Notes under the pieces: model-generated | What the model was told of the DNA's origin: nothing | Database searches by the model: none | What the model saw: the letters and a program-made list of their open reading frames with translations, nothing else | Part shown: positions 1 to 64,000 of the stretch, piece by piece | Layout of the letters: each line of letters begins with the position of its first letter | Numbering within the stretch: position 1 is the first letter of the stretch | Position numbers and translations under genes: made by a program | NCBI RefSeq assembly: GCF_910589745.1 | Contig: NZ_OU342399.1 | Location: 310,001 to 374,000 of the forward strand | Length of the DNA: 64,000 bases | Direction: 5' to 3' | Source of the DNA: Candidatus Arcticimaribacter forsetii | GTDB lineage: Bacteria > Bacteroidota > Bacteroidia > Flavobacteriales > Flavobacteriaceae

Positions 1-170
1 ATACTGACGAGCTGCCGCTTAAATTAATTGAGATGGGTTGTTTACCAGGGAATGAAGTTCACTTAGAGCAACTCGCTCCAATGAAAGATCCGATGTACCT
101 CGTAATTGATGGCTGCCACTTAGCTATTAGAACAGAAACAGCTAAGAACATAACCATAGAACTAATTTAA
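1..170 (+). CDS. feoA: FeoA, ferrous iron transport protein A (C-terminal part)
   Basis: An open frame enters from the left edge and ends at TAA 168-170, giving the last 55 residues of a small protein. The segment reads LIEMGCLPGNEV, then LEQLAPMKDPMYLVIDG, then AIRTETAKNI. This is the usual order of the SH3-like FeoA fold, whose members are about 75-85 residues long, so roughly the first third is missing beyond the window. FeoA is a small cytoplasmic protein thought to bind FeoB and modulate Fe2+ uptake. It is followed at once by feoB (ATG at 171), so the two are surely co-transcribed. The call rests on the motif pattern and on the feoB neighbour. Confidence 0.9.
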   Translation, partial: TDELPLKLIEMGCLPGNEVHLEQLAPMKDPMYLVIDGCHLAIRTETAKNITIELI

Positions 171-2267
171 ATGAGCAAAACCATTAATGTTGCATTAATA
201 GGAAATCCTAACACAGGAAAAACATCTGTGTTTAATGCCATTACTGGGCTCAATCAAAAAGTAGGAAACTATCCAGGAATTACAGTCGAAAAGAAACAAG
301 GAATTTGTCGATTAGATAGAACTACCAAAGCTCACATAATTGATTTGCCAGGTACTTATAGTCTTAACGCTTCTTCGATGGACGAGAGTGTGGTGATTGA
401 ATTACTTCTTAATAAAAACGACAAAGACTATCCGGACGTTGCAGTCGTAGTTTCTGACATAGAAAACCTAAAAAGAAATCTTCTTCTTTTTACACAAATC
501 AAAGATTTAGAGATACCAACTCTTTTAGTGATTAATATGTCTGATAGGATGAAAAGTAAAGGGATATCAATTGACATACCCTTGTTAGAAGAAAAGCTGA
601 AAACTAGAATTTGCTTAATTAGTACAAGAGAAAATAAGGGTATAGATCATCTAAAAAGTATCTTGCTGGATTATAGATTATTATCTAATGCGAAATGTAC
701 CAATATCAAACAAATCGACGAAGCTTATTTCGAAAAGCTCGAAAAAGTTTTTCCAGATCAATCTCTTTATAAATTATGGTTAGTAATTACGCAGGATGTG
801 AATTTTGCAAAACTCGATCGTAAAAAAGTAGAAGATGCAACAGAATACAAGACCCAATCCATTTCAAACTTAAAGCGTCTTCAGCAAAAAGAAACCATAA
901 AGCGGTATCAATACATTAACCAGTCACTAAAAGAAACGTATAAAGTAGATCAATCTAAGGCTACGGATTATCGGTCTAGATTAGATCGAATTTTAATTCA
1001 TCGTTTTTGGGGGTATATTATTTTCTTTATGATTTTACTCACCATCTTCCAAGTAATTTTTGATTGGAGTAGTGTTCCAATGGATTTTATTGATGAAAGC
1101 TTTTCAAATTTGAGTGAAATTACAAAGCAAACATTACCTACTGGTTTATTTACTAATTTACTTGCAGAAGGAATAATTTCTGGATTGGGAGGGATCGTAA
1201 TTTTCATTCCTCAAATAGCATTTTTGTTTCTTTTTATTTCCGTTCTCGAAGAGACGGGTTATATGAGTCGAGTGGTGTTTTTAATGGACCGTGGTTTAAG
1301 AAAATATGGTCTTAGTGGTAAAAGTGTAATCCCGTTAATTTCTGGAACAGCTTGTGCAATTCCAGCAGTAATGGCAACTCGGAATATTGAAAACTGGAAA
1401 GAACGTCTGATAACTATTTTGGTAACTCCTTTTACTACTTGTTCTGCTCGTTTGCCTGTTTATTTAATTTTAATTTCATTAGTAATTCCAGAAGGCTCTT
1501 TTTTAGGTATGGGTTACCAAGGACTTACACTTATGGGTCTTTATTTATTAGGTTTTATAATGGCATTATTATCGGCTGCTTTATTAAACAAATTACTAAA
1601 AATTCAATCGAAGACTTATTTTGTAGTAGAAATGCCCAATTATAAACTACCTCTTATTAAGAATGTGGCGATTACCGTATTCGAAAAAACAAAATCTTTT
1701 GTAGTTGAAGCAGGACGAATTATTTTAGCCATTTCTATTTTACTTTGGCTAATGGCTTCTTTTGGTCCAGGGGAAGATTTTAACAATGCGGAAGAAATTG
1801 TAACCAACCAACCGGCTAGCCAAAATTATACTCCTCAAGAATTAGAAACAGAAATTGCTTCTTACAAACTAGAACATTCTTTCATTGGAATTCTTGGAAA
1901 ATCTATAGAACCTGCAATTGCCCCCCTAGGATTTGATTGGAAAATTGGAATAGCATTAATTAGTTCTTTTGCTGCTCGTGAGGTTTTTGTCGGAACATTA
2001 GCTACAATTTACAGTGTAGGGAACGAACAAGAAGAAACACTTAAAAATAGAATGAAATCTGAACGAAGACCAAATGGAGAGCTACTATTTAATTTGCCTA
2101 CAGGAGTGTCGCTAATGCTGTTTTATGCTTTTGCCTTGCAGTGTATGAGTACGTTGGCAATTGTAAAAAAAGAAACAAACAGCTGGAAATGGCCTATGGT
2201 TCAGTTGTTTAGTATGACTTTGATTGCCTATCTTTCAGCACTTTTAGTTTATCAAATATTAGTATGA
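171..2267 (+). CDS. feoB: FeoB, ferrous iron transporter with GTPase domain
   Basis: This is the inner-membrane Fe2+ permease of 698 aa, a normal length for Bacteroidota FeoB. The N-terminal G domain is clear: P-loop GNPNTGKTS at residues 11-19, switch-I Thr38 in GITVEKK, DLPGTY at 58-63 and NMSD at 122-125. A soluble helical linker follows to about residue 265, then the polytopic region with two Gate-type halves from about residue 275 to the end. The start follows the feoA stop directly. The 3' end overlaps the small partner gene as ATGA. It would import Fe2+ under reducing or low-oxygen conditions. No Fur box can be judged because the operon promoter is outside the window. Confidence 0.97.
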   Translation: MSKTINVALIGNPNTGKTSVFNAITGLNQKVGNYPGITVEKKQGICRLDRTTKAHIIDLPGTYSLNASSMDESVVIELLLNKNDKDYPDVAVVVSDIENLKRNLLLFTQIKDLEIPTLLVINMSDRMKSKGISIDIPLLEEKLKTRICLISTRENKGIDHLKSILLDYRLLSNAKCTNIKQIDEAYFEKLEKVFPDQSLYKLWLVITQDVNFAKLDRKKVEDATEYKTQSISNLKRLQQKETIKRYQYINQSLKETYKVDQSKATDYRSRLDRILIHRFWGYIIFFMILLTIFQVIFDWSSVPMDFIDESFSNLSEITKQTLPTGLFTNLLAEGIISGLGGIVIFIPQIAFLFLFISVLEETGYMSRVVFLMDRGLRKYGLSGKSVIPLISGTACAIPAVMATRNIENWKERLITILVTPFTTCSARLPVYLILISLVIPEGSFLGMGYQGLTLMGLYLLGFIMALLSAALLNKLLKIQSKTYFVVEMPNYKLPLIKNVAITVFEKTKSFVVEAGRIILAISILLWLMASFGPGEDFNNAEEIVTNQPASQNYTPQELETEIASYKLEHSFIGILGKSIEPAIAPLGFDWKIGIALISSFAAREVFVGTLATIYSVGNEQEETLKNRMKSERRPNGELLFNLPTGVSLMLFYAFALQCMSTLAIVKKETNSWKWPMVQLFSMTLIAYLSALLVYQILV

Positions 2268-2392
2268 TGGAAACAATACAAGTTTTGTTAGTAGTTGTAG
2301 CCTCCGTTATTTCGGTACGTTTTCTTTACAAAAAATTCTTTCCTTCAAAAGCGAGTTCAAAAGATTGTGGAACGGATTGTGGGTGTCACTAA
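2264..2392 (+). CDS. FeoB-associated Cys-rich membrane protein, 42 aa
   Basis: A very short gene whose ATG at 2264 overlaps the feoB stop (ATGA); a second in-frame ATG lies at 2267. The product has one hydrophobic segment (about residues 5-20, VLLVVVASVISVRFLY), a basic stretch and a cysteine-rich tail ending CGTDCGCH. This layout matches the FeoB_associated family of tiny proteins encoded right after feoB. The role is not settled; it probably sits in the membrane with FeoB and may bind metal through the C-terminal cysteines. Its stop interlocks by 4 bp with the stop of the convergent aminopeptidase gene. The translational coupling to feoB and the family pattern make it convincing despite its size. 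Confidence 0.85.
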   Translation: MMETIQVLLVVVASVISVRFLYKKFFPSKASSKDCGTDCGCH

Positions 2393-3684
2393 TCTACTTG
2401 CATTAAAGTCTCTATTTCATCAGCTTCTATAGGGATATTTCCCATTAAATTCAGTGGACTTCCTTGACTTTGAATCACGACATCATCTTCTAATCGAATC
2501 CCAAACCCTTCTTCAGGAATATAAATACCGGGTTCTACTGTAAAAACCATGTTGGCCTCCATCGGTAAATGTAGTAATCCATAATCATGGGTGTCTAAAC
2601 CAATATGATGTGAAGTTCCATGCATAAAATACTTTTTATAAGCAGGCCAATTTGGATCTTGATTTTTAACATCAGAGTCATTTATAAGTCCAAGACCTAA
2701 AAGCTCTGAAGTCATAATAAGACCAACTTCTTTATGGTATTCTTTCCAAATTGTTCCTGGGACTAAAAGTTTTGTAGCTTCTTTTTTAACCCGTAAAACG
2801 GCGTTATATACCTCTTTTTGTCTATCAGTAAATTTTCCAGAAACAGGTATTGTTCTTGTTAAATCACTTTTATAGTTACCGTATTCGGCAGCAACGTCTA
2901 GTAATAAAAGATCCCCACTCTTGCATTGAGCATTATTCTCTGTATAATGAAGAACATTAGCATTTGCTCCAGAAGCAATAATAGGGGTGTATGCAAATCC
3001 TTTTGATCTATTTTTAAGAAATTCATGAGCAAGTTCAGCTTCAATTTCATATTCCCAAACCCCGGGTTTCACAAAACTTAAAAGACGTCTAAATCCTTTT
3101 TCGGTAATGTTGCAAGCCGTTTGTATTTGATCAACCTCTTCTATCGATTTTACAGCTCTAAGCTTTTGTAAAATAGGATTACTTTTTGCTACACCATGAG
3201 CGGGATATTGTTCTTTACATTTTTTTATAAAACGGTCTTCTCTTGTTTCAGTTTCTACAGATTGGCGGTAATGTTCGTTTGTATTAAAATAAAAAGTTTC
3301 ATTAAAAGCACTTAGCTGATTGAGAATACGGTCGAAATCTTGTAGCCAAAAAACAGTCTCAATTCCAGAACGTTCTGTAGCTTGTTTTTTTGTTAGTTTT
3401 GCTCCTTCCCAAACTGCAATATGGTCGTTTGTTTCTGTAACAAAAAGAACCTCTCTCATTTTTGGATCATGGGCATCTGGAAAAAGAAGTAGTATCGTTT
3501 CTTCTTGATCTACTCCTGTTAAATAAAAAATATCACGGTGTTGTTCGAAGGGTAAAACAGAATCTGCACTAATTGGATAAGTATCATTAGAATTGAAAAC
3601 AGCAATGCTTCTTGGGAGCATTTCATCCATAAAAGAAGAACGTGTTTTTTTATAAAAATTTGAAGATAGTGCTTGATACCGCAT
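2389..3684 (-). CDS. pepP: Xaa-Pro aminopeptidase (M24B, aminopeptidase P)
   Basis: A 431-aa cytoplasmic metallopeptidase that removes N-terminal residues preceding proline. An N-terminal aminopeptidase-P domain (about 1-160) is followed by the pita-bread M24 catalytic domain. All five metal ligands are in place: Asp263 and Asp274 (in LLDVAAEY and SDLTRT), His359 (in GTSHHIGLD), Glu384 (VEPGIY) and Glu399 (IRLEDD). Length and motifs match E. coli PepP. The start is ATG at 3684; a near-consensus -7 box (TATATTTA, minus strand, 3703-3710) lies 18 nt upstream. It is divergent from the BNR-protein gene. Confidence 0.95.
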   Translation of the reverse strand: MRYQALSSNFYKKTRSSFMDEMLPRSIAVFNSNDTYPISADSVLPFEQHRDIFYLTGVDQEETILLLFPDAHDPKMREVLFVTETNDHIAVWEGAKLTKKQATERSGIETVFWLQDFDRILNQLSAFNETFYFNTNEHYRQSVETETREDRFIKKCKEQYPAHGVAKSNPILQKLRAVKSIEEVDQIQTACNITEKGFRRLLSFVKPGVWEYEIEAELAHEFLKNRSKGFAYTPIIASGANANVLHYTENNAQCKSGDLLLLDVAAEYGNYKSDLTRTIPVSGKFTDRQKEVYNAVLRVKKEATKLLVPGTIWKEYHKEVGLIMTSELLGLGLINDSDVKNQDPNWPAYKKYFMHGTSHHIGLDTHDYGLLHLPMEANMVFTVEPGIYIPEEGFGIRLEDDVVIQSQGSPLNLMGNIPIEADEIETLMQVD

Positions 3685-3804
3685 AATTAGCTTATTTTTT
3701 AGTAAATATATGAATTTGACTAGGAATCAGTTTAAGCAAATTCTTTTTCTTCAACCGTATTTTTTTGTACTTTCAGCAAACAAGAAACATTACAAGTCAA
3801 GCAT

Positions 3805-6600
3805 ATGAAATTACTTAATTCATTTTTAATATTCTTTGTTGTATTCACATTAAATGCACAAACACAGAAGAGCAATTCTATTGTAAAAAATATTCCGTTT
3901 GAAAATATTGGTCCAAAAGTAATGAGCGGGAGAATTGTTGCTTTAGAAGTAAATCCAAACGATCCAACAGAATTTTACGCAGCTTATGCATCGGGTGGAA
4001 TTTGGCACACAAAAGACAATGGAATAAGTTTTGTTTCTATAACAGAAAACGCACCAACTCAGAACATAGGAGAAATTGCAATACATTGGCCAACTAAAAC
4101 ACTTTGGGTTGGAACTGGGGAAAACAACTCTTCAAGATCTTCTTACGCTGGTATTGGGATGTTAAAAACTTCTGATAACGGAGCAACCTGGGAAACAAAA
4201 GGTTTAGAGGACAGCCATCATATAGGTAAAATATTAATTAACCTACAGAATCCCGAGGAAATAGTAGTCGGAGTCACAGGTCATTTATATACTACAAATA
4301 AGGAACGTGGAATTTATAGATCTGAAAACGGTGGAGACACATGGGAGCAAGTTTTATTCATAAACGATGCAACAGGAATTATTGATATGAGTACGGTCCC
4401 TGATAATTTTAACGTTCAATTTGCAGCAGCTTGGGAAAAAGACAGAAAAGCATGGAATTTTACTGGAAATGGAGAAAAGTCAGGTATTTATAAAAGTACA
4501 GATGCTGGAAAAACATGGAATTTAATTTCAAATTCCGAAAGTGGTTTTCCAACAGGCTCTGGAGTTGGTCGAATTGGACTTGCTGTATATGATGAAAACA
4601 CGGTTTATGCTATTCATGATTCTCAATTTAGAAGACCAGAAGAAAAAACAAAAAAATCAGATGGTTTAACTAAAGAAGATTTTAAGAGCATGACTAAAGA
4701 AGTTTTTTTAGCTTTAGATAATAAAGTACTAAATGCATTCTTGAAGGAAAATAATTTTCAAGAAAAATATAGAGCACAAAGCATTAAAAACAGCGTTAAA
4801 AATGGATTAGTTTTACCTAAAGATTTAGCTGTTTATTTAGAAGATGCGAATGCATTATTGTTTGACACTCCAGTGGTAGGAGCTGAGGTTTTTAAAAGTG
4901 AAAATGGAGGTACAACCTGGAAAAAAACTCATACCGATTACATCGATGGTTTGTATTACAGTTATGGTTATTATTTTGGACACATTCATGTTGCTCCCAA
5001 AAATGCTGATAAAATATACATATACGGTGTTCCTCTTTTAACTTCAGATGATGGAGGAAAAAACTTTAGATCCATAGGAAAATCAAACGTTCATTCCGAT
5101 CATCATGCATTGTGGATTAATCCAGATAAACCCGGTCACTTAATTAACGGTAATGATGGTGGTGTAAACATTACCTATGATGATGGTATCCATTGGATGA
5201 AAAATAATTCTACTGCTGTTGGTCAGTTTTATGCTATTAATATAGATCATGAAACACCTTATAATGTTTATGGAGGTCTCCAGGACAATGGGGTATGGAA
5301 AGGTGCTCATAATGCACGAGATGACGAGCGCTGGGAGGCAACCGGACATAATCCCTGGACTTCAATTATGGGGGGTGATGGCATGCAGATTCAAATCGAC
5401 AATCGAGACAGTAATATCGTTTACACCGGTTATCAATTTGGTAATTATTTTCGTCTGGATTTAAAAAACGATAAAAACACATACATCCAGCCGAAACACG
5501 AACTTGGCGAATCACCTTATCGTTTTAACTGGCAAACCCCAATATTGTTGTCTTCTCACAACCAAGATATTTTGTATTTGGGAGGAAATAAACTTCATAG
5601 ATCTTTGAACCAAGGGGATGATTGGACTGCTATTTCTGGTGATTTAACTCAAGGAGGTAAAAAAGGAAATGTTGCGTTTGGGACCTTAACAACGATCTCA
5701 GAATCTCCAGCTCAGTTCGGATTTATTTATACTGGTAGCGATGATGGATATGCTTATCATTCTGGTGATGGTGGTGCGAGTTGGAATAGAATTTCAGATG
5801 AATTACCGCAAAATTTATGGGTGAGTAGAATTATTGCTTCAGAACATAAAAAAGACCGTGTTTACATTACATTAAATGGGTATAGAAATGACGATTTCAA
5901 ACCCTATGTTTATGTAAGCGATGACCGAGGAGCGCATTGGAAATCGATCCAATCAAATCTTCCAGATAGCCCTGTAAATGTTATTCGTGAAGATCCGACT
6001 AATGATCAAATTTTATATCTAGGAAACGATCAAGGTACTTTCGTTTCTTTTGACCAAGGTTTAAAATGGCAAGCATTTAATAACGGTTTAACAACTGCTG
6101 CGGTTCACGATTTAGTTATTCAGCCTGATGTAAATCATTTATTAATCGGAACGCACGGACGATCAATTTATAAAACAGACTTATCACCTATTCAAGGAGT
6201 GAATTCAGAGTTTTTAAATAAAGAAATTACACTTCTTGAACCAAAGAAAATAAGAGCTTCTAAAAGATGGGGTACTCGAAATTCTTCTTGGAGGAACTTT
6301 TATGAACCAAAAACGAGTTTCACTCTTTTTTCTAAGAATTCTGGCCTTTATCAAATGAAAATTAAAAATGATAAAGGAATAGTATTATACACACAAAACG
6401 GAACCTTAGATGCTGGTTTTAATTTTGTTTCCTACGCACTCGAAAAAGATGCAAAAGGGATTATCAATTATAATAGAAAAAATAAAAAATCACCATCAGA
6501 AGCAGCGAAAAATGGAAAACACTACCTCAAAAAAGGAACCTACAGTGTTGAATTTACAAAAGGAAAATTTACAAGTAAGGCAAAACTGGAAGTTCAGTAG
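3805..6600 (+). CDS. Secreted BNR/VPS10-like beta-propeller protein
   Basis: A 931-aa protein with a signal peptide (about residues 1-18, ending LNAQ). Repeated Asp-box/BNR motifs include SDNGATW (123-129), SENGGDTW (173-180), STDAGKTW (231-238) and SENGGTTW (365-372), with later copies such as SGDGGASW, as in sortilin/VPS10-type and sialidase-like propellers. Bacteroidota members are usually annotated as WD40/YVTN/BNR-like or glycosyl hydrolase proteins, but I see nothing that fixes a catalytic activity. Residues about 276-352 form a Lys/Glu-rich, probably helical insertion inside the propeller. The C-terminal 100 residues look like a beta-sandwich; no clear type IX sorting domain is visible. 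The next gene overlaps its 3' end. Confidence 0.85.
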   Translation: MKLLNSFLIFFVVFTLNAQTQKSNSIVKNIPFENIGPKVMSGRIVALEVNPNDPTEFYAAYASGGIWHTKDNGISFVSITENAPTQNIGEIAIHWPTKTLWVGTGENNSSRSSYAGIGMLKTSDNGATWETKGLEDSHHIGKILINLQNPEEIVVGVTGHLYTTNKERGIYRSENGGDTWEQVLFINDATGIIDMSTVPDNFNVQFAAAWEKDRKAWNFTGNGEKSGIYKSTDAGKTWNLISNSESGFPTGSGVGRIGLAVYDENTVYAIHDSQFRRPEEKTKKSDGLTKEDFKSMTKEVFLALDNKVLNAFLKENNFQEKYRAQSIKNSVKNGLVLPKDLAVYLEDANALLFDTPVVGAEVFKSENGGTTWKKTHTDYIDGLYYSYGYYFGHIHVAPKNADKIYIYGVPLLTSDDGGKNFRSIGKSNVHSDHHALWINPDKPGHLINGNDGGVNITYDDGIHWMKNNSTAVGQFYAINIDHETPYNVYGGLQDNGVWKGAHNARDDERWEATGHNPWTSIMGGDGMQIQIDNRDSNIVYTGYQFGNYFRLDLKNDKNTYIQPKHELGESPYRFNWQTPILLSSHNQDILYLGGNKLHRSLNQGDDWTAISGDLTQGGKKGNVAFGTLTTISESPAQFGFIYTGSDDGYAYHSGDGGASWNRISDELPQNLWVSRIIASEHKKDRVYITLNGYRNDDFKPYVYVSDDRGAHWKSIQSNLPDSPVNVIREDPTNDQILYLGNDQGTFVSFDQGLKWQAFNNGLTTAAVHDLVIQPDVNHLLIGTHGRSIYKTDLSPIQGVNSEFLNKEITLLEPKKIRASKRWGTRNSSWRNFYEPKTSFTLFSKNSGLYQMKIKNDKGIVLYTQNGTLDAGFNFVSYALEKDAKGIINYNRKNKKSPSEAAKNGKHYLKKGTYSVEFTKGKFTSKAKLEVQ

Positions 6601-7486
6601 TTCAAATAAAACTAGAGGTTTTTTGTATCTAGTTTTTCTCTTTTCAACAGGGATTATTTTTGCTCAATCAGAAATAGAAAAGGATAGTCTCTGGACAAAA
6701 GGAGGAACTATAAATGTGCTGTTTAATCAGGCTAATTTTGGAGAATGGCTTGGAGGAGGAACCAATAGTTTTAATGGAATTGTGAATTTAGATTATGAGC
6801 TTCACCGATTAGAAGAAAAATGGGATTGGACCACAACTTTTGATGCGTCCTTAGGTTTTTCTAAAACAGAATCTTCAAATTTTTATAAAAAAACCGTAGA
6901 TCACTTTGAGTTAAATTCAGTTCTTATAAGAAAAAAAACGAACCCTTGGAGCTTTTCAACCTCTACAAATATTAAATCTCAATGGGTTGCTGGATATGAA
7001 TTTTCAGAAGGGAGTACTGGTGAAGAAATAAAAAATAAAACAACTGCTTTTTTCTCCCCTTTATATGCTCGTATTGGGGTTGGAATTACTTACAAGAAAA
7101 CAAGATCTTTTAGTTTACAAATAGAGCCTGTCACAGCGCGCTTAATATATGTTGGATCTCAATTCACAGATAATTTAGCGACTGGAGAAACATTTTTTGG
7201 CGTAGCACCAAATGAACAAACTCGGTTTGAAATGGGATTGTCTATAGCAGCTCAAGGAAAATGGCCTCTTTTCCCAAATGTTATTTTGAATAATAAAATA
7301 AACCTTATCTCTAATTATCTCAAGGAATTCAAAAATTTTGATTTAGACTATACGATGGGCATCGACATGAAAATAAATAACTTTATGTCGGCACAATTTG
7401 AGTTACAACTCCTTTATGACGACAATGCGATTGCTAAAATTCAAACCCGACAGGTGTTTGGAGTAAGCTTTGGTTTTTCTATTTAG
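6512..7486 (+). CDS. DUF3078 family outer-membrane protein
   Basis: The mature part begins at AQSEIEKDSLWTKGG and continues with NVLFNQANFGEWLGGG, typical of the DUF3078 family of Bacteroidota, predicted beta-barrel proteins of unknown role. The start is uncertain. An uninterrupted frame reaches back inside the BNR gene to 6410; I take ATG 6512, which gives 324 aa and an 89-bp overlap. The signal-peptide-like core (LYLVFLFSTGIIFAQ) would then lie about 40 residues in. Alternatives are GTG/TTG codons near 6545 or TTG 6623, all closer to the hydrophobic core. The close overlap suggests co-transcription with the BNR protein. Confidence 0.75.
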   Translation: MENTTSKKEPTVLNLQKENLQVRQNWKFSSSNKTRGFLYLVFLFSTGIIFAQSEIEKDSLWTKGGTINVLFNQANFGEWLGGGTNSFNGIVNLDYELHRLEEKWDWTTTFDASLGFSKTESSNFYKKTVDHFELNSVLIRKKTNPWSFSTSTNIKSQWVAGYEFSEGSTGEEIKNKTTAFFSPLYARIGVGITYKKTRSFSLQIEPVTARLIYVGSQFTDNLATGETFFGVAPNEQTRFEMGLSIAAQGKWPLFPNVILNNKINLISNYLKEFKNFDLDYTMGIDMKINNFMSAQFELQLLYDDNAIAKIQTRQVFGVSFGFSI

Positions 7487-7651
7487 TAGTTTTTGTTTAA
7501 TTTTTTGCACAAAAAAAGGTCGTTATGGGTTGAAAAAGTAAAACACTTTTTAGTTCTTCTGTTAGGAAATAATAATCTTTAAAAAAAACAGCTGATATAC
7601 TTTCTTTCGAAAAGCTTTTAGCTTAATTTTACAGCTTTAAATTAACAATTA

Positions 7652-8308
7652 ATGAGCGGAATAAACTCTTCTTTAGCACGTAAATACGCAATGGCACTAT
7701 CAGGATTATTTCTGGTGGTATTTTTATTGCAGCATTTTATCATAAACCTCACCTCTGTCTTTAGTGAGGAAGTATTTAATGAAATTTCTCATTTCATGGG
7801 AAACAATCCATTGGTTCAATTTGTACTACAGCCAGTCCTTATTTTTGGAGTTTTATTTCACTTCATGATGGGATTTATTTTAGACATTAAAAATAGAAAA
7901 GCACGTTCTCAGGGATATGCTCAGAACAATGGTGCAGCAAATTCATCTTGGATGTCAAGAAATATGATTTTATCTGGGATAACAATCCTGTCTTTTTTGG
8001 TACTTCATTTTATAGATTTCTGGTTTCCAGAAATGAATTACAAATATGTACAGATTTTACCAGAAGATCCAAATCGTTATTTTGAAGAAATGGTTCATAA
8101 ATTTGAAAACGTTATTCGTGTAATTACATATGTAATTTCATTCTTTTTCTTGATGCTTCACTTACTTCACGGATTTAGTTCTTCTTTTCAATCGGTTGGA
8201 TTAAACAATAAATACACACGAGGAATTAAAGGTTTTACCCTTGCATTTTCAATAGTAGTTCCTGCAGGATTTATCTTCATCGCAATCTTTCATCATTTAA
8301 ACGCATAA
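7652..8308 (+). CDS. sdhC: Succinate dehydrogenase cytochrome b subunit (type B)
   Basis: A 218-aa integral membrane protein with five predicted transmembrane segments (about 13-33, 57-78, 105-125, 155-175, 195-216). It carries histidines positioned inside them (His28, His70, His119, His170/173), as expected for the single, di-heme cytochrome b of type-B succinate:quinone oxidoreductases, which lack a separate SdhD. It anchors SdhAB and passes electrons between the Fe-S subunit and menaquinone. It is the first gene of sdhCAB, with sdhA starting 4 bp downstream. A weak -7-like box (TAATTTTA, 7624-7631) precedes it. Confidence 0.95.
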
Positions 8309-8312
8309 GACT

Positions 8313-10316
8313 ATGGCAAGTTTAAATTCTAATATACCAAAAGGTCCTTTATCAGATAAATGGACTTCTCACAAAAATAACATCAACCTAGTTAGTCCAG
8401 CTAATAAGCGACTTATCGATATTATCGTGGTTGGTACTGGATTAGCTGGAGCTTCTGCTTCTGCTACTTTAGCCGAATTAGGATATAATGTAAAATCATT
8501 TTGTTTCCAAGATTCACCAAGAAGAGCTCACTCAATCGCAGCTCAAGGTGGAATTAATGCAGCAAAAAATTATCAAGGAGATGGAGACTCTACCTACCGT
8601 CTTTTCTATGACACCATAAAAGGAGGAGATTATCGTTCAAGAGAGGCTAACGTTCACCGTTTAGCTGAGGTTTCTACCAACATAATTGACCAATGTGTTG
8701 CACAAGGGGTTCCTTTTGCTCGTGACTACGGTGGGTTATTAGATAACCGTTCGTTTGGAGGAGTTTTAGTTTCTCGAACATTCTATGCTAAAGGCCAAAC
8801 AGGACAACAATTATTACTAGGAGCATATTCTGCAATGAACCGTCAAATTGGTCGTGGAAAAATAAAAATGTACAATCGTCATGAAATGATGGATCTAGTA
8901 TTAGTTGATGGAAAAGCTAGAGGAATTATTGCTCGAAACCTAGTAACAGGTCAAGTAGAACGTCACGGAGCTCACGCCGTTGTAGTAGCTTCAGGTGGAT
9001 ATGGAAATGTATTTTTCCTTTCTACAAACGCTATGGGGAGTAATGTTTCTGCAGGATGGAAAATTCACCAAAAAGGAGCACACTTCGCAAACCCTTGTTT
9101 CACTCAAATCCACCCAACATGTATTCCAGTTTCTGGAGATCACCAGTCGAAATTAACCTTAATGTCTGAATCTCTAAGAAATGATGGACGAATTTGGGTT
9201 CCTAAAAACATTGAAGATGTGAAGGCAATCCGTGAAGGAAAATTAAGCCCGACACAACTTAAAGAAGAAGACCGAGATTATTACTTAGAACGACGTTACC
9301 CTGCTTTTGGAAATCTAGTTCCACGTGATGTTGCTTCTAGAGCTGCAAAAGAACGTTGTGATGCTGGATATGGAGTAAATGCAACAGGAGAAGCAGTTTA
9401 TCTGGACTTTGCTGCTGCAATTACTCGTTACGGGAAAGAACAAGCCCATGTTAAGGGACTTGACGAAAATGATGCGGCTTTGGTTAAAAAACTAGGTCAA
9501 GAAGTAGTTCGTTCTAAATACGGAAACTTATTCCAGATGTACGAAAAAATCGTAGATCAGAATCCATACGAAACACCAATGATGATCTATCCAGCGGTAC
9601 ATTATACCATGGGAGGTGTTTGGGTTGATTATAACCTAATGACATCTATTCCTGGTTGTTACGCTATTGGAGAAGCAAACTTCTCGGATCATGGTGCTAA
9701 CCGACTGGGTGCATCTGCATTAATGCAAGGTTTAGCAGATGGATATTTTGTTTTACCCTATACAATAGGAGACTATTTAGCGGACGATATTCGAACAGGT
9801 TCAATTCCAACGGATACTCCAGAATTCGATGCCGCTGAAAAAGCAGTTTTAGATAAGATTAGTTTATTCTTAAATAATAAAGGAAAGCACTCTGTTGATT
9901 ATTACCACAAAAAATTAGGTAAAATCATGTGGGACAAATGTGGAATGTCTCGTAATGCTGAAGGTCTAAAAGAAGCAATGGCTGAGATTAAAGCGTTAAG
10001 AGAAGATTTCTATAAAAACGTAAATGTTCCAGGAACTGACACTGAGTTTAATGAACAATTAGCGAAAGCGGGGCGTGTTGCAGATTTCTTAGAATTAGGG
10101 GAATTGTTTGCAAAAGATGCCTTAGAAAGAACAGAATCTTGTGGAGGTCATTTCCGTGAAGAATCTCAAACTCCAGAAGGAGAAGCAATGCGTGACGATG
10201 AAAACTTTACTTTCGTTTCTGCATGGGAATACAAAGGAGAACCGGGTGATGCTGTTTTGCATAAAGAAGAATTGAATTACGAAGAAATAGAAGTAAAAAC
10301 ACGTTCATATAAATAA
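8313..10316 (+). CDS. sdhA: Succinate dehydrogenase / fumarate reductase flavoprotein subunit
   Basis: A 667-aa flavoprotein that oxidises succinate to fumarate in the TCA cycle, on the cytoplasmic face of the membrane. The dinucleotide-binding motif GTGLAGA is at 41-47, and the FAD-attachment region [11 protein letters not shown] places the covalent His at 73. RDVASRAA and HYTMGG, both typical of the substrate site, are present. The length fits type-B enzymes of Bacteroidota. It lies between sdhC (4 bp upstream) and sdhB (7 bp downstream) in one operon. Confidence 0.97.
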
Positions 10317-10323
10317 GATAAAG

Positions 10324-11070
10324 ATGAATTTGACCTTAAAAATTTGGAGACAAGCTAACGCAACATCAAAAGGAGAAATGGTTACCTATCCTATTGAAAA
10401 TGTTTCCCCTGACATGTCCTTTTTAGAAATGATGGACGTTTTGAATGAACAATTAATCAATAAAGGAATTGATCCGATAGCTTTTGATCATGATTGTCGC
10501 GAAGGAATTTGCGGAATGTGTTCGATGTATATTAACGGAGAAGCACACGGTCCTGATCGTTTAGTTACCACTTGTCAGTTACACATGCGTAAATTTAAAG
10601 ATGGTGAAACAATTACGATTGAACCGTTTAGAGCGAATGCATTTCCAGTTGTAAAAGACCTTGCTGTAGACCGTTCTGCATTTGATAGAATTCAACATGC
10701 AGGTGGTTTTGTTAGTGTAAATACTTCAGGAAACACTCAGGATGCGAATAATATTCCAATTAACAAGCACGATGCAGATAAAGCATTCGATGCAGCTACT
10801 TGTATCGGTTGTGGTGCTTGTGTTGCAAGTTGTAAAAACGCTTCTGCAATGCTGTTTGTTTCAGCTAAAGTTTCTCAGTATGCACTTCTTCCACAAGGAA
10901 AGGTTGAAGCTACTGATCGTGTACTAAACATGGTAAAACAAATGGACGAAGAAGGTTTTGGAAACTGTACCAACACGGGAGCCTGCGAAGTAGAATGTCC
11001 TAAGGGAATTTCTTTAGAGAATATCGCTCGTATGAATAGAGAATATCTTTTTGCGACTGTGAAAGGGTAA
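10324..11070 (+). CDS. sdhB: Succinate dehydrogenase iron-sulfur subunit
   Basis: A 248-aa electron-transfer subunit. The N-terminal ferredoxin domain holds the [2Fe-2S] ligands Cys58, Cys63, Cys66 and Cys84. The C-terminal domain carries [11 protein letters not shown] (Cys160, 163, 166, 170) and the second group Cys215, Cys221 and Cys225 followed by PKG, which together hold the [4Fe-4S] and [3Fe-4S] clusters. It connects the SdhA flavin to the heme b subunit. It is the last gene of sdhCAB and is followed by a clear hairpin terminator. Confidence 0.97.
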
Positions 11071-11097
11071 AAATTAACTCTACTTTTAATAATTATT

Positions 11098-11128
11098 AAA
11101 CCCCATCCTTGCTAAGGAAGGGGTTTTT
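11098..11128 (+). terminator. Intrinsic terminator of sdhCAB
   Basis: AAACCCC at 11098-11104 pairs with GGGGTTT at 11120-11126, and the inner TCCTT pairs with AAGGA around a GCT loop. There is one A-A mismatch in the stem and a run of five T follows. It lies 27 bp after the sdhB stop. It may also stop transcription from the convergent serine hydrolase gene, since the complement carries AAAA before and TTT after the stem. Confidence 0.85.
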
Positions 11129-11182
11129 ATTTTAGGGATTTTATAAAACGACCTATAAAAGTCAAAAAAATCAAAAGTAATT

Positions 11183-12334
11183 TTATTCAACAGCCTTCAA
11201 TACTTTTTCAATAAAGTCAGCAACCTTTGAGGGTTCTAACCATCGAGTAACCACCACTACATCTTGATCAGGAATAATGATGATAAAATTCCCACCAAAA
11301 CCAGCGGCATAATATATATTTTCGGCAGCACCCTCCCAGTGTCGAGCCCCTTTTTTATTTAGCCACCAGAGGTATCCGTAGTTTGGATTTGCAGAAGAAG
11401 CTGTTGTTGCTTTTTCAATCCAATTTTCGCTTATTAATTGTTCTCCTTTCCAAGAACCATTAGACAAAAACAGTAATCCAAAACGTGCATGGTCTTCGGT
11501 ATTAATAAACAAACCACCTCCAGAGTGCCCACCTCCAGAAACTGATTGTACTCGTATGCCGTCAATCGGAGTCCAAGAGTTTTCATAACCAAACCAGCGC
11601 CAGGTAGAAGAAGCTCCAATAGGATCCATTATTTCTGTTTTAAGAACCTGCGGTAAAGGCTTTCTCCAAACATTAAGCAAGGAGTAAGAAAGAACATTAA
11701 CCCGTACATCGTTGTATTTAAAATGGGTTCCTGGTTCATGAAGTGTTCTGTATCTCCAATCATCGACTGAACCTTCTTTGGGTGGACGATCTGCCCAGTC
11801 GTGAAGACCCCAAATACTTCCTGACCAGTCCGAAGATTGATTTAATAAATGGGACCAAGTAATTTTTTTATTGTGTTCCCCATCGAAAGTTGTATCCCAA
11901 ACGTAGTCCGTAAGAAAATCGTTTGTAGATTTTATTAAACCTTTGTCAAACGCTAGTCCAGCAATGGTTGACAAATAACTTTTTGTAACACTAAAAGTCA
12001 TGTCAACTCGTTTTGTATTGCCCCATTTGGCTATTACAAAACCTTTTTTAAGAATCATTCCAGCGGGACCGCCATGTTTTTTTGTTGGGCCTAAAATCTC
12101 GTGATAGGGTTCTCTAGAGAAACCCTTGATAATAGCAACACGTAAATCTCTTCCACCACTGTATTCGTTGGTTAATGCAAAATCTACAGCTTCTTGTAAT
12201 CGTTCCGGTTTTATGTCAAAATATTCTGCATCTTTTTCTTTCCATACTTCATTTCGTTCTGGATAATAATAGTCTTGAGCCCGAAGAAATACGGAAGCTC
12301 CAATGCATAAAAACAAAAAAACAGGGTTTCTCAT
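11183..12334 (-). CDS. Secreted serine hydrolase of the beta-lactamase class C family
   Basis: A 383-aa protein with a signal peptide (about 1-19, ending FLRAQ). The active-site tetrad S-x-x-K is SVTK at residues 115-118, and a Tyr-containing YNDV and a HSGGG segment follow, as in the class C beta-lactamase / penicillin-binding / EstB-like esterase superfamily. Such proteins hydrolyse esters, amides or D-amino-acid peptides; the substrate cannot be told from sequence. It is predicted to be periplasmic. The glycerol kinase gene lies 23 bp upstream on the same strand, so the two may be co-transcribed, though no functional link is obvious. Confidence 0.88.
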   Translation of the reverse strand: MRNPVFLFLCIGASVFLRAQDYYYPERNEVWKEKDAEYFDIKPERLQEAVDFALTNEYSGGRDLRVAIIKGFSREPYHEILGPTKKHGGPAGMILKKGFVIAKWGNTKRVDMTFSVTKSYLSTIAGLAFDKGLIKSTNDFLTDYVWDTTFDGEHNKKITWSHLLNQSSDWSGSIWGLHDWADRPPKEGSVDDWRYRTLHEPGTHFKYNDVRVNVLSYSLLNVWRKPLPQVLKTEIMDPIGASSTWRWFGYENSWTPIDGIRVQSVSGGGHSGGGLFINTEDHARFGLLFLSNGSWKGEQLISENWIEKATTASSANPNYGYLWWLNKKGARHWEGAAENIYYAAGFGGNFIIIIPDQDVVVVTRWLEPSKVADFIEKVLKAVE

Positions 12335-12357
12335 ATTAAGTTTATTTTTACGATATG

Positions 12358-13839
12358 TTATTTAGATTTGGTCCGTTCAACAGCATTTAACCAGCCATTA
12401 TATTTAGCTTCTCGAGCTTGTTGGGTCATAATTGGACTAAAAAGCGTTTCTCTTTCTCGAACTTCTTCGATTGAATCTAGTGTCCAAAACCCAGCTTTAA
12501 TACCCGCTAAAAAAGCAGCTCCTAAAGCAGTTACCTCAAGCATTTTAGGACGATCAACTTCTACATTTAAAATGTCAGACTGGAATTGCATTAAATAATT
12601 ATTTGCTGAAGCACCCCCGTCAACTTTTAAAGAAATAATTGAGGATCCACTATCTTCTAACATTGCGTTAATTACATCCTTTGTTTGATATGCCATAGCT
12701 TCTACAGTTGCTTTTGTAAGTTCTTTTTTGCCAATGTCAAGTGTTATTCCGTGAATAGCCCCCTTTGCTTTTGCATCCCAATACGGCGCACCTAAACCAG
12801 CAAATGCAGGAACAATATAAAGATCTTCAAGAGGTGGAATGGATTTACATATTACTTCTGTTTCTTCAGCTTGATTGATAAGATTTAATTGATCTCGAAG
12901 CCATTGGATAGAAGCACCTCCAATAAAAATACTTCCTTCTAAAGCGTAATTCGGTTTTTCATTCTCTATGCTACAAGCTAAGGTTGTTAAAAGACCATTT
13001 TTAGAAACCAAATGATCTGTTCCAGTATTTAAAAGAAGAAAACATCCCGTTCCATAGGTGTTCTTTGCCATTCCAGGCTGATGACCACCTTGACCAAAAA
13101 GAGCTGCTTGCTGATCTCCAGCAACTCCATAAATTGGAATTTCAATTCCTTTAAAGTTTAAATTTCCAAAATTTGAAGACGATTCTTGAACATGAGGAAG
13201 CATTGAGCTTGGTATATTCATTGCTTTGAGAATTTTTTCATCCCAAGCTAAAGTTTTAATATTATAGATCATTGTTCGCGAGGCGTTTGAATGATCCGTT
13301 AGGTGTTTTTTACCTTTTGTAAGTTTGTATATAAGCCAAGAGTCAATGGTGCCAAAAAGTAATTCTCCAGCTTCTGCACGTTCTCTGGAACCAGGAACTT
13401 CATCTAAAATCCATTTTAGTTTTGTACCCGAAAAATAGGAGTCAATAATTAAGCCTGTATTTTCATTTACATAAGTTTCTAGCCCTAATGCTTTTAATTC
13501 TTCACAAATTGGAGTTGTTCTTTTATCTAACCATACAATAGCTTTATGGATTGGTTCCCCTGTATTTTTATCCCATACAACAGTTGTTTCTCTTTGATTT
13601 GTAATACCAATTGAAGCTATTTCAGAGGGATTAATTCCAGTTTCTAGCATTACTTTTTCGAAGGCTTCCAATTGGTCCTTAATTATATCGTTTGCATCAT
13701 GCTCTACCCAGCCCGATTTAGGATAGTGTTGTTTTAATTCTTTTTGAGAAATAGAAACAATACCCCCTTTTTTATCAAAAATTATAGCTCTTGTGCTTGT
13801 GGTTCCTTGGTCAAAAGCCACGATGTATTTCTTTTCCAT
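12358..13839 (-). CDS. glpK: Glycerol kinase
   Basis: A 493-aa FGGY-family kinase that phosphorylates glycerol to sn-glycerol 3-phosphate. The N-terminal phosphate-binding loop starts FDQGTTSTRA (Asp10). NQRETTVVWDK carries the Arg-Glu pair that contacts glycerol, and GVAGDQQAALFGQ contains the catalytic Asp. Length is normal (E. coli 502). No glpF or glpD is adjacent, so this is a stand-alone kinase gene in this window. A near-consensus minus-strand -7 box (TATCTTTA, 13866-13873) lies 26 nt upstream of the ATG. Confidence 0.97.
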   Translation of the reverse strand: MEKKYIVAFDQGTTSTRAIIFDKKGGIVSISQKELKQHYPKSGWVEHDANDIIKDQLEAFEKVMLETGINPSEIASIGITNQRETTVVWDKNTGEPIHKAIVWLDKRTTPICEELKALGLETYVNENTGLIIDSYFSGTKLKWILDEVPGSRERAEAGELLFGTIDSWLIYKLTKGKKHLTDHSNASRTMIYNIKTLAWDEKILKAMNIPSSMLPHVQESSSNFGNLNFKGIEIPIYGVAGDQQAALFGQGGHQPGMAKNTYGTGCFLLLNTGTDHLVSKNGLLTTLACSIENEKPNYALEGSIFIGGASIQWLRDQLNLINQAEETEVICKSIPPLEDLYIVPAFAGLGAPYWDAKAKGAIHGITLDIGKKELTKATVEAMAYQTKDVINAMLEDSGSSIISLKVDGGASANNYLMQFQSDILNVEVDRPKMLEVTALGAAFLAGIKAGFWTLDSIEEVRERETLFSPIMTQQAREAKYNGWLNAVERTKSK

Positions 13840-13950
13840 AGTCTAGTTGTTTTAGTCTCCAACTTTAAAGATAAAAGAAAATGTCTCAGTTCGGATTATA
13901 GACCCCTTAAAAGCACATCATTTTTATGTATTTTTATTTAAAATATTAAA

Positions 13951-14727
13951 ATGGAAACTAAATTGAATGTAGCTTTAATTCAGACGGATCTAGTTTGGGA
14001 ACAACCTGGCGAAAACCGAAAGCACATTGAATTTTATTTAAATAAAGTCTCTAAGAGAGCTGATGTTATTTTTTTGCCAGAAATGTTTTCCTCAGGTTTT
14101 ACAATGAATCCAAAATCGGTTGCCGAATCAATGTCAGGAACTACCATTACCTGGATGAAAAATTGGAGTGTAAAACTAGGAGCTGCAATTGCAGGAAGTT
14201 TAGTGGTAGAGGAGAACGGAAAATTTTACAACCGATTTGTATGGGTCAATGATGATGGTTCTACACATTATTATAACAAGAGACACTTGTTTACATTAGC
14301 AGGTGAAGATCAAGTTTATGAAGAAGGGAAAGATCAATGTATTTTTAATTTTAAAGGGTGGAATGTGTGTTTACGCATATGCTATGATTTACGTTTTCCA
14401 GTTTGGTCTAGAAATAAAAACACTTATGATTTATTGGTTTTTGTAGCGAATTGGCCAGCTCCAAGAATTAATGCTTGGGACGCATTACTAAAAGCACGAG
14501 CAATAGAAAACATGAGTTATGTTATTGGAGTAAATAGAATAGGAAAAGATGCTAAAAAGAATGAGTACCCTGGGCATTCTGTAGTGTATGATTTGTTAGG
14601 TCATGCTGCTATTTCTCCCAGGGAAGAAGGAGGTGTTTTAGAAACAATCTTAGATAAAAAAGTTCAAGATGAAGTTAGAACTACTCTAAATTTTCTTGAA
14701 GATCAAGACTCCTTCCTTTTACAATAA
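13951..14727 (+). CDS. Carbon-nitrogen hydrolase, omega-amidase / YafV-like
   Basis: A 258-aa cytoplasmic member of the nitrilase superfamily. The catalytic Glu-Lys-Cys triad is visible: Glu44 in FLPEMFSSGF, Lys110 in YYNKRHLF and Cys144 in LRICYDLRFPVW. The motif spacing and the MFSSGF/KRHLF context match YafV/Nit2-type omega-amidases, which deaminate 2-oxoglutaramate or 2-oxosuccinamate, often for repair of the methionine salvage by-product. The 3' end overlaps the convergent lipoprotein gene by 47 bp, so the two mRNAs are complementary there. The substrate is inferred from family resemblance. Confidence 0.9.
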   Translation: METKLNVALIQTDLVWEQPGENRKHIEFYLNKVSKRADVIFLPEMFSSGFTMNPKSVAESMSGTTITWMKNWSVKLGAAIAGSLVVEENGKFYNRFVWVNDDGSTHYYNKRHLFTLAGEDQVYEEGKDQCIFNFKGWNVCLRICYDLRFPVWSRNKNTYDLLVFVANWPAPRINAWDALLKARAIENMSYVIGVNRIGKDAKKNEYPGHSVVYDLLGHAAISPREEGGVLETILDKKVQDEVRTTLNFLEDQDSFLLQ

Positions 14728-16318
14728 ATGTTTCGTTTTGATCCCAATTTGCACGTAAAGTAATCTCACCTTCCATATAAATAACTTCTTCAGGCTGAAT
14801 TTTTTTAAGGTAATTACCGGTATCCCATTTGTTGTTTTCATTGATATCTTTAACCAATCGAACACCATAATCTCCAGGATTCAAATAGTTGAAAGTATAT
14901 TTTCCATATTCATTTTTCAAATATTTGCGAATAGTTTTCCCTGTAGAATCGATAAGTTCAATGAAATAGTTATAATCACTATCAGTCTCGACATTTAAAA
15001 TTATGACACCATAGTTTTCTAATTTTTTAGTTTGAAGCTTGGTTGTTAAAGTATCATTTGTATCTCCCCAAAAATCGGTTACGGCATTAGGAAGAATTTG
15101 AATTGTATAAGAATCATTTAATGTTTTATTAAAATCAAAAATAATTTCATTTTTATGCTCATTTATTAATGATTTGAAAGGTACAATAACCGAATCGATG
15201 TCTCTAATTTCAATTAATGATTCATCCAGTTTCACAACGGGAAGGGTTGCTTTAATCGATAGGGTGTCCATGAAATCAAGAAATCTTTTGTGAGAAAAAC
15301 TAAATTCTAAGGAATCCACTTTTGGTTTAGCAGGTTTAATAACTACTTGTTTCAAAGAGTCTTTATCGGATAGATTAAAAACTAAAGAATCAATTTTTTC
15401 AACTCCAGAATACCAGAAATCTAAAGTATCAGATTCTGTGTGTTTTGTTATTAAATATTTAAAATCTTCGTCAACCTCGCTAACAAGATCAATTGTTTCT
15501 CCAGTAACATCCCCAAAGTAACCAAAAATGATATGATGATTATTAATGTATTGTGGCCTTGACCAGCCGAAGTTTGGAATTTCTTTAAACAAAACAGGAA
15601 ACCTAATCGAATCTCCAGGTAGTTTAACAGGCTCTTTAAAGAACCCTATTTTATCTATATTTTGGTCAAAAAGATAATTTTTACCTTCGTCTTTTAAAGC
15701 AATCATTTCATATGTTCCTGCACTAAGATTTTGCAGTTTAAAGTATACGCTATCTAAAGTGTTTGAAATATAAAAAGGTTTTTTGTTGTAGATTGTTGAG
15801 TCAGTAAAGGTAGAGTCTACCGGGTATAGATGAACGGAAATAAATTCGTCGGTTTCTTTTTCATAGGCATCTTTAACGGTTCCTTCCAAAAAAAGAGAGT
15901 CAATTACAGAGCCCGTAGAGAAAATGTAACTAAAATAGGTAAGCGGATTTTGTTCGTTAAAATCTTCAATAGCCGAACCAAAATTGAATGTGTAGGTGAT
16001 GTTTGGTTTTAGGGAGTCTAGAAATTCAATTTGAACTTTTTTACTGACCGTGGTTTCTGGAGATATTTTGTATTGAAAAGGTTCTAGGGGAGGTGAAGTT
16101 ACTAGTTGAGTAGTAATGTTATTGAGCTTAATGTATTCATCAAATTCTAACGTTATTTTTTCCTCATCAAAAAAAACAGTATTGAGTGGGGGATTTGCTT
16201 TTATTAATACAGGAGGTAAGGAATCTTTACTTCCTCCAGTTGGAATCCCTCTTTTGGCACACTGAGAAACAGACAATATAAGGAGTATTCCCAGGATATA
16301 AATAATATGTTTCCGCAT
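14681..16318 (-). CDS. Ig-like domain lipoprotein (Big_5 / SbsA type)
   Basis: A 545-aa predicted lipoprotein: a short hydrophobic signal ends SVSQC, giving lipidated Cys20, followed by AKRGIPTGG. The next 90 residues (SLPPVLIKANPPLNTVFF..., ITLEFDEYI) fit the bacterial Ig-like Big_5/SbsA module common in Flavobacteriia. The rest is beta-rich, with repeated Asp/Ser patterns and a carboxypeptidase-regulatory-like end (YTFNYLNPGDYGVRLVKD, DINENNKWD). It probably sits on the outer membrane. Function is unknown. It lies 37 bp downstream of comF on the same strand, and its C-terminal coding end overlaps the omega-amidase gene on the other strand. Confidence 0.82.
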   Translation of the reverse strand: MRKHIIYILGILLILSVSQCAKRGIPTGGSKDSLPPVLIKANPPLNTVFFDEEKITLEFDEYIKLNNITTQLVTSPPLEPFQYKISPETTVSKKVQIEFLDSLKPNITYTFNFGSAIEDFNEQNPLTYFSYIFSTGSVIDSLFLEGTVKDAYEKETDEFISVHLYPVDSTFTDSTIYNKKPFYISNTLDSVYFKLQNLSAGTYEMIALKDEGKNYLFDQNIDKIGFFKEPVKLPGDSIRFPVLFKEIPNFGWSRPQYINNHHIIFGYFGDVTGETIDLVSEVDEDFKYLITKHTESDTLDFWYSGVEKIDSLVFNLSDKDSLKQVVIKPAKPKVDSLEFSFSHKRFLDFMDTLSIKATLPVVKLDESLIEIRDIDSVIVPFKSLINEHKNEIIFDFNKTLNDSYTIQILPNAVTDFWGDTNDTLTTKLQTKKLENYGVIILNVETDSDYNYFIELIDSTGKTIRKYLKNEYGKYTFNYLNPGDYGVRLVKDINENNKWDTGNYLKKIQPEEVIYMEGEITLRANWDQNETFIVKGRSLDLQENLE

Positions 16319-16355
16319 TAATATGAGTTTAAATGCAAATTAACGGATAAATCGG

Positions 16356-17051
16356 TTAATTTCTATATCCAATAGTAGCAATGCTTAATCTATTTTTTGA
16401 ATTTGAAGTTAAAAGTTTTCCGCAAGCAACAAGAGTTGCTCCCGTTGTAATTACATCATCAACAAGCAAAAAATGTTTGGGCTTGTCATTTTTAGTTTTA
16501 TACTGAAAAGCATTTTTTAAAACTAAGGCCCGATCTAAAGGAGATGTCTTTGCTAGTTGTTTGGTGTTTTCAATTCTAACGAGTTCATTTTCTATTAAAG
16601 GCACCCCTAAATAATTTGCTATTTCTTTTCCAAATAGGGTTACTTGGTTATATCCTCTTTTACGTTTTCTTTTAGAATGAAGCGGAACAGGGATCACAGC
16701 GTCTATGTCCATAAAAATATTCTTATGAATTAATTCACTAGCAATTTTACCAAAATAAGACCCCAATTGCTCTTGATTTCCATATTTTAAATGATAGATA
16801 AGTCTTTCAACTACACTGTTACTTTCGAAATAGCAGAGAGCAGTAGCAAGTTCAAGTTTTAACCTAGGAGTTAGTTTTTGCATCATTAAGTTATTTTTAT
16901 AAAGATGAAAATAGGTAAAGGGTAATTGAAGTTGACAGTGCACGCAGATTGTTAATTCATTTGGAATTAAAGGGGTTTTACAACCCAAACAAATGGGTGG
17001 GAAAAACAAGTTAGAGAAGTCCCTTAAAAATTCTTTTATGAAGTTTTTCAT
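16356..17051 (-). CDS. ComF family phosphoribosyltransferase-like protein
   Basis: A 231-aa protein of the ComF/GntX family. The N-terminal zinc-finger-like part has paired cysteines (CLGCKTPLI..., ICVHCQ), then a type I PRTase fold ending with the PRPP-binding loop LLVDDVITTGATL. In competent bacteria ComF helps DNA uptake after transport; in others its role is open. The family signature KRKRGYNQ is present. It stands alone, divergent from glyS, with a 52-bp intergenic region. Confidence 0.92.
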   Translation of the reverse strand: MKNFIKEFLRDFSNLFFPPICLGCKTPLIPNELTICVHCQLQLPFTYFHLYKNNLMMQKLTPRLKLELATALCYFESNSVVERLIYHLKYGNQEQLGSYFGKIASELIHKNIFMDIDAVIPVPLHSKRKRKRGYNQVTLFGKEIANYLGVPLIENELVRIENTKQLAKTSPLDRALVLKNAFQYKTKNDKPKHFLLVDDVITTGATLVACGKLLTSNSKNRLSIATIGYRN

Positions 17052-17091
17052 GTAAAATAAGATTTGGTCTTCGTAAAATACGAAAAAGGAT

Positions 17092-17099
17092 TATTTTTG
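17092..17099 (+). promoter_or_regulatory. -7 promoter box of glyS (TATTTTTG), leaderless layout
   Basis: TATTTTTG matches the Bacteroidota -7 consensus TAnnTTTG at all fixed positions. It ends 4 nt before the glyS ATG at 17104, so transcription would begin at or next to the start codon. A TTTG at 17063-17066 could serve as the -33 element, but the 25-bp spacer is slightly long. Confidence 0.6.
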
Positions 17100-17103
17100 C
17101 TGT

Positions 17104-18633
17104 ATGACAGATTTCAAAAAAATCATTTCACATGCAAAAGAATACGGATTTGTATTTCCTTCAAGTGAAATATACGACGGTTTAAGTGCCGTATACGACT
17201 ATGCTCAAAATGGCGTTGCATTAAAAAAGAATATCCGAGACTACTGGTGGAAATCCATGGTTCAACTACACTATAATATTGTTGGGATCGATGCCTCAAT
17301 ATTTATGCATCCAACAACTTGGAAAGCTTCTGGCCATGTTGACGCCTTTAATGATCCATTAATAGACAACAAAGATTCGAAGAAAAGATATCGTGCAGAT
17401 GTCTTGGTTGAGGACTATTGTGGTAAAATTGAAAATAAAATTGATAAAGAAATAACCAAAGCAGCTAAACGTTTTGGTGCAGCTTTTAATCCTGAAGAAT
17501 TTAAAACTACAAACCCTAGGGTTCTTGGGTATCAAGAAAAAATAAACACCATTCTAAAACGATTGGGACAATCGCTTGAAAAAGAAGACCTTGCTGATGT
17601 TAAAGCGTTGATTGAAGAGCTTGAAATAGCATGCCCAGAATCAGGCTCTAGAAACTGGACCGATGTTAAACAGTTTAATTTAATGTTTGGAACGAAATTA
17701 GGAGCCTCTGCAGAATCTGCTATGAACCTTTATTTAAGACCAGAAACTGCACAGGGAATTTTTGTAAACTTTTTGAATGTTCAAAAAACTGGACGAATGA
17801 AAATTCCTTTTGGAATAGCTCAGACTGGAAAAGCTTTTAGAAATGAAATCGTAGCACGTCAATTCATTTTCCGTATGCGCGAATTTGAACAAATGGAAAT
17901 GCAATTCTTTATTCCTCCTGGTACACAAAAAGAGTGGTATGAAGAGTGGAAAAAAACTCGTTTAAGTTGGCACCTGTCCTTAGGAATGGGTGAAGAAAAT
18001 TACCGCTTCCATGATCATGAGAAATTAGCTCATTATGCAGACGCAGCAGCTGACATCGAATTTAAGTTTCCTTTTGGTTTCAAAGAATTAGAGGGGATTC
18101 ATTCCAGAACAGATTTTGATTTGAGTAGCCACGAAGAGTTTTCGGGGAAAAAACTTCAGTATTTTGATCCAGAGCGTAACGAAAATTATGTCCCCTATGT
18201 AGTTGAAACTTCAGTAGGATTAGACCGTATGTTCTTAGCTGTATTTTCTTGGGCTCTTCGCGAGGAAACTCTTGAAGATGGTAGCACAAGAACCTTACTT
18301 AAGTTACCTGCAATTTTAGCTCCTACTAAAATAGCTGTTTTACCTCTAGTAAAAAAAGATGGCCTTCCTGAAGTAGCGAAAAAATTAATGGATGATTTAA
18401 AGTGGGATCATGCAGTTGCTTATGATGAAAAGGATGCAGTAGGAAGACGTTACCGTCGTCAAGATGCGCTTGGAACCCCGTATTGTATTACCATTGATCA
18501 TCAAACATTAGAGGACCAAACAGTAACCTTACGAGATCGTGATACCATGAAACAAGAGCGTGTTGCTTTAGATTCAATAAGTGGAATTCTTAACGAAAAA
18601 TTGGATATAAAAAACTGGTTAAAAAGTATTTAA
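17104..18633 (+). CDS. glyS: Glycine--tRNA ligase (dimeric type)
   Basis: A 509-aa class II aminoacyl-tRNA synthetase of the alpha-2 type that charges tRNA-Gly. The N-terminal FPSSEIYDGLSAVYDYAQNG is the family signature. Class II motif 2 is seen in FRNEIVARQFIFRMREFEQMEMQFF and motif 3 in SVGLDRMFLA. The C-terminal anticodon-binding domain (about 400-509) starts LAPTKIAVLPLVKK. Length is normal for Bacteroidota. It is monocistronic; its stop TAA interlocks with the stop of the convergent gene in the 4-bp TTAA at 18630-18633. Confidence 0.97.
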   Translation: MTDFKKIISHAKEYGFVFPSSEIYDGLSAVYDYAQNGVALKKNIRDYWWKSMVQLHYNIVGIDASIFMHPTTWKASGHVDAFNDPLIDNKDSKKRYRADVLVEDYCGKIENKIDKEITKAAKRFGAAFNPEEFKTTNPRVLGYQEKINTILKRLGQSLEKEDLADVKALIEELEIACPESGSRNWTDVKQFNLMFGTKLGASAESAMNLYLRPETAQGIFVNFLNVQKTGRMKIPFGIAQTGKAFRNEIVARQFIFRMREFEQMEMQFFIPPGTQKEWYEEWKKTRLSWHLSLGMGEENYRFHDHEKLAHYADAAADIEFKFPFGFKELEGIHSRTDFDLSSHEEFSGKKLQYFDPERNENYVPYVVETSVGLDRMFLAVFSWALREETLEDGSTRTLLKLPAILAPTKIAVLPLVKKDGLPEVAKKLMDDLKWDHAVAYDEKDAVGRRYRRQDALGTPYCITIDHQTLEDQTVTLRDRDTMKQERVALDSISGILNEKLDIKNWLKSI

Positions 18634-19169
18634 AATCGCTTTCCGATTGAAAAATTGATTCTTGGATAAGCAGTTATATCTAGGTTGTTTAAATAGCGGC
18701 CAATGCCAATGCTTATCTCAAAAGAAGCTTTCTTTTTGTTTACCCATTTGGTTCCAAAAAGTGCACCAGCTGCAATTCCAATTGTTGTGTCTGTTTGATT
18801 TGGATCACCATCATATTCATCAAAGTTACCTTGAGTTAAACTCATGAATGCTTGAGCAAAAAACCCTTGATTAGCTTCAACTTCTTTCTGAAAATAAAGT
18901 CTGTAAAAAGGAGAGATTTCAAAGTTTTCGCTTCTGTAATCCATTGAATTATCAAAATTTATAAGAACAGTTCCTCCCCAACTGGACTGAGGATCAATAA
19001 AGTGTTCATAAGTTAATTCAATTGCAGGCAAAACAATAAGTTGAAAAACATCTACACGGATTTCGTGTTTATATGTTTTTTGATTTTCTTCTTGAGAATA
19101 CCCCATTTTTAAAGAAAAAATTAAAAGTAAAATAAGGCAAGTGTAGGAGTGTGAATTATTAACATTCAT
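18630..19169 (-). CDS. Small outer-membrane beta-barrel protein (unknown)
   Basis: A 179-aa protein with a cleavable signal (about 1-25, ending MGYSQ). Alternating hydrophobic/aromatic strands and a C-terminal end INFSIGKRF are typical of small outer-membrane barrels. The pattern recalls DUF3575-like barrels, but I cannot assign a family with confidence. About eight strands would fit the length. Function is unknown. It is divergent from the exonuclease III gene and convergent with glyS, with shared stop codons. Confidence 0.7.
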   Translation of the reverse strand: MNVNNSHSYTCLILLLIFSLKMGYSQEENQKTYKHEIRVDVFQLIVLPAIELTYEHFIDPQSSWGGTVLINFDNSMDYRSENFEISPFYRLYFQKEVEANQGFFAQAFMSLTQGNFDEYDGDPNQTDTTIGIAAGALFGTKWVNKKKASFEISIGIGRYLNNLDITAYPRINFSIGKRF

Positions 19170-19232
19170 TATATAAAAAGATTTGGGTTGTAGCTCAAAT
19201 ATATAAAACTATATCAGTAATTTAGTGTGATC

Positions 19233-20000
19233 ATGAAAATCATTTCTTATAACGTAAACGGCATTCGCGCTGCCTTCAAAAAAGACTTTATAGGTTGGTT
19301 GGCTTCCGCTAAACCAGACGTGTTATGTCTTCAAGAAACTAAGGCTCAGGAAGAGCAGGTAGATGTAGAAGCAATCGAAAAACTTGGGTATCACCATTAT
19401 TGGTTTTCTGCACAGAAAAAGGGGTACAGTGGAGTCGCTCTAATTTGTAAGCAAAAACCAAATCATATTGAATTTGGAACAGGAATAGAACAGATGGACT
19501 TCGAAGGTCGAGTAATCCGAGCTGATTTTGATGAATGTTCTGTAATTAGTATGTATTTACCCTCGGGTACTAACCTTGATCGTTTAGAATATAAGTTCCA
19601 ATTCATGGACGAAATGAGTACCTATCTAGAAGAATTAAAAAAACAAATCCCAAACTTAATAGTGTGTGGAGATTATAACATTTGTCATAAAGCAATAGAT
19701 ATTCATGATCCTGTTCGTAACAAAAAAGTGTCTGGGTTTTTGCCAGAAGAACGTGCTTGGATGGATCAATTGATAAATCAAGGTTTTATTGACTCTTTTC
19801 GAGAATTAAATCAAGAACCCCATCAATACAGTTGGTGGAGTTATCGAGCTAATTCTAGAGCCAATAACAAAGGATGGCGACTAGATTATGCAATGGTAAC
19901 AAAGTCTCTTCAAGAGAAGATATCAAGGGCATATATTCTATCCGAGGCACACCATTCTGATCATTGTCCCGTAGCAGTTGAATTAGATTTTAATAAATAA
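19233..20000 (+). CDS. xth: Exodeoxyribonuclease III (AP endonuclease)
   Basis: A 255-aa member of the ExoIII/Ape1 (EEP) family that cuts at abasic sites and trims 3' ends in base-excision repair. Catalytic motifs are all present: NVNGIRAA, LQETKAQ (metal-binding Glu), the GDYNICH Asp/Asn pair, LDYAMV and the terminal SDHCPV with the catalytic His. I chose ATG 19233 (MKIISYNVNG), the standard family start; an in-frame GTG two codons upstream (19227) is possible but adds only two residues. An OmpA-type lipoprotein gene follows after 8 bp. Confidence 0.95.
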   Translation: MKIISYNVNGIRAAFKKDFIGWLASAKPDVLCLQETKAQEEQVDVEAIEKLGYHHYWFSAQKKGYSGVALICKQKPNHIEFGTGIEQMDFEGRVIRADFDECSVISMYLPSGTNLDRLEYKFQFMDEMSTYLEELKKQIPNLIVCGDYNICHKAIDIHDPVRNKKVSGFLPEERAWMDQLINQGFIDSFRELNQEPHQYSWWSYRANSRANNKGWRLDYAMVTKSLQEKISRAYILSEAHHSDHCPVAVELDFNK

Positions 20001-20008
20001 AAAATTCT

Positions 20009-20947
20009 ATGAAAAAGATAGTATTACTTTACTTTACAGCAGTTTCTTTAGTTGGTTGCGTTTCCTCTAAGATGTTTAACGAAATAGAAAGTAGTTATGC
20101 CCAGCTAAAGGTTGACCATTCTTCTCTAGAAAAAGAAAACAGTTCTCTTTTAGTTCGCTACGACTCCTTAAGGTATCATTACGGAGACTTGATAAAGCAG
20201 TTTGAAAAAATTGAATTAGAATTAGATGCCTCTAAAAAAAGTTATGAAACTTTAGAAGCTTCCTATAAAGCATTAGAACAAAATAGTAACGCTGCATTGC
20301 AAGAAAGTATAGATCAGAATAGGAGTTTGTTAGATGAAATTCAAATAAAAGAATCTGAACTTTTAGACGAACGAGCAGACCTTGATTCACTCCAAAACGA
20401 GCTTGCAGCTAGAATTGCGAGAGTAGACGAATTAGAGCGCGTAATTGCAAATAAAGAAGCACTTTTATCTAAGTTAAAATCTTCATTGAGTAAAGCACTT
20501 TTAAGTTTCGACGGAAAAGGATTAACAGTAGAACAACGCAATGGTAAAGTCTATGTTTCAATGGAAAACAAATTACTATTTAAATCAGGAAGTTGGACTC
20601 CAGGAACAGAGGGTAAGAAAGCAATTAACCAGCTCGCAATGGTTTTATCTCAAAATAAAGAAATTGCAGTTTTAATCGAGGGACATACAGACAACGAGCC
20701 TTATATAGGAGATTCTAAACTATCTGGAAATTGGGATTTATCCGTAAAAAGAGCAACTGCAATTGTAAATTTATTATTGAAAAATAAAGGAGTATTACCT
20801 GAAAATATTACTGCTGCAGGGAAAGGGGAATTTAGTCCTTTAGTTCCTAATAACAGCGCTACAAATAAATCAAAAAACAGACGTATAGAAGTTATCTTAG
20901 CTCCTAAATTAGATGAAATAGGAAGACTTCTGCAAGACTTAGATTAA
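20009..20947 (+). CDS. OmpA family lipoprotein with coiled coil
   Basis: A 312-aa lipoprotein: signal with lipobox LVGC gives lipidated Cys17. Residues about 25-165 form a long Leu/Glu/Lys heptad coiled coil. Residues about 175-305 form an OmpA-like peptidoglycan-binding domain (VLIEGHTDNEPY, LSVKRATAIVNLL, NRRIEVIL). It would tether the outer membrane to peptidoglycan. Genes lie close on both sides (8 bp and 2 bp), so it is probably part of a short operon with xth and the aldo/keto reductase. Confidence 0.93.
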   Translation: MKKIVLLYFTAVSLVGCVSSKMFNEIESSYAQLKVDHSSLEKENSSLLVRYDSLRYHYGDLIKQFEKIELELDASKKSYETLEASYKALEQNSNAALQESIDQNRSLLDEIQIKESELLDERADLDSLQNELAARIARVDELERVIANKEALLSKLKSSLSKALLSFDGKGLTVEQRNGKVYVSMENKLLFKSGSWTPGTEGKKAINQLAMVLSQNKEIAVLIEGHTDNEPYIGDSKLSGNWDLSVKRATAIVNLLLKNKGVLPENITAAGKGEFSPLVPNNSATNKSKNRRIEVILAPKLDEIGRLLQDLD

Positions 20948-20949
20948 AT

Positions 20950-21987
20950 ATGAAATACACTACATTACCGGGAACAGATATTAAAGTAAGTAAAATTTGT
21001 TTAGGAACCATGACCTTTGGAAACCAAAACACGGAACAAGAGGGTTTTGATCAGATGGACCTTTCTTTAGATCAAGGGGTTAATTTCTTTGATACAGCAG
21101 AATTATATCCCGTTCCTGCAAACGCAACAACACAAGGTGAAACCGAAAGAATTATGGGTAATTGGTTTCAAAAAACAGGAAATAGATCTAAGGTAGTTTT
21201 AGCAACAAAAGCTGCAGGACCGGGATCTTACACTGCTCATATCAGAGATAATATGAGTTTTGATAAAAGAAATATAACGGAAGCTTTAGATAATTCTTTA
21301 AAGCGACTAAAAACGGATTATATAGACTTATATCAGTTACATTGGCCAGAACGAATGACTAATTTCTTTGGTCAAAGAGGATATGTACACAATCCTAAAG
21401 ATACTTGGACCGATAATTTTGAGGAAGCCCTTGAGGCTTTAGATGACCTAATAAAAGCAGGTAAAATAAGACATATAGGGATTTCAAATGAATCGCCTTG
21501 GGGGCTTATGCGCTATTTAGAATTATCTAAAAAAGGACTTCCAAAAGCAATAACAATTCAAAACCCATACTCTTTACTGACTCGAGTTTTTGAAATTGGA
21601 AATTCAGAAATGTGTATGCGCGAAGAGATTGGACTATTAGCTTATTCTCCATTAGGATTTGGCCGCTTAACTGGAAAATATAGAGGAGGTCATAACTTAG
21701 ATAAAGCACGTTTAACAGTGTTTCCTAATATGGCACGCTATAACAGTGATCAATCCATAGAAGCTACAGAGCATTATTATCAGATAGCTAAGAACCATGG
21801 AATTAGTTTGACTCAAATGGCTTTAGCTTTTGTAAATCAGCAGCCTTTTTTAACTTCTAACATTATTGGAGTAACTAATTTAGAGCAACTTCAAGAAAAT
21901 ATTGGTAGTATTGATCTTACGCTTTCTAAAGAAATAATGAAAGAGATTGAAGCAGTTCACAATAAGATTCCTAATCCTGCTCCTTAA
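20950..21987 (+). CDS. Aldo/keto reductase (Tas-like)
   Basis: A 345-aa NADPH-dependent oxidoreductase with a TIM-barrel fold. Catalytic Asp and Tyr sit in FFDTAELYP, Lys in LATKAAG and His in QLHWPE. The sequence resembles the Tas/YajO branch (N-terminus GTDIKVSKICLGTMTFGNQN; GISNESPWG). The substrate is not predictable. It starts 2 bp after the OmpA lipoprotein gene and ends 2 bp before the convergent ABC gene, leaving no room for a terminator. Confidence 0.93.
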   Translation: MKYTTLPGTDIKVSKICLGTMTFGNQNTEQEGFDQMDLSLDQGVNFFDTAELYPVPANATTQGETERIMGNWFQKTGNRSKVVLATKAAGPGSYTAHIRDNMSFDKRNITEALDNSLKRLKTDYIDLYQLHWPERMTNFFGQRGYVHNPKDTWTDNFEEALEALDDLIKAGKIRHIGISNESPWGLMRYLELSKKGLPKAITIQNPYSLLTRVFEIGNSEMCMREEIGLLAYSPLGFGRLTGKYRGGHNLDKARLTVFPNMARYNSDQSIEATEHYYQIAKNHGISLTQMALAFVNQQPFLTSNIIGVTNLEQLQENIGSIDLTLSKEIMKEIEAVHNKIPNPAP

Positions 21988-21989
21988 AT

Positions 21990-23684
21990 TTAAAAAGCAA
22001 CTTTAGGAATGGCTTCGATTAGTTTTTGAGTGGCTTTCTCTTGTGGGTTTCTATACAATTCATCTGCCTCTTTATATTCAACGATTTCTCCCCGATCCAT
22101 TACCATTATTTTATCTGAAATGAACTGAACTACAGAAAGATCATGTGAAATAAACAGATAAGATAGTTTTAATTTTTCCTGAAGCTCATTTAACAGATTT
22201 AATACTTGAGCTTGAACAGAAATATCAAGTGCAGCGACAGATTCATCGCAGATTAAAACCGATGGATCTACAGCCAATGCTCGAGCAATTACAACGCGTT
22301 GTCTTTGGCCTCCAGATAATTCATGTGGATAACGATTGAAATAGGATTGGTTTAAACCTACTTGATCTAATAAATCAATAACTCTATTTTTTCTTTGGTT
22401 AAAAGGTAAAATCTGGTGAGCTTCTATAGGTTCAAGAATAGCATTTCCTATTTTTTTTTGTGGATGAAGAGCTGCATAAGGGTCCTGAAAGATAAACTGT
22501 ACTTCAGTCCTTAAACGTCTAATTTCACTTGAATTTAATTTTGACAATGATTTCCCTTTATAAAAAATCTCACCTTTAGACGGTTTGTTTAAATAAACTA
22601 ACGCCTTCCCTAAAGTTGATTTCCCACATCCTGAAGCACCAACTAAACCCAATGTTTCTCCAGGATATAAATCAAAAGAAAGGTCATTAATTGCTGTAAA
22701 TTTTTCCTGTTTCCCAAAAAATCCATTCCTCGAAGTATAGGTTTTATTTAAATTGCGAACAGATAATAAAGGCTCCTGAGCATATATTTTTTCTAACCTC
22801 TTATTTCGCTCTTTTAAGCTTACAAGTTCCTCCTCTATCACTTTGAGTTTGAAATCTTCAATCGTAGGCAGTTTTTTTAATCTTTTATTAGGTTTGGGAC
22901 GTGCCTGTATTAAAGCTCGGGTATATTGTTCTTTAGGAGTTTTGAAAATTTCTTGTGGAGTTCCTATTTCAACAACACTTCCTTGATACAAAACAACAAT
23001 TTTATCTGCAAGCTGAGAAACTAAAGAAAGGTCATGAGAAATAAATAAAATACTCATTTTATATTCTTGTTGTAACTCTTTTAAAAGGTCTATAATTTCT
23101 TTTTGAACCTGAACATCTAAGGCTGTAGTTGGTTCATCTGCGATTAATAAAGAAGGCTCATTCATCAGAGCCATGGCAATCATTACTCGTTGTTTTTGGC
23201 CTCCACTAATTTCATGGGGATAAGCACTGTAAATTCGTTCAGGATTAGGAAGTTTAACACGATCAAAAGCATTGATTACTTTGCTCTTTCTTTCGTCTGC
23301 TGAATATTTGTTTTTATAATGTTCTTTGATAATTTCTTCAACCTGATGACCACAACGCATTGTAGGATTTAAAGAAGATTGTGGTTCTTGAAACACCATA
23401 CTTATTTGGTTTCCCCGAATTGTTCGCCATTGCGCTTCGTCTAGGTTTAATAATTCCTTATTATTAAACTGAATAGATCCAGAATCAATAGAAATTTTTT
23501 CTGTAGGTAATAATCCTAATAATGAAAGTGCTGTTAAAGATTTTCCGCTTCCAGATTCCCCAACCATGGCTACTATTTCGTTCGTTTTTATTTCAAAACT
23601 TATGTTCTTTAATATGGTTTTACCCTTTATTGAAAGGGAAAAATCTCGAACTTTAACATTGTTTTTATTGTTTAGTTTAGCCAT
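21990..23684 (-). CDS. Double ABC ATPase, oligopeptide/dipeptide import type (YejF-like)
   Basis: A 564-aa protein with two complete ABC nucleotide-binding domains in tandem. The first has Walker A GESGSGKS (about residue 42) and signature SGGQKQR. The second has Walker A GASGCGKS (about residue 348), signature SGGQRQR and Walker B VLICDES. Each is followed by the peptide-transporter-type C-terminal tail, as in the fused DppD/DppF or YejF proteins. It would energise uptake of peptides or similar solutes, but no permease or binding-protein gene is in the window. The start ATG overlaps the 3' end of the upstream exonuclease gene by 13 bp. Confidence 0.93.
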   Translation of the reverse strand: MAKLNNKNNVKVRDFSLSIKGKTILKNISFEIKTNEIVAMVGESGSGKSLTALSLLGLLPTEKISIDSGSIQFNNKELLNLDEAQWRTIRGNQISMVFQEPQSSLNPTMRCGHQVEEIIKEHYKNKYSADERKSKVINAFDRVKLPNPERIYSAYPHEISGGQKQRVMIAMALMNEPSLLIADEPTTALDVQVQKEIIDLLKELQQEYKMSILFISHDLSLVSQLADKIVVLYQGSVVEIGTPQEIFKTPKEQYTRALIQARPKPNKRLKKLPTIEDFKLKVIEEELVSLKERNKRLEKIYAQEPLLSVRNLNKTYTSRNGFFGKQEKFTAINDLSFDLYPGETLGLVGASGCGKSTLGKALVYLNKPSKGEIFYKGKSLSKLNSSEIRRLRTEVQFIFQDPYAALHPQKKIGNAILEPIEAHQILPFNQRKNRVIDLLDQVGLNQSYFNRYPHELSGGQRQRVVIARALAVDPSVLICDESVAALDISVQAQVLNLLNELQEKLKLSYLFISHDLSVVQFISDKIMVMDRGEIVEYKEADELYRNPQEKATQKLIEAIPKVAF

Positions 23685-24388
23685 ATTATTTCTTCAGATT
23701 CCAATAAAGGTTCGTTCATAAATCGTAATACAACCTGAGCTATAGTTACTACGTCTTTTTCACAGTAAGTTACAATTCTGTCAATATTTTTTTCGATATA
23801 ATACACATGAGCAACCTCACTTCCGTCGATATCATCTTTTGGACTAGGAATCCCCAATACTTCAGCTAGTAATTTTAATGAGGTGTAATTTTTATAATCG
23901 CCAAAACGCCAAAGATGCATAGTGTCTAAATGTGGAATTTCCCATGGTTTTTTTCCAAATAAGTTTAAACTTTTGGGGAGCGATATATTGTTTATAATCA
24001 TTCTTCTTGCGATATATGGAAAATCAAATTCCTTACCATTATGAGCACAAAGAACGTGAGTTTTAAGATTAAAATGATTATCAAGTAATTCTTTAAATTC
24101 GGTTAACAGCTGCTTTTCATCTCCAAAGAATGTTTTAATTCTAAAATTTCTTTCGGAGTTTTGAATCACAAAATAACCAACAGAGATACAAACTATTTTT
24201 CCAAATTCTGCCCATATACCAGCACGTTCATAAAATTCCTCAGGAGATTCATCTTCCTTTCTTTGATAAGCAGATTTTTGAGCCCAGAGTTCCTTTTTGT
24301 AAGGAGATAATTGATCGAAATTTTCTTCTTCAGGAACTGTTTCGATGTCCAGAAATAGAATTTTCGTTAAATTATTTTTACTCAGCAT
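23672..24388 (-). CDS. 3'-5' exonuclease (DnaQ-like, PolB-type)
   Basis: A 238-aa protein with a ribonuclease-H-like exonuclease fold. Motif I is FLDIETVPEE (Asp14, Glu16), motif II is AHNGKEFDFPYI and motif III is YCEKDVVTIAQV. This matches the stand-alone PolB-like exonuclease family often labelled predicted 3'-5' exonuclease. It probably trims or repairs DNA 3' ends. It overlaps both neighbours on the same strand (13 bp with the ABC gene, 11 bp with the serine hydrolase), which suggests one operon. Confidence 0.9.
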   Translation of the reverse strand: MLSKNNLTKILFLDIETVPEEENFDQLSPYKKELWAQKSAYQRKEDESPEEFYERAGIWAEFGKIVCISVGYFVIQNSERNFRIKTFFGDEKQLLTEFKELLDNHFNLKTHVLCAHNGKEFDFPYIARRMIINNISLPKSLNLFGKKPWEIPHLDTMHLWRFGDYKNYTSLKLLAEVLGIPSPKDDIDGSEVAHVYYIEKNIDRIVTYCEKDVVTIAQVVLRFMNEPLLESEEIIWLN

Positions 24389-25529
24389 TGTTTAACATTT
24401 TGTAGGCTTCTTCAATATATAAATCGAAAACTTCAGGAAAAGCGCCTTCTGCTACTTTTTGGGTAAGATGCCCTAAGCGCACCACAATTAAATTGTCTTC
24501 AGGAATTACAATTACATATTGCCCTAAATGACCTCGCATGGCAAAAACAGATTTATTGTCGAAGGTAGATAACCACCAACCATATCCGTATTCAGGACTT
24601 TCTTCAAATCTTGGTCGAATACTTAAGGCTACATAACTAGAATCGATAATTTGTTTACCGTTCCATTTTCCGTAGTCTTTATATAATTTACCAATACGAG
24701 CAAAATCTTTTGCATTTGACGCAAAGCAACAAAATGCTTTTTCCATTCCATTTTTTTCGCTGTCAATTTGCCATAAGGCATCTTCATTTGCACCCAGAGG
24801 TTTCCAAAAGTTTTTTGAAAAATAAGTGCTTAAGTTTTCTCCAACAGCCTCACTAATTACCATTCCGAGTAGCTGTGTATTTCCGCTTAAATAAACGTAT
24901 TCTTTACCTGGAGTACTCGTTATTTTTCTGTTTCTTAAAAGACCCTTAAGGTCATCTGTAAAGTATGATTTTGTTGTAATATTTAATGGATTATAATATT
25001 CTTCAATCCAATCTAATCCAGAAGCCATACTAGCTAAATCACCAACGGTTAGTTTTGAAGCATTTTCTTCATGATTAAATTCCTCAAAAAAATCACCAAC
25101 TTTTTGGTTTAGACCTTTAATTTTACCCTGTTCTATTGCTTTTCCGAGCATTGCGGTTACCATACTTTTTGACATAGAAAATGAATTGCTCTTGGAAGTT
25201 TCAGTATAGCCATCGTAATACTTTTCGTGAAAAATACTGTCGTTTTTTATAATTAAATAAGCTACACTCTTAAATTCATCATGAGCATCTAATAATCTTT
25301 TTGTTGGTTCTATCGTATTATATTTTTGATGTAGAGGCCATTCTTGAGGTAGGTCCGCAGCCTCTACCGTTCGGTTATCAAAAACATTATAATCGTGTAA
25401 AAATGCTGTTGTATGTCCTGTTCCATATATTTTAATTAGCCCAGGGATAACATAACTATTTCCACTTATATACAGAAGCGCAAATAACACTATAAAAATT
25501 CCTACAAGGACTTTGAATACTTTTTTCAT
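24378..25529 (-). CDS. Membrane-anchored serine hydrolase, beta-lactamase class C family
   Basis: A 383-aa protein with one N-terminal transmembrane segment (about 5-24), likely a signal anchor. The active-site S-x-x-K is SMSK at 118-121, with a Tyr motif YLSGN and a downstream YGYGWW/HLGQY region, as in class C beta-lactamase-like esterases and peptidases. It is only distantly similar to the other serine hydrolase in the window (11183-12334), from which it differs in anchor and motifs. The substrate is unknown. It is the second gene of a probable ogt-hydrolase-exonuclease-ABC operon. Confidence 0.88.
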   Translation of the reverse strand: MKKVFKVLVGIFIVLFALLYISGNSYVIPGLIKIYGTGHTTAFLHDYNVFDNRTVEAADLPQEWPLHQKYNTIEPTKRLLDAHDEFKSVAYLIIKNDSIFHEKYYDGYTETSKSNSFSMSKSMVTAMLGKAIEQGKIKGLNQKVGDFFEEFNHEENASKLTVGDLASMASGLDWIEEYYNPLNITTKSYFTDDLKGLLRNRKITSTPGKEYVYLSGNTQLLGMVISEAVGENLSTYFSKNFWKPLGANEDALWQIDSEKNGMEKAFCCFASNAKDFARIGKLYKDYGKWNGKQIIDSSYVALSIRPRFEESPEYGYGWWLSTFDNKSVFAMRGHLGQYVIVIPEDNLIVVRLGHLTQKVAEGAFPEVFDLYIEEAYKMLNNAE

Positions 25530-25552
25530 ATACGTTGATAATAATTTAATTC

Positions 25553-26029
25553 TTAAAAAGAAAATTCACTTTGAAAAGAGAATCCTTCATTTTTTAATAG
25601 CCATTTTTTTTTATGAAGACCCGCAGCATAACCAACAAGTTTTCCATTACTCCCTATAATTCGATGACATGGAATTGCAACTAAGATAGGGTTTTTTCCA
25701 ATAGCCGCTGCGACTGCTCGAACTGCTTTTGTGTTCCCATATATTCTTGCTATTTGAAGGTAAGTTGCTGTTTTTCCAAATGAAACTTCATTAATAATTC
25801 GCCAAATTTTCTTTTGGAAATCTGTACCCTTTGGATTCATCATAAAAGTAAAATCTGTTCTTGTCCCTTGAATATATTCTTCAATTTCTTGAACACATTT
25901 TTTTAAGTATTCCGGCACTATACTTTTTTCATATGAATCATTTTCATCAATTCTAATTCGCTCAACTCCATTAACACTGCCCGTTATTTGAAGAACCCCA
26001 ATATCATTTTTGATGTAAATAGTTTTCAT
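25553..26029 (-). CDS. ogt: Methylated-DNA--protein-cysteine methyltransferase
   Basis: A 158-aa suicide repair protein that removes methyl groups from O6-methylguanine. The acceptor Cys121 lies in the invariant IPCHRIIG, preceded by the helix-turn-helix part (KAVRAVAAAIGKNP) and followed by GKLVGYAAGL. Length is typical of the single-domain Ogt type. A near-consensus promoter lies upstream on the minus strand: -7 TATCTTTA (26053-26060) and TTG (26079-26081) with an 18-bp spacer. Confidence 0.95.
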   Translation of the reverse strand: MKTIYIKNDIGVLQITGSVNGVERIRIDENDSYEKSIVPEYLKKCVQEIEEYIQGTRTDFTFMMNPKGTDFQKKIWRIINEVSFGKTATYLQIARIYGNTKAVRAVAAAIGKNPILVAIPCHRIIGSNGKLVGYAAGLHKKKWLLKNEGFSFQSEFSF

Positions 26030-26291
26030 CTAAGTATTTTGAATGTCAATTTTAAAGATAACATTTACAATTTATATGCAATACCTCCTGAAAAAGCTGG
26101 GGCTTTATATATATTTTTACTAGTTATTGGAATACTATACCCTGAAGAACTACACCATTTATTTGATAAAAAATAGTTTATTTATCTACTAGGGTTAGCT
26201 ACTTCAATATTGTTTGTAAAAACAATTCTATGTCTATTCAAGACAAGTAGAGAGTGAGATTTTATAAATTAAACTAGATAAATTAAGACTG
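26030..26291. other. Intergenic region between ogt and hemB
   Basis: This 262-bp stretch holds the likely ogt promoter at its left end and no gene I can support. A plus-strand frame running in from ogt to 26176 has no family resemblance and starts antisense to a real gene. A small AT-rich hairpin (ATTGTTT 26209-26215 with AAACAAT 26220-26226) and a weak inverted repeat over the hemB stop (CTGTTAA 26289-26295 with TTAACAG 26305-26311) may help termination after hemB, but neither has a good T-run. Confidence 0.4.
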
Positions 26292-27266
26292 TTAACCTAA
26301 AACTTTAACAGCATCTTTAGCAGAGTAAGTAGCAATCATTGAAGCTCCGGCTCTTTTAAAAGAAATAAGTTGTTCATACATAACAACATCATAGTCTAAC
26401 CATCCTTTTTGAGCAGCAGCTTTAAGCATAGCATATTCACCACTAACTTGATATGCAGCGATGGGTACTTCAATGGTGTTATTCAGGTCTCTAATGATAT
26501 CTAAATAAGCAAGACCAGGTTTAACCATAACAATATCTGCCCCTTCCTCTATATCCATTTCGGTTTCTATAAGTGCTTCTTTCCGGTTGTGGAAATCCAT
26601 CTGATAGGTTTTTTTATCTCCGAAACCTGGAGCGGAGTCCAGAGCAGATCGGAATGGACCATAAAATCCAGATGCGTATTTTGCACTATAACTCATAATA
26701 CCAGTATCATGAAAATTTTCAGCTTCAAGAAGCGAGCGAATGGCCAAAATTCTACCATCCATCATATCGCTTGGAGCAACAAAATTTGCCCCTGCCTGAG
26801 CATGAGAAAGTGCCATTTGAGCCAATACATCCACGGTAGCATCATTAACTATGGTTCCTTGATCTACTATTCCGTCGTGACCAACAGAGGAGTACGGATC
26901 CAGAGCAACATCGGTCATAATAACCATATCTGGAACAGTTTCTTTAATAAGAACTATTGCTCTTTGCATTAACCCTTTTGGGTTTAAAGCTTCTGTTCCT
27001 TTATTGTCCTTTAAGTTATCTGGAACTTTAACAAATAATAAAACCGTTTTTAGCCCCATCGAATAGAGCTCTTTAACTTCTTTTTTTAAATTGTCTAAGC
27101 TCATTCTATAGTAGTCGGGCATTGAACTAATTTCTTCTTTTATGTTAGTTCCTTCTACTACAAAAAGGGGTACAATAAAATCATTTGGAGAAAGATGATT
27201 CTCTTGTACCAGTGATCTTATTGCATCTGAACTTCTTAATCTTCTGTTTCTTTTTAATGGATACAT
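26292..27266 (-). CDS. hemB: Delta-aminolevulinic acid dehydratase (porphobilinogen synthase)
   Basis: A 324-aa enzyme that condenses two 5-aminolevulinate molecules to porphobilinogen. The Schiff-base lysines are in MSYSAKYASGF and in DIVMVKPGLAYLD, and the typical N-terminus RRLRSSDAIRSLVQE is present. The metal-site loop reads DVALDPYSSVGHDGI and lacks the DVCLCxYTxHGHCG cysteines, so this is the Mg-dependent rather than the Zn-dependent type. It is the last gene of the minus-strand heme cluster, 9 bp after the antiporter gene. Confidence 0.97.
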   Translation of the reverse strand: MYPLKRNRRLRSSDAIRSLVQENHLSPNDFIVPLFVVEGTNIKEEISSMPDYYRMSLDNLKKEVKELYSMGLKTVLLFVKVPDNLKDNKGTEALNPKGLMQRAIVLIKETVPDMVIMTDVALDPYSSVGHDGIVDQGTIVNDATVDVLAQMALSHAQAGANFVAPSDMMDGRILAIRSLLEAENFHDTGIMSYSAKYASGFYGPFRSALDSAPGFGDKKTYQMDFHNRKEALIETEMDIEEGADIVMVKPGLAYLDIIRDLNNTIEVPIAAYQVSGEYAMLKAAAQKGWLDYDVVMYEQLISFKRAGASMIATYSAKDAVKVLG

Positions 27267-27275
27267 GACACTGGT

Positions 27276-28577
27276 TTAAGTAAGTTTATCTTTATCATCG
27301 GCAAGTTCCTCTAAGAAAGTGTCCAATGAATTGTTATTTGATTCTTCAATATTTTCTTCAAAAATATCTTCTTTTTCTTGTTTGGTTTTTTTCATTGTAC
27401 CCAACGTCATTATAAGCATAGACGCTAGAATTACAACTAATAGCACTTGTTCATTAATTTGTGAATTACTACTGTCAATAAATGAAACTTCTTTAATTTG
27501 AAGAAACAATAAAATACTAATAAGACCTCTTGGAGACATGTAAACAAGGGCAGATGGTTTTATTTTGAATGTAGTAGCTGTAAAATATAAATAACGAATT
27601 ACAAACATTATCCCAATAATCAAGAGTCCGTAAACAAATGGTGTCCCTGAATCAAATTCAGTTATACTAATAGAAAATCCAAAGAATAAAAAGAAAAAAG
27701 TTTTCACTAAAAAAGTAGATTCTGCTGTTAATATGTGAAATTCATGAAGCCCTTTTTCAGATTTTTCTAGATCTAAATAACGTTTTAAAAATTGTGGGAG
27801 TAAGGATTTTACATTACTTAAAAATAATCCAAAAATAAATATTGTTACAAGAGCAGGGAGGTGAAGTAACTTTCCAAATGCATACACTAAAACAAGTAAT
27901 GCAAGGATGAGGAAGAATTTTACGTTATGTTCTATTTTTTGAATCAATTGAAAGAGTAAACAGGTAATCATTATGGAAACAACAATAACTCCAATTATTT
28001 GTAATCCAAGAGACACTATAGATTCTGGACTTAAGAGTGCTTGGTTAGATTCAAACTGTCTTATAGCATAATTAAAGATCATAATTCCAAGAATGTCCGA
28101 GAAAGTTGATTCAAAAACAACAAACTCTTTTTCTTGTTTTAATAATCCTGCGGCAGACGGTATTGCTACAGCACTACTAATAATTGCTAATGGGATAGCA
28201 AAAATCACTGCTGTTTTGTGTTCAATTGAGAGTATGTTTTCAAAAGTCCAGCTGATGACAAGAATGTTGATTATTAAAATCAATACTGCTGCTAAAAAAC
28301 CTTTTAGAATAATAGGTAATTTTTCTTTTTTTATATCCAATTCAAGTGCACCTTCTAAGACAATTAATATCAGTCCAATTGTGCCTAATACAGGAATTAT
28401 TTTGTCTAGAACTCCATGCTCTGTAAAGCCATAAAAATTCATAAACGTTCGAGTTAAAATACCTGTGAACATTAATAAAATAACCGAAGGAAATTTAGTT
28501 TTTCGAGCAATTGCATCAAACACATAGGAGAAAACTACTAGTAGAGGAAGTACAATTAAAATCGAAACTGTATTCAT
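27276..28577 (-). CDS. Cation:proton antiporter, CPA1/NhaP type
   Basis: A 433-aa integral membrane protein with about 12 hydrophobic segments and an acidic, Asn/Glu/Asp-rich cytoplasmic tail (about 395-433). The Na+/H+ exchanger domain is recognisable from its N-terminus (KFPSVILLMFTGILTR) and from ESTFSDILGIMIFNY, which supplies the membrane-embedded acidic residues of the CPA family. It would exchange Na+ or K+ for H+. It lies inside the heme cluster between hemF (50 bp) and hemB (9 bp), which makes co-transcription likely; the link to heme synthesis is unexplained. Confidence 0.9.
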   Translation of the reverse strand: MNTVSILIVLPLLVVFSYVFDAIARKTKFPSVILLMFTGILTRTFMNFYGFTEHGVLDKIIPVLGTIGLILIVLEGALELDIKKEKLPIILKGFLAAVLILIINILVISWTFENILSIEHKTAVIFAIPLAIISSAVAIPSAAGLLKQEKEFVVFESTFSDILGIMIFNYAIRQFESNQALLSPESIVSLGLQIIGVIVVSIMITCLLFQLIQKIEHNVKFFLILALLVLVYAFGKLLHLPALVTIFIFGLFLSNVKSLLPQFLKRYLDLEKSEKGLHEFHILTAESTFLVKTFFFLFFGFSISITEFDSGTPFVYGLLIIGIMFVIRYLYFTATTFKIKPSALVYMSPRGLISILLFLQIKEVSFIDSSNSQINEQVLLVVILASMLIMTLGTMKKTKQEKEDIFEENIEESNNNSLDTFLEELADDKDKLT

Positions 28578-28627
28578 AAGATGAATTTTGTTGTGGTTAA
28601 GTTAGTAAAAAAGCGGATAAGCTTGGA

Positions 28628-29533
28628 TTATTCAACCCAATTTCGAGGTTTTCTGATGATCTCCATAAGTTTTTCTTCCTCAGAGTTTTTTTCAGAATGA
28701 TGATCGTAGTGCCATTGAACAGTTGGGGGAAGACTCATGAGTATACTTTCAATTCTTCCATTGGTTTTAAGTCCAAAAAGTGTTCCTTTATCGTGAACCA
28801 GATTAAATTCTACATAACGTCCTCTTCTAATTTCTTGCCATTTTTTTTGTTTTTCATCATAAGCAAGATTTTTTCTTTGGTTTAAAATAGGTAAATATGC
28901 TTCAAGAAAATTATCAGCGACATCAGTTACAAAATCATACCATTGTTTTAATGATTTCTGAGGAGACGGTTTTAAATAGTCAAAAAACAGACCACCAACA
29001 CCTCTAGCCTCATCTCTGTGTTTATTCCAGAAATAGTCATCACATTTTTTCTTGTATTGTGGGTAAAAGTTTTTGTCGTGACGATCACAGGCCTCTTTAC
29101 AAACCCTATGGAAGTGAATTGCATCTTCTTCAAAAAGATAATAAGGGGTTAAGTCTAAACCACCTCCAAACCACTGATCAACTATATTTCCATTAAGATC
29201 GTACATTTCAAAATAGCGCCAATTTGCATGAACGGTTGGAGCCATAGGATTTTTTGGATGTAACACTAAACTTAAGCCACAAGCATAAAAAGAAGCTTCA
29301 CTAACATTTAAATGCGTTTGCATACTTTTGGGCAGTGTTCCGTGAACTCCAGAAATGTTTACTCCTCCTTTTTCAAATACACCTCCATTTTCAAGAACCC
29401 GTGTTCTTCCTCCACCTCCTTCAGGACGCTTCCAAAGATCTTCTTTAAAAGTTGCTTTCCCATCAGCTAATTCTAATGCAGCAACGATTGTATCTTGAAG
29501 TTCACATATATATTTGTAAAAAGTATCTCTCAT
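28628..29533 (-). CDS. hemF: Oxygen-dependent coproporphyrinogen-III oxidase
   Basis: A 301-aa cytoplasmic enzyme that decarboxylates coproporphyrinogen III to protoporphyrinogen IX using O2. Strong family blocks include RPEGGGGRTRVLENG, GVNISGVHG, YFEMYDLNGNIVDQWFGGG, DLTPYY and RGRYVEFNLVHDKGTLFGL. Its presence shows an aerobic protoporphyrin route; no hemN is in the window. It lies 9 bp downstream of hemE on the minus strand. Confidence 0.97.
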   Translation of the reverse strand: MRDTFYKYICELQDTIVAALELADGKATFKEDLWKRPEGGGGRTRVLENGGVFEKGGVNISGVHGTLPKSMQTHLNVSEASFYACGLSLVLHPKNPMAPTVHANWRYFEMYDLNGNIVDQWFGGGLDLTPYYLFEEDAIHFHRVCKEACDRHDKNFYPQYKKKCDDYFWNKHRDEARGVGGLFFDYLKPSPQKSLKQWYDFVTDVADNFLEAYLPILNQRKNLAYDEKQKKWQEIRRGRYVEFNLVHDKGTLFGLKTNGRIESILMSLPPTVQWHYDHHSEKNSEEEKLMEIIRKPRNWVE

Positions 29534-29542
29534 TAATTTTGA

Positions 29543-30568
29543 TTAGCTCCCATATTCTTTAACTGCATCAACAAATGCTTGTGCATGGCTTACAGGAATA
29601 TTTGGTAAAATTCCATGTCCCAGGTTAACTATGTATTTATCCTTCCCGAAGGCATCAATCATTTTTTTAACATCGCTTTTAATTTTTGGGATTGGCGACA
29701 TAAGTTGGTGTGGGTCGTAATTTCCCTGTAAAGTTATATTTCCTCCAGATAAGTATCTAGCATTACGAGCAGAACAAGTCCAATCAACTCCTAAAGCACT
29801 AGCGCCCGATCTAGACATGTCTTGAAGAGCAAACCAGCATCCTTTTCCAAAAACAATTACAGGGCATAAATCTTTCACAGCGGTAACAATTTGCTGAATG
29901 TAAGGCCATGAAAAAGTATTATAGTCTTCCGGAGATAATAAACCACCCCAGGAGTCAAATATTTGAAGAGCATTTACTCCAGATGCGGCTTTCGCTTTCA
30001 AATAGTCAATTGTGGTATCTGTTATTTTTTGTAAAAGTTCGTGTGCTAACAAAGGTTCTTTAAAGCAGAATTCTTTTGCTTTATCAAAAGTTTTTGAACC
30101 TTGTCCTTGAACTGCATAGCACAATAAGGTCCATGGGGATCCAGCAAATCCAATTAAAGGAACTTCATTGTTAAGTTCTTGTTTAGTCATTTTAACTGCA
30201 TCAAGAACGTATCCAAGTGCATCTTCTGCGTAAGGAACAATTACTTGATCTAAATCAGCTTTGGTCCGAATAGGTTTTGGAATCCAAGGACCAACATTAG
30301 GTTTCATTTCTACCTCTATATTCATTGCTTGAAGTACTACAAGGATATCGCTAAATAAAATTGCAGCATCAGGTCCAATTTGTTTAATTGGCATAACCGT
30401 TATTTCGGTTGCTAATTCTGGTGTTTGACAACGAGTAAAAAAGTCGTATTTGGCTTTCAATTTCATGAAATCTGGTAAATATCTTCCCGCTTGACGCATC
30501 ATCCAAACCGGTGGACGAGAAACTGTTTCTCCGGCTAAAGCCTTTAAGAATAGATCATTTTTAATCAT
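29543..30568 (-). CDS. hemE: Uroporphyrinogen decarboxylase
   Basis: A 341-aa TIM-barrel enzyme that removes four carboxyl groups from uroporphyrinogen III to give coproporphyrinogen III. The N-terminal signature [16 protein letters not shown] carries the substrate-binding arginines, and the second signature [12 protein letters not shown] is present with the catalytic Asp region (ILFSDILVV). Its start overlaps hemD by 8 bp, so translation is probably coupled. Confidence 0.97.
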
Positions 30569-31235
30569 GAGTGTGTAACTGTTTTTTAATTGTATAAATC
30601 ATATGCTCTATCGTTGGTTTAGGAGCGATTAGAATATTTTCTTTTGGTATCAAAATTGAGCTTGCAGTTGTTTCCCCTATGCAAACACACAAACTTTGAT
30701 CTAGTGAATTGTGTTTAAGAAAACTTTTGACACCGCTTGGGCTGTAAAAAAGAATTACATTAAAAAAACCCATTTTTTTTGGCTTAAGAATTGTTTGGTA
30801 CACTTCTGTTGCTTCAATTTCAATTTTCTCTTTTTTTAAAATTGTTTCTAATTCTGGTCTTCTTTCGTTTCCGCAGAAAAACAAAAAACGTTCATTTTTA
30901 GCCTTTTTGGTTATAAAATAGGCTAAATCAGACGAATTTTCTTCAAAATGAGTCACTTTCAGACCTTTTTCGAGTAGTAGATTTTTTGTTTTTTCTCCTA
31001 CACAATAACATTTTTTGTCTTTTAGTATTGTGTTTATACCGGGTTTAGAATAAACAGATTTTACTGCGTTTTGACTCGAAAAAAGTAAGGTACTATTGTT
31101 TTCTTCATAACTAAAGGGAACCGTTTTAGTTTTTATAAAATTACGTTCCGTATAAGCATGACCCAATTCTATAATTCGACTCTTTTGAGTTTTCGAAAGA
31201 GTTTTGGTAGAAAGGATTTTTAATACACTTTTCAT
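30561..31235 (-). CDS. hemD: Uroporphyrinogen-III synthase
   Basis: A 224-aa protein in the position of hemD between hemC and hemE. HemD sequences are poorly conserved; supporting features are the two-domain alternation (ending [15 protein letters not shown] and [20 protein letters not shown]) and the block [17 protein letters not shown] followed by [10 protein letters not shown], typical of the family. It cyclises hydroxymethylbilane with inversion of ring D. It overlaps hemC by 4 bp (ATGA) and hemE by 8 bp. Confidence 0.9.
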
Positions 31236-32140
31236 TTAGAAGATTTAAATTCTTTTAGTAAATCTTGAGCTCCGTTTTGTAATAATTTATAGGCAAGTTC
31301 AACACCTAAATTTACAGCGTTAGACACAGGTTGTGATTCTATGCAGGTAAATTTTTCTTTTCCATTCAAAGAAAAAACACCTCCTCTAAAATGAACTCGA
31401 TCTTTTTCAATGGTTGCTATTGCACCAATGGGTGCAGTACAACCTCCTTCGAGTGTACGTAAAAAATCGCGCTCAATTTTTGTACAAAGAGCGGCTCCTT
31501 CAACATTTAATTCTTGTAAAACATTAAAAAGTTCCAGATCATTTGATTTACAAACAATCATTAATGCACCTTGAGCTGGAGCGGGTAGCATCCAATCTAA
31601 AACTTCAACATTATCTTCATTTACTTCCAATCGAGCAAGTGCCGCTTCTGCAAAAATAGCACCTTCCCAGGCACCTTCTTGTAGTTTTTTTAGACGGGTT
31701 TGTATATTTCCTCGAAGAGGAACAATAGTATGATTTGGATATTTTGCTAACCACTGAGCTTTTCTTCTTAAACTTCCTGTAGCAATAGTTGAGCTGTTGT
31801 TTAAGTCTAATTTTGATTTTTTTACAATCACATCTAAAACAGGACCTCTGGTTAAAACAGCTGCTTGTTGAATCCCTTCTGCCAGCAGAGTTGGAACATC
31901 TTTCATGCTGTGTATTGCCAGATCTATCCGATCATTTAGCAATGCAGTATCTAAGGTTTTAGTAAAAATTCCTGTAGTACCCATTTCATAGAGCGGTTGA
32001 TTTAAGTCCAAATCTCCCGTACTTTTTATAGGGACTAATTCTGTTTCGAAACCTTTTTTTTTCAATAGGTTTTGAAGCGTATGTGCTTGCCATAAAGCCA
32101 AAGCACTTTCTCGTGTTCCTATTCTAATTGGCTTTTTCAT
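31232..32140 (-). CDS. hemC: Porphobilinogen deaminase (hydroxymethylbilane synthase)
   Basis: A 302-aa enzyme that polymerises four porphobilinogens into hydroxymethylbilane on a dipyrromethane cofactor. Diagnostic pieces are the N-terminal IRIGTRESALALWQA, the HSMKDVP loop with the catalytic Asp, GSLRRKAQW, LRGNIQTRL and the cofactor-attachment Cys in LEGGCTAPIGA. It overlaps hemA by 17 bp and hemD by 4 bp. Confidence 0.97.
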   Translation of the reverse strand: MKKPIRIGTRESALALWQAHTLQNLLKKKGFETELVPIKSTGDLDLNQPLYEMGTTGIFTKTLDTALLNDRIDLAIHSMKDVPTLLAEGIQQAAVLTRGPVLDVIVKKSKLDLNNSSTIATGSLRRKAQWLAKYPNHTIVPLRGNIQTRLKKLQEGAWEGAIFAEAALARLEVNEDNVEVLDWMLPAPAQGALMIVCKSNDLELFNVLQELNVEGAALCTKIERDFLRTLEGGCTAPIGAIATIEKDRVHFRGGVFSLNGKEKFTCIESQPVSNAVNLGVELAYKLLQNGAQDLLKEFKSSK

Positions 32141-33389
32141 GCGCTTTGATATCCAGTTGAAAAACTTCTTTAATCACATCAAGTGTTGAATTCGCTTTCT
32201 GTGGATTTTCTTTAAGGTAATTCGCTAGTTGACCAGTTATTTTTTGAATTATTTGGTCTGAAATAGTTACCGTGGCAGAATTAAAAACACAATGATTTTC
32301 TTTTTTTTCTTGGTTTTTAATTTCAGAAGCTTGCTGAGCTTTAAGCTTTGCTTTTAATGCTCTTAAGGCAGGAGCAAATTGACGATGTCCCAGCCATTGC
32401 AAGAATTCATCTTTAACCTCTTCTAAGATTTCTTCAGCTTGAGGAATGTATTTTCTTCTGTCTTCTAGAGTCTTATTAGTTATCTGAGACAGCGTGTCAA
32501 GATTGATCAAAGTAACCTGTTCCAGTTCCTCTACATTTGCATTTACATTGCTCGGTATAGATAAATCTAGAATTAAAAGAGGTGAATCTTTATGTATGAT
32601 GTCTTTTGAAATGGTTGGTTGTTGAGCTCCTGTAGCTACAATTAAAACGTCTGTTTTTCTAATTTCCGTTGGCAAATCTCCATATTCTTTAACGAGAACA
32701 TTAAATTTCCCAGCAACGTTTTTAGCTTTTTCGTGTGTCCTGTTAATTAATACAATATGATCGTTTTCGGTATGTTTAATTAAATTTTCGCATGTATTTC
32801 TCCCGATTTTTCCAGTTCCAAAAAGCAATATATTTTTTTCTGAAATATTTTCTATTGCTTTTATTATGTATTGAACCGATGCAAAAGCGACTGAGGTTGC
32901 CCCACTAGAAATTTTAGTTTCAGTTTTGATTCGTTTACTTGCTTGAATTACAGCATTTACTAAACGCTCCATAAAACCTTGAACCATTCCGAGTTTTTTA
33001 GATCTAAAAAACCCTTGCTTGATCTGACCAATAATTTCGAAATCACCGAGAATCTGACTGTCTAGTCCCGTTCCAACTTTAAAAATATGATGAATTGCAG
33101 CTTGGTCTTTCAGAGTATAGCCGATTTCATTAAAAACAGCTAAAGTTCCTTGGGAGTGTTTACACAGTAGGTTTATTAATTGGATGGGATGGTTTACATG
33201 TGCATAAACCTCAGTTCTGTTACAAGTAGATGTTATTAGAATTTCTTCAATGCCTTCGCGTTTCGCCTCTAGAGTAAGGGAATCCTTTTGAGTTAAACTT
33301 AGACTGAAGTCACCTCTCGTTTTGAGGTCAGCGTTTAGATAGCTAACTCCAATAGCATAAAAATGTTTCTTAGTATTTGAAACTTCCAT
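32124..33389 (-). CDS. hemA: Glutamyl-tRNA reductase
   Basis: A 421-aa enzyme for the first committed step of the C5 heme pathway, reducing Glu-tRNA to glutamate-1-semialdehyde with NADPH. The catalytic Cys is in ITSTCNRTEVY; the NADPH domain has LLFGTGKIGRN, and a C-terminal helical dimerisation domain follows. It heads the minus-strand operon hemA-C-D-E-F-(antiporter)-hemB. An exact -7 box lies 20 nt upstream and two inverted repeats lie further upstream, between it and the divergent AraC-type gene. Confidence 0.97.
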   Translation of the reverse strand: MEVSNTKKHFYAIGVSYLNADLKTRGDFSLSLTQKDSLTLEAKREGIEEILITSTCNRTEVYAHVNHPIQLINLLCKHSQGTLAVFNEIGYTLKDQAAIHHIFKVGTGLDSQILGDFEIIGQIKQGFFRSKKLGMVQGFMERLVNAVIQASKRIKTETKISSGATSVAFASVQYIIKAIENISEKNILLFGTGKIGRNTCENLIKHTENDHIVLINRTHEKAKNVAGKFNVLVKEYGDLPTEIRKTDVLIVATGAQQPTISKDIIHKDSPLLILDLSIPSNVNANVEELEQVTLINLDTLSQITNKTLEDRRKYIPQAEEILEEVKDEFLQWLGHRQFAPALRALKAKLKAQQASEIKNQEKKENHCVFNSATVTISDQIIQKITGQLANYLKENPQKANSTLDVIKEVFQLDIKAHEKAN

Positions 33390-33409
33390 TGATTTTTTCT
33401 AATCGAACA

Positions 33410-33417
33410 CAAAAATA
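33410..33417 (-). promoter_or_regulatory. -7 promoter box of the hemA operon (TATTTTTG)
   Basis: Read on the minus strand, TATTTTTG matches TAnnTTTG fully. It ends 20 nt upstream of the hemA ATG, giving a short 5' leader. No clear TTG element lies at the right spacing, which would fit a promoter that needs an activator. Confidence 0.55.
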
Positions 33418-33468
33418 GGGGGCTACTTCTAAAAAAAATAACGCTAAAAGTATTATTAATATCGGAAA

Positions 33469-33493
33469 GCGTTTATTTTTGTTAAATAAACGC
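33469..33493. promoter_or_regulatory. Perfect inverted repeat IR1 between hemA and the AraC-type regulator
   Basis: GCGTTTATTT (33469-33478) and AAATAAACGC (33484-33493) are perfect 10-bp complements around TTGTT. The repeat lies 51 bp upstream of the hemA -7 box, a usual place for an activator or repressor site, and about 80 bp upstream of the regulator's ATG. A hairpin in RNA is possible, but there is no T-run after it, so it is not a standard terminator. Confidence 0.55.
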
Positions 33494-33537
33494 ATCTTAC
33501 CAATGAAATAAGGTATTTATAGATTGATTAACACCTC

Positions 33538-33560
33538 TTATTTAGAGCGCTTCTAAATAA
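33538..33560. promoter_or_regulatory. Inverted repeat IR2 just before the AraC-type regulator
   Basis: TTATTTAGA (33538-33546) and TCTAAATAA (33552-33560) are perfect 9-bp complements around GCGCT. The repeat ends 14 bp before the regulator ATG at 33575. Its position suggests autoregulation by operator binding or a leader hairpin affecting translation. Confidence 0.5.
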
Positions 33561-33574
33561 TAAAAACATTTATT

Positions 33575-34462
33575 ATGGATAAAAATAACGATAAAAGTAT
33601 TAGTTCTAAAATAGAAATAGATGAAGGGTTTTATGTTCTTAGATTTCAAAATGACACTTCTGAAGTTACCAATGAAGTTCGTGAGATTAATAGCAGTTTT
33701 ATTCAATTTCATTTTTGCATAAAAGGACATGGTGATTTTCTTTTTAATGAGGGAAATTATGTGTTCAATATAAAAGAAGAACACTCTATCTTACTTTATA
33801 ATCCTCAAAGAGATTTACCAATAAACCTAAAGCTACAGCCAAACACATGGATCATAAGTGTTATCATATCGATTAAAAAATTCCACAGTTTATTTTCTTT
33901 AGACGCAGATCATATTCATTTTTTAAGTCCAGAAAACAGCACCAAAAAATATTACGATACTGGAGTAATTAATCCAAGTATGGCAGTTGTGTTGAGTCAA
34001 ATTTCAACTTCTAATATACATGAAAGTATGAAAGCCTTGTATTTGAAGGGAAAAGTGTATGAGTTATTGAGCTTGTATTTTAATAAAAATTTGGATACCG
34101 ACATTGAACAATGCCCTTTCTTGATTGATGAAGACAATGTTCGTAAAATTAGACTAGCAAAAGAATTAATTTTAAAAAACATATCGGAGCCTCCCTCATT
34201 ACATGAACTTTCAGAAGAAATAGGATTGAGTTTGAACAAATTGAAAGAAGGTTTTAAGCAGTTGTACGGGGATACTGTTTTTGGTTATTTATTGGACCAT
34301 AAAATGGAAGAAGCAAGAAGAATGTTGGCTTCAAATAGTTACAATGTTAACGAAGTAGGACTTAAAATTGGATATAGTACTTCAAGTCATTTTATTGCTG
34401 CCTTTAAAAAGAAGTACGGAACAACTCCAAAAAAATACTTAATGTCATTATCTTCGCAATAA
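33575..34462 (+). CDS. AraC family transcriptional regulator
   Basis: A 295-aa regulator. The C-terminal ~100 residues form the double helix-turn-helix DNA-binding domain (IRLAKELILKNISEPPSL, LSEEIGLSLNKLKEGFKQLYG, then VNEVGLKIGYSTSSHFIAAFKKKYGTTPKKY split over the second HTH). The N-terminal ~190 residues are a probable ligand-sensing domain without clear motifs. It lies divergent from hemA and directly upstream of hemH. The context makes control of heme or iron genes likely, but the ligand is unknown; siderophore- or heme-responsive AraC regulators are known in other bacteria. Confidence 0.92.
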   Translation: MDKNNDKSISSKIEIDEGFYVLRFQNDTSEVTNEVREINSSFIQFHFCIKGHGDFLFNEGNYVFNIKEEHSILLYNPQRDLPINLKLQPNTWIISVIISIKKFHSLFSLDADHIHFLSPENSTKKYYDTGVINPSMAVVLSQISTSNIHESMKALYLKGKVYELLSLYFNKNLDTDIEQCPFLIDEDNVRKIRLAKELILKNISEPPSLHELSEEIGLSLNKLKEGFKQLYGDTVFGYLLDHKMEEARRMLASNSYNVNEVGLKIGYSTSSHFIAAFKKKYGTTPKKYLMSLSSQ

Positions 34463-34504
34463 TAATAGTAAAAAGTATCTAAAGGTTACAATGAAAGAAA
34501 GCAT

Positions 34505-35533
34505 ATGAAAGGAGTATTACTAGTAAATTTAGGTTCACCCGAAAGCCCAAGTCCAAAGGATGTTAAAACTTATTTGGGGGAATTTTTAATGGATGAAAGA
34601 GTTGTGGATTTACCTAAACTTTTTAGAACTATTTTAGTAAAAGGTATCATACTAAACACAAGGCCAAAACAATCAGCCAAAGCATACAAAAAAATATGGT
34701 GGGACGAAGGATCTCCTTTAATTGTTCTTTCTGAAAGATTACAAGCTAAGGTTTCCGATAAAGTTTCAACCCCTGTAAGTTTAGCAATGCGATACGGTTC
34801 TATGTCAATTAAAAAGGGACTTCAAGAACTTGTAGATCAAGGGGTAGATGATATTTTTATTATTCCTTTATATCCGCAGTTTGCAATGGCAACTACGGAA
34901 ACGATATTAGTTCTTGCAGAAAAATTAAGAGATGAGTTTTTTCCGAATGTAAGTTTTACTTCTCTTCCTCCATTTTATAACCATCCAGATTATATTCGTG
35001 TATTGTCAAACTCCATATCCGAAGGACTTAAAGGCAAGGAGTGGGAGCATTTATTGTTTTCATATCACGGTGTACCCGAAAGACACATACGTAAGTCAGA
35101 CATAACAAAATCTCATTGTAAAATAAATGGAGAATGTTGTGCAACAGCGTCCAAGGCACACGAGTTTTGTTACCGACACCAATGTTATGAAACTACACGT
35201 TTAGTAGCTGAATATTTAGAACTAAAAGAAGGAACATTTTCTACCTCATTTCAGTCTCGATTGGGAGTAGATCCATGGCTTCAGCCTTATACCGACAGAA
35301 CCGTTGCAAATTTTGCTAAAAGCGGAACAAAACAACTTGCAATAGCTACACCAGCTTTTGTTTCGGATTGCCTTGAAACATTAGAAGAAATAGGGATGGA
35401 AGCAGCGGAAGATTTTGAAGAAAAAGGAGGAGAACATTTACATGTGCTTCCTTGTATAAACGACCGTGAAGATTGGGTAAATGTTATGAGCCGCTGGATC
35501 GATGAATGGGCTTTATCTGAAGTAAAAGCTTAA
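34505..35533 (+). CDS. hemH: Ferrochelatase
   Basis: A 342-aa enzyme that inserts Fe2+ into protoporphyrin IX (or coproporphyrin) as the last step of heme synthesis. N-terminal GVLLVNLGSPESP and the catalytic His block LFSYHGVPERH are clear; a later block WLQPYTD and VVSDCLETLEEI-like stretch (PAFVSDCLETLEE) complete the family pattern. No transmembrane tail is seen. The stop overlaps the start of the MATE gene by one base (TAATG), so the two are translationally coupled. Confidence 0.97.
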   Translation: MKGVLLVNLGSPESPSPKDVKTYLGEFLMDERVVDLPKLFRTILVKGIILNTRPKQSAKAYKKIWWDEGSPLIVLSERLQAKVSDKVSTPVSLAMRYGSMSIKKGLQELVDQGVDDIFIIPLYPQFAMATTETILVLAEKLRDEFFPNVSFTSLPPFYNHPDYIRVLSNSISEGLKGKEWEHLLFSYHGVPERHIRKSDITKSHCKINGECCATASKAHEFCYRHQCYETTRLVAEYLELKEGTFSTSFQSRLGVDPWLQPYTDRTVANFAKSGTKQLAIATPAFVSDCLETLEEIGMEAAEDFEEKGGEHLHVLPCINDREDWVNVMSRWIDEWALSEVKA

Positions 35534-36870
35534 TGGCGCAGAGAGCTGTGCAGATGGGAACGGATCCCATCGGAAAACTTTTACTGAAACAATCAGTGCC
35601 TGCCGCAATAGGTATTCTTGTAATGTCTCTCAATATTTTAATTGACACTATTTTTGTTGGTCAATGGATTGGTACTAATGCTATTGCTGCTATTAATGTA
35701 GTTTTACCCGTTTCTTTTTTTATGGCTGCTTTAGGAATGTCGATTGGAATGGGTGGAGGCTCAATTATTTCAAGAGCATTAGGGAGTGAACACAAAGCCA
35801 AAGCGAATAAGACTTTTGGAAATCAAATAACACTAACGCTTCTTTTTACTGTTGGTTTCATGATCCTGGGACTTCTTTTTATGGAGTCAATTATTCCGGC
35901 ATTTGGGGGAAGAGGCGAGTTGTATACTCCTGCCAAAACATATTATACCATTGTACTTTACGGGGTCCCTATTTTGGGACTAGCCATGATGGGTAATAGT
36001 AGTATTAGGTCTGAAGGAAAACCAAAATACGCAATGTATGCAATGATGCTACCTTCGATTTCCAACCTTTTTTTAGATTATCTGTTTATTTATGTATTGG
36101 ATTGGGGAATGGAAGGTGCAGCATGGGCTACTACTTTATCATATCTGATCTGTACCTCTTATATTTTGTTTTTCTTTTGTTCTGGAAAATCAGATTTATT
36201 TTTAAAGATTTCCGATTTTTTCTTAAATCTGTCTATTTTAAAAGAAATAGGATCTCTAGGTTTTGTAACCCTTGCTCGACAAGCGGTAGTTAGTATAACG
36301 GTTTTAATAGTAAACAACCTTCTTTTCGAATTTTCTGGAGAATCTACGGTTGCAGTTTATGCGATTATAAGTAGAATGCTCATGTTTGCACTTTTTCCAA
36401 TTTTAGGAATAACTCAAGGTTTTGTTCCTATTGCAGGGTTCAATTATGGTGCCCAAAAAAAAGAGCGTGTTCTTGAGGTTATTTGTAAAGCGTTAATTTA
36501 TGCCACTCTTTTAGCGACCTTAGTTTTTATATTAATTCTCGTTTTTTCTGAGCAAATTGCAAGTGCCTTTACCCAGGATGAAGCAATAATATTAAAAACA
36601 CAAGATGTGCTTAAATGGGTCTTTTTATCAACTCCAATTATTGGAATTCAGTTGATAGGGTCAGCATACTTTCAGGCAATTGGGAAAGCAATTCCAGCAC
36701 TTTTATTAACCTTAACGAGACAAGGGTTCTTTTTTATTCCTTTAGTATTAATCTTGCCTATGTATTTTGGGGAATTTGGAATATGGATTTCGTTTCCAAT
36801 TGCTGAAGTAATTGCAACAATAGTGACCGCGTTTTTTTTAAGAAAAGAATTGAAAAGATACAATGGATAG
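35533..36870 (+). CDS. MATE family efflux transporter
   Basis: A 445-aa polytopic membrane protein with about 12 hydrophobic segments in two homologous halves. Typical MATE pieces are QSVPAAIGILVMSLNILIDTIFVGQ (split over helix 1), GMGGGSIISRALG and GITQGFVPIAGFNYGA. MATE proteins export cationic drugs or metabolites using Na+ or H+. It is coupled to hemH (1-bp overlap) and followed by hemJ, so a physiological role in handling porphyrin intermediates or oxidative by-products is conceivable but unproven. Confidence 0.93.
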   Translation: MAQRAVQMGTDPIGKLLLKQSVPAAIGILVMSLNILIDTIFVGQWIGTNAIAAINVVLPVSFFMAALGMSIGMGGGSIISRALGSEHKAKANKTFGNQITLTLLFTVGFMILGLLFMESIIPAFGGRGELYTPAKTYYTIVLYGVPILGLAMMGNSSIRSEGKPKYAMYAMMLPSISNLFLDYLFIYVLDWGMEGAAWATTLSYLICTSYILFFFCSGKSDLFLKISDFFLNLSILKEIGSLGFVTLARQAVVSITVLIVNNLLFEFSGESTVAVYAIISRMLMFALFPILGITQGFVPIAGFNYGAQKKERVLEVICKALIYATLLATLVFILILVFSEQIASAFTQDEAIILKTQDVLKWVFLSTPIIGIQLIGSAYFQAIGKAIPALLLTLTRQGFFFIPLVLILPMYFGEFGIWISFPIAEVIATIVTAFFLRKELKRYNG

Positions 36871-36925
36871 TTATCCTGTAGATTTGGCTTTCTTTTTGTA
36901 CTTTAGAACTTATAAATAACAGCTT

Positions 36926-37465
36926 TTGTCAGAATACTACAACTACATAAAATCCCTTCATTTAATTTTTGTGATCACTTGGTTCGCGGGCTTGTTTTAC
37001 TTACCTCGTATTTTTATTTACCATATTGAGGCACAGTCAAAATCTGAAATTGAGCGGGATATTTTAAGTAAACAATTAAAGCTAATGGCCAAAAGGCTAT
37101 GGTATATTATTACTTGGCCTTCTGCAATTCTTGCAAGTTTATTTGCTTTTACTCTTTTATATATTATGCCAGCTTGGTTGTCCCAGGACTGGATGCTGAT
37201 TAAATTATTTTTTGTCGGACTTTTATATCTGTATCATTACAAAACCCACCTTATTTTTAAAGAACTACAAAACAATCAATTTAGATACACTTCGTTTTTT
37301 ATGCGAATTTGGAATGAAGGAGCAACCATAATTTTATTTGCAGTTGTGTTTTTAGTAATATTGAAATCTAGTTTTCACTGGATATTTGGAGTTCTTTCAA
37401 TAATGGGTCTAGCCGTTCTTTTGATGTTAGGGATAAGAATCTACAAACGTTTAAGAAAAGAGTAA
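36926..37465 (+). CDS. hemJ: Protoporphyrinogen oxidase HemJ
   Basis: A 179-aa membrane protein with four to five hydrophobic segments, of the HemJ/COG1981 family that oxidises protoporphyrinogen IX to protoporphyrin IX. The N-terminal YIKSLHLIFVITWFAGL places His12 and LIKLFF places Lys93, matching the essential His and Lys of the family. The start is TTG (36926): no ATG lies before the conserved His, and the translation from this TTG fits the family N-terminus. HemF upstream and HemH downstream in the pathway are both encoded nearby, so this gene fills the missing step. Confidence 0.9.
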   Translation: MSEYYNYIKSLHLIFVITWFAGLFYLPRIFIYHIEAQSKSEIERDILSKQLKLMAKRLWYIITWPSAILASLFAFTLLYIMPAWLSQDWMLIKLFFVGLLYLYHYKTHLIFKELQNNQFRYTSFFMRIWNEGATIILFAVVFLVILKSSFHWIFGVLSIMGLAVLLMLGIRIYKRLRKE

Positions 37466-37466
37466 T

Positions 37467-38921
37467 ATGGCAGGAAGAAAGTTTTCCTTAAGATTACGTG
37501 TGTTTTTTTCCATGATTCTTTTGGTAGTAATGACTTCGATCTTGATTCTGGGTGCTACTTTTTATCAATATTACGCCCAATCAGATGATTATAACTTAAG
37601 ACGTCTTGAACGTAAAGAAACTCAAGTGAAAAATCATTTGTCTTATGTTTTTAACCGAGATGGTGCCTTTAGCTTAACCTTAGAAAAACAAAAAGACTTT
37701 TATAAAACTTTTGAGTCTATTGCTCAGATTCATAAAGTTGATTATGCTCTTTTTAATATGGAGGGTTCTCCTTACTTTTATTCTTATGTAAAACTTGAAA
37801 ACACCATAGAAGAGCAAAAACTCGACCCACAAATCATTAACAGTTTAGTTAAAAGCAGAAGGAAACGAATTGCAGTTCAGAATGATTATGAACGAGGAAC
37901 ATTTCAATCCTCATACAGTGTATTATTTGACGATAATAACACTCCATATGCCATACTCTATTTCCCTTACTTTGAAGACGTTTCTTTTAGCACAACAGAA
38001 CTGAATGCCTTTCTTGTACGGTTATTTCAGATTTATTTTTTCATGTTAATTGTTGCCATAATTATAGCTTATTTTATTTCAAGTTATATGACACGTCCTC
38101 TAGAAACAATTCGAGCAAGAATAGATCGGACTGGTTTGCTAAAAGGGAATGAAAAAATTGTAATATCAAATGCCAGTAAAGAAGTAGACAGTCTAGTTAA
38201 TTCTTATAACAGTATGTTAGATGCGTTAGAGGAAAGTATTGCAAAACTTGCTCGTTCTGAAAGAGAACAAGCTTGGCAAGAAATGGCAAAACAAGTAGCA
38301 CACGAAATAAAAAACCCTTTAACTCCTATGCGTTTAACGGTTCAAAGTTTTCAACAAAGGTTTGACCCTAATGATCCTAATATTGACAAAAAAGTAATTG
38401 ATTTTTCTAAAATAATGATAGAACAAATCGATACAATGAGTAAAGTAGCAAATGCTTTTTCAAATTTCGCAACCTTGCCTAAACTTAAATTAGAGTCCGT
38501 GGATCTTGTTGAGATTACCCGTTTTTCGATTGATATATTTGACCTAGGAACCATAAAGTATTCTAGCTCTGAGAGTCAAATTATTTGGGATATTGATCGC
38601 ACTCAATGGATTCGGATCATGACCAATTTACTTCAAAACGCTATTCAATCCGTTCCTCAAGATCGCGACCCCGAAATACGGGTTCACATAGAAAAACAAA
38701 AAGAAAAACTACGCATAGAAATTCAAGATAATGGTTCTGGAATTTCTGAAGAGAACATCGGTAAGATATTTGAACCTAAATTCACTACCAAAACAGCAGG
38801 GATGGGACTGGGACTGGCTATTGTTAAAAATAGTTTAGATTCCTTAGGAGGAAAAATAAGTTATAAAACCACAGAAAACCAAGGAACTAAGTTTATAATT
38901 GAACTAAAGAAGCAGAAATGA
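37467..38921 (+). CDS. Sensor histidine kinase, NtrY-like
   Basis: A 484-aa membrane kinase. TM1 is at about 12-32, an extracytoplasmic sensor runs to about 185, TM2 lies at about 186-206, then a HAMP region. The H box is MAKQVAHEIKNPLTPM with phospho-acceptor His279. The N box NLLQNAIQ and G boxes DNGSGIS and GMGLGLA lie in the C-terminal ATPase domain. The HEIKNPLTPM form is typical of NtrY/PilS-type kinases. No response regulator is adjacent; the gene begins 1 bp after hemJ and overlaps the enoyl-CoA hydratase gene by 4 bp. Signal and partner are unknown. Confidence 0.92.
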   Translation: MAGRKFSLRLRVFFSMILLVVMTSILILGATFYQYYAQSDDYNLRRLERKETQVKNHLSYVFNRDGAFSLTLEKQKDFYKTFESIAQIHKVDYALFNMEGSPYFYSYVKLENTIEEQKLDPQIINSLVKSRRKRIAVQNDYERGTFQSSYSVLFDDNNTPYAILYFPYFEDVSFSTTELNAFLVRLFQIYFFMLIVAIIIAYFISSYMTRPLETIRARIDRTGLLKGNEKIVISNASKEVDSLVNSYNSMLDALEESIAKLARSEREQAWQEMAKQVAHEIKNPLTPMRLTVQSFQQRFDPNDPNIDKKVIDFSKIMIEQIDTMSKVANAFSNFATLPKLKLESVDLVEITRFSIDIFDLGTIKYSSSESQIIWDIDRTQWIRIMTNLLQNAIQSVPQDRDPEIRVHIEKQKEKLRIEIQDNGSGISEENIGKIFEPKFTTKTAGMGLGLAIVKNSLDSLGGKISYKTTENQGTKFIIELKKQK

Positions 38922-39700
38922 ATACAGCAAACATCCAATTAAGAATTCAAGATCAAGTTGCATGGGTTCAAATCGATCGGCCTACAAAGCTGAATGCACT
39001 TAATAAAGAAGTTTTATCAGAGATTCATCAAGTTTTTAAGTCTCTAAAAACTAACAACACTGTTCGTGTTATTGTTTTAACAGGAAGTGGTGAGAAAGCT
39101 TTTGTAGCTGGTGCAGATATTGCTGAATTTGCAGATTTTAACCCTGAAGAAGGTAAACTACTTGCTAAAACAGGACAGGAAGAAGTATTTAATTTTATTG
39201 AACAAATGAACAAACCTGTAATTGCAGCTATCAATGGTTTTGCTCTTGGGGGTGGTTTAGAATTAGCGATGGCCTGTCATATTAGAATAGCATCTAGTAA
39301 CGCCCGAATGGGTTTGCCAGAAACATCATTAGGGGTAATTCCTGGTTATGGTGGGACTCAAAGATTGCCTAAAATCGTAGGAAAAGGAAGGGCCTTAGAA
39401 CTTATTTTAACAGGTCAAATGATACCAGCAGATCGTGCGTTTGAAATAGGATTAGTTAACAAAGTAATCCCTTTAGCAGAGTTATTGCCCAGTGCAGCAA
39501 GCCTAGCTCAAAAGATATTGAACAATTCACCTTTTGCAATCGATCAAGCAATTCAATCGGTTAATGCATCTTTTGATGAGACTAAAAATGGATTTCAAGT
39601 CGAAATAGACGCTTTTGGAACTTGCTTTGGTTCCGATGATTTTAAGGAAGGTACTCAGGCTTTTTTAGATAAAAGAAAAGCAAATTTCACCGGAAATTAA
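38918..39700 (+). CDS. Enoyl-CoA hydratase/isomerase family protein
   Basis: A 260-aa crotonase-fold enzyme. Oxyanion-hole segments AFVAGADIAEF and INGFALGGGLELAMAC are present, and both catalytic glutamates are visible (GLELAMAC and GLPETSLGVIPGYGGTQ), consistent with a true hydratase acting on enoyl-CoA in beta-oxidation or on 3-hydroxybutyryl-CoA. It overlaps the histidine kinase gene by 4 bp and interlocks its stop with the convergent acyltransferase gene (TTAA, 39697-39700). Confidence 0.93.
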   Translation: MNTANIQLRIQDQVAWVQIDRPTKLNALNKEVLSEIHQVFKSLKTNNTVRVIVLTGSGEKAFVAGADIAEFADFNPEEGKLLAKTGQEEVFNFIEQMNKPVIAAINGFALGGGLELAMACHIRIASSNARMGLPETSLGVIPGYGGTQRLPKIVGKGRALELILTGQMIPADRAFEIGLVNKVIPLAELLPSAASLAQKILNNSPFAIDQAIQSVNASFDETKNGFQVEIDAFGTCFGSDDFKEGTQAFLDKRKANFTGN

Positions 39701-40434
39701 TCCAAAACAATAGCATCTGTTATTGTTTTTTCAATTCCATCAAAAAACTTTTCAGATAATTCCTTTTCTGGCTCAACAGGAGTATGAACTTCCAAGGTTA
39801 ATTTTATACCCAGAGGAACTGGGAAGTTACCCCAACGATTAAATTTGTAGGAATTATTAATTGTTACGGGAACAATTAAGACATTGGGAATTTTTTCGAT
39901 TAATGTTTTTAACCCTCTTGTTTTAAATTTCTTGGGCACTCCCGTTTTAGATCGTGTTCCTTCAGGGAAAATTAAAGTAGACCAATTATTATTGGAGAGT
40001 AGTTGGGCGTGTTTGTTAATTTCTGTAACAGCTTGTCTTGGATTTTTTCGGTCAATTAAAGCAGAACCTCCATTTCTAAGATGATACGAAACACTAGGGA
40101 TTCCTCTTCCTAATTCAATTTTACTTACAAATTTTAAATGATGTTTTCTCAAATACCATATTAAGGGTGGAATGTCAAAAGTATTTTGATGGTTTGCAAC
40201 AATTATTAAAGGACGATCTGTAGGTAGTTCGTGAACGTTTTTGAATTTAATTCTCGAACCAACAAGATAAAAGCTTTTTACTAGAAAAAAATTAAGGAGG
40301 TCTACAGACACTTTATGTGCCTGATAACCAAATAAATTTAAGAGTACTACTTGAATTCCATGAAACAAGACTAAAATAAGGAGAAAACTCAAAGCAAAAA
40401 TGCTTGAGAAAATAGTAGCTATAAATTTATACAT
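39697..40434 (-). CDS. plsC: 1-acyl-sn-glycerol-3-phosphate acyltransferase
   Basis: A 245-aa membrane-associated acyltransferase that converts lysophosphatidate to phosphatidate. N-terminal hydrophobic segment at about 8-33. The catalytic H-x4-D motif is NHQNTFD (His82, Asp87); the glycerol-3-phosphate-binding motif is FPEGTRS (about 156-162). Length matches PlsC. The start is ATG 40434; the bacilliredoxin gene lies 37 bp upstream on the same strand. Confidence 0.93.
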   Translation of the reverse strand: MYKFIATIFSSIFALSFLLILVLFHGIQVVLLNLFGYQAHKVSVDLLNFFLVKSFYLVGSRIKFKNVHELPTDRPLIIVANHQNTFDIPPLIWYLRKHHLKFVSKIELGRGIPSVSYHLRNGGSALIDRKNPRQAVTEINKHAQLLSNNNWSTLIFPEGTRSKTGVPKKFKTRGLKTLIEKIPNVLIVPVTINNSYKFNRWGNFPVPLGIKLTLEVHTPVEPEKELSEKFFDGIEKTITDAIVLD

Positions 40435-40471
40435 TATGATTGGGTTTAATACCCTTAATTGAGTTCCTAAT

Positions 40472-40882
40472 TTAGCAAAACTCGTTGTAGGCTTGCTTCA
40501 GATTTTCGGCAATCATTTCTGCTGGTCTTCCTTCGATGTGATGACGTTCGAGCATATGTACTAATTCTCCATTCTTAAAAAGGGCCATACTTGGTGAAGA
40601 TGGAGGAAAAGGAACCATCATTGCACGAGCACGATCAGTAGCTTCAAAATCAACTCCTGCAAATACGGTAACTAAATTACTAGGACTTTTTTCGTTAGCT
40701 AACGAAATTCTAACTCCAGGTCTTGCATTTGCTGCTGCACAGCCGCAAACTGAATTTACTACCACCAAGGTTGTACCTTCTGCATTTATTGCTTCTTCTA
40801 CTTGCTCTACTTCATTTAATTGTTTAAATCCTATTGCGGATAATTCATCTCGCATTGGTTGTACAAATTCTGCTGGATACAT
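40472..40882 (-). CDS. Bacilliredoxin, BrxA/BrxB family
   Basis: A 136-aa protein of the YphP/YqiW (BrxA/B) family, with N-terminal MYPAEFVQPMRDEL and the redox motif CGC (Cys46, Cys48) in VNSVCGCAAANARPG. In Firmicutes these proteins remove bacillithiol from S-bacillithiolated proteins; many Flavobacteriia carry homologues and may also make bacillithiol, but no bsh genes are in this window. It has an exact -7 box (40904-40911, minus strand) and is divergent from the TerB-DnaJ gene. Confidence 0.93.
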   Translation of the reverse strand: MYPAEFVQPMRDELSAIGFKQLNEVEQVEEAINAEGTTLVVVNSVCGCAAANARPGVRISLANEKSPSNLVTVFAGVDFEATDRARAMMVPFPPSSPSMALFKNGELVHMLERHHIEGRPAEMIAENLKQAYNEFC

Positions 40883-40903
40883 AGACTATAAATTTAATTT
40901 GCA

Positions 40904-40911
40904 CAAAGATA
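40904..40911 (-). promoter_or_regulatory. -7 promoter box of the bacilliredoxin gene (TATCTTTG)
   Basis: On the minus strand TATCTTTG fits TAnnTTTG exactly. It lies 21 nt before the ATG at 40882. Together with the plus-strand box at 40975-40982 it defines a compact divergent promoter region. Confidence 0.6.
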
Positions 40912-40974
40912 AAAAGTTTCTTGCATTTACATTCATTTTAAGATAATGTTCACTTTATTTTTTAAACTTAAAAC

Positions 40975-40982
40975 TATCTTTG
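40975..40982 (+). promoter_or_regulatory. -7 promoter box of the TerB-DnaJ gene (TATCTTTG)
   Basis: TATCTTTG matches TAnnTTTG exactly, 16 nt before the ATG at 40999. A TTTA at 40954-40957 with a 17-bp spacer could be a weak -33 element. Confidence 0.6.
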
Positions 40983-40998
40983 AAGCTAAATTTTTTTT

Positions 40999-41727
40999 AT
41001 GATTAAATGGATTGGAGCTTTACTGGGATATACTTACTTCCGTTTTTTTGGAGCTTTATTGGGATATTTTATTGGAAGCGCAATAGAAGGAATGTTTAAA
41101 ACCAAAGCTAGGGTTTCTTTTAATTCAAACAATTATCGTTCCATGGGCTCAAGTCAGTTTGAGCTGAATCTTTTAGCACTGGCAGCTATGGTTATTAAAG
41201 CTGACGGAAAAGTTGAAGAAAAAGAACTTCGCTTTGTTCGAAATTACTTTATTGCTAATTATGGAGCAGATTATGCAGCTACTATTTTTTCTAGATTTAA
41301 TACTGAAATAAAAAAAGAAGCTCAAAATCTTTCGGAAGTAGCCCGTTTGTTTGTTAATGGAGTTCCTTACAACACCAGACTTCAGATTGTTCATTTTTTA
41401 TTTGGTATAGCAAATTCAGATGGAAGTATTTCAGATGTTGAAATAAAAAAAATAGATCAGATAGCAGCTGCATTGGGAATTCGATTTTCTAACTTTGAGA
41501 GTATAAAAGCAATGTTTGTGCAGCAAGCTGGGAATGCCTATAAGATTCTAGAAATAGATTCTAGTGCAACAGATGCTGAGATTAAGAAGGCATATAGAAC
41601 AATGGCAAAAAAATACCACCCAGATAAATTAAACACAGCTGATTCGGCTATGAAAAAAGGAGCTCAAGAAAAATTTCAAAAAATTCAAGCTGCTTACGAG
41701 AAAATTCGAAAAGAACGTGGATTTTAA
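40999..41727 (+). CDS. TerB-DnaJ (DjlA-like) co-chaperone
   Basis: A 242-aa protein. An N-terminal hydrophobic Gly-rich segment (about 3-32) probably anchors it in the membrane. Residues about 50-170 form a TerB-type helical domain with the paired acidic motifs [11 protein letters not shown] and [10 protein letters not shown]. The C-terminal J domain (about 178-242) contains KKYHPDKL with the HPD at 207-209 that stimulates DnaK. The architecture is that of DjlA. It would recruit DnaK to membrane clients. The next gene starts 12 bp downstream. Confidence 0.92.
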
Positions 41728-41739
41728 TACAGTACTTTT

Positions 41740-42315
41740 ATGGAAACAATTTGGTTTTACGCACAATTAGGTTTTGAACATGTTTTAGACTTTCAGGGAC
41801 TAGATCACTTTTATTTTATAATTGCACTTGTTGTTCCCTTTAGTTTTTTCGAATTTAAAAAACTTCTTTGGTGGGTCTCTGTTTTTACCCTAGGACATAG
41901 TCTTTCCCTTTTTGGGAACTATTATTTTGAGCTAAAACTTCCTGCTGTTTGGATTGAATTTTTAATTCCGGTGACTATTGCACTCAGTTGTATTCCACTT
42001 TTGTCTTCAAAAGAAATCAATCGAAACAACTTGTATACTTCAATGATCACCTTGGTTTTTGGACTAATTCATGGCTTTGGTTTTGGTCGCTATTTCTCTT
42101 TAATTGTAACGGAAGAAGATGCTCTTCTAGATTTATTTTCTTTTGCACTAGGGGTTGAAGCAGCTCAAATAGCAATTGTAATAGGTGTTTTATTGGTTCG
42201 TTTATTTGTATTGAATGTAATAAAGATTGAGAAGGCCAAATGGAATTTAATTGTAGGTTCAATGATACTTTCTCAAGCGATCTTGATGATGTTTCAGAAA
42301 GCACCCTTTCAATAG
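41740..42315 (+). CDS. HupE/UreJ-like membrane protein
   Basis: A 191-aa integral membrane protein with about six hydrophobic segments. The first part (GFEHVLDFQGLDHFYFIIAL), the middle (FTLGHSLSL) and HGFGFG near residue 115 give the His/Asp/Gly pattern of the HupE/UreJ family. Some members take up nickel or cobalt, but many Bacteroidota copies are uncharacterised and no Ni enzyme is nearby. It lies between the TerB-DnaJ gene (12 bp) and the flavin oxidoreductase gene (8 bp). Confidence 0.8.
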   Translation: METIWFYAQLGFEHVLDFQGLDHFYFIIALVVPFSFFEFKKLLWWVSVFTLGHSLSLFGNYYFELKLPAVWIEFLIPVTIALSCIPLLSSKEINRNNLYTSMITLVFGLIHGFGFGRYFSLIVTEEDALLDLFSFALGVEAAQIAIVIGVLLVRLFVLNVIKIEKAKWNLIVGSMILSQAILMMFQKAPFQ

Positions 42316-42323
42316 AACAAAAA

Positions 42324-43544
42324 ATGAAATATTTAGCTTCTAAGTTTACATTACCCAACGGCTCTATATTGCAAAATAGGATCGCAAAATCTGCAATGAG
42401 TGAAAATATGGGTACTCTAAACAATGCCCCCACAAAAAACCTCATAAACACGTATAGAGTTTGGGCAAAGGGCAAACCGGGACTTTTGATAACCGGAAAT
42501 GTAATGATAGATTCAAAGGCATTAGGAGAACCAAGGAACATTGTTGTTGAAGATCGCTCAAACTTTAATCTGCTTCAAGAATGGGCAAGGACAACGGAAG
42601 GAACAGGCACTCATATTTGGCCCCAAATAAATCATCCTGGAAGACAAGCGTTTGCAGCAATAAACAAAAAAGTGGTTGCCCCATCTTCGGTTTCTTTAAA
42701 AATGGGAGGTGCTTCATCGATGTTTAAAGAACCAATTCCATTAACCGAAGAAGAAATTTGGGAAGTTATTAAGCGTTTTGGAAATACTGCCAAAATAATG
42801 AAAGATGCCGGGTTTTCTGGATGCCAAATACATGGAGCTCATGGTTATTTAGTCAGTCAATTTTTGTCTCCTTTAAGTAATGTAAGACAAGACCAATGGG
42901 GCGGTTCTCTTAAAAATCGAGCTCGTTTTGTTTTGGAAGTTTATCGTGAAATTAGAGGGCAAGTCGGACTTGATTATCCTATTGGAATAAAAATTAATTC
43001 TGCTGACTTTCAGCGAGGTGGTTTTTCAGAAGAAGAATCAATAGAAGTTATTAAATTACTATCTAAGGAAGGTATAGATTTGATCGAAATTTCAGGAGGA
43101 ACCTATGAAAAACCAGCTATGGTTGGATCAAAGAGAAAACAAAGTACTATTGAAAGAGAAGCATATTTTCTAGATTACATTGAAAAAGCTCGTAAAATAA
43201 CTGATAAACCTCTTATGTTAACAGGTGGATTTAGAACGGTTTCTGTTATGGAAACCGCACTTGAAAATGGAGCATTGGACGTTGTTGGTTTGGGTCGTCC
43301 ATTCTGTTTGTATCCAGAAATAGCGCAAGATATTTTTACAAAGAAAAGTACTAGCTTTGAAGTGTCTGCTCCTAAATCTGGAATTAAATTTATTGATAAA
43401 ACAGGCGGGGTTGAACTCCCATGGTACGAATTACAGATCCATAGAATAGGAAAAGGGAAAGTCCCTAAGATTAGTATAAGTGGTTTAAGTGCTTTTATTT
43501 TTAGCATAAAAAATATGATTTTAAAATCATTTCTAAAAAATTAA
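42324..43544 (+). CDS. NADH:flavin oxidoreductase, old yellow enzyme family
   Basis: A 406-aa FMN-dependent TIM-barrel enzyme. The family start MKYLASKFTLPNG fits ATG 42324, 8 bp after the upstream stop; the open frame extends 84 bp further into the HupE gene, but that part is not family-like. Conserved pieces include NRIAKSAMSENM, HPGRQ, the flavin/substrate His pair in CQIHGAHGYLVSQFLSP with QWGGSLKNRARF, and GLGRPFCLYPE. OYE enzymes reduce activated alkenes; the native substrate is unknown. The last 30 bp contain a 16-bp palindrome (43515-43530). Confidence 0.92.
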   Translation: MKYLASKFTLPNGSILQNRIAKSAMSENMGTLNNAPTKNLINTYRVWAKGKPGLLITGNVMIDSKALGEPRNIVVEDRSNFNLLQEWARTTEGTGTHIWPQINHPGRQAFAAINKKVVAPSSVSLKMGGASSMFKEPIPLTEEEIWEVIKRFGNTAKIMKDAGFSGCQIHGAHGYLVSQFLSPLSNVRQDQWGGSLKNRARFVLEVYREIRGQVGLDYPIGIKINSADFQRGGFSEEESIEVIKLLSKEGIDLIEISGGTYEKPAMVGSKRKQSTIEREAYFLDYIEKARKITDKPLMLTGGFRTVSVMETALENGALDVVGLGRPFCLYPEIAQDIFTKKSTSFEVSAPKSGIKFIDKTGGVELPWYELQIHRIGKGKVPKISISGLSAFIFSIKNMILKSFLKN

Positions 43545-43643
43545 AATCTTCAAAAACCTTTCCTTTAGAAGTACTTTATTTAGGTTTTAATTAATCAAAT
43601 GTAAATTTTATTCAGCCATAGATTTCTCGTATATTCGTAAATA

Positions 43644-44060
43644 ATGGACAAACAGACTAAATACGACTTAAGCTATCTAGAGATGGCTGCAACTTGGGGG
43701 AAACTTTCCTATTGTGAGCGAAAAAAAGTAGGTGCCTTAATTGTTAAAGACCGTATGATAATTTCGGATGGTTACAATGGCACACCCTCTGGTTTTGAAA
43801 ACATTTGTGAAGACGAAGACCATTACACCAAGTGGTATGTACTTCATGCAGAGGCTAATGCGATTCTAAAAGTAGCTGCTTCGACTCAGTCTTGTAAAGG
43901 AGCAACTTTGTACATTACACTTTCTCCCTGTAAAGAATGTTCAAAATTAATACATCAATCCGGAATTAAAAGAGTCGTATATGCTATGGCATACAAAGAT
44001 ACTTCTGGACTAGAGTTTCTTAAAAAAGCGGGAATAGAACTTACTCATCTCCCACAATAA
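43644..44060 (+). CDS. dCMP deaminase family protein (ComEB-like)
   Basis: A 138-aa zinc-dependent deaminase. Zn ligands and the catalytic Glu are in HAEANAI (His68, Glu70) and PCKEC (Cys96, Cys99). The layout SYCERKKVGALIV ... SDGYNGTPSGF is typical of deoxycytidylate deaminases, which supply dUMP for thymidylate synthesis. A -7-like box (TATATTCG, 43630-43637, 7 of 8) lies 6 nt before the ATG. The protease gene follows 8 bp downstream. Confidence 0.93.
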   Translation: MDKQTKYDLSYLEMAATWGKLSYCERKKVGALIVKDRMIISDGYNGTPSGFENICEDEDHYTKWYVLHAEANAILKVAASTQSCKGATLYITLSPCKECSKLIHQSGIKRVVYAMAYKDTSGLEFLKKAGIELTHLPQ

Positions 44061-44068
44061 AGTAGCTT

Positions 44069-45655
44069 ATGAAAAGCAATTCGCTCTATCTTTTAATTGT
44101 TGTTATACTTTCTGTGTTATTAGGTTTTACTTTTGGAAGTAACCAACAAATTCTTTTTAACACAACAGGTTTTGAAATCAATAGCAGTCAGAAATTAAAA
44201 CAATTCATTCAATATATTGAGACTAATTATGTCGATGATATTGATACTGATAGTTTGGTCAATACGATGATAGATGATGTAATTGAAAAGTTAGACCCAC
44301 ATTCTGTTTATATCCCAAAAGAGGAGCTTCAGCAAATTGCAGAGAATATGCAAGGCGCATTCGTAGGAATAGGAGTTAGTTTTTTTATGGAGCAAGATAC
44401 TGTAAGCGTAGTTCGGGTTCTTGAAAATGGTCCAAGTAGAGCTGCAGGTATTCTACCGGGGGATCGAATTTTAATTGCGGATAAAGACACATTATACGGT
44501 AAAAATAAAAATAGTGAATCCGTCATAAGAACCTTAAAAGGAAAACCAAACACGGAGGTTGAGCTTCAAGTTTACAGAAAACAAACAAATCAGTTGCTTA
44601 ATTTTAAAGTAAAAAGAGGTAAAGTTCCAATTCCGTCGGTTCATGGGTATTTATTATCAGAAGGGGTAGGGTATATTGAAATAAATAGGTTTGCCGAAAC
44701 TACAGGGGTTGAATTCAGAAAAATATTAAAAGGATTAAAAGAAAAAGGAACGGATCAACTAGTTCTTGATCTTAGGGATAATCCTGGTGGATATTTGCAT
44801 ATAGCAGAAGAGATATCCGATGCATTTCTTCCAAAAGGAGATGTAATTGTGATTACAAAAAGTAATCAAGGGAAAAGAGAATTTTCTATTGCAACAGCTG
44901 ATGGTCTTTTTGAGAAGGGGCAAGTTTATGTTTTAATTAACGGGCAGTCTGCATCAGCGAGTGAGGTTGTTGCGGGAGCACTTCAGGATAACGATCGCGG
45001 TTGGATTGTTGGTCAACGTTCTTTTGGGAAAGGTCTTGTCCAACAACAAATGCCTTTGGGAGCAGGAGACGCTATCCGATTAACCACAGCTAGATATTAC
45101 ACACCCTCTGGACGTTCAATTCAACGTTCTTATAAAGAAGGAAAAGAATCTTATTATAACGAGATAAACAACCGATATGAAACCGCTGAGTTTTCGGACA
45201 GCATCAATAGTTCCGTTAACGATTCTCTAAAATTTAAAACTCCTGGAGGAAGAACCGTATATGGAGGAGGGGGAATTACTCCCGATAAATATGTAAAGAG
45301 TAATTTTAATATAGAAGTAGAGTGGGATAATTATATTTTACGTTCCAACTTAGTCAATCGATTTGTGTTTTTAGAGCTAGATAAAAATAGAAAACTTTAT
45401 TCTTTTGATTCTAAGGAAGAATTAATCCAAAATCCATTGCCTAAAGCGGAAGATCTTTTAACATCTTTCGACAATTTTTTTACTGATCAAGGAGTTCCAG
45501 TCAGTTTAGAAAATAGAACTTTAATTGAAAATTCAATTAAAGCATATATGGCGTTTCAGCTTTTTGGGAGAGAAGCTTTTTTAGAAGTAACACACCAACA
45601 GGATGATTTTATTGAGGAGGTAAAAACCCTTTTAAATGAAAAACCAGCAGATTAG
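44069..45655 (+). CDS. S41 family carboxy-terminal processing peptidase (CtpA-like)
   Basis: A 528-aa periplasmic or membrane-anchored protease. An N-terminal signal anchor (about 6-22) is followed by a helical region, a PDZ domain (about 90-180) and the S41 catalytic core, with the Ser in SASASE (294-299) and the Lys in RSFGKGLVQQ (Lys321). CtpA-type enzymes process C-termini of exported proteins. The C-terminal ~150 residues are an extension of the kind seen in Bacteroidota members. The stop interlocks with the stop of the convergent 66-aa gene (TTAG, 45652-45655). Confidence 0.95.
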   Translation: MKSNSLYLLIVVILSVLLGFTFGSNQQILFNTTGFEINSSQKLKQFIQYIETNYVDDIDTDSLVNTMIDDVIEKLDPHSVYIPKEELQQIAENMQGAFVGIGVSFFMEQDTVSVVRVLENGPSRAAGILPGDRILIADKDTLYGKNKNSESVIRTLKGKPNTEVELQVYRKQTNQLLNFKVKRGKVPIPSVHGYLLSEGVGYIEINRFAETTGVEFRKILKGLKEKGTDQLVLDLRDNPGGYLHIAEEISDAFLPKGDVIVITKSNQGKREFSIATADGLFEKGQVYVLINGQSASASEVVAGALQDNDRGWIVGQRSFGKGLVQQQMPLGAGDAIRLTTARYYTPSGRSIQRSYKEGKESYYNEINNRYETAEFSDSINSSVNDSLKFKTPGGRTVYGGGGITPDKYVKSNFNIEVEWDNYILRSNLVNRFVFLELDKNRKLYSFDSKEELIQNPLPKAEDLLTSFDNFFTDQGVPVSLENRTLIENSIKAYMAFQLFGREAFLEVTHQQDDFIEEVKTLLNEKPAD

Positions 45656-45852
45656 TTGCCGTTAATTTTTGAAGCTATTTTTTTTGATAATAACAAAATT
45701 AATAAAAGTAAAAAAGCACTTAATGAAGCTAATATTCCAATAACAGCAACACTACTATCTCCTTCTAGCGGGGCTTCAAAATCAATTTTAGTAGCATTAA
45801 AAATTGCCATTACAAAAGCCAAAGCCATCATTATTCGAATAAAAATTTTCAT
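45652..45852 (-). CDS. Small two-TM membrane protein, 66 aa (unknown)
   Basis: A 66-aa protein with two hydrophobic segments (about 4-19 and 36-56) separated by a short acidic loop (KIDFEAPLEGDSS) and a basic C-terminus. It begins with ATG at 45852 and its stop interlocks with the ctpA stop. The opposite-strand frame over the same bases lacks this organised two-helix pattern. I do not recognise a named family; similar small proteins are common in Flavobacteriia. Function is unknown. Confidence 0.7.
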   Translation of the reverse strand: MKIFIRIMMALAFVMAIFNATKIDFEAPLEGDSSVAVIGILASLSAFLLLLILLLSKKIASKINGN

Positions 45853-45933
45853 ATGAGTAGAATCAATAGGTTAATACATATTGTATTTTACAAATTTAAT
45901 CATCTAAAGGTTACGGAAAAAGTAAATCACTTC

Positions 45934-46509
45934 TTATATAACCATCTGATTAATATTAGTTGCAAAAAGTTTTACTGCTATTGCTAGTAAAACAACTCCA
46001 AATATTTTTCTAATAATGCTAATTCCAGAAGGACCTAAGACGGCTTCTATTTTTTTAGAAGACTTCAAAACGATATAAACAAATATGATGTTTATAACGA
46101 TAGCAATAATAATGTTAACCACATGAAACTCTGCCCTAAGAGAAAGTAATGAAGTCATTGTCCCTGCACCGGCAATTAAAGGAAATGCTAGTGGAACAAT
46201 TGAGGTTGTTGCAGGGTTATCATCCTCTTTATATAGATTGATTCCCAAAACCATTTCTATTGCCATAAAGAAAATAATGAAAGCACCTGCTACGGCAAAT
46301 GAGTTCACATCAATTCCAATAAGGTTAAGAATTTCTTCCCCTACAAATAAAAATCCAATCATAATAAAGCAAGAAACGATGGAGGCCTTACCCGACTGAA
46401 TGTGTCCAGATTTAGCTCTTAGGGAAATGATTATTGGAATACTCCCGACGATATCAATAACTGCGAAGAGAATCATTCCTGCAGTTAAAATTTCTTTAAT
46501 ATTTACCAT
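45934..46509 (-). CDS. MarC family membrane protein
   Basis: A 191-aa integral membrane protein with six predicted helices. MarC/UPF0056 features are the N-terminal VDIVGSIPI-like segment (FAVIDIVGSIPIIISL), AFIIFFMAIEMVLGI and PLAFPLIAGAGTMTSLL. Function is unknown; the family is not in fact required for multiple antibiotic resistance. I start at ATG 46509; a GTG one codon upstream is in frame but less likely. Confidence 0.92.
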   Translation of the reverse strand: MVNIKEILTAGMILFAVIDIVGSIPIIISLRAKSGHIQSGKASIVSCFIMIGFLFVGEEILNLIGIDVNSFAVAGAFIIFFMAIEMVLGINLYKEDDNPATTSIVPLAFPLIAGAGTMTSLLSLRAEFHVVNIIIAIVINIIFVYIVLKSSKKIEAVLGPSGISIIRKIFGVVLLAIAVKLFATNINQMVI

Positions 46510-46586
46510 CACATTTTTTTTGTGAATGTACTTTATTTTCCTAATAATTAGAGCTTAGCGTTCTTCTTTTTTATGCGTAAGCTTCG

Positions 46587-46594
46587 TATATTTG
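46587..46594 (+). promoter_or_regulatory. -7 promoter box of the DUF3109 gene (TATATTTG), leaderless layout
   Basis: TATATTTG is an exact TAnnTTTG match ending 4 nt before the ATG at 46599, the same distance as for glyS. This predicts a leaderless transcript. I see no TTG at normal spacing upstream. Confidence 0.6.
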
Positions 46595-46598
46595 AATT

Positions 46599-47171
46599 AT
46601 GCTACAAATTCGGAATTCATTAGTTTCAGAAGATATTTTAGATCGCAATTTTGTGTGCAATATTACTCAATGTAAAGGGGCGTGCTGTGTAGAAGGAGAA
46701 GCAGGTGCTCCGCTCGAAAAAAAAGAACTTCAGATTCTTGAAGAGAATTACAGTGTTATTGAACCTTATCTGAACGAAGCAGGAAAGGCAGCAATAAAAG
46801 AACAAGGTAAATACATTGAAGCTTTCAAAGAAGAATGGGAAACACCTTTAGTTGATGGGAAGGAATGTGCCTATGCGGTTTTTACAGAAAACGGAACAGC
46901 AGAATGTGGTATAGAACATGCGCAGAAGGACGGTAAGTTAGACTGGAAAAAACCGATATCTTGTCATTTATATCCCATACGCATTCAAGAATACTCCGAA
47001 TTTACAGCAGTAAATTATCATCATTGGCAAATTTGTGAAACAGCCTGTTCTTTAGGAGCTCAGCTTAAAGTTCCCGTTTATAAATTTGTGAAAGAAGCGC
47101 TCATAAGAAAATTTGGTGAAGCTTGGTACAATGAGTTAGATCGAGTTGCTCAAAAACATCTTTCTAAGTAA
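46599..47171 (+). CDS. DUF3109 family protein (Cys-rich)
   Basis: A 190-aa cytoplasmic protein. The N-terminal cluster NITQCKGACCVEGEAG and later cysteines (GKECAYAVF, AECGIEHA, SCHLYPIRI, CETACSLG) are arranged like the metal-binding YkgJ-type CxCC proteins, and DUF3109 belongs to that set. It may carry a zinc or iron-sulfur centre. Function is unknown. It is monocistronic with its own -7 box and is followed by a T-rich region. Confidence 0.9.
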   Translation: MLQIRNSLVSEDILDRNFVCNITQCKGACCVEGEAGAPLEKKELQILEENYSVIEPYLNEAGKAAIKEQGKYIEAFKEEWETPLVDGKECAYAVFTENGTAECGIEHAQKDGKLDWKKPISCHLYPIRIQEYSEFTAVNYHHWQICETACSLGAQLKVPVYKFVKEALIRKFGEAWYNELDRVAQKHLSK

Positions 47172-47243
47172 TTCAATGTTTATAGGGGTTAACTCGATTT
47201 TTTAGAAATAAACCATTGACTATAAGTGACTTAAAAAAACAAG

Positions 47244-47277
47244 TTTTTTTCATTTTTTTCATTTTTCACACTTTTTT
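47244..47277 (+). repeat. T-rich tract upstream of nrdB
   Basis: A run of short T-rich units: two tandem TTTTTTTCA copies (47244-47252, 47253-47261), then TTTTTCACAC and TTTTTT. The left edge also pairs with A7 at 47233-47239 around a CAAG loop, so it could act as a weak terminator for the DUF3109 gene. The homopolymers could be prone to slippage. The rest of the 213-bp gap to nrdB holds an AATCTTTG -7-like box (47336-47343, 7 of 8). Confidence 0.5.
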
Positions 47278-47384
47278 GTTAAAAACTAGCCTCCATTGTG
47301 AATAATTATGGCTTTCATTTATGGTAACAATTTTCAATCTTTGTATAAGACAAAACAAAAAGAATTAATTCCATTATTGACGAT

Positions 47385-48365
47385 ATGACAAAAGCAGTAG
47401 AACCAATCCTCCAAGAAAATAAAAACAGATTTGTAATTTTTCCTATCGAACACCACGATATTTGGGAATGGTATAAGAAAATGGAAGCTAGTTTTTGGAC
47501 CGCTGAAGAAATAGATTTACACCAAGATTTAACAGACTGGAATGATAAACTAAATGAAGATGAAAAATACTTCATTAAACATATTCTTGCTTTCTTTGCT
47601 GCCTCTGACGGGATTGTAAATGAAAATCTAGCAGAAAATTTTGTCAATGAAGTTCAATATTCTGAAGCTAAATTCTTTTATGGTTTCCAGATCATGATGG
47701 AAAACATTCATTCTGAAACATATTCTCTATTAATTGATACTTACGTAAAAAACGAGGAAGAAAAGAATAAATTGTTTCAAGCTATTGATGTTTTTCCTGC
47801 AATCCAAAAGAAAGCTAAATGGGCTTTAAAATGGATTGAATCAGATTCTTTTGCAGAACGTCTAATTGCATTTGCTGCAGTTGAGGGGATTTTCTTCTCT
47901 GGAGCTTTTTGTTCTATATATTGGTTAAAGAAAAGAGGTTTAATGCCAGGACTTACTTTTTCTAATGAATTAATTTCAAGAGATGAAGGGGTACACTGTG
48001 ACTTTGCGGTACACTTACACAACCATCATTTAGTAAACAAAGTTCCAAAAGAACGTATCCTAGAAATTATTTTAGATGCATTAAATATTGAAAGAGAGTT
48101 TGTAACAGAATCTCTACCTGTAAGTTTAATCGGAATGAATGCAAAATTGATGACTCAATATTTAGAGTTTGTAACCGATCGTTTACTTCAAGAGCTTGGC
48201 TGTGAAAAACAATTTAATGTTACAAATCCATTTGATTTTATGGACATGATTTCACTTCAAGGAAAAACAAACTTCTTTGAAAAACGCGTTTCAGAATATC
48301 AAAAAGCAGGAGTGCTTATTACAGATGACAAAGAAACTGAGATTAGTTTCGACGCTGACTTCTAG
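47385..48365 (+). CDS. nrdB: Ribonucleotide reductase, small (R2) subunit, class Ia
   Basis: A 326-aa diiron protein that generates the tyrosyl radical for NrdA. Metal ligands and the radical Tyr are seen in [16 protein letters not shown]: Glu106, His109 and Tyr113, spaced exactly as Glu170, His173 and Tyr177 of mouse R2; Asp44 lies in EEIDLHQD. The sequence is of the eukaryote-like R2 type ([20 protein letters not shown]). The C-terminus ISFDADF would bind NrdA. nrdA follows after 107 bp. Confidence 0.96.
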
Positions 48366-48472
48366 AAAGACCGAAGTAGTTCATCTTTTTGTTTTGTAAA
48401 AAACACACCAACAACCTTTCATGGGCTCATTTTTAGGGCTCTACATATATAAAATTTAAATCGTTATACACC

Positions 48473-50932
48473 ATGTACGTAGTCAAAAGAGACGGGCACA
48501 GAGAGCCCATAATGTTCGATAAAATTACCGCAAGAGTAAAAAAACTTTGTTATGAGTTGAATCCACTAGTTGATCCAGTTCGTGTTGCAATGCGAGTTAT
48601 CGAAGGTTTATACGATGGAGTTACTACTTCAGAACTAGACAATCTTGCTTCGGAAGTAGCAGCTACCATGACGACGTCACATCCTGACTATGCGAAACTA
48701 GCAGCTCGGATTTCGGTTTCTAACTTACACAAGAACACTAAAAAATCGTTCTCAGAAACGATGAAAGATTTATATGAATATGTAAATCCAAGAACAGGTA
48801 AGAAAGCCCCATTGTTATCAGATGAGGTTTATAAAGTAATTCAGGATAACGCTGAAAAACTAGATTCTAGTATAATTTATAATCGTGACTTTGGATACGA
48901 TTTCTTTGGTTTTAAAACACTAGAACGCTCCTATCTCTTAAAGTTAAATGGTGTTATTGCAGAACGCCCACAACATATGTTGATGCGTGTTTCTATAGGG
49001 ATACACATTAACGATTTAGACGCAGCTATAGAAACCTATGAGATGATGTCTAAACGATTCTTTACGCATGCAACACCGACATTATTTAACTCTGGAACAC
49101 CAAAGCCACAGATGTCTTCTTGTTTCCTGTTAACGATGAAAGATGACAGTATTGATGGTATTTATGACACCCTAAAGCAAACTGCCAAAATTTCACAATC
49201 AGCTGGAGGTATTGGGCTATCTATTCACAATGTAAGAGCAACAGGATCCTATATTGCTGGTACGAACGGGACTTCAAACGGAATTGTTCCAATGCTACGT
49301 GTTTTTAATGATACTGCAAGATATGTGGATCAAGGGGGAGGGAAACGTAAGGGCTCTTTCGCAATTTATATTGAACCATGGCATGCTGATATCTTTGATT
49401 TCTTAGATCTCAAGAAAAACCACGGGAAAGAAGAAATGCGTGCACGAGATTTATTCTTTGCAATGTGGACTCCAGATTTATTCATGAAAAGAGTAGAGCA
49501 AGACAGCACTTGGACCTTAATGTGTCCTAACGAGTGTCCTGATTTATTCAATTGCCATAGTGATGAGTTTGATGCGCTTTACACCAAGTATGAAGAAGAA
49601 GGCAAAGGGCGAAAAACTATTCGTGCTCGTGAACTTTGGGAGAAAATCTTAGAATCTCAAATAGAGACTGGGACTCCATACATGCTTTATAAAGACGCTG
49701 CAAACAGAAAGTCTAACCAAAAGAATTTAGGAACAATACGTTCCTCGAACTTATGTACTGAAATAATAGAGTACACTGCTCCAGATGAGGTTGCTGTTTG
49801 TAATCTTGCTTCAATTGCATTACCGATGTTTATTAAAAACGGCGAGTTCGATCACGAAGAATTATTCAGAGTTACAAAACAAGTAACAGTAAACTTAAAC
49901 CGTGTAATTGATAGAAACTATTACCCTGTTAAAGAAGCAGAGAACTCAAATATGCGTCACCGTCCAGTTGGACTTGGAGTGCAAGGGTTAGCAGATGCAT
50001 TTATTATGTTACGTTTACCATTTACTTCGGACAAAGCAAAACAACTCAACCAAGATATTTTCGAAACTCTTTATTTTGCTGCTGTTACTGCTTCTATGGA
50101 AGAAGCAAAAGCAGATGGACCTTACGAGTCTTATAAAGGTTCTCCGATGTCCAAAGGAGAATTCCAGCACAATATGTGGGGAGTTAAAGACGAAGAGTTG
50201 AGTGGCCGTTGGGATTGGGCAGCACTTAGAAAGCAAGTTAAAAAGCACGGGGTTAGAAACTCCTTGTTAGTTGCACCTATGCCTACTGCTTCTACTTCTC
50301 AGATATTAGGAAACAACGAATGCTTTGAGCCTTACACTTCAAACATTTATACTCGTCGTGTATTATCTGGAGAGTTTATTGTAGTTAACAAACATCTTTT
50401 AGAAGATCTCGTTGATTTAGGATTATGGACCGAGGATATGAAACAAGAATTGATGCGTGCAAATGGATCTATTCAACACATCAATGGAATTCCAGACGAG
50501 CTTAAAGAATTATATAAAACAGTTTGGGAGATGAGTATGAAAGACATCATTGATATGTCTCGTCAGCGAGGTTATTTCATTGATCAATCACAATCATTGA
50601 ACCTCTTTATGGAAGGAGCTACAATGCCTAAATTAACTTCAATGCACTTCTACGCTTGGAAGTCTGGTCTTAAAACTGGAATGTACTATCTAAGAACTAA
50701 GTCTGCCGTAGATGCAATCAAATTTACCCTTACAAACGATACAGAGAAAAAAGAAACACCTGCTTTGGTTACAACAGCTACACAACAAAATGTAGCAACT
50801 GCAACATCTGCACCAAACAAAACAGCCGCATCTCCTGTTCCTGTAGAACCTCTAACACCTGCTGAATTAAAGGCAATGTTAGAGCAATCTAAAGAGAACG
50901 AAGGAGATGATTGCCTAATGTGTGGTTCCTAG
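48473..50932 (+). CDS. nrdA: Ribonucleotide reductase, large (R1) subunit, class Ia
   Basis: An 819-aa catalytic subunit that reduces ribonucleoside diphosphates. An ATP-cone occupies about residues 1-95 ([19 protein letters not shown]), allowing dATP feedback. Active-site cysteines lie in MSSCFLL, NLCTEII and VCNLAS, and the C-terminal redox pair is Cys814/Cys817 in DCLMCGS. A ~60-residue Ala/Thr/Pro-rich linker (about 760-800) precedes the tail, allowing it to swing. It is followed by a perfect hairpin terminator. Confidence 0.97.
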
Positions 50933-50951
50933 TATTTTTAGATTTTTCATT

Positions 50952-50983
50952 AAAAACTCCCTGTATTTCTACAGGGAGTTTTT
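50952..50983 (+). terminator. Terminator T1 after nrdA
   Basis: AAAAACTCCCTGTA (50952-50965) and TACAGGGAGTTTTT (50970-50983) are perfect 14-bp complements around TTTC, followed by more T. It lies 19 bp after the nrdA stop and is flanked by A and T tracts, so it can work in both directions. Confidence 0.93.
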
Positions 50984-51096
50984 TGTTTTTAATATTCTGA
51001 AGTAGATATAAGCTATAGGATGTTTAATTTTTTATTAAATCATATTACTAGTTCGAAAGAGGTTCCTAGAGTTTAATAAATAAAAATTATACATAA

Positions 51097-51128
51097 AAAA
51101 ACTCCTTGTATTTCTACAAGGAGTTTTT
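51097..51128 (-). terminator. Terminator T2 after pit (near-copy of T1)
   Basis: AAAAACTCCTTGTA (51097-51110) and TACAAGGAGTTTTT (51115-51128) are perfect complements around TTTC. It differs from T1 by a single base pair (C-G to T-A) changed on both arms. It lies 19 bp from the stop of the convergent pit gene, the same distance as T1 from nrdA. Confidence 0.93.
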
Positions 51129-51147
51129 GTTAAGAAAGGAATAAGAT

Positions 51148-53418
51148 CTATGATTCTATTTTACGAATATTATCTAAGAACGTTTCCATAATATTTAACT
51201 TATTAAGATATAAATCTTTAGATTTCAAAAGAATATTGAAGTATAAAGTCGTGTTTTTTGGACTTGTTTCTTCGTTTCTAGTAAGCTCTATTTGATTATT
51301 AATCTTTTCATTAAGTTGCTTAAGAATCGTTTCACGGTTCTCTAGTACTAAGTTAATTTTAGCAACAGAATTATTACTATAAGCCTCCATAGCCTCCTCA
51401 AAAATAGAATTAGTAAGCTCGTTAACATTTTGTAAATCTCTAACCTGGCTCAACTTTAATTTAGAGTGGTCATTATTAACATGTTTGTAACTCTTTTTTA
51501 CGATATAACTGAGGTCATCTGTAATGTCTTGCATAAGACTTAAAATTACAATGTAGAAATTACTCGCGGATAAACTAGATTCTTCAAGATTTTTAATGAA
51601 GTAGAAAACATTCTCTCTTAGTTGTTCAACATCATCCGTAAGTCTACTAATGTTTTTCTTAGCCTTTTTAAGTGTTTTTTGATCATGTTTTGCTAAACCG
51701 TCTGAAAGTATAGCGTAAATTTTATCCACACGCTTAAACACCTTAATAACGTTTTTAGTACTCTCCTCCATAACTCCTTTAATAGAGTTACTTTCAGATT
51801 TAACTAAGCCATCAAAATCAAGGTCTGCATTATCATTTTTGTGTTTAACATAGTTCTTACCAATTATTAATAAGATTATGAAAAGAATGATTGCTATTGC
51901 CTGCGGCCCACCTAACTTAATAAGCGTTACGATTATACCCGACACAATAAAAGCAGTCAATGCAGTTAAGAACCATCCTCCAATTACATTAATCATACCA
52001 GCTACTCTGTAAACAGCACTATCTCTTTGCCAAGCTCTATCGGCTAATGAGGTACCCATAGCAACCATAAAGGTCACATAAGTAGTTGATAGTGGTAATT
52101 TGTATGAAGTTGCTACAGATATTAAAATAGATGCAACCACTAAATTAATACATGCTCTGAGCATATCAAAAGAAGGTGCGTCCTTCGCATTTTGGTTTTT
52201 TATCACCAACTCTGTATTTGAAAATTGTGTGTCAATTTTTTCTATAACACTAGCAGGTAGTATCGCATTGATACCAGTCCCAATAACTTGGAATGTTTTT
52301 ACAATTCCTTTAGAAAGGAAATTTGGTTGAAAGCGTTCTTTGATAGAATTCTGATCAGATAAGTCTAATTCCGTTTTCATTACTTTTTTAGCTTTCGTAG
52401 AAAGCCATAAAGTTAAAACCATTACCCCTCCTGAAAGAATTAATAAAAGAGTAGGTGTTGGTACTTTGGAAGACAAGACACCCATACTAAAATCAGTAGC
52501 AGCAACTCCAGAAGCAACCCATGCCTCGTAGGACTGGTAGGCTGCGATAGGAACACCAATAAAGTTTACAAGGTCGTTACCAGCAAATGCTAATGCTAAT
52601 GCAAAAGTTCCAGTTCCAATAATTACTTTATAGATATTTGCTTTAACAAATTTAATTAGAGCAAAAGATACTCCAAACCACACTAAAAAGTTTGCTAAAA
52701 CCACTTTAAACACTTCTTTTTCAAGAAGGTCTTTAATTTTCATCCCACCTAATAAATCGTATTTTACGTTTGCAAAAGGAGTTCCTTTGATACCTTTCAT
52801 TAAGATGAAGTATGTAATTGCAGAAAGTGCAATACCACCGAAAAGTGCACTAACCCACATTGCTTTTTTCTCAAACTCATAGGTTAAGAATAGTCTAGAA
52901 AACCACTGAACTATTGCTCCAACAGTAAGTGCAACAACTACGGAGAGTAAAATACCCGAAATAATTTGAATTGCTTTTTTAGTGTTTATGTAGTTTACAA
53001 TGTCTCCAAAATCTCCAGAGCTTTCACTAATTTTAATGATAGACATAAATACAGCAGCTCCTAATAAAGTAAATACAATAGATACTGTTGTTGAGGTTGG
53101 CATCCCAAGCGTATTAAAAAAGTCTAAAAGCAAAATGTCTGTTAGCATTACTGCAGTGAAGATTAAAATAATCTCATCGAAGTAAAACTCACCTGGATTA
53201 AAAATTCCTTTTCGTGCAACCTCCATCAGACCGCTTGAAAACAAAGCACCAGCAGCAACTCCAAGAGAGGCTAAAATCATAATTGTTTTAAAAGGAATAG
53301 CTTTAGACCCTACTGCAGAATTCAAGAAATTTACAGCGTCATTACTAACCCCTACGATAAGGTCACCGATTGCTAGTACAGCAAGAACAGAAACCAGTAT
53401 TAAATAAATATTATCCAT
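51148..53418 (-). CDS. Inorganic phosphate transporter (Pit) with C-terminal PhoU-like domain
   Basis: A 756-aa protein. Residues about 1-540 hold the PHO4/Pit permease with two homologous blocks (GVSNDAVNFLNSAVGSKA near 23-40 and a second GNDLVNFIGVPIAAYQS near 278), giving about 10-12 membrane helices. Residues about 545-756 are hydrophilic and helical, with the pattern of a PhoU-like/DUF47 domain, so sensing or control may be built into the transporter. It would import phosphate with H+ or Na+. It follows the porin gene after 10 bp and shares its promoter with the Pho-box-like array. Confidence 0.93.
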   Translation of the reverse strand: MDNIYLILVSVLAVLAIGDLIVGVSNDAVNFLNSAVGSKAIPFKTIMILASLGVAAGALFSSGLMEVARKGIFNPGEFYFDEIILIFTAVMLTDILLLDFFNTLGMPTSTTVSIVFTLLGAAVFMSIIKISESSGDFGDIVNYINTKKAIQIISGILLSVVVALTVGAIVQWFSRLFLTYEFEKKAMWVSALFGGIALSAITYFILMKGIKGTPFANVKYDLLGGMKIKDLLEKEVFKVVLANFLVWFGVSFALIKFVKANIYKVIIGTGTFALALAFAGNDLVNFIGVPIAAYQSYEAWVASGVAATDFSMGVLSSKVPTPTLLLILSGGVMVLTLWLSTKAKKVMKTELDLSDQNSIKERFQPNFLSKGIVKTFQVIGTGINAILPASVIEKIDTQFSNTELVIKNQNAKDAPSFDMLRACINLVVASILISVATSYKLPLSTTYVTFMVAMGTSLADRAWQRDSAVYRVAGMINVIGGWFLTALTAFIVSGIIVTLIKLGGPQAIAIILFIILLIIGKNYVKHKNDNADLDFDGLVKSESNSIKGVMEESTKNVIKVFKRVDKIYAILSDGLAKHDQKTLKKAKKNISRLTDDVEQLRENVFYFIKNLEESSLSASNFYIVILSLMQDITDDLSYIVKKSYKHVNNDHSKLKLSQVRDLQNVNELTNSIFEEAMEAYSNNSVAKINLVLENRETILKQLNEKINNQIELTRNEETSPKNTTLYFNILLKSKDLYLNKLNIMETFLDNIRKIES

Positions 53419-53428
53419 AGTTTATTTT

Positions 53429-54625
53429 TTAGAAGTGAATATCAAATTGTAAACGGTATACTAATTTATTGCTTGAAGATACTGAATCTTCATAAGTAAG
53501 ATCCGTTTGAACTTTTAATTTATGTTTAGCAACATACTTAGACAATCCAATAGTGTATTGTGTGATTTTATTGTTAGAAGAAACAATAGAGTCAAAGTTT
53601 ACATTTGTGTATCGTCCTGTAATAGCTAAATTAGAAGGAGTAACATAACCCATTTGAATGTTTGTTGAATTCCCGATGTTAACAACATCACCCGTTAGGC
53701 TGTTATCTTCATTTTTTGCAATTGGATCATCAGCATCACGATCTGCGTATTCCGCCATTAAAGAGAAACCTCTGTATTTAAAGTGGGTGTCAAAAAACAG
53801 GGTATTAATATCTGTTTGATAAAAACCTTCGTTAGTTTCAAGGTAAGAACCCATGTTACTTCTAGATTTAACTGCGTTATTATTTACATCATAAACAACT
53901 CCAACTAAAAGCTTGGGAGTTTGTTCGCGATCTAAATCAGCTCCTTTATAGTCCCCTTTGCTTTTAAACTTACCAAAAGGAAGAACTTCAATACGACTTG
54001 TGTACTGGTGTCCACCTAAGTTTCCTTTTGTAATGTTTCTACCTTCCCCTTGAGAAATAGCAAAAATTTCTTTTACTATAAAGTTCTCCGATAATTTAAA
54101 GTGGTGACGGAATTGAATTCCTAAATCACGGTCAATATTAAATTTACTATTTAAAAGAGAACGATCTACCAAAGCTAAATTTCCTGAAGAAATTACACGC
54201 TCAATGTTACCAGGTAATTTACCTTGACCTGCCTGAAGTGTAAAGTTCTTGTAGAAATTCCAACGGATATAGGCATCAAGAATATAACGAGGTGCATTAC
54301 TTGTAAAAGCAGAAGCCCCAGAAATATCTCTATTAGATAATCCTAACTCTAGTTTGTAAGTAAGTTTTGGATTGTATGCAAAACCACTAAATTTTAAACG
54401 AGAACGTCTAACTAAAAAGTTAGATTCACGATTTTCAAAATCACCTTCAGACCAACTTGTAGCACTAAGATATTGCATTCTTGCACTAAAGTTCATGTAA
54501 AAGGTACTGTCTTTCCCAGTAATATTTAGTAATCCTTTACCAAATTTTGAAGTTGTTACTTCCTGAGCAAATGTAGATGTAATCGTTAATAATAAGAGTA
54601 CGGTTACTTTTTTGATAGCTTTCAT
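53429..54625 (-). CDS. Phosphate-selective porin (OprP/OprO-like)
   Basis: A 398-aa outer-membrane barrel with a signal peptide (MKAIKKVTVLLLLTITSTFAQ). The alternating strand pattern, YKLELGLSNRDI, RSRLKFSGFAYNPKL and the last strand ending YRLQFDIHF fit the OprO/OprP (Porin_O_P) family used for phosphate or polyphosphate entry. I start at ATG 54625, which gives a clean signal; an in-frame TTG at 54649 is less likely. The pit gene follows 10 bp downstream, and an 11-bp repeat array with a -7 box lies directly upstream. Confidence 0.9.
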   Translation of the reverse strand: MKAIKKVTVLLLLTITSTFAQEVTTSKFGKGLLNITGKDSTFYMNFSARMQYLSATSWSEGDFENRESNFLVRRSRLKFSGFAYNPKLTYKLELGLSNRDISGASAFTSNAPRYILDAYIRWNFYKNFTLQAGQGKLPGNIERVISSGNLALVDRSLLNSKFNIDRDLGIQFRHHFKLSENFIVKEIFAISQGEGRNITKGNLGGHQYTSRIEVLPFGKFKSKGDYKGADLDREQTPKLLVGVVYDVNNNAVKSRSNMGSYLETNEGFYQTDINTLFFDTHFKYRGFSLMAEYADRDADDPIAKNEDNSLTGDVVNIGNSTNIQMGYVTPSNLAITGRYTNVNFDSIVSSNNKITQYTIGLSKYVAKHKLKVQTDLTYEDSVSSSNKLVYRLQFDIHF

Positions 54626-54646
54626 TAGATGTTTTAATTTAAGCGA

Positions 54647-54654
54647 CAAAAATC
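54647..54654 (-). promoter_or_regulatory. -7-like box of the porin-pit operon (GATTTTTG)
   Basis: On the minus strand GATTTTTG matches TAnnTTTG at 5 of its 6 fixed positions. It lies 21 nt upstream of the porin ATG and exactly 15 bp downstream of the repeat array at 54670-54691. Confidence 0.5.
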
Positions 54655-54669
54655 TTAATTAATTATGAC

Positions 54670-54691
54670 TCTAATGTTAACTTAATGTTAT
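54670..54691 (-). promoter_or_regulatory. Pho-box-like 11-bp direct repeat upstream of the porin-pit operon
   Basis: On the minus strand two 11-mers, ATAACATTAAG and TTAACATTAGA, follow each other head to tail and share 8 of 11 bases. The 11-bp period and TTAACA core are those of PhoB/PhoP-family operators. The array ends 15 bp before the -7-like box, replacing a -33 element. Confidence 0.6.
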
Positions 54692-54713
54692 GAAATATTT
54701 TTATTTTAAACAT

Positions 54714-57524
54714 CTAGAATTTCAAGCTGTAACTTAAACTAACGGATCTACCGACTTTATATAGAGAAAACAATCTTTGTTCCTCACCATAGTAATCGTA
54801 ATAACTCTCTTTATAATCACCTAATATATTCTGAATTTTGAATATTATGGTTTGATTTTTAGTTTCCCCTAATTTTTTGGTTATGACAACGTTTAAGTTA
54901 TTAAAGGGGTCTGTGTAAACATCAGGAATGTTTCCAACTCCAACAACTTCAAGAGTTTTTCCTTGAACATTGTAAAACAATCCATATTCTATGTTTTTTT
55001 TAATTTCAGAATAAGTTAATCCTGCGTTAATTATGAATGGAGATTGCCCTTGAAGCACTCTATTTTTACTAATTGAACGATTGGGTTCAGTTAAAATTCT
55101 ACCTTGATATTCCGAGTCACTCATTTTTTGTTCGGAGTAAATTAAAGAAGAGTTTATATTAATTGAGAGCTTTTTTGCGTCAGTTTTCAAAACATTTTTC
55201 CGGTATTCTAATTCCAACCCAACGACTTTTGCTTGAGTGTTGTTTCTTCCGATTAGTTGATTTGGGGAATTTAACCCTAATGCAACTATTTCTATTGGAT
55301 CTTTAAAATTTTTATAAAAACCACTTAAAGCATAAAATTCATTTTCTTCACCATATTTTTCAAACCTTAAATCTAAATTATTAATATAGCTTGGTTTTAG
55401 TTCAGGATTACCAATGAAGTATCTTTCTGTAATAGGATCAAAAATTTGAGCCGATGAGTTCTCCTTAAAACTAGGACGGGCAGTAGTTCTGGAATATGAT
55501 AAACGAAGATTAGTCTGTTCACTTAGAGAATTAATGATATTAATTGAAGGAAAAAAATCTTTAACATCAATTAATTTAGAATTATCATAAACTATTTGAT
55601 CGATTGTTTCTCCAGTATAAGTCATGTTGTAGTTTTCAAATCTTATGCCAAAAGTAGATTTCCACTTTTCAGAGAGTTTTAATTCTGCTGATAGAAACGC
55701 AGCAATGTTTTTACTTTCGGCATCATATTGATTTGTTCTTTGATAACTCCCTATAACATAAGAACCTCTATTATTTTGTGCAGTCCATAGATTAGAAGGA
55801 TTCAAAAGATTATCAGGGTTACCTAATAATTCTTCACTTCGTCCAATAAAATCTATAGCGTAATTAGATGTTCTAAAACTTCTGTCTTTTGAAGAAAAAG
55901 TGACTCCAGTATTTATTTTTCCTTTAATCTTTCCATCCTCTATTTTATGAGTATACTGAATCTTACTTGCGATAGCATCCTCTTTTAATGTTCTCCAAAG
56001 TCTTTGTGGTAGTTGTGTTGTAGAGGGAGAAATTGTAAAATAAGAACGATTTGAATCTGTTTCAAAAACAGTCTTCTTGAAATCTTTATCAAATACTTCA
56101 GCAAAAGAAGGCGCCACTTTCCATTCAATAATAGATTTTCCTTCTCTTAAAATATGCTTCGCACTTAAAGGAATAGATATAATATTTCGTTCTGTGTATG
56201 TTAAAATATTTGCTACCCCGATGTATGGATTTTCTAAGTAATCTGCATATTGGGCAAAAATAGCATTAGACTCTGCACTTCTTAAGTTTAATAAATTTAG
56301 CTTGTATTTGGAGTTTTTTGTTTTCAATGATATCCCTAGGAGCGCACTTGCTAGTTTTTTTATAACCCCCAATTCCCCTCTTTGAGAAGTGTTATTTTCT
56401 AAGCCAGAAGTTTCTTTTGCAATAGTTCCTGTTTGATAGTCATTAAAGTAATCTGTGTCAGATCGGAAACCTAGAGCTGCAATATATCCAATTTTTGTTT
56501 CATTTTTCATTTCAAACTGATTAGACGCTGTAGCTCCTATACTAAAATCACCTCCACTTCGGTATCTATTTACAGCCATTTGTTGTTCAAATAAGCCAGT
56601 AATTTTGTTAAGTACTCCTGAGTATCCCAAAGCATTTTGTTCTGGAAGAGGAATTACTTGTTCCGCTCCAATAGGTCGATCGAAGTATCCATTGTTGAAT
56701 CCCAAGAAATTTAACCCGTTCGGATTATTTCTGATTGCTTGATCAACAAAATTCATGTCTGGATTGTAGCTTCCAGACACAGAAAAACTATATTGGGGTA
56801 AGTTCGAGAAATCTTTTAGAATTATGTTTACAATTCCCCCACTGAAATCAGCATTTAAATCCGCACTTGCAGACTTATTAATGATAATATTATCGAGAAT
56901 GTTGGTTGGAAATACATCTAATTGCAAAGTGTTTTTGTCAGGATCTAATCCCGGGATTTCAAGCCCTCCCAAAAGTGTTTTCGAGTATCTATCACCTAAG
57001 CCTCTAACGTATACAAACTTTCCATCCTGAACCGACACTCCTGGTACTCGCTTTATTGCTGAAGCTAAGTTACTGTCTCCCGTTTTTTTTATTGCTTGTG
57101 AGGATAGTCCATCAATTAAATTGATTGATTTCTTTTGAATTAATAAAACTGCAACTTCAGAATTTTTTCGTTGTGTAGTAGTTACTACAACTTCTTCAAG
57201 TGAATTCGCCAAAGGACTCAAATAAACTTCTACTTCATATTCTTTAACATCTGTAATTTGAATTCCTGTTATTTCTTTCGTTTCATAACCTACAAAAGAA
57301 ATTTCTAACGAATATTCTCCATTGACTACATAGAATCGAAAAGCTCCGTCAAAATCAGAAATTGTTCCTTCAATTAAACTGTTATCAGAGTTGTTTTTTA
57401 GAATAATATTTGCAAAAGGGAGTACGTCGTTAAATTCAGTATCAATTATCTTACCTGTAATTATTGTTTGTGAAAAACTAAAACTTGTAATTAAAATTAG
57501 AAGTATTGAGAGTGTTTTTTTCAT
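54714..57524 (-). CDS. TonB-dependent receptor, phosphate-linked
   Basis: A 936-aa outer-membrane receptor. Signal peptide about 1-19 (SFSFSQ), a carboxypeptidase-regulatory-like domain at about 20-105, then a plug domain (IKRVPGVSVQDGKFVYVRGLG at about 160, followed by FSGGIVNI) and a 22-strand-type barrel to a C-terminus ending SLSYSLKF. The substrate is unknown. It lies between the beta-helix lipoprotein (75 bp upstream) and the porin-pit operon, all on the same strand. A near-consensus -7 box (TATATTTA, 57529-57536) sits 4 nt before its ATG, so it may also have its own leaderless promoter. Confidence 0.92.
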   Translation of the reverse strand: MKKTLSILLILITSFSFSQTIITGKIIDTEFNDVLPFANIILKNNSDNSLIEGTISDFDGAFRFYVVNGEYSLEISFVGYETKEITGIQITDVKEYEVEVYLSPLANSLEEVVVTTTQRKNSEVAVLLIQKKSINLIDGLSSQAIKKTGDSNLASAIKRVPGVSVQDGKFVYVRGLGDRYSKTLLGGLEIPGLDPDKNTLQLDVFPTNILDNIIINKSASADLNADFSGGIVNIILKDFSNLPQYSFSVSGSYNPDMNFVDQAIRNNPNGLNFLGFNNGYFDRPIGAEQVIPLPEQNALGYSGVLNKITGLFEQQMAVNRYRSGGDFSIGATASNQFEMKNETKIGYIAALGFRSDTDYFNDYQTGTIAKETSGLENNTSQRGELGVIKKLASALLGISLKTKNSKYKLNLLNLRSAESNAIFAQYADYLENPYIGVANILTYTERNIISIPLSAKHILREGKSIIEWKVAPSFAEVFDKDFKKTVFETDSNRSYFTISPSTTQLPQRLWRTLKEDAIASKIQYTHKIEDGKIKGKINTGVTFSSKDRSFRTSNYAIDFIGRSEELLGNPDNLLNPSNLWTAQNNRGSYVIGSYQRTNQYDAESKNIAAFLSAELKLSEKWKSTFGIRFENYNMTYTGETIDQIVYDNSKLIDVKDFFPSINIINSLSEQTNLRLSYSRTTARPSFKENSSAQIFDPITERYFIGNPELKPSYINNLDLRFEKYGEENEFYALSGFYKNFKDPIEIVALGLNSPNQLIGRNNTQAKVVGLELEYRKNVLKTDAKKLSININSSLIYSEQKMSDSEYQGRILTEPNRSISKNRVLQGQSPFIINAGLTYSEIKKNIEYGLFYNVQGKTLEVVGVGNIPDVYTDPFNNLNVVITKKLGETKNQTIIFKIQNILGDYKESYYDYYGEEQRLFSLYKVGRSVSLSYSLKF

Positions 57525-57528
57525 GTAA

Positions 57529-57536
57529 TAAATATA
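57529..57536 (-). promoter_or_regulatory. -7-like box before the TonB receptor (TATATTTA)
   Basis: On the minus strand TATATTTA matches TAnnTTTG except the last base and ends 4 nt before the ATG at 57524. The same 4-nt distance is seen for glyS and the DUF3109 gene. Confidence 0.4.
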
Positions 57537-57548
57537 TATTAGGTAAAT

Positions 57549-57566
57549 TCAAATCATATGATTTGA
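57549..57566. promoter_or_regulatory. 18-bp perfect palindrome before the TonB receptor
   Basis: TCAAATCAT and ATGATTTGA form an uninterrupted 18-bp palindrome centred about 33 bp upstream of the receptor ATG, just upstream of its -7-like box. A T-run lies on its plus-strand side only, so for the minus-strand genes it does not look like a terminator. It may be an operator. Confidence 0.5.
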
Positions 57567-57599
57567 TTTTTTTGTAAAAAATTATGTTTTATTAATTCA

Positions 57600-58883
57600 C
57601 TAATACTGTAAAGCAGACCACAGAGTCCAAGAAAACAAAGATTCGTCTGCACCGGTATTTTCAATTTGTGTAGTTGATAATCGAGCCCAGTCAGCGTAAT
57701 CAGTTATTGATGTGTTAACAAATATTTCATCTAAAGTTGACGTGGTGATAAAATAAAATTCATTAAAGTTAAGGTTATCTGAGCTTTTTTCAGTCGCAAC
57801 ACCTCCATAAGTATCAGTGTCGATTCCCTTGATAATAAGACCATCAATATTCTTATATACAACATTATTAGTTAAACCAGTAGCATCACTTTTCCAGTCC
57901 CCTAAATTATTCTTTCCAGATTCAGGCGAAGCATTTCCATAAACAGTTGCATTGTTAATAGTAAACGAGCCTCCAATTACTCCTGTACTGTCTTCTGTTC
58001 CATCTATTTCAAAAGGGTTGTCAGAATTCGAACGCATCTGAATCAAAACATTAGTAATAGACCCTCTATATCCTTCATCTATATCGATAGCATCATCTCT
58101 TTGGTTTAAAATTAATATGTCGGTAAGTACAGCTGCACCCCCAAAAATTTCAACTCCATCATCATTACTTCCAACTACTTCGATATTATTGAGGTCAGTT
58201 CCAGAACCAACTCCACCTAGAGTGAGACCTTGAATCTCATCACCTCCAGCTAACTGTGTTCCACTGTGACGTATAGAAACGTAAGAAATAGAGCCAGAAG
58301 AATCCGAGTCATTATCTCCGCCGTAACTTGTCCAATCAAAACCTTCAGCAATTCCTTCAATATCATCACGACCACCGTCTTCACCAACAATTGCATTTCC
58401 AAGAACGATAATTCCACCCCATTTACCTGTATCTGTCGATTCACGATTTGGGCTAATAACCCCATCACCGTATGAAATGCTGTCTTCGATGTCAGTAAAT
58501 ATGATTGGAGCATCAGAAGTACCAACAGCATTAATTGTAGCCCCAGCAGCTATAACTAAAGCAGTAGCATTTACTCCCTGACCGTTTTGAGCCTTAACAA
58601 TTGTCCCTGGTTCTATTGTGAGAGATGCACCTGAACGTACCACAATTTTACCATTCATTATCCATATACGATCATTTGACCAAGTTTGAGAGTCATCAAT
58701 ATAAGAAATACCTCCTGAGCCCACAGTTTCTGTATCTGGAGTTGGAATAGCTGTTGTTACAGTTACAGTTTCTGACACAATCACAGTTTCAATAATAGTC
58801 TCTGGATCAGAACTACAAGAAATTAGCGACGAAATAAACATTACTAGAGTTAAAATGCTAAATTTGTTTAGAAAGTTTTTCAT
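57600..58883 (-). CDS. Beta-helix lipoprotein paired with the TonB receptor (unknown function)
   Basis: A 427-aa predicted lipoprotein: hydrophobic signal and lipobox place lipidated Cys at 23 (SLISCSSDP). A Thr/Val/Glu-rich linker (about 29-52) leads to repeated beta-strand turns (ASLTIEPGTIVKA, GATINAVGTSDAPI, GGVGSGTDLNNI, NDDGVEIFGGAA), as in right-handed parallel beta-helix proteins. Many Asp/Gly turns (GGDNDSDSSG, DAIDIDEGY) could bind Ca2+ or a polar ligand. It is the first gene of the lipoprotein-receptor pair and is preceded by a strong 11-bp repeat array with an exact -7 box. It may be a surface partner of the receptor. No enzymatic motif is seen. Confidence 0.82.
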   Translation of the reverse strand: MKNFLNKFSILTLVMFISSLISCSSDPETIIETVIVSETVTVTTAIPTPDTETVGSGGISYIDDSQTWSNDRIWIMNGKIVVRSGASLTIEPGTIVKAQNGQGVNATALVIAAGATINAVGTSDAPIIFTDIEDSISYGDGVISPNRESTDTGKWGGIIVLGNAIVGEDGGRDDIEGIAEGFDWTSYGGDNDSDSSGSISYVSIRHSGTQLAGGDEIQGLTLGGVGSGTDLNNIEVVGSNDDGVEIFGGAAVLTDILILNQRDDAIDIDEGYRGSITNVLIQMRSNSDNPFEIDGTEDSTGVIGGSFTINNATVYGNASPESGKNNLGDWKSDATGLTNNVVYKNIDGLIIKGIDTDTYGGVATEKSSDNLNFNEFYFITTSTLDEIFVNTSITDYADWARLSTTQIENTGADESLFSWTLWSALQY

Positions 58884-58910
58884 TTTTGAAATTTTGTTTT
58901 AATTACATTG

Positions 58911-58918
58911 CAAACATA
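58911..58918 (-). promoter_or_regulatory. -7 promoter box of the lipoprotein-TonB receptor genes (TATGTTTG)
   Basis: On the minus strand TATGTTTG is an exact TAnnTTTG match, 27 nt upstream of the lipoprotein ATG. The repeat array at 58934-58977 ends 15 bp upstream of it. Confidence 0.65.
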
Positions 58919-58933
58919 TTTTGAATTCAGCAA

Positions 58934-58977
58934 CTTCATGTTAACGGAATATTATCAAAATGTAACTAAACCGTTAA
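58934..58977 (-). promoter_or_regulatory. Pho-box-like array, four 11-bp units
   Basis: On the minus strand the 44 bp split into TTAACGGTTTA, GTTACATTTTG, ATAATATTCCG and TTAACATGAAG. Units 1 and 4 begin with TTAAC exactly 33 bp apart; units 2 and 3 are degenerate (GTTAC, ATAAT). Period, core and position replace the -33 element, as PhoB/PhoP operators do. The divergent dGTPase gene begins 76 bp away on the other side. Confidence 0.6.
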
Positions 58978-59053
58978 TAATTTCTTTTTCACAAGTAATA
59001 GACTTTAATTTATTTACTCCCTAAATCTTCTTATTTTTACCTAAAATGAACTT

Positions 59054-60373
59054 ATGAATTGGGAACAGCTTTTATCATTACAGAAGCAAGGAGATAAAAC
59101 TAAAAGACTTAGAAAAGAGCAAGACGAAACACGCCTTGGATTTGAAGTAGACTATGATCGAATTGTTTTCTCTGCAGCCTTCAGAAGTTTACAAGATAAG
59201 ACCCAGGTAATTCCTTTTTCTAAAACAGACTTTGTTCATACACGACTTACTCACAGTTTAGAGGTGTCTGTAGTAGCTAGAAGTATTGGAAGATTAGCTG
59301 GAAAAGCAGTTTTAGAAAAACATCCTTATTTATCAGAAATTCATGGATATCAATCCAATGATTTTGGTGCTATAGTAGCTGCAGCAGCCTTAGCTCACGA
59401 TATAGGAAACCCACCTTTTGGACATAGTGGAGAAAAAGCAATTGGTCACTTTTTTTCTGATGGCCCTGGTTCTTGTTACCAAGATGAATTGAGTGCACTC
59501 GAATACGAAGATCTCTGTAAGTTCGAAGGAAATGCAAACGGTTTTAAAATTGTTTCAGAATCTAGAGAAGGAGCTCCAGGAGGTCTTCGGTTAAGTGCAG
59601 CAACGCTCGGTGCATATATGAAATATCCAAAAGCATCTTTGCCTTACAAACCATCGAGTCATGTTGCAGATAAAAAATTTGGGTTTTTCCAAACTCAAGA
59701 ATCGAACTTTAAAAACCTAGCTGAAGATTTAGGTCTAAAAAAAGGAGAAAACACCTATCACAGACATCCTTTAGCTTATCTTGTAGAAGCTGCAGATGAC
59801 ATTTGTTACACTATTATAGATTTTGAAGACGGAATTAATCTAGGTTGGATTTCCGAATCATATGCGTTAGAATATTTAATCAATCTTGTAAAAGATTCTA
59901 TCAATAAAAAAACATACGCCGCTTTAAAACACACCCCACAAAGAATGAGTTATTTACGAGCTCTGGCAATTAATAGTCTAATTCAAGATTCTGTTGCTAT
60001 TTTCATCAAAAATGAAGAAGCAATTTTAAAGGGTGATTTTCCTCATGCTCTTTTAGATAAAAGTAAATATGTAGCTCAGGTAGATGATATTATCTCTTTA
60101 AGTGTCGAAAAAGTATATCACTCCCCTGAAGTCCTGCAAAAAGAAATTGTTGGTTATAAAGTAATAACAACTTTATTAGAAGCGTTTACTAAGGCTGCTG
60201 CCAATGAATTCAAGGGAAAAGCAGATGCATACGATCAATTAATTTTAAGATTAGTTCCTTCCGGAACCCCTTTTATTTCAGCTTCACTTTATGCAACACT
60301 ATTAAACGCAACCTGTTATGTTGCAAGTCTTTCAGATGGGAAAGCAATGGAGCTTTCTAGAAAAATCAAATAA
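59054..60373 (+). CDS. dGTPase / HD-domain dNTP triphosphohydrolase
   Basis: A 439-aa HD-superfamily enzyme that splits dNTPs into deoxynucleoside and triphosphate. Metal ligands are His67 (RLTHSLEV), His115-Asp116 (LAHDIGNPPFGHSGE) and a later Asp (EAADDICYTI). N-terminal TRLGFEVDYDRIVFSAAFRSLQDKTQV is the family signature (positions 27-52). Together with nrdAB it affects dNTP pools, although the two loci are 8 kb apart. A -7-like TATTTTTA lies at 59032-59039. A metallophosphoesterase gene follows after 18 bp. Confidence 0.93.
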   Translation: MNWEQLLSLQKQGDKTKRLRKEQDETRLGFEVDYDRIVFSAAFRSLQDKTQVIPFSKTDFVHTRLTHSLEVSVVARSIGRLAGKAVLEKHPYLSEIHGYQSNDFGAIVAAAALAHDIGNPPFGHSGEKAIGHFFSDGPGSCYQDELSALEYEDLCKFEGNANGFKIVSESREGAPGGLRLSAATLGAYMKYPKASLPYKPSSHVADKKFGFFQTQESNFKNLAEDLGLKKGENTYHRHPLAYLVEAADDICYTIIDFEDGINLGWISESYALEYLINLVKDSINKKTYAALKHTPQRMSYLRALAINSLIQDSVAIFIKNEEAILKGDFPHALLDKSKYVAQVDDIISLSVEKVYHSPEVLQKEIVGYKVITTLLEAFTKAAANEFKGKADAYDQLILRLVPSGTPFISASLYATLLNATCYVASLSDGKAMELSRKIK

Positions 60374-60391
60374 CTACTTACCTTTATTTAT

Positions 60392-61624
60392 ATGTTACGC
60401 TGGATAATTCTTTTCCTTTTTTTCTCTTTATTTGGAACTTATGCCTTTCAGGCAATTAAAACATTAACACAACATCGAAGTATACTAATTTTATATTGGG
60501 TTGTGGTAGTGATGGTTCTAGGGAACTTTGCTTATCACAGTGCTTTTTATACTAGAGAGAATGGATTTAGTTCCGGTATGAGTTTAGCTTTAGGACTCTT
60601 TATTTCACTCTTTGTTTTTCAAACTTTAGTTGTACTCTTTCTGTTTTTTGAAGACATAATTAGAATTCCACAAGCTATTTATAGATTTTTTACCCAAGGT
60701 GAATCGGTTCATAATTACTTTCCAGATCGACGTAAATTTTTATCACAAATAGCACTTGGAATTGCCGCTGTACCTTTGGCTTCTCTTTTGTTTGGGATGT
60801 ACAAGGGTAAGTATAATTACAAAGTTCTTAAATACACTTTAGAATTCGATAACCTCCCTAAGTCTTTTGATGGGTTTACTTTAACTCAAATCTCAGACAT
60901 CCACAGCGGTAGTTTTGATAATAGAGAAAAAGTTTCTTACGGAATTGATCTAATCAATGAGCAACAATCAGATGTCATTCTTTTTACAGGGGATATGGTA
61001 AATAATAAGGCCTCAGAAATATATCCTTGGATGGATTTATTCTCATCACTAAAAGCGCCTCAAGGAAAATATTCTGTTATGGGAAATCATGACTATGGAG
61101 ATTATGTTCAATGGGAAACTAAGGCAGAAAAAGAGCAAAATTTTTCAGACTTAATAAAAGCTCAAGAAGAAATGGGTTTTCAGGTTCTATTGAATAAAGC
61201 CCATTACCTTGAAAAAAATGGAGAACGGATTGCTTTAGTAGGAGTTGAAAATTGGGGGAAAGGGGGTTTTAAAAAGGCAGGAGACCTCAATCTCGCGATT
61301 TCAGGAGTAAAACCCGAAGATTTTAAGATTCTAATGTCCCACGACCCTTCTCATTGGGAAGCTCAAGTAATTGACCATCCCTACCCATTCGAACTAACAC
61401 TTAGTGGACATACCCACGGGATGCAATTTGGAATTGAAATCCCAGGGTGGTTTAAGTGGAGCCCAGTAAAATGGAGGTATAAGCAATGGGCTGGAGTTTA
61501 TAATCAAGCTAAACAATTCCTAAATGTAAATCGTGGATTTGGTTTTTTAGCTTACCCAGGAAGAGTCGGAATTTGGCCAGAAATAACAGTAGTTACCTTA
61601 AAATGCTCTGATAAAGTGGTTTAA
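60392..61624 (+). CDS. Membrane-anchored metallophosphoesterase (YkuE-like)
   Basis: A 410-aa protein with an N-terminal membrane part of four hydrophobic segments (about 2-22, 28-45, 60-85, 115-135), followed by a calcineurin-like phosphoesterase domain. Metal-binding motifs are in order: QISDIHSG, FTGDMVNN, MGNHDYGDY, MSHDPSHW and LSGHTHGMQFG. Homologues (YkuE/LpxH-like class) cleave phosphodiesters or monoesters; the substrate is unknown. It follows the dGTPase gene after 18 bp, and no Pho-box-like repeat is seen before it. Confidence 0.9.
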   Translation: MLRWIILFLFFSLFGTYAFQAIKTLTQHRSILILYWVVVVMVLGNFAYHSAFYTRENGFSSGMSLALGLFISLFVFQTLVVLFLFFEDIIRIPQAIYRFFTQGESVHNYFPDRRKFLSQIALGIAAVPLASLLFGMYKGKYNYKVLKYTLEFDNLPKSFDGFTLTQISDIHSGSFDNREKVSYGIDLINEQQSDVILFTGDMVNNKASEIYPWMDLFSSLKAPQGKYSVMGNHDYGDYVQWETKAEKEQNFSDLIKAQEEMGFQVLLNKAHYLEKNGERIALVGVENWGKGGFKKAGDLNLAISGVKPEDFKILMSHDPSHWEAQVIDHPYPFELTLSGHTHGMQFGIEIPGWFKWSPVKWRYKQWAGVYNQAKQFLNVNRGFGFLAYPGRVGIWPEITVVTLKCSDKVV

Positions 61625-61668
61625 TAAAAAAAATCTTAAATTGCACAAAACTTTTAAACGCTAGTGTC

Positions 61669-61968
61669 GTGTCAAAATTTGGTCAATTAATAGATGATAA
61701 AGCTCCACTTCTTCTTGTTTTTTTTCAGGAAGATGTAGAACCTTCGGACGAGTTTCATCCCACTCTTCGAGATGTTGCAGCTGCAATTGGAGATCAGGGA
61801 AAAGTTATTAAAATAGAAACTACTAAAAACGCCAAGCTTACAGATGCTCTTAGAGTAAAAGCAATCCCTACCTTAATGATTTATAAAGATGGCGAGATGG
61901 TTTGGAGACAAAGTGGTGAACAAAACGCGAATACTTTAATCAGTATGATGAATGACTACGTTGGATAG
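61669..61968 (+). CDS. Thioredoxin-fold protein without CXXC
   Basis: A 99-aa protein with a thioredoxin-like fold: strand LLLVFF, then the middle segment VIKIETTKNAKL and the cis-Pro loop VKAIPTLMIYKDGEMVWRQSG. The position of the CXXC active site is occupied by QEDVEPSDEF, and the whole protein has no cysteine, so it cannot act as a dithiol reductase. It starts with GTG (61669); no in-frame ATG fits the fold. Its stop abuts the stop of the convergent DUF2723 gene. Function is unknown; a binding or chaperone role is possible. Confidence 0.88.
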   Translation: MSKFGQLIDDKAPLLLVFFQEDVEPSDEFHPTLRDVAAAIGDQGKVIKIETTKNAKLTDALRVKAIPTLMIYKDGEMVWRQSGEQNANTLISMMNDYVG

Positions 61969-64000
61969 TTACTCTTCTTCGGAAAACATTTCATCAAACA
62001 TTGCTAAAGGTTTAATAGCGTTGAATATTCTATTTTCCATAGACACACGATATTCATCATCTTCATATAAGCTAACATAAAGCATCAACCTTCGGTAACC
62101 GTTAACTTCATTCATTATAATATCTTCATAAGCAACTTGTTTCTCCTTAGGAATTTCGGTTAGTCTACTCAAACGTTTTTCATAAACAGCTGCAATATTT
62201 TCTAGCAACAAACGCGCCGCATTAGAATCATCCCCAAGAAATAATGCTTCTATAAAGTCTTCTTGACTAGTATAGTAGTCGTAAGAGCCATAAAGAAATT
62301 CAAAAGGAGCGGTGTGATTTTGGAAATCTATTATTTTAGAAGCCATAAATTCTTCATCCTTATTTTCAATAATAACTTCAACTAGGGTTCTGTAACGTTC
62401 AATATTTGTTATTATATCTTCGCCTAAATTGTACTGAAGATCTAGAGAAAGACTTTCAAAATATTCTAACTCATCTCGGTATTTTTCGGCTATTTGTTCA
62501 AATAAATTTCTAGCCTCTTCTTTCGCTTCAATTCTGTAATAACTTTGAATAAATGGAGTTAGTAAACTGTAGTATCCAAAATAATCAACGGGCATTTTTT
62601 CTAGATTAAGATCTATAATCTCTTTTGCTTTTTCCAGCTTACCTTCGTCAATAAGAACTTCAGCGAGTCGTGCCATATTACTTCGATAGGAAATACTGTT
62701 TTTTCTAGTTTCAGGATCATGATAAATCTCTGAACTATCTGAGTTACCCCATTCCCATTGTTTGACAATATCATACATTAGGTCGCTGTCTAAACGTCCC
62801 ATCAAATAGGGATTGTTTTTGTTCTCGGGGGTCTTGATAGGAACTAACTTATAAACCAGACCTTCTAGTTGAAGGTAATCTTTCATCCATAAATATTCTG
62901 AGTCCTCGAAGCTTCCACCAGTAAAATAAATAGGTCTTTTCCAGTCATTATTAGCTAATATGTCGAGCATAATTAACTGATTTTTATAGAGTCCACTTTT
63001 AGGTAAATCGATGTCAATATAAGGAACAATTAAGTCACGATCTTTCTCTTTAACTAGTCCGCTTTTTAATACGTTTTCAACGTTAACGTTAACTCGAATT
63101 TTGTTCGTAGGGTAAAAAACCATTTCTTGAGTTCCAACAGGATACATGCTTGGGTCTACTCCTGATTCTAAAATTATTTGCTTGTATTTATTTCTAGAAT
63201 CATCTCTTGCAATCCAATCCATAAAATCTTTAATGTCAATCCTAACACTATCTATTTTAGATTCATGCTTAATGTAGTCACGAACTCCATAAGCGTATTG
63301 ATGATGTTTAAGTTGAATATCGATCGCTTCACTAGTATATGTTTTTCGTTTCATTTGATCGATATACCAATCGGTAGCAATTAGACTGGTGTTAATAGGA
63401 CGAACATCCTGTCTGTATTCTTCTACATCTTGAGCGTACCATAACGCAAAGGTGTCGTTATCTCCAATAGTAAAAATAAGAGCACCAACATCTTCTTGTA
63501 TAGAAGTTAAATACGATTTAGATATAGATTGTGCTGTGTAGCGATTCGATCGATCGTGATCATCCCAGTTTTGGAATGCCATTAATACAGGAACTGCCAT
63601 TAAACATAATAATATAGATGCAGGCACAGTAAACTTAGATTTCAGGATTTGTTTAAAATTCTGAATTAAAGCAAAAGTTCCGATTCCAATCCAAATTGCA
63701 AAAACATAAAAGGAACCCACCAAGGCATAGTCTCTTTCTCTTGGTTCAAATGGCCTTTCATTAAGATATACTTTAAGAGCTAAGCCTGTAAACAAGAAAA
63801 ATAACATTAAGACCCAAAATTTCATTTTATCTTGGCCATATAAAAAGAATAAACCAATCAAACCTAAAATAAGAGGAAGGAAGAAATAGGTGTTTCTTGC
63901 TTTATTGTTTAAAATGTCTTCACTCAACTCACTTTGGTTTCCAAGTCTTATAGCATCAATAAATGGTATTCCACTAATCCAGTTTCCGTTCAAGGTTGTA
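61969..64000 (-). CDS. DUF2723 family membrane protein (C-terminal part)
   Basis: The reading frame is open to the right edge of the window, so at least 676 residues are the C-terminal part of a protein that in Bacteroidota is usually about 1000-1150 aa. The visible part has four to five hydrophobic segments (about 35-52, 57-74, 93-113, 122-142), then a long soluble part with the block IFTIGDNDTFALWYAQDVEEYRQDVRPINTSL (positions about 170-200) and TPR-like helices near the end. Eukaryotic TMEM260, a DUF2723 protein, is an O-mannosyltransferase; the bacterial role is inferred at best. It is convergent with and abuts the thioredoxin-like gene. Confidence 0.88.
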   Translation of the reverse strand, partial: TTLNGNWISGIPFIDAIRLGNQSELSEDILNNKARNTYFFLPLILGLIGLFFLYGQDKMKFWVLMLFFLFTGLALKVYLNERPFEPRERDYALVGSFYVFAIWIGIGTFALIQNFKQILKSKFTVPASILLCLMAVPVLMAFQNWDDHDRSNRYTAQSISKSYLTSIQEDVGALIFTIGDNDTFALWYAQDVEEYRQDVRPINTSLIATDWYIDQMKRKTYTSEAIDIQLKHHQYAYGVRDYIKHESKIDSVRIDIKDFMDWIARDDSRNKYKQIILESGVDPSMYPVGTQEMVFYPTNKIRVNVNVENVLKSGLVKEKDRDLIVPYIDIDLPKSGLYKNQLIMLDILANNDWKRPIYFTGGSFEDSEYLWMKDYLQLEGLVYKLVPIKTPENKNNPYLMGRLDSDLMYDIVKQWEWGNSDSSEIYHDPETRKNSISYRSNMARLAEVLIDEGKLEKAKEIIDLNLEKMPVDYFGYYSLLTPFIQSYYRIEAKEEARNLFEQIAEKYRDELEYFESLSLDLQYNLGEDIITNIERYRTLVEVIIENKDEEFMASKIIDFQNHTAPFEFLYGSYDYYTSQEDFIEALFLGDDSNAARLLLENIAAVYEKRLSRLTEIPKEKQVAYEDIIMNEVNGYRRLMLYVSLYEDDEYRVSMENRIFNAIKPLAMFDEMFSEEE

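Follow-up and report, generated by a model that had tools for sequence, protein, structure and literature searches.

In E. coli and Bacillus subtilis, the PhoB and PhoP boxes consist of 11-bp direct repeats that lie before phosphate genes in the −35 position. Two such 11-bp units make up one head-to-tail dimer site for an OmpR-family protein such as PhoB, and the core of the Bacillus PhoP box, TTAACA, is nearly identical to the repeat described here. When the literature was searched for a Bacteroidetes Pho box, no defined operator sequence was found apart from the PhoP motif of Riemerella anatipestifer. That motif was obtained by DAP-seq, has TTTAACA as its most conserved letters and was confirmed by EMSA (PMC9603813). 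In B. fragilis the pstC promoter is a binding target of PhoB, with no sequence motif defined in the accessible part of the study (PMC3547664). In F. johnsoniae, the TonB-dependent receptor Fjoh_0545 and the lipoprotein FII (Fjoh_0546), which lie beside phoBR, are raised by log2 8.0 and 9.9 on Pi depletion, and FI and its receptor by log2 14.5 and 12.5 (PMC8115612). The words Pho box and promoter are absent from that study, which also reports that plant-associated Bacteroidetes lack PstSABC (PMC8115612). The pairing of a lipoprotein with a TonB receptor recurs in other bacteria, as in Caulobacter, where ElpS (Cc0171) is an extracellular lipoprotein of phosphate starvation with a TonB receptor partner (PMC2996285).

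The window analyzed here is a stretch of 64,000 nucleotides (G000:C1:310001-374000) from a 2.03-Mb single-contig flavobacterial genome, for which the lipoprotein points to Candidatus Arcticimaribacter bins as the nearest named relatives. Since this genome is estimated to be 91% complete, absences from it are taken with caution. The features of the locus are as follows.

58934 to 58977, minus strand: Pho-box array of four 11-bp direct repeats, TTAACGGTTTA GTTACATTTTG ATAATATTCCG TTAACATGAAG (from sequence, matrix and scan)
58919 to 58933, minus strand: eroded fifth unit TTGCTGAATTC (58933-58923) and constant 4-bp spacer AAAA (from phase comparison with relatives)
58911 to 58918, minus strand: TATGTTTG, which fits TAnnTTTG, the −7 box of Bacteroidetes (from sequence, matrix and shuffles)
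57600 to 58883, minus strand: surface lipoprotein, 427 aa, lipobox LISC, predicted to be all-beta and of the parallel beta-helix type
54714 to 57524, minus strand: TonB-dependent receptor with a CarboxypepD_reg N-terminal domain
54659 to 54691, minus strand: second array, before the porin, ATAACATTAAG TTAACATTAGA GTCATAATTAA (from model and pattern scans)
54647 to 54654, minus strand: GATTTTTG, box resembling the −7 element and phased as in the first array (from sequence and pattern scan)
53429 to 54625, minus strand: phosphate-selective porin O/P (Porin_O_P), ATG at 54625
51148 to 53418, minus strand: Pit-type phosphate transporter (PHO4) with a C-terminal PhoU-like region
51211 to 51423, minus strand: the PhoU-like region of Pit, a weak match below cut-off and the only PhoU match in the genome

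The first-pass annotation had divided 44 bp of the minus strand into four 11-mers, the outer two starting with TTAAC 33 bp apart, and had placed an exact TAnnTTTG 15 bp past them. Both were seen, at 58977-58934 and 58918-58911, respectively. A divergent dGTPase gene lies upstream of the array, and on its other side about 28 bp lead from the −7 box to the lipoprotein ATG (58883). The 15 bp between the fourth unit and the −7 box, TTGCTGAATTCAAAA on the minus strand, are equal to one eroded unit plus 4 bp, so the phase of the array to the −7 box is the same as in relatives. An inverted repeat in the array, TTAACGG...CCGTTAA, was rejected as the operative feature because it is absent from a same-genus genome. 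The bare pattern TTAAC-N28-TTAAC is not rare, with 3 occurrences in the window versus 0.56 expected; of the three, a single one precedes a gene. Requiring four units that together match TTAAC at 16 or more of 20 positions, with a phased TAnnTTTG after them, left one site in the window and none in 40 dinucleotide shuffles.

The lipoprotein is present in 245 of 301 family genomes, and in the upstream regions of 29 orthologues the 11-bp period was the only one above background (15.2 versus 12.0-12.8 for periods 7-10 and 12-16). Alignment of the promoter across related Flavobacteriaceae found the repeats conserved across the family, with the promoters of the best 30 genomes aligning ungapped. A 78-position matrix built from 69 promoters gave six units of nTAACnnnnnn, a 4-bp spacer and TTTCTTTG/TAnnTTTG. 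This model, called R1, was trained on lipoprotein-first genomes only and with the own genus left out. It scored more than 50 bits in 36 relatives, 17.5 for the own promoter and 22.7 for the same-genus promoter, against a maximum of 5.0 over 400 shuffles. In the parent design, as many as six 11-bp units precede a −7 box of the TAnnTTTG type, with 4+11k bp between the last unit and the box. Outside the own clade the last repeat lies 18 bp from TTTG, and within it (Arcticimaribacter and other small marine genomes) the distance is mostly 29 or 40 bp, shifts of whole 11-bp turns. Judged from these alignments, the flavobacterial family has retained the array as a genuine control element in its DNA, and the copy studied here is a partly eroded version of a full design of six units.

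The phase of the repeats was also examined copy by copy. In lipoprotein promoters the distance from TAAC to TTTG is 7 mod 11 in 170 of 200 TAAC copies, and the same phase is seen in porin (12 of 16) and Pit (29 of 39) promoter copies, neither of which took part in setting it. The dGTPase promoters, used as a control, had a flat phase distribution, and those of the receptor had a weak excess. Pairs of the form [AT]AAC-N7-TAAC were found in 50 of 69 lipoprotein promoters (shuffle mean 2.5), 8 of 8 porin promoters (0.2) and 17 of 26 Pit promoters (0.7). A further 20 genomes (L236-L255) have the receptor gene first and the lipoprotein gene second, and these swapped-order loci were not used to train R1. 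The model placed the array before the receptor in all 20, with 52 of 61 TAAC copies in phase; since the array stands before whichever gene is first, it goes with the pair's promoter rather than with either gene.

A scan of the own genome with R1 ranked the lipoprotein array first (E 0.012) and a stretch before the porin, 54690-54651 on the minus strand, second (E 0.023); other matches were weaker, mostly inside genes, and were taken as noise. The second array reads ATAACATTAAG TTAACATTAGA GTCATAATTAA TTAA GATTTTTG, with 29 bp from the last full repeat to TTTG, just as in the first array. It was proposed that the first array heads a gene run ending in the porin and Pit. The run itself holds, but its porin-Pit end has an array of its own, so the idea of a single operon with one operator had to be given up. 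The Pit gene of the own genome has no array of its own.

The exact pattern TAACATTN4TAACATT, found once in the own genome, at the porin, gave 40 matches over 25 genomes versus 8 for a reversed control. Matches lacking a phased TTTG were not counted; those with one precede the own porin, five Pit genes and one receptor-like gene, and two further matches, with TTTG at 40 bp, precede a gene of unknown function. In six relatives, R1 matches outside lipoprotein promoters included one at the porin promoter of L181 and, in L180 and L183, one at a small CarboxypepD-like gene that heads the porin-Pit cluster. Six further matches in relatives fell in lipoprotein promoters; most of these belong to the training set, and no weight was given to the six. 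Across these scans, other phosphate genes, porin and Pit, are preceded by matching arrays.

Several smaller observations belong beside these scans. A second array is seen in relatives at L180 1500-1600, L183 1500-1600, L241 4412-4489 and L254 4124-4200, and in the first two it precedes a CarboxypepD_reg-like gene of ~130 aa that has the dGTPase gene on one side and the porin-Pit genes on the other. Near position 1500 of L210, a phased TAACATT pair lies before an unrelated Oar/TonB-receptor-like gene, which is a candidate for a further Pho gene. TAACATT pairs also lie before a conserved gene of ~180 aa and unknown function in L214, L223 and L224.

A Pho box has tandem direct repeats with an 11-bp period, a fixed helical phase to the core promoter in the −33/−35 zone and a place before several phosphate genes. 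All three were found here, the last at the own porin-Pit genes and at Pit and porin promoters of relatives, and the array is a variant of the Pho box and not a new class of element. The reading as a Pho operator that was first proposed for this DNA is supported by conservation, by phase, by the arrays before porin and Pit and by the phoB-phoR genes that adjoin the lipoprotein-receptor pair in many relatives. We infer PhoB as the binder, activation as the effect and low phosphate as the signal, and on the sequence evidence the array is very probably an operator through which PhoB activates the pair under phosphate starvation. Phosphorylated PhoB would then bind head-to-tail on one face of the DNA, with one dimer for every two 11-bp units and three dimers for six units. 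With its phase to the −7 box constant, the array suggests that a PhoB subunit touches RNA polymerase in place of the −33 element; the last bound subunit would recruit the polymerase at TAnnTTTG and so switch on the lipoprotein and TonB receptor genes. The second, shorter array may act likewise for the porin and Pit.

Several results count against the PhoB reading. The array copy studied here has decayed, with 17 bits and an E of 0.012 over the whole genome. The own phoB promoter has no array match in the R1 scan of the genome, and the PhoB candidate (G000:C1 ~215.5 kb, followed by a PhoR-like kinase), whose best match is Bacteroidetes PhoB, scores 207.8 versus an NCBIfam equivalog cut-off of 270. 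In addition, oprP is not induced in F. johnsoniae (PMC8115612). The PhoR-like kinase and the RprY-like regulator also fall below their equivalog cut-offs.

With that sub-threshold PhoB score, the operator might instead belong to a different member of the OmpR family (RprY, say, or a protein like ArcA), in which case the signal would not be phosphate. Direct repeats of about 11 bp (TTAA-type) are common among these proteins, and the Riemerella PhoP motif is ArcA-like according to its authors (PMC9603813). We consider this unlikely, however, as no more than two OmpR-type DNA-binding response regulators are encoded in the own genome, one PhoB-like and one RprY-like. Among 98 related loci, each of at least 9 kb around the lipoprotein-receptor pair, 25 contain PhoB and none RprY, and the remaining array-bearing genes are phosphate genes. 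It is more doubtful still that PhoB acts here as a repressor, or that the array is an autoregulatory site of phoB that has travelled with the pair. Some loci do have the array between the pair and a divergent phoB, but it is kept where phoB is elsewhere and is found upstream of whichever gene of the pair is first, in fixed phase to its −7 box. The F. johnsoniae homologues are, moreover, strongly induced (PMC8115612). A chance product of AT-rich sequence, for which one could cite the TTAAC pairs 33 bp apart elsewhere in the window and the imperfect own copy, has a negligible probability and is already refuted by the shuffles, the conservation, the phase and the independent loci.

Taking the array as a PhoB operator, its likeness to the boxes of E. 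coli and Bacillus ends at several points. The array has up to six units (three dimer sites), the 4+11k rule ties it to the TAnnTTTG −7 box of Bacteroidetes, and the genome has no Pst genes for it to control. The PHO regulon of F. johnsoniae shares the pairing of a lipoprotein with a TonB receptor and the lack of PstSABC, with FI-FIII compared by description (PMC8115612); there the pair adjoins phoBR, whereas here it sits with the porin and Pit, away from phoBR. Riemerella PhoP is likewise a flavobacterial regulator with a TTTAACA core, a likeness by motif letters; unlike here, PhoPR is linked to virulence and aerotolerance in the accessible part of the report, and its motif is compared with that of ArcA (PMC9603813). 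Caulobacter ElpS resembles the lipoprotein by description and differs in being exported by type II secretion (PMC2996285). Bacteroidota Pi-starvation regulons have been measured before, and the 78-position model with its phase rule supplies the operator sequence. The model predicts phosphate-controlled genes from sequence alone, including those of uncultured marine flavobacteria, and the operator links a widespread lipoprotein-receptor pair to phosphate.

No PstS over the curated cut-off was found in the own genome or in 29 relatives, while 13 of 14 control genomes were positive, and the weak PstS match that the own genome gave is a regulator of the LysR type. With no PstS, pstS promoters could not be used as a positive control. 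This raises the question of how PhoR senses phosphate without Pst and free PhoU, and the C-terminus of Pit is possibly a fused phosphate sensor. As a tentative proposal, which we regard as possible rather than probable, the Pho circuit of Flavobacteriaceae may work with neither Pst nor free PhoU. In this circuit the Pit-fused PhoU-like domain would report phosphate flux to PhoR, and PhoB would act through a three-dimer operator phased to TAnnTTTG and so drive the lipoprotein-receptor pair, which would capture some phosphorus compound at the cell surface.

The lipoprotein has no Pfam match, and a PDB sequence search with its profile found nothing. Its AlphaFold2 model is all-beta (pLDDT 86, pTM 0.85), with PDB fold matches to the parallel beta-helices of pectate lyases, polygalacturonases and tailspikes, all of them weak (best E 0.006). 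A lipoprotein with a lipobox and a beta-helix-type fold and a TonB receptor as its partner, the two marks of the ElpS/FI-FIII type, are both found here, the fold matches being weak. The pair would be expected to capture a phosphorus source at the cell surface. In L044-L081 the stretch that separates the lipoprotein gene from the receptor gene holds a conserved hairpin, for example GCTCGCC...GGCGAGC, which is weak in the window (57525-57599); perhaps it lowers expression of the receptor relative to the lipoprotein. Finally, two lipoprotein copies are fused in one frame of ~800 aa in eight genomes (G030, G238, G011, G306, G311, G313, G316 and G318).
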